A stretch of 13,273 nt of DNA, taken from assembly GCA_017394475.1 (NCBI GenBank), contig JAFPYQ010000344.1:1-13273 (forward strand), given 5' to 3'. The position numbers were made by a program, and so were the translations under genes. Below are positions 1-13,273 of this stretch, in pieces (the stretch's first letter is position 1; every line of letters begins with the position of its first letter). Source of the stretch: Oscillospiraceae bacterium. Its GTDB lineage: Bacteria > Bacillota > Clostridia > Oscillospirales > Ruminococcaceae. Below the pieces are notes generated by a model, which was given only the letters and a program-made list of their open reading frames with translations, made no database searches and was not told where the DNA came from.

Positions 1-14
1 ATGCCGATATGGTG

Positions 15-20
15 TATAAT
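15..20 (+). promoter_or_regulatory. Candidate -10 box of a sigma-A promoter (left-edge operon)
   Basis: A perfect TATAAT lies 43 bases before the first start codon. The matching -35 hexamer would fall just left of the window and cannot be seen. Transcription would start near base 27, giving a leader of about 37 nt for the TPR/DUF4037/DUF4125 gene. It is the only promoter-like signal seen before the nine-gene run that ends at 9813. Confidence 0.5.
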
Positions 21-24
21 AGTA

Positions 25-42
25 TGTGAAACTTTGTGAAAC
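25..42 (+). repeat. Direct repeat TGTGAAAC x2, 10-bp period
   Basis: The 8-mer TGTGAAAC occurs at 25-32 and again at 35-42, exactly one helical turn apart. It lies immediately downstream of the -10 box and spans the expected transcription start. Same-face tandem half-sites at this position are typical of a regulator binding site, but no regulator is identified, and two 8-mers can recur by chance. Confidence 0.3.
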
Positions 43-63
43 GGCATGACATGGGGGATCGTG

Positions 64-2247
64 ATGGATAAAGAAATATTTGACAGAATAGACAGTCTGC
101 TCAGGGAATACAGGCTCGATGAGGCTGAAGAATATATGCTGCAGACCCTTGCATCTTCGCAGGAAAGCGGCGATATCGCGACCTGTGTAGCCTTGCTCAA
201 TGAGCTTGCGGGCTTTTACAGGGACAAGGGCGATTTTGAGAGGTCGATGGACTGTGCCCTGCGTTCTGCAAAGCTGCTTGAAAACTCCGATAAGACCGAT
301 TCCGCGTACTTTGCCGCCATGCTCAATCTCGCCAACGCCTATCGTGCGGGGGGAAAGCTATCGGAGGCAAAGGCTGTATATGATGATATAGACAAGGGCA
401 TAACAAAATATGCCCCCGGGCTTTTTTCAAGCTTTTGCAACAACATCGCGCTGATGTATCAGCAGACGGGCGAATTTGATAAAGCTGCGGGATATCTTGA
501 AAAGGCCATAGAGGCAGAGAGCGGCAGGGATGAACGCAAGACCGCCATATCCCGCGCAAATCTTGCTGTATGCAGGGTGCGGATGGGACAGGACGGTGAG
601 GAAAATGCCCGTCTTGCTTTAGACTATTTCAAGGGCATGTCACCATCGGATTTTCATTACAGCGCCGCACTTTCCGCCATGGGGGATGTGCTTTTCTCCA
701 AAGGCCTGTACGAAAAGGCAGCACAACATTATGAGACCGCCCTTTCTGAGATACTTATACACATGGGCAGATGCTCATTCTATGATATCGTTTCGGAAAA
801 CCTTGAAAGGTGCTATGAGCATTTTCAGAGACCCGCATATACGGGAATGGAGCTTTCAAGGATATATTTTGAGCTTATAGGAAAGCCCGTGCTGCGCAGG
901 AATTTCGGGGATGAACTGAAATATCTTGCCTGCGGCCTTGTTGGTGAGGGTTCGGAGTGCTTCGGCTACGATGACAGATATTCATGGGATCACGATTTCG
1001 GCCCTTCCTTCTGCATCTTTGTTTCGGACGATGCTCCCGATGAACTGTTTGAACGGCTGAGAAAAGCCTATTCTCTTCTGCCGCCCACATTTATGGGCTA
1101 TACCCACACGGAGGGGAAAAACTCATCTGGGCGCAGGGGAGTCATCCGCGTCAGTGATTTCTATAAACGCATACTCGGGCAGATACCCGAAACAGCGGAG
1201 GATTTCCAGCTCATACCTGATGAACAGCTTGCCTGTGCGGTAAACGGAGAGGTTTATTTCGACTACTGCGGTGAATTTTCGGGAATACGAAAGAGGATAT
1301 CGGATCGCCCATATGCAGACCGTCTTGCGAAGCTGTCTGCAGAGATAGAGAGCATATCAAAGCATGGTGAATACAATCTCCCGAGGATGACGGAGAGAGG
1401 GGACAAGGTGTCCGCCTTTATATCCCGTGAAAAGTTCATAGGCTCCGCGATGCGTGCTATGCACCTGATAAACGGCAAATTCGCCCCCTACTACAAATGG
1501 CTCTACCGCAGCACAGCAGACAGTTTTCCCGTCTTTGCGGAGCTTATCCTTCACTGTGTGGAAGGGGAAGACAATATCCATGAGATCATAGATGCCCTCT
1601 TATCAGATTGTGTAAAGAAAAAGATCGCAAAGGAGATGCTCCCGCCTGCCCTTATGTGCGACGAGATACTTTCCCTTGCCCGCCGTGTCAACACTGCCGA
1701 TAAGATAGCAAAACTCGAATGGAAGCTCTTTGACAAGGTGCAGAACAAGGGCGGCAGAGCATTCTGCCAGGATGACCCGCGTACATTTTTCATCATGCGC
1801 TGCGCTCAGTATTATACTTTCGATGAGAGACTACTCGATGCCATATATGCTGATTTCCTGCAGGCGGCTTCCGAGGGCAGGAACGTCATCACCGAAAAAT
1901 ACGGCTATATGATGAGATATACCGTACCCGAGGAGTTTGAGGAGATAAAGGATGCCCTGCCTCCGGTTTCGGAAGAAAAGCAGAGGCTCATAGATGCCAT
2001 CGTTCCCATTCAGGTGGGATGGATGGAGGAATTTGCCGGCAAATACCCCGATGTTGCCGCAAAAGCGCGGGTGATACATTCCTATGAGGATACTCCCGAC
2101 AATACCTCATACGAAACATATCTCAGGGGAGAGCTCTCGACATATTCCGATGATACCGTTGCACTGTACGGGGCGTTCATAGTGAGCCTGTACAGAGACG
2201 GGCGCAATCTTGCGGAAGAGATAATCTCCCTTGAAAACGGCATATAG
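64..2247 (+). CDS. TPR / DUF4037 (nucleotidyltransferase-like) / DUF4125 fusion protein, 727 aa
   Basis: Three-part soluble protein of unknown overall function; no signal peptide or membrane segment is seen. Residues about 1-260 are tetratricopeptide-like helical repeats (for example ALLNELAGFYRDKGDFE), a protein-interaction scaffold. Residues about 265-510 match my recollection of DUF4037, a nucleotidyltransferase-fold family. The signature GSECFGYDD at 296-304 is followed by W308-D309-H310-D311-F-G-P, recalling the GS...DxD metal site of nucleotidyltransferases, and by the conserved SKHGEYN and APYYKWL segments. Residues about 515-725 match DUF4125, with GGRAFCQDD near 563-571 and ETYLRGELSTYS near 684-695. 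The ATG at 64 is chosen over an upstream in-frame ATG at 46 because GGGGGA at 53-58 is well placed before it. It is the first gene of the operon. The domain calls come from remembered family motifs; substrate and partner are unknown. Confidence 0.8.
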   Translation: MDKEIFDRIDSLLREYRLDEAEEYMLQTLASSQESGDIATCVALLNELAGFYRDKGDFERSMDCALRSAKLLENSDKTDSAYFAAMLNLANAYRAGGKLSEAKAVYDDIDKGITKYAPGLFSSFCNNIALMYQQTGEFDKAAGYLEKAIEAESGRDERKTAISRANLAVCRVRMGQDGEENARLALDYFKGMSPSDFHYSAALSAMGDVLFSKGLYEKAAQHYETALSEILIHMGRCSFYDIVSENLERCYEHFQRPAYTGMELSRIYFELIGKPVLRRNFGDELKYLACGLVGEGSECFGYDDRYSWDHDFGPSFCIFVSDDAPDELFERLRKAYSLLPPTFMGYTHTEGKNSSGRRGVIRVSDFYKRILGQIPETAEDFQLIPDEQLACAVNGEVYFDYCGEFSGIRKRISDRPYADRLAKLSAEIESISKHGEYNLPRMTERGDKVSAFISREKFIGSAMRAMHLINGKFAPYYKWLYRSTADSFPVFAELILHCVEGEDNIHEIIDALLSDCVKKKIAKEMLPPALMCDEILSLARRVNTADKIAKLEWKLFDKVQNKGGRAFCQDDPRTFFIMRCAQYYTFDERLLDAIYADFLQAASEGRNVITEKYGYMMRYTVPEEFEEIKDALPPVSEEKQRLIDAIVPIQVGWMEEFAGKYPDVAAKARVIHSYEDTPDNTSYETYLRGELSTYSDDTVALYGAFIVSLYRDGRNLAEEIISLENGI

Positions 2248-2260
2248 ACCGGTGAAAATA

Positions 2261-3568
2261 ATGAGATATACGGACGATAAAGAATCAGCGGGAATAGCAG
2301 CGCTCATAAAGCCCGAACAGAACGCAGGGCCTATGCTGTCATCCCTTTCAAAATACCGTACACCCTCTGCAGATAAGTTTTTCAGGGATATCCTGGCAGT
2401 ACAGCGGAACAGGGCGGTACTGATGCCCTATTTGATGGCATCGCGCAACGATGCTGTTTCCGATATATTCGCAGAGCAGCTTGAAACTGCACTCGATGAA
2501 CTGCTCGAAAAGACCTCTGCGGATATGGTGACTTGTGTGCGGATGTGGCTGATGCTGCAGCAGACTACATTCAAGCAGTCCTCGAAGATGCTGTGTCAGC
2601 TGCGCAGGATAGCCCAGAACTACAAAAAGTTCAGAAGGATGAGCATATACTGTGATGCGGATGCGGAAAAATACATACCCGGATCCGTCGGCGATTTCCT
2701 GGTAAGGCGCATGAAAGCCGAAACAGAACGGGGGATCACCGGGATGTTCCTCGAACGCCTGAACGAGATCATAATAACAGGGATCGAGGATTCACAGCGG
2801 CTTTTCGGCGAAAGCTCCTCCTTTGAGGAGGATATACGCAATATCGTAGAAATGTATCCCGACAGCTTCCCCGAGGTGAGGATATGGCTGCATCTCACCC
2901 GTGATCCGGAAAACGCATACGATCTTGTGATGAATGACAGGAGCATCACCGAACAGGATATCATGGCAGTAATGGGGTGGATGTACTATGGGAAGGGCTA
3001 CTATCTGAGATCACCCGAGGTGCTCACGGAAACGGACAATTCCCCTGTGAGCTATAATGTGCCCATAGTGCCCGATAAACGGTGGATAAACTACCTTACA
3101 TCACGGCCCTTTGAGATACTTGAGAAATACCCTGTGGCAGACCCCTACTATCCGCAGTCGGTGTTCGAAAAGTATTCGCTGTGTGTCTATCACATCATAT
3201 CAGACAAGAACGAGGACGATCAACAGCTTTGCGATTACTTTGTGCGTTCCTGTGTCACAGGCGGCACTCATACGGATTTTTTGGGTCTCGGTGTGACAGG
3301 ATATGTTGACAGTGAAGAAAAATACCTCAGGCTGTATGAGGAAATAACAGACAGGATAGAACAGGGCAGGCAGGAATTTGTTTACTATATGCTTGAAAAG
3401 GCCATGACGGAAAATTACGGCAGATGCATCCCCTTTACAACAGATATAATGAAAAGATGCAGGGCTGCGGTCACTCAAAGAGTAAAGGCACTTGAACTTA
3501 CGGATGTGATGGCGCGGCGCAGGGATCTGATGCTCGGAGAATGGAATGGGACAGGCCGTTCCCGATGA
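2261..3568 (+). CDS. Unrecognised 435-aa protein
   Basis: I do not recognise a family. The protein looks soluble, charged and largely helical in its N-terminal two thirds (for example FKQSSKMLCQLRRIAQNYKK). A more mixed, tyrosine- and proline-rich part follows around residues 240-330 (WMYYGKGYYL, VADPYYPQS), then a helical, basic C-terminus. No signal peptide, transmembrane helix or nucleotide-binding loop is visible. The ATG at 2261 has GGTGA at 2251-2255. In-frame TTG (2231) and GTG (2252) are alternatives; the TTG would overlap the upstream gene by 17 nt. It sits 13 nt after the TPR/DUF4037/DUF4125 gene and 20 nt before dnaB, so it is surely co-transcribed and may work with the upstream protein. 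Its reality as a gene is supported by length, codon use and tight spacing. Confidence 0.8.
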   Translation: MRYTDDKESAGIAALIKPEQNAGPMLSSLSKYRTPSADKFFRDILAVQRNRAVLMPYLMASRNDAVSDIFAEQLETALDELLEKTSADMVTCVRMWLMLQQTTFKQSSKMLCQLRRIAQNYKKFRRMSIYCDADAEKYIPGSVGDFLVRRMKAETERGITGMFLERLNEIIITGIEDSQRLFGESSSFEEDIRNIVEMYPDSFPEVRIWLHLTRDPENAYDLVMNDRSITEQDIMAVMGWMYYGKGYYLRSPEVLTETDNSPVSYNVPIVPDKRWINYLTSRPFEILEKYPVADPYYPQSVFEKYSLCVYHIISDKNEDDQQLCDYFVRSCVTGGTHTDFLGLGVTGYVDSEEKYLRLYEEITDRIEQGRQEFVYYMLEKAMTENYGRCIPFTTDIMKRCRAAVTQRVKALELTDVMARRRDLMLGEWNGTGRSR

Positions 3569-3588
3569 AACGGCTGCGGAGGTAATAT

Positions 3589-4956
3589 ATGGATAATGAA
3601 GATATTCAGGGCTTTCAGGGGTATGAGATGCCGCACAGCATCGAGGCGGAACAGTGTGTCCTCGGTGCTATACTGTGCAATACGGATCTTCTGCCCTCTA
3701 CGATGGATTATCTGAAGCCCGAAAGCTTTTATATAGAAAATCACAAAAGGCTGTACTCCGTGATGCTGCGGCTGTTCTCATCGGCAAATGCGGTGATAGA
3801 TGCCATGACGGTCCTTGATGCGGCTGTGACCGACGGCATATTTGAGGACAGCGCATCGGGAAATCAGTATCTCGCACAGATAATGGAATCGGTCCCCAGT
3901 CTTTCAAATATCGAGAGCTACTGCAGGATAGTCGAGGAAAAGTATTATCTGAGGAGCCTGGCGCAGGCATCCCGCATGATATTCGAAAGCTGCATCGACA
4001 GCAACGAGAATGCGGAGAGCGCCCTTGACAATGCGGAGCAGATGATATATGACATACGCCGCGGCAAGGAGGTAAACGGCCTTACCCGCATAGATGAGGT
4101 GCTTGTGGAGGCGTATGACAGGCTCGGAAAGATATCCGGACCCGACAGGGAGAAATACCAGGGCGCAAAATCGGGCTATGCCGATCTTGACAGGCTCATA
4201 AGCGGTCTGAATAAATCAGACCTTATCATACTTGCAGCCCGTCCCGGTATGGGGAAGACATCCTTTGCCATGAATCTTGCAGCAAATGTGTGCAGGAACG
4301 ATATCACAAAGGAAGTGGTCATCTTCTCGCTGGAAATGTCAAAGGAGCAGATAGTCACAAGAATGCTGTCCTCCGAGAGCCTTGTGCCCAGTGATGTTCT
4401 TATGAAGGGCGAGATAAGCCCCGAGGACTGGGTGAAGCTTGCTGAGGGCGCGGACAGGATAACGAACATGAACATGTACCTTGACGATACCGCGGGCATC
4501 ACAACGGTGGGAATGAAGGCAAAGCTGCGCAGGCGCAATAATCTGGGCCTTGTCATCATCGACTACCTGCAGCTCATGAACTCATCAAGGCGCATAGACA
4601 ACCGTGTGAATGAGATATCCGAGATAACGAGGCAGCTAAAGCTCATGGCGAAGGAACTCGATGTTCCGCTGATAGTCCTTTCACAGCTCTCCCGTGCGGT
4701 GGAATCGAGGACGGACAAGCACCCGCAGCTTTCCGATCTGCGTGAATCGGGTTCTATCGAGCAGGATGCGGATATAGTTATGTTTCTCTACCGTGATGGT
4801 TATTATAACAGGGATACCACCGATGATGTGAACCGTGCCGAATGTATCATAGCAAAGAACAGGCATGGTGAGACAGGCACGGTGAACCTGCGCTGGAACG
4901 GTGAATTTACCAGATTCTTTGCCGAGGACAGACGAATTGATCCTTCCCCGGTGTGA
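3589..4956 (+). CDS. dnaB: Replicative DNA helicase DnaB
   Basis: Hexameric ATP-driven helicase that unwinds DNA at the replication fork. At 455 aa it has the normal family length and no intein. The N-terminal helical domain opens with the typical PHSIEAEQCVLGAIL (residues 15-29). The RecA-like C-terminal domain carries Walker A AARPGMGKT at 216-224, the Walker B/H2 motif VIIDYLQLM with D325, H3 VLSQLSRAVE from about 363, and H4 ESGSIEQDADIVMF near 386-399. The last motif runs into YRDGYY, typical of the arginine-finger region. GGAGGT at 3578-3583, five bases before the ATG, fixes the start. The usual clostridial neighbours rplI and the DHH-domain gene are absent; it lies instead between an unknown gene and pyrK. 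Everything needed for activity is present. Confidence 0.97.
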   Translation: MDNEDIQGFQGYEMPHSIEAEQCVLGAILCNTDLLPSTMDYLKPESFYIENHKRLYSVMLRLFSSANAVIDAMTVLDAAVTDGIFEDSASGNQYLAQIMESVPSLSNIESYCRIVEEKYYLRSLAQASRMIFESCIDSNENAESALDNAEQMIYDIRRGKEVNGLTRIDEVLVEAYDRLGKISGPDREKYQGAKSGYADLDRLISGLNKSDLIILAARPGMGKTSFAMNLAANVCRNDITKEVVIFSLEMSKEQIVTRMLSSESLVPSDVLMKGEISPEDWVKLAEGADRITNMNMYLDDTAGITTVGMKAKLRRRNNLGLVIIDYLQLMNSSRRIDNRVNEISEITRQLKLMAKELDVPLIVLSQLSRAVESRTDKHPQLSDLRESGSIEQDADIVMFLYRDGYYNRDTTDDVNRAECIIAKNRHGETGTVNLRWNGEFTRFFAEDRRIDPSPV

Positions 4957-4970
4957 GTTAGGAGAACAAA

Positions 4971-5741
4971 ATGAAATACAGTATGAAATGCCCCGTGATC
5001 AGAAAGGATCCGCTTGCAAGGGGAATATATGATTATCTTATCTATGCTCCGCAGATTGCAGAGGCTGCAGTCTGCGGGCAGTTCGTAAACATAAAGGCTG
5101 AGGGCTTCTTCCTGCGCCGTCCCATATCGATATGCGGCATAGACCGCGAAAAGGGTACCATAAGGCTGGTGTTCGAGGTGAGGGGCGACGGCACAAAGGT
5201 CATCTCATCCATAAATGAAGGCGATAATATGGATATCGTCGGACCTCTGGGCGGAAAGGGCTTTGAGCTTTCTGACAAGTCAAAAAGGGCTGTGATCATA
5301 GGAGGCGGTATCGGTACTCCTCCGCTGCTGCCCATTGCAGAGCATTACGGCAGAAATGCGGTGGTCATAACGGGATTTCGTTCCGCTGATGCAGTGATAC
5401 TGCAGAAGGACTATATAAAAAGCGGCGCTGATGTGATACTCTGCACGGATGACGGCACTGCAGGGCGCAAGGGCTTTGTCACCCAGGCGCTTTCCGAGGT
5501 GCTTGAAAAGGAAACACCCGATATGGTCTACGCCTGCGGGCCTATGCCTATGCTCAGAGGCGTGGCAAAGATGTGCCTTGACAAGGGGATACGCACGCAG
5601 GTCTCCCTTGAAGAGAGGATGGGCTGCGGTCTGGGCGGCTGCCTTGTATGCGTGTGCCGCACACAGAAAAACGATGAAGAGGTCTATTCCCATGTATGTA
5701 AGGACGGACCTGTATTTGAGGCAGAGGAGGTGCTTTTCTGA
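4971..5741 (+). CDS. pyrK: Dihydroorotate dehydrogenase B, electron-transfer subunit PyrK
   Basis: FAD and [2Fe-2S] subunit that passes electrons from dihydroorotate, via the FMN of PyrD, to NAD+ in pyrimidine biosynthesis. The 256 aa are full length. RPIS at 50-53 is the flavin-binding motif of the ferredoxin-reductase fold. IIGGGIGT around 109-116 is the glycine-rich motif opening the NAD-binding domain, and YACGPMPML is the usual C-terminal nucleotide-domain signature. The cluster ligands are C219, C224, C227 and C243 (CX4CX2CX15C), just before KDGPVF as in characterised PyrK proteins. An additional cysteine, C229, sits inside the cluster loop. AGGAGA at 4960-4965 precedes the ATG. The stop overlaps the pyrD start (TGATG), which would help make equal amounts of the two subunits. 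Confidence 0.96.
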   Translation: MKYSMKCPVIRKDPLARGIYDYLIYAPQIAEAAVCGQFVNIKAEGFFLRRPISICGIDREKGTIRLVFEVRGDGTKVISSINEGDNMDIVGPLGGKGFELSDKSKRAVIIGGGIGTPPLLPIAEHYGRNAVVITGFRSADAVILQKDYIKSGADVILCTDDGTAGRKGFVTQALSEVLEKETPDMVYACGPMPMLRGVAKMCLDKGIRTQVSLEERMGCGLGGCLVCVCRTQKNDEEVYSHVCKDGPVFEAEEVLF

Positions 5742-6652
5742 TGAATTCTCTTGAGACCGTATTTGCAGGAGTGCATTTTAAGAACCCCATCGTTCCCGCA
5801 TCCGGGACATTCGGCTACGGCCGTGAGTTTTCAGAGCTTTATCCGCTGTCAAAGCTGGGTGGCATATCCGTAAAGGGAACTACTTTACACAAAAGGAACG
5901 GCAATCTTCCTCCCCGCATCGCGGAAACTCCTATGGGCTGCCTTAATTCCGTGGGACTGCAGAACCCCGGCATAGATCATTTCATAAATGAAGAACTGCC
6001 CTGGCTCAAAAAGCAGGATACGGTGGTCATTGCCAATATCGCAGGAGCAGATATAGATGAATACAGGCAGGTAGCGCAAAAGCTGGATGATACCGATGTT
6101 GATATGATCGAGGTGAACATTTCCTGCCCTAATGTCAAGGCAGGCGGCGCTGCATTCGGTGTCACCTGTGAAGGAGCGGCTGCGGTCACAAAGGCTGTCA
6201 GGGCTGTCACAAAGAAGCCTGTTATGATGAAGCTGTCGCCTAATGTGACAAGTATCGCGGATATCGCAAAGGCTGTGGAAGCGGAGGGTGCTGATGCAGT
6301 ATCGCTCATAAACACGCTGCTTGGCATGAGGATAGATATAAGGACGAGAAAACCCATACTTCACAACAATGTGGGCGGACTTTCGGGACCTGCGGTATTC
6401 CCTGTGGCAGTACGGATGGTATGGCAGGTGGCTAATGCGGTAAATATCCCCGTATGCGGCATGGGCGGTGTATCATCTGCGGAGGATGCCGTCGAGATAA
6501 TGCTTGCAGGTGCATCTCTGGTACAGGTGGGAGCGGCAATATTTGCAGATCCTCTGGCTCCTGTAAGGATAATAGAGGGAATGGAGAGCTATTGCGCCGA
6601 TAACGGTATCACGGATATATCGGAGATAGTCGGTGCTGTAAAACCATATTGA
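5741..6652 (+). CDS. pyrD: Dihydroorotate dehydrogenase B, catalytic subunit (class 1B)
   Basis: FMN-containing TIM-barrel enzyme oxidising dihydroorotate to orotate, working as a heterotetramer with PyrK. The 303 aa match class 1B enzymes. VNISCPNVKAGG carries the catalytic base C129, which is Cys in class 1 and Ser in class 2. The N-terminal VKGTTL and ETPMGCLNSVGLQNPG segments, NTLLGMRID, the GGLSGPA phosphate loop and GGVSSAEDAVEIMLAGA are all present and line the FMN and substrate site. AGAGGAGG at 5723-5730 precedes the ATG, which overlaps the pyrK stop by one base. Other pyr genes (pyrE, pyrF, pyrB) are not in the window. No PyrR-type attenuator was seen before pyrK; the 14-nt gap is too short for one. 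Confidence 0.96.
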   Translation: MNSLETVFAGVHFKNPIVPASGTFGYGREFSELYPLSKLGGISVKGTTLHKRNGNLPPRIAETPMGCLNSVGLQNPGIDHFINEELPWLKKQDTVVIANIAGADIDEYRQVAQKLDDTDVDMIEVNISCPNVKAGGAAFGVTCEGAAAVTKAVRAVTKKPVMMKLSPNVTSIADIAKAVEAEGADAVSLINTLLGMRIDIRTRKPILHNNVGGLSGPAVFPVAVRMVWQVANAVNIPVCGMGGVSSAEDAVEIMLAGASLVQVGAAIFADPLAPVRIIEGMESYCADNGITDISEIVGAVKPY

Positions 6653-6678
6653 CAGTGATCGATTTCATTGGTGAGATC

Positions 6679-7077
6679 ATGGACAAAGAGTTTGAAAAGA
6701 AGATATGTGATGCTTTTTTCGATAAGCGCTGCAGTGAACGGCTTTTTTACGAATTGTCATCACAGAAGAAAAGAAGAGATTTTCTGGATAAGATGTGCCA
6801 TACCGCAGACCGTTACATAGGGGACTGTGTATACAAAAAGTTCGGAAAGCTGCCCTCACGGGAGGAGATAGCTGCATTCCTGGATGATGAAAGCTGTTAT
6901 TTCATCACCCCTTATGAGAAAAATGACGGGGGTAATTACGATACATCCCGCACTCTTGAAGAGATATGGTCAGACGGCTCGGCATATATGATAGTAAGCA
7001 GAGACTGCACAAGAGCCTATCTTGAAACGGAATACAGTTTTTCGGGACATACCGCGTATTTCCTGAAAATACACTGA
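6679..7077 (+). CDS. Hypothetical protein, 132 aa
   Basis: I do not recognise a family. The protein is soluble and charged. A basic, helical N-terminal half (MDKEFEKKICDAFF, SSQKKRRDFLDKM) is followed by a C-terminal half rich in aromatic and polar residues. It has four cysteines (residues 10, 18, 40 and 50) in the first half and more later, but no zinc-finger spacing. The ATG at 6679 follows GGTGAG at 6670-6675; in-frame TTG 6649 and GTG 6655 would bring the start closer to or into pyrD and lack a site. It lies 26 nt after pyrD and its stop overlaps a possible ATG of the next frame, so it is part of the same transcript. A role in pyrimidine metabolism cannot be claimed. Confidence 0.7.
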   Translation: MDKEFEKKICDAFFDKRCSERLFYELSSQKKRRDFLDKMCHTADRYIGDCVYKKFGKLPSREEIAAFLDDESCYFITPYEKNDGGNYDTSRTLEEIWSDGSAYMIVSRDCTRAYLETEYSFSGHTAYFLKIH

Positions 7078-7103
7078 TGACGGCAGTTTACAAGGAGAAC
7101 AGC

Positions 7104-7469
7104 ATGGAGATAAAGGTATTGCCCTGTGAGCTTTCTGTATGCAAGGCGCAGAGCCTGATGTACATTGATCTGGATGAAGAACCGTTTTTTATCGGGAAGA
7201 CCGATGAGGAGATCTCTGTGGTCTGCCGCACGGAGTTCGTACCAGCGGATGCAACAGACAGGGACGACGGCTGGAAGGCGTTTCGCATACAGGGGATGCT
7301 GGACTTTTCGCTCACAGGAATCCTTGCAAAAATAGCGGAGATCCTTGCGGAGGAAAAGATAAGCATATTCGCCATATCCACTTTCAATACAGACTATGTT
7401 CTTGTCAGGGATGAAAACCTGGACAGGGCGTTAAAGGCACTGTCTGATAACGGATATGATATTGTGTGA
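7104..7469 (+). CDS. Small ACT-domain protein (COG3603-like), 121 aa
   Basis: Cytosolic protein made of ACT-type modules, folds that usually bind amino acids and regulate a partner. The recognisable parts are the middle block GWKAFRIQGMLDFSLTGIL, the ILAEEKISIFAISTFNTDYVLV segment and the C-terminal helix LDRALKALSDNGYDI. This layout matches the small two-ACT family found in many bacteria and related to eukaryotic CASTOR arginine sensors. The ATG at 7104 has AGGAG at 7093-7097 six bases upstream and is preferred to the ATG at 7077, which overlaps the previous stop but lacks a site. The last four bases overlap the alarmone-synthetase start (GTGA), implying translational coupling. The ligand cannot be read from the sequence. 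Confidence 0.85.
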   Translation: MEIKVLPCELSVCKAQSLMYIDLDEEPFFIGKTDEEISVVCRTEFVPADATDRDDGWKAFRIQGMLDFSLTGILAKIAEILAEEKISIFAISTFNTDYVLVRDENLDRALKALSDNGYDIV

Positions 7470-8614
7470 CGCTTTCCTTTCGGCGGCATATCAAGAAAAG
7501 CATTAAAGGTTGGGATCATTTGGATCAGCGTTTGATAGAATATGATGAAAAGCATAGTGATTATGACAGGATGGGTGAGATAGTATATGAAAAGCTCAAA
7601 GATGCTCTGCACGACGAACACATCCATCCCATGCAGGTCACATACAGGATAAAGACGAGAAGTTCGGTGGAGAACAAGTTGATACGCAAGCCCGAAAAAT
7701 ATCAGAAACTTACGAATATGACCGATATCGCGGGATTCAGGGTGATATGCTATTTTTCGGATCAGGTGGATCAGGTGGCAAGGCTGCTTGAAGAGAACTT
7801 TGTCGTTGACAAGGTGAATTCTGTGGATAAGAGGAACGCCCTGCCTACCACATCATTCGGTTACAGCTCTCTCCATTATATCTGCACTCTGCCCCATAAC
7901 GGAGAATATCCCGAAAAGCTGTGTGTTCTGCCCTTTGAGGTGCAGATACGCTCTGTGCTTCAGCACGCATGGGCGGAGATAGAGCATGATCTGGGCTATA
8001 AGAGTGCATTCGGCGTTCCCAGGGACATCAGGCGCGAATTTTCCCGCCTTGCAGGACTGCTTGAGATCGCAGATGATCTCTTTGTGGGGATAAAGAATGA
8101 ACTTGTGGTATACAAGGATCAGGTCCGCAAGCGTATCGCAGAGGATAAGGCGGATGATCTCACCATAGACAGGCATACCCTTTCCGCGTATATCAAGGAA
8201 AGCGGGACTATGCAGTCCTTTATCATGGAGATAGCGGATATATGCGGCGCCGAGATACAGTATATAGACCCCGAACCCTATATCCCGAAGCTCGATTACC
8301 TTGATATACATACCCTTGGTGAGCTCAAGGAGCTTGTATACACCGAGCATGACGGAGCGCTCGATCTTGCTATGGATGCACTGACGGATTCCGGGATAGA
8401 CACTCTCACATCTGTGGTGGGGCTCTATTATCTGTGCAGGTCGAAACTGATATACGGGGATTATTCACGCGAACGTATAGCAAATTTCTTCCATATCAGC
8501 ATCAGTTCCGAGGAACGCGTGATGCGCCGCACAAACAAGCTGCTTGAAAAAAGAGAGTCTGTGAGAGCGCGGGCGGAAAAGGCTGCGGAAGATATGAAGG
8601 ATACCGGTACATGA
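7466..8614 (+). CDS. RelA/SpoT-type GTP pyrophosphokinase (HD-less alarmone synthetase) with C-terminal extension, 382 aa
   Basis: Predicted to make (p)ppGpp from ATP and GTP/GDP. No HD hydrolase domain precedes the synthetase, so it should be synthesis-only, like small alarmone synthetases. The synthetase motifs are intact: YRIKTRSSVENKL with K63 and R65 (ATP site), DIAGFR with D87 (metal ligand), FGYSSLH at 131-137 (GTP site), and FEVQIRSVLQHAWAEIEHDLGYK with E158 (second metal ligand). After about residue 215 come some 165 more residues with no TGS or RIS domain that I can see; the C-terminus is helical and basic (RRTNKLLEKRE). This is longer than the 200-260 aa RelQ/RelP enzymes. The start is a GTG overlapping the ACT gene stop (GTGA) with no clear Shine-Dalgarno site, so re-initiation is likely. 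Its stop also overlaps an ATG of the next frame. Confidence 0.92.
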   Translation: MTLSFRRHIKKSIKGWDHLDQRLIEYDEKHSDYDRMGEIVYEKLKDALHDEHIHPMQVTYRIKTRSSVENKLIRKPEKYQKLTNMTDIAGFRVICYFSDQVDQVARLLEENFVVDKVNSVDKRNALPTTSFGYSSLHYICTLPHNGEYPEKLCVLPFEVQIRSVLQHAWAEIEHDLGYKSAFGVPRDIRREFSRLAGLLEIADDLFVGIKNELVVYKDQVRKRIAEDKADDLTIDRHTLSAYIKESGTMQSFIMEIADICGAEIQYIDPEPYIPKLDYLDIHTLGELKELVYTEHDGALDLAMDALTDSGIDTLTSVVGLYYLCRSKLIYGDYSRERIANFFHISISSEERVMRRTNKLLEKRESVRARAEKAAEDMKDTGT

Positions 8615-8616
8615 TC

Positions 8617-8630
8617 GGAGGTATGGGAGA
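8617..8630 (+). promoter_or_regulatory. Double ribosome-binding site deciding the STAS-kinase start
   Basis: GGAGGT (8617-8622) and GGGAGA (8625-8630) lie in tandem before ATGs at 8632 and 8635. They argue against the ATG at 8611, which overlaps the previous stop but would place this strong site inside the gene. Confidence 0.5.
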
Positions 8631-8631
8631 T

Positions 8632-9813
8632 ATGATGAAATACAGCATCGAAGGCAGCAAACTGACTATCTTCCTCCGGGGCAGGATAGATTCAAAAAAT
8701 GCCTTTGAGACAGAAAAAGAGTTAAGCGAGGTCATAGACAGCACAGATCATACAGGCCTCATATTCGATTTGGATGAGCTTGAATATATTTCAAGTGCGG
8801 GTCTGCGGGTGCTGATGAAGATAAGGAAAAAATACGGCATCACTCCCGTGATGATCAATGCTTCCCCCGATGTCTACGATATATTCGTGACCACGGGATT
8901 CACCGAGATATTCAGCATATCAAGGAAGCTGCGTGAGGTGAGCGTGGATGGCTGTGAGATAATCGGCAACGGCTATTACGGCACTGTGTACAGGATAGAT
9001 GAGGAGACCATCGTAAAGGTATACAACGCCTCTCCCGACACTCTTGCCATGATATATAATGAACAGAGCAGGGCAAAGATAGCATTTATTGCAGGAATCC
9101 CCACTGCCATATCCTATGATGTGGTCAGGGTAGGGGACAGATACGGCGCTGTTTTTGAGCTGCTCAAAGCCAAGACCTTCAATGAGATGCTCATCGCCGA
9201 GCCCGAAAATGCAGATGATATAATCAGGCAGTTTGCACAGTTCATGCACACCACCCATCAGACACAGGTGCCCGCAGGGAAGCTCAATTCCGCAAAAAAG
9301 ATGTTCATGGGGTATCTTGATATTGATGCAAAGTACCTGCCATCAGATATGGTTGAAAAACTACGCATCATGATAGATGAGGTGCCCGAGACCCATGATC
9401 TCCTGCACGGCGATTTCCAGATGAAAAATGTCATGCTCACCGACGGAGAGCCCATGCTCATAGATATGGACACTCTTGCGGAGGGGCATCCCATATTCGA
9501 TCTCCAGTCGGTATATGTGACATATTTTGCATTCGGTGAGGCCGATAAGAACAACAGCATGGATTTCCTGGGCATCCCGAGGGAGGTCTCCGCCATGATA
9601 TGGGATAAGTTCGTAGGGTATTACTTTGATACCGAGGATGAGAAGCTTATTTCACAGATGCGCGACAAGATCATGATAACAGGCTGCATAAGGTTCATTT
9701 TCTTGCTGCATATCATGGGACAGGCGGGAACGGAGCTGTTCGGCATACGCCTTGAACAAACAACACGCCGCCTTGAAGAACTGCTGAAAAGAACGGACAG
9801 TCTTCTGTTCTGA
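8632..9813 (+). CDS. STAS (anti-anti-sigma) domain fused to APH-like kinase, 393 aa
   Basis: Two-domain fusion. Residues 1-105 form a STAS domain of the SpoIIAA/RsbV type; the phosphosite region YISSAGLRVL places the likely phosphorylated serine at S55. Residues about 110-390 form an aminoglycoside-phosphotransferase-type kinase fold: glycine loop GNGYYGTVY, ATP lysine K129 in IVKVYN, Brenner motif H259-G-D261 with N266, and metal-binding D278 in LIDMD. All catalytic residues are present, so it should be an active kinase. The substrate is unknown; the fold covers kinases of small molecules and proteins. The C-terminus is helical and not a membrane segment by eye. It is the last gene of the first operon, after the alarmone synthetase, and lies directly before a partner-switching operon. 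This suggests that phosphorylation of S55 by an RsbW-like kinase controls it. The start could be 8635 or 8611. Confidence 0.88.
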   Translation: MMKYSIEGSKLTIFLRGRIDSKNAFETEKELSEVIDSTDHTGLIFDLDELEYISSAGLRVLMKIRKKYGITPVMINASPDVYDIFVTTGFTEIFSISRKLREVSVDGCEIIGNGYYGTVYRIDEETIVKVYNASPDTLAMIYNEQSRAKIAFIAGIPTAISYDVVRVGDRYGAVFELLKAKTFNEMLIAEPENADDIIRQFAQFMHTTHQTQVPAGKLNSAKKMFMGYLDIDAKYLPSDMVEKLRIMIDEVPETHDLLHGDFQMKNVMLTDGEPMLIDMDTLAEGHPIFDLQSVYVTYFAFGEADKNNSMDFLGIPREVSAMIWDKFVGYYFDTEDEKLISQMRDKIMITGCIRFIFLLHIMGQAGTELFGIRLEQTTRRLEELLKRTDSLLF

Positions 9814-9816
9814 GAG

Positions 9817-9832
9817 AACGATAGCTGTCGTT
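9817..9832. repeat. 16-bp near-perfect palindrome after the STAS-kinase gene
   Basis: AACGATAGCTGTCGTT starts three bases after the stop codon. It is self-complementary apart from one T/G pair. In RNA it would form a six-pair hairpin with an AGCT loop. No T-run follows, so it is not an intrinsic terminator by itself; it could be a DNA-binding site or a 3'-end stabilising hairpin. Confidence 0.4.
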
Positions 9833-9842
9833 ATGGGGCAGG

Positions 9843-9881
9843 AGCCACAGGAATGATCGGAGGGATAACCGGGGGCTTTTT
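9843..9881 (+). terminator. Weak terminator candidate between the two operons
   Basis: AGCC (9843-9846) can pair with GGCT (9874-9877), with an inner TCGG/CCGG pairing, followed by a run of five T (9877-9881). The stem is short and broken by a large internal loop, so only partial termination is plausible. It is the only terminator-like signal between the first operon and the downstream promoter. Confidence 0.25.
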
Positions 9882-9900
9882 CCGAAATAAAAACAAATAC

Positions 9901-9929
9901 TTGACAAATCTTTATAAAAAAGGTAAAAT
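9901..9929 (+). promoter_or_regulatory. Sigma-A promoter of the partner-switching operon
   Basis: TTGACA (9901-9906) is a perfect -35 box. TAAAAT (9924-9929), 17 bp downstream, matches five of six -10 positions. The flanking sequence is AT-rich. Transcription would start near 9936, leaving a leader of about 92 nt before the STAS gene. A TATAAT at 9929-9934 overlaps, but its 22-bp spacing is unsuitable. Confidence 0.8.
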
Positions 9930-9936
9930 ATAATCA

Positions 9937-9978
9937 GTGCATCACCTGACGGGATACCATATCCCCTATGATGCGCAC
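9937..9978 (+). promoter_or_regulatory. 5' leader hairpin at the predicted transcript start
   Basis: GGGATA (9951-9956) and TATCCC (9960-9965) pair perfectly around a CCA loop. Outside them, GTGC-ATCA (9937-9944) can pair with TGAT (9969-9972) and GCAC (9975-9978) with a two-base bulge. The structure would begin within a base or two of the predicted transcription start, a position typical of mRNA-protecting hairpins. No known riboswitch consensus was recognised. Confidence 0.5.
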
Positions 9979-9991
9979 AGACACCTGAAAA

Positions 9992-10006
9992 GCGGCATTA
10001 TGCCGC
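9992..10006 (+). promoter_or_regulatory. Second leader hairpin upstream of the STAS ribosome-binding site
   Basis: GCGGCA and TGCCGC pair perfectly around a TTA loop. The stem ends eight bases before the Shine-Dalgarno sequence AAGGAAG (10015-10021) of the STAS gene. It could keep the binding site in a single-stranded pocket or serve as a protein-binding site. There is no T-run, so it is not a terminator. Confidence 0.5.
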
Positions 10007-10027
10007 GAGTACGAAAGGAAGTATATT

Positions 10028-10324
10028 ATGACTATCAACAAGACCAAAAAAGAAGACCAGCTCACTGTTGCAGTTGAGGGCAGAATAGATACAGTAACAT
10101 CCCCCGAACTTGAAGGAGCTCTCAAGGACTCTATGGGAGATGCAGAGAAGCTCGTTATCGACCTCAAGGATGTGGATTACATCTCATCTGCAGGCCTCAG
10201 GGTACTTCTCGGCGCTCACAAGACCATGTCAAGAAAGGGCGGCCTGAAGATAATCAATGCTGCAGACAGCATAATGGAGATATTCGAAGTGACAGGTTTC
10301 TCTGATATACTCGATATCGGATAA
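10028..10324 (+). CDS. STAS-domain anti-anti-sigma factor (RsbV/SpoIIAA-like), 98 aa
   Basis: Single-domain cytosolic STAS protein of the usual 95-115 aa length. Such proteins bind an RsbW/SpoIIAB kinase when unphosphorylated and free that kinase's target. The core strand ending LVIDLKDVDYISSAGLRVLL carries the predicted phosphoserine S54, the Ser before A-G-L. The C-terminal block LKIINAADSIMEIFEVTGF is typical of the family. The N-terminus is lysine-rich. AAGGAAG at 10015-10021 lies before the ATG. It is the first gene of a four-gene operon that also holds the likely kinase and phosphatase acting on S54. The phosphosite motif matches that of the STAS-kinase fusion upstream. Confidence 0.95.
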   Translation: MTINKTKKEDQLTVAVEGRIDTVTSPELEGALKDSMGDAEKLVIDLKDVDYISSAGLRVLLGAHKTMSRKGGLKIINAADSIMEIFEVTGFSDILDIG

Positions 10325-10334
10325 GGGGCAAAAT

Positions 10335-10931
10335 ATGAAGACAGATGTTTACAGCATTACCCAGAACGGCAGGGATTTTTCTGCAATAACCGCTGTTGCA
10401 AAGAAATCAGCCGAATACAACGGCCTCGATGAAAAGAGCTCACTTCGTCTGCAGCTGCTTTCCGAAGAAGTGGTTTGTATGCTGCCACGACTTCTCAAAT
10501 ACGGCAACGGCAAGTTCTGGATAGAGAACAATGGCAATAAGTATGAGCTCCATACCTCCGTCACCATCGAAGAACCCACAAAGTATGACAGGGAAAAGAT
10601 ACTCGCTGTGTCCTCAAGCGGTAAGAATGCAGCCGCAGTGGGCATAATCGGCAAGATATGCACTGCCATAGAGTATCTGCTCGAGGAGAGCGCAAGGGCA
10701 GCCGAGGAAAATCCCTATCCTTTCTATTCCATGGGAATGGATGGGTATATAAATGAGAATCAGTGGTCCCTCACTGCCTACAGGAATTCATTTGAAGCGG
10801 AGGATGTCAGGGCAAATTACGTTGAAGAGTGGGACGAACTGGAAAAATCTATAATCGCAAATCTTGCCGATAATGTTACAGTCAGCATTGCAGGCGGTGA
10901 GATCTACATAGTTGTGGAGAAGACATTCTGA
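10335..10931 (+). CDS. Putative degenerate GHKL/RsbW-like protein, 198 aa
   Basis: No family is recognised with certainty. Residues about 35-75 (LRLQLLSEEVVCMLPRLLKYGNGKFWIENNGNKYELHTSV) resemble the start of an anti-sigma ATPase, where an acidic helix LxxEExxxN is followed by a loop and strands. The Asn of the N-box is absent (hydrophobic residues follow EE), and no DxGxG or GxGL ATP-lid motif is clear. Residues 90-120 contain SSSGKNAAAVGIIGK, then a middle part with several aromatics (NPYPFYSMGMDGY) and a final strand pair. The start follows AGGGG, and the stop overlaps the next gene (TGATG). The position between the STAS and RsbW-like genes implies a role in partner switching, perhaps as a non-catalytic binding partner or adaptor. 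The distant GHKL relation is inference. Confidence 0.75.
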   Translation: MKTDVYSITQNGRDFSAITAVAKKSAEYNGLDEKSSLRLQLLSEEVVCMLPRLLKYGNGKFWIENNGNKYELHTSVTIEEPTKYDREKILAVSSSGKNAAAVGIIGKICTAIEYLLEESARAAEENPYPFYSMGMDGYINENQWSLTAYRNSFEAEDVRANYVEEWDELEKSIIANLADNVTVSIAGGEIYIVVEKTF

Positions 10932-11347
10932 TGGATAGAATTCGCAAGATAGAAACAAATGCATCGAAGGAAGAACTTGATACCGTTATGGATCTTGTAC
11001 GGGAACAGCTTGAATCTGCGGACTGCCCAATGAAGGCGCAGATGCAGACAGAGCTTGCGGTCGAGGAAGTATTTGTCAATATTGCGAACTATGCGTATCA
11101 GTCGGGCTCGGGAAAAGTCGTTGTCACAACGGGGTTTCAGTCGGACCCGCTGACATTCGTGATAGTTTTTGAGGATAATGGCATCCCCTACGATCCGCTG
11201 AAAAATGATGATCCCGATATAACTCTTTCTGCGGAAGAAAGACCCATAGGCGGTCTGGGCATATTCCTTGTTAAAAAGAATATGGACGATGTTTTTTACG
11301 AATACCGCGACGGTAAAAACATACTTACGCTGAAAAAATCACTGTGA
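10931..11347 (+). CDS. RsbW/SpoIIAB-type anti-sigma factor, serine-protein kinase, 138 aa
   Basis: GHKL-fold ATPase that typically phosphorylates STAS proteins on serine and sequesters a sigma factor or other target. The N-box is LAVEEVFVNIANYAY (residues about 40-54), with the Glu and Asn that hold Mg-ATP. The G1 box is FEDNGIPYDPL, and the G2/ATP lid is PIGGLGIFLVKKNMD. The length is normal for the family. The ATG overlaps the previous stop; GGAGA at 10916-10920 is a likely ribosome-binding site. Partners encoded alongside are the free STAS protein and the PP2C phosphatase. No sigma factor follows, so the final target lies elsewhere or is not a sigma factor. Confidence 0.94.
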   Translation: MDRIRKIETNASKEELDTVMDLVREQLESADCPMKAQMQTELAVEEVFVNIANYAYQSGSGKVVVTTGFQSDPLTFVIVFEDNGIPYDPLKNDDPDITLSAEERPIGGLGIFLVKKNMDDVFYEYRDGKNILTLKKSL

Positions 11348-11357
11348 CCACGGTTCA

Positions 11358-11364
11358 GAGGTGA
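11358..11364 (+). promoter_or_regulatory. Ribosome-binding site supporting a TTG start
   Basis: GAGGTGA sits four bases before TTG at 11369. The nearby GTG at 11361 runs into a stop after three codons, so TTG is the only start that includes the N-terminal membrane segment of the phosphatase. Confidence 0.6.
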
Positions 11365-11368
11365 TACA

Positions 11369-13273
11369 TTGAAAAAAGTATTGTGGTTTACCGTAGGCGG
11401 CCTGCATCAGAAGATACTCATTCTGGTGCAGGTATTTCTTATAGTTCTGATGGGCGTGTTCCTTGGTGTGTCCTCGATACATACCAGAAGGCTCAGCTCC
11501 ATCGTGGATGAGACCAGGAGCGAGCAGCAGGCGGCGATAGATAATATCTCCGGTGAGACCATGCACTTTGCCATTGAGAACACCATGACAAAGATGATAG
11601 TCCTGCAGGCTCAGAATGCTGATGATGCTTTTGAAGATGTGACCAACAACGTCAGGATGCTGAGAGATATTGCCGAAGGGATGTTTGCAAACAGGTCGGG
11701 TATGGCACCTGCGGAAGTTTTTCCTCCTGATCCTGCCAAAGACGGCGTCGTTTCATCATATTTCCTGTGTGAACAGGGTGTGGACTATACCCGTTCGGAA
11801 TATCTGGGTATAGCCGCAAATATGTGCGATACCATGATGGCTATGTGCTCCTGCAATGACAGGATCGGCAACTGTTATATCGGCCTTGCGGACGGAACGC
11901 ACATCGCCGTGGGAACATCGACCAAGGAAAAATACGATGAAAGCGGTGCCCTCAAGCCCTTTCCCGTCCGTGAAAGACCCTGGTACAGGGGAGCGGCTGA
12001 AAAAGGTGATCTCTATTTTACAGGCCTTGAAAAGGATGCCTTTGGCGATTCCACATGGATCACCTGTTCGGCGCCTGTCATCGTTGACGGCAGGCTGTAT
12101 GGCGTTGTGGGCATAGACATCGTGGTGGATGATCTGTGCAGCTATGCATCGGATGATGAGAATGATTCGGGTTTTGTCTGCATCGTCAATGAGGAGGGCA
12201 AGATCATCGTTGCCCCCGGGAACAACGGACTGTTTACCGTTTCCGAGTCGGAAAATGCCGAGGATCTCAGAAAATCCGACAACAAACAGCTTGCAGCTTT
12301 TGTTGAAAATGCACTGAGTGGCGAGACAGGTCTGGATGTCGTCACTGTTGACGGCAGGGAATACTACATGACTGGCTCGCCGATTAAGTCTATTGGCTGG
12401 GCTGTGGTCTCGGTCGTGGACAAGCAGATCACGGAAGAACCTGCAAAAAAATTGCGCTCTGAGTATGACAGGATAAATGCGGATGCCACTGCGACCTACA
12501 GGAGCGGCTCCGACAATTCTGCACATACCGTGTATGTGATGCTGGGACTTGTCTTTGTTATCGCATCTGTTGCAGCGCTCATAGTTGCAGACAGGATAGT
12601 CGATCCCGTGGAATCCATGACAAAGGAGATAATAGCGGGAGCCACCACAGGCAAGCTGTTTGAGATGAGACCCGAATACAAGACGGGCGATGAGATACAG
12701 GTGCTCGCTGAATCCTTCGATGATCTCTCACGGAAGACAAAGCAGTACATCATAGACCTTACCCGCATCACAAAGGAAAAGGAACGCATCGGTACCGAGC
12801 TTGAACTTGCAAAACGCATACAGGCGGATATGCTGCCTGATACCTACCCTGCATTCCCCGAACGCAGCGAGTTTGACATTTACGCATCCATGACTCCCGC
12901 AAAGGAAGTAGGCGGCGATTTCTACGATTATTTCCTTATAGATGACGATCATCTGTGCCTTGTTATAGCGGATGTGTCGGGCAAGGGCGTGCCTGCGGCA
13001 TTGTTTATGATGATGACTATGATCCTGATCAAGACCATAGCCGAGTCCGAAAGATCGCCCGGGGCGATACTCGAAAAGCTGAACAGGATGCTGTGTGCGA
13101 ACAACAGGGAAGAAATGTTCGTCACCGTATGGCTGGGCGTTCTCGATATCCCGTCCGGAGAGCTCACGGCTGCCAATGCAGGGCATGAATACCCGGTGAT
13201 CAGAAAAGCAGGCGGGAAATATGAGATCATCAAGGATAAGCATGGCTTTGTCATCGGCGGCATGGATCAAGTC
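11369..13273 (+). CDS. Cache-HAMP-PP2C sensor phosphatase (RsbU/SpoIIE type), partial at right edge
   Basis: Membrane-anchored serine phosphatase expected to dephosphorylate STAS proteins when its outside domain binds a ligand. In order: TM1 (residues about 16-38), a large extracytoplasmic double-Cache domain (40-385), TM2 (388-406), HAMP (about 407-459, with DPVESMTKEI), a signalling helix with ELELAKRIQADMLP (about 475-490), then PP2C with GGDFYDYF (metal-binding D517), DVSGKG (metal-binding D535) and NAGHEYP (603-609). The open frame runs through 635 codons to the window end, so the last metal-binding aspartate is not seen. In the Cache domain, R203-P-W205-Y206 and D250 fit the remembered dCache_1AA amino-acid-binding motif, with F198 where Tyr is usual. 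The TTG start has a good site. The gene is 21 nt after the RsbW-like gene, in the same operon. Confidence 0.93.
   Translation, partial: MKKVLWFTVGGLHQKILILVQVFLIVLMGVFLGVSSIHTRRLSSIVDETRSEQQAAIDNISGETMHFAIENTMTKMIVLQAQNADDAFEDVTNNVRMLRDIAEGMFANRSGMAPAEVFPPDPAKDGVVSSYFLCEQGVDYTRSEYLGIAANMCDTMMAMCSCNDRIGNCYIGLADGTHIAVGTSTKEKYDESGALKPFPVRERPWYRGAAEKGDLYFTGLEKDAFGDSTWITCSAPVIVDGRLYGVVGIDIVVDDLCSYASDDENDSGFVCIVNEEGKIIVAPGNNGLFTVSESENAEDLRKSDNKQLAAFVENALSGETGLDVVTVDGREYYMTGSPIKSIGWAVVSVVDKQITEEPAKKLRSEYDRINADATATYRSGSDNSAHTVYVMLGLVFVIASVAALIVADRIVDPVESMTKEIIAGATTGKLFEMRPEYKTGDEIQVLAESFDDLSRKTKQYIIDLTRITKEKERIGTELELAKRIQADMLPDTYPAFPERSEFDIYASMTPAKEVGGDFYDYFLIDDDHLCLVIADVSGKGVPAALFMMMTMILIKTIAESERSPGAILEKLNRMLCANNREEMFVTVWLGVLDIPSGELTAANAGHEYPVIRKAGGKYEIIKDKHGFVIGGMDQV

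Follow-up and report, generated by a model that had tools for sequence, protein, structure and literature searches.

In the partner switches of Bacillus subtilis (RsbV-RsbW-RsbU and SpoIIAA-SpoIIAB-SpoIIE), a serine of a STAS protein is phosphorylated by a GHKL kinase and this is reversed by a PP2C phosphatase. The nearest studied precedent that we found for an output other than a sigma factor is the control of SiaD by SiaABC in Pseudomonas aeruginosa. According to the available text of PMC7647112, a PP2C phosphatase and a kinase act in the SiaABCD system on the phospho-switched SiaC, which controls SiaD, a diguanylate cyclase. A STAS domain joined directly to an enzyme is described in the available text of PMC8256260 for Anabaena all4160, a STAS-glycosyltransferase fusion.

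Here we analyse a gene of an Oscillospiraceae bacterium in which a STAS domain is joined to an APH-fold kinase. The window (the whole stretch of DNA analysed, 13,273 nucleotides) had previously been interpreted from its letters alone. This sequence-only reading proposed that the STAS domain gates the kinase and is itself set by switch enzymes encoded in the next operon, so that an outside signal could control phosphorylation of a small molecule or a protein instead of a sigma factor. As an overall working model we propose a partner switch that would act on the enzyme fused to STAS, and we give it a probability of roughly 0.6.

The fusion and its neighbours in the window

The features of the locus are:

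7466..8614, + strand: RelA/SpoT synthetase-domain protein, immediately upstream of the fusion (Pfam 2e-20; PDB matches YwaC/YjbM)
8632..9813, + strand: STAS-APH fusion protein, 393 amino acids, open reading frame without internal stop
8632..8937, + strand: STAS domain of the RsbV/SpoIIAA type, residues 1-102, with S54/S55 in YISSAGLR (S55 codon 8794-8796)
8938..9813, + strand: APH-fold kinase domain, residues 103-393 (from Pfam, residue invariance and fold matches)
9016-9018, 9406-9414, 9427-9429 and 9463-9465, + strand: kinase residues K129, HGD 259-261, N266 and D278, respectively
9901..9929, + strand: promoter-like TTGACA-17-TAAAAT between the fusion and the switch operon, matching the consensus at 11/12 positions
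10028..10324, + strand: stand-alone STAS protein, 98 amino acids, with YISSAGLRVLL (Pfam; TIGR00377 72.7 bits, above cut-off)
10335..10931, + strand: 198-amino acid protein with no Pfam match above cut-off
10931..11347, + strand: RsbW-like switch kinase, HATPase_c_2 (Pfam 2.6e-23)
11369..13273, + strand: dCache-sensor PP2C phosphatase of the SpoIIE family (Pfam), truncated by the end of the contig (13273 bases)

A start at 8632 is plausible because a GGAGG (8617-8621) sits 10 nucleotides 5' of this ATG. An alternative in-frame ATG at 8611 would give a protein of 400 amino acids, and the fusion ORF would then overlap the stop of the upstream synthetase gene.

The proposed joining of a complete STAS domain, carrying YISSAGLR, to an APH-like kinase is borne out by Pfam, which finds STAS (6.5e-13, residues 11-102) and APH (2.1e-11, residues 109-296), both above the curated cut-offs. 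Against PF01636 the fusion scores 44.5 bits (gathering score 23.2), with the catalytic K/HGD/N/D present. K129, HGD 259-261, N266 and D278 all lie where they had been placed, and an alignment of 47 sequences, the query among them, shows no exception at any of these positions. In SpoIIAA the counterpart of S55 is the first serine of the DSSG motif, which we take to be the phosphosite Ser58. In the predicted structure of the fusion, some ten residues separate the last strand of STAS (95-98) from the kinase's first strand (109-113). Fold matches of the kinase include PsiK, APH(3'), the choline/ethanolamine kinase family and MTR kinase, and the best of these are mostly small-molecule kinases.

More specific models do not capture the protein. 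With NCBIfam it falls below the cut-offs of TIGR00377 (52.6 bits against 53.45) and TIGR02886 (32.8 against 114.75), and far below those of the curated resistance models that it matches (APH_3p_I, 16.3 bits against 400; APH_6, 12.3 against 325). The best NCBIfam match of the kinase domain is TIGR02172 (111.6 bits, residues 108-331), whose curated cut-off of 228.2 is not reached. Its NCBIfam name is Fb_sc_TIGR02172, presumably for Fibrobacter succinogenes paralogs, and we found no paper naming this model in the open-access literature.

The sequence-only reading had also placed STAS, GHKL kinase and PP2C genes in the next operon, and Pfam indeed finds STAS, HATPase_c_2 and SpoIIE PP2C domains there. 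The window thus contains a STAS domain with serine at the phosphosite position, a HATPase_c_2 kinase and a (truncated) SpoIIE-type PP2C. The only PDB match of the 10931-11347 protein at E<=0.01 is the serine-protein kinase RsbW (6m36). Among the HATPase_c_2 matches of the window assembly, which is 72% complete, no other gene is both RsbW-like and free-standing: second in score comes a MATE-HATPase fusion, followed by weak matches in frames of more than 440 amino acids. The 198-amino acid protein (10335-10931) looks like a diverged GHKL protein, judged by eye; other genomes encode its relatives close to STAS-APH genes and to stand-alone STAS genes. A second copy of this family lies beside a STAS gene in the window genome (L169:6625-7182). 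The gap between the fusion and the switch operon is 214 bp, and the operon may have its own promoter at 9901..9929, a site of a kind that shuffles of the same region yield equally often. Pfam detected neither a sigma domain nor GGDEF in the 10 window proteins scanned.

Other features of the window can be noted briefly. The RelA/SpoT-synthetase protein bears a C-terminal extension, and a TPR protein with DUF4037 and DUF4125 domains lies at the start of the window (46-2247). We considered the synthetase and the fusion as a generally conserved operon and rejected this, since the pair is present at 1/115 loci compared. A link to TCAD conflict systems was also rejected: the TCAD9 matches are below cut-off, and the available text of PMC7159879 mentions APH kinases only in passing in this context.

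A family of STAS-APH kinases

Of 8000 candidates scored in a database search with the fusion, 7355 reach E<=0.001, partial relatives included. Both Pfam domains are present in 119 of the best 120 matches, and the joining of STAS to APH is therefore not due to chance. The family is patchy: with the window genome counted, it occurs in 9/148 genomes of the window's family (E<=1e-40) and in 24/391 of its class (E<=1e-60), where two genomes (listed as G260 and G284) match in the kinase part only. STAS-APH kinases are a large family in gut and rumen Clostridia and occur in some other gut bacteria.

Conservation was assessed with 115 STAS-APH proteins from 114 other loci, some of which contribute none and some several. 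Duplicates (L159, L161) and a row overlapping another (L024, which overlaps L025) were dropped, and L038 gave no STAS-APH protein because its reading frame is broken up. S54 and S55 are kept in 114/114 relatives covering them; L148, which is without the STAS serine region, was set aside. K129, H259, D261, N266 and D278 are kept in 115/115 and the glycine at 260 in 114. These invariant residues in both STAS and kinase point to strong selection on both halves. The STAS serines could be conserved for the fold, which speaks against the switch model.

In some relatives (approximately 500-585 amino acids) an RsbW-like HATPase_c_2 domain follows C-terminal to the kinase. This triple architecture was confirmed by Pfam in 10/10 proteins tested. 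It accounts for 23/82 STAS-APH-type proteins of our first set and 29/116 of the full set, and is shared by all 120 homologs listed for one triple fusion. When 23 triple fusions are aligned, the STAS serines, the kinase K/HGD/N/D and the HATPase E/N, DxG and GGL motifs are all invariant. One of them (L061) passes TIGR00377 with 69.3 bits. A structure model of a triple fusion has a mean pLDDT of 86.9 and a pTM of 0.70. In these proteins a single chain thus holds the APH kinase together with a switch kinase and the domain that the latter presumably phosphorylates.

We found no functional or biochemical study of a STAS-APH member in the open-access literature. Bpr_I0249 of Butyrivibrio proteoclasticus carries the same two domains by annotation. 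According to the available text of PMC5217386, it was identified at mid-log phase in a 2D-gel spot that was 12-fold lower with xylan than with xylose and that also contained ribosomal protein S1; carbon source may therefore matter.

Several divergent STAS-APH paralogs occur near each other in a single locus in two cases (L007 and L156), the second with an adjoining gene in which a small alarmone hydrolase (SAH) is fused to APH.

Switch genes, sigma genes and the standing of the window locus

In a class-wide sample of 28 kinase loci (two of them SAH-APH genes, and another a kinase-only frame with its SpoIIE neighbour on the opposite strand), a SpoIIE phosphatase gene lies within 5 kb in 12, on the same strand in 11, against 0.41 expected; all 65 non-window matches were included in this count. 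A HATPase_c_2 domain lies within 6 kb in 14/28 against 0.46 expected; for 3 of these 14, the domain fused to the kinase itself is the sole one. The expected counts assume rounded genome sizes and uniform placement and ignore contig ends. In our own set, a PP2C, HATPase or lone STAS gene is found not more than five genes away, in the same-strand run, for 34/87 two-domain fusions and 26/29 triple fusions; contig ends cut several flanks, and such neighbour counts are lower bounds. PP2C, HATPase and STAS genes cluster with the STAS-APH kinase far above uniform placement.

Of the 147 (of 231) non-window matches to sigma70 region 2 that were listed, none lies within 6 kb of a kinase locus (0/28). 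By the same listed matches, 15/70 RsbW-like HATPase_c_2 domains of these genomes show the classical arrangement, with a sigma gene not more than 1.5 kb away; the 17 domains near the kinase include none of them. (The 70 exclude two domains that pass the cut-off only together with neighbours.) GGDEF occurs in 2/104 neighbours scanned at other loci. These observations bear on the alternative that the fusion is an ordinary anti-sigma-factor antagonist whose STAS domain sequesters the RsbW-like anti-sigma factor, with the kinase only tuning this and the sigma factor encoded elsewhere. The STAS domain is RsbV-like with serine at the phosphosite position, and some STAS-APH database entries do carry the name anti-sigma factor antagonist. 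We consider this clearly unlikely, given the contrast, among the sigma matches listed, between the kinase loci and other RsbW-like domains, the invariance of the kinase catalytic residues and the existence of the kinase without STAS, fused to a hydrolase.

Some proteins encoded near the kinase combine switch domains with other functions. MATE-family transporters with a C-terminal HATPase_c_2 domain are found at several loci (for example, L042:14825-16594, and L167:659-2605 in the window genome), several of them in STAS-APH operons; the transporter may be another output of partner switching. Members of the sodium:dicarboxylate symporter family also occur near STAS-APH genes (L056:8349-9995, by Pfam, and L026:5806-7461, of the same cluster), with an N-terminal stretch matched by the HATPase profile in a first pass and unmatched by Pfam. 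The gene at L019:14972-18424, in the same run as a STAS-APH gene, encodes a STAS-NRPS fusion with adenylation, carrier and condensation domains. A link to natural-product synthesis was set aside, this STAS-adenylation-carrier-condensation protein being a single case.

The distribution of switch genes is uneven on the kinase tree (FastTree). With a switch gene in the run or a fused HATPase scored together, they are present in 58/69 members of an operonic group (every STAS-APH row outside the other two groups), 2/22 of a divergent group and 3/25 of the clade containing the window, counts that are approximate because 41/116 inner branches are open, some branches are long (L149, L150, L156_10, L077 and L076) and the operonic group is defined as what is left over. 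That two of the three groups mostly have no switch gene in the run would fit a STAS domain that is simply a structural or dimerisation module on a constitutive kinase, with the clustering reflecting a shared regulon only. We judge this unlikely: S54/S55 are invariant in 114/114 relatives, and it would be hard to explain on this account why many members carry a fused RsbW-like domain whose ATP-site motifs are conserved.

For the window itself the picture is different. In most of its clade the partner-switch HATPase_c_2 and PP2C genes are absent from the run. PP2C and HATPase genes share a same-strand run with the kinase at the window only (a lower bound, as flanks are cut by contig ends). The other two positive members are L022, with STAS and a gene of the 198-amino acid family, and L019, where the STAS is the NRPS fusion. 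Within the nearest 8 rows, a run with switch genes is seen at the window alone. Beyond their runs, a PP2C gene lies 3.8 kb downstream at L006 and a lone STAS gene 4.4 kb away at L155. The one same-genus genome listed with a match (L164) has a distant fusion of 37% identity and no switch genes in its run. No Pfam family recurs in more than two clade members among 43 of 44 neighbour proteins scanned (the one excluded has 2689 amino acids), a scan that covered the window's clade and not the 32 neighbours of the most divergent group.

The lack of a conserved neighbourhood in related genomes, which the sequence-only reading had named as refuting it, thus applies in part: fusion and switch genes cluster in the class-wide loci, but not within the window's clade, where relatives without PP2C and HATPase genes in the run leave control specific to this locus unsupported by conservation. 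In the same way the idea of a STAS-gated kinase beside its switch gains from the family as a whole (triple fusions, clustering and the lack of a listed sigma gene) and loses at this locus. Control of the window fusion by the next operon is plausible, and is not supported by conservation. The adjacency could be incidental here, the fusion belonging to the upstream RelA/SpoT-synthetase unit and the STAS/RsbW-like/PP2C operon serving another output; the family might still be switch-controlled, with other components acting in trans on this member. We give this somewhat less than even odds. The nearest relatives and the clade speak for it, as do the same-genus fusion and the separation of the fusion from the switch operon by the promoter-like site and the 214-bp gap. 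Against it stand the lack of another stand-alone RsbW-like gene among the HATPase_c_2 matches of the 72%-complete assembly, the STAS and 198-amino acid-family genes in the run of L022, and the fact that several relatives' flanks end at contig ends. The STAS-APH family is real and conserved and, at the family level, very probably coupled functionally to a partner switch.

Phosphohydrolase partners and comparison with known systems

A second type of neighbour is a phosphohydrolase. In 38/116 cases the same run contains either a SpoT-like HD_4 SAH or a PHP phosphoesterase (19 each, never both), and 37 direct hydrolase neighbours overlap the kinase gene or lie within 34 bp of it. The PHP protein resembles 3',5'-nucleoside bisphosphate phosphatase, the two scanned scoring 107 and 102 bits with NF041577, below its cut-off of 400. 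Since at least five changes between SAH and PHP are needed on the kinase tree, these unrelated enzymes look interchangeable. SAH-APH fusions without STAS number three among the loci compared, with the same architecture in 120/120 homologs listed. The 391 genomes contain six close stand-alone SAH matches (E<=1e-40), five of them next to a STAS-APH gene. The sixth has no domain of our set beside it in the stretch examined, and its genome shows no STAS-APH match at E<=1e-60. HD_4 is above cut-off in 3/3 stand-alone and 3/3 fused SAH proteins scanned. The SAH residues R, H, HD, E, D and N, which include those of the metal site, are invariant in 33 rows and common to a long Rel-like protein. An SAH gene is in the run of 17 other two-domain fusions, compared with the RelA/SpoT-synthetase gene beside the window fusion. 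The RSH survey of PMC3153485 describes, in its available text, small RSH proteins combined with Nudix or phosphomethylpyrimidine kinase domains; we found no APH combination there.

Further recurrent neighbours are DUF218 (8/104), a D-Ala-D-Ala dipeptidase (Peptidase_M15; 4/104) and GH3 (3/104), in a scan of 104 of the 156 neighbours found; these do not point to nucleotides. One gene cluster is located three places downstream of STAS-APH at L059:5073-5732 (D-Ala-D-Ala dipeptidase-like), L082:4291-5052, L070:9206-9715 and L079:5742-6395. A HAD phosphatase was considered as a third general hydrolase and rejected (HAD families in at most 4/104 neighbours; 1/10 candidates of 259-309 amino acids is HAD).

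The adjacent or fused phosphohydrolases suggest a small-molecule, possibly nucleotide, substrate for the kinase. Of the two options originally offered, small molecule or protein, the former is favoured because of these hydrolases and the fold matches, and an output other than a sigma factor agrees with the 0/28 loci having a listed sigma gene; the weak part of that proposal is again the unconserved neighbourhood of the window. A protein substrate could be the STAS domain itself (in the same chain or in the 98-amino acid protein), the APH domain then giving the switch an additional input. In favour are the location of STAS serines in the kinase's own chain and a weak PDB sequence match (E 0.27) to YihE, an APH-fold protein kinase. 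This is very unlikely in our view: the best fold matches are mostly small-molecule kinases, SAH-APH fusions have no STAS, and triple fusions already contain an RsbW-like domain.

In the working model of an enzyme-output switch, the sensor dCache-PP2C phosphatase and the RsbW-like HATPase kinase would set the phosphorylation of the invariant S55. The state of STAS, or docking of the RsbW-like protein on STAS beside the kinase N-lobe, would then switch the attached kinase on or off. The dephosphorylated form might be the active kinase, a guess by analogy with the way in which SiaA/SiaB set SiaC and so SiaD. The kinase most likely phosphorylates a small molecule, and the SAH or PHP partner probably dephosphorylates its product or a related nucleotide. 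We infer that the RsbW-like/PP2C pair of the window is cognate to the fusion. A more ambitious version, which we regard as doubtful, is a new gut-Clostridia system in which the kinase product would be a nucleotide-type signal resembling an alarmone, pNp or NADP and removed by the SAH or PHP partner, and an external cue read by the sensor-PP2C switch would set this second messenger through the STAS-kinase-RsbW chain. Because the kinase pairs repeatedly with one or the other of two unrelated phosphohydrolases and never with both, its substrate can be tested directly.

If the working model is true, rumen and gut bacteria would have connected partner switching, best known for sigma-factor control, straight to a metabolic or signalling kinase, and in some members the switch kinase and its output enzyme would share one polypeptide. 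As in RsbVWU and SpoIIAA-AB-E, there is a STAS domain with a conserved serine, a HATPase_c_2 switch kinase and a PP2C phosphatase, clustered in many genomes; unlike them, the output seems to be a STAS-fused enzyme, no listed sigma gene is nearby and the switch kinase is sometimes in the same chain. The kinase shares its fold and the HGD...N...D catalytic residues with the APH, choline kinase and MTR kinase family (PF01636) and differs in being fused to STAS or an alarmone hydrolase. Its hydrolase partner is like the small alarmone hydrolases of the MESH1/SpoT HD type, as presented in the available text of PMC9765508, in having HD_4 and conserved metal-site residues. STAS is N-terminal to an enzyme, as in Anabaena all4160; there the enzyme is different and a fused RsbW-like domain is unmentioned in the available text of PMC8256260. 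Compared with SiaABCD, as described in the available text of PMC7647112, the enzyme here is joined covalently to STAS and has the APH kinase fold, phosphorylation is predicted on a serine and not on Thr68, and no cyclase is involved. The STAS-APH kinases would thus extend partner switching to a fused enzyme as its predicted output.
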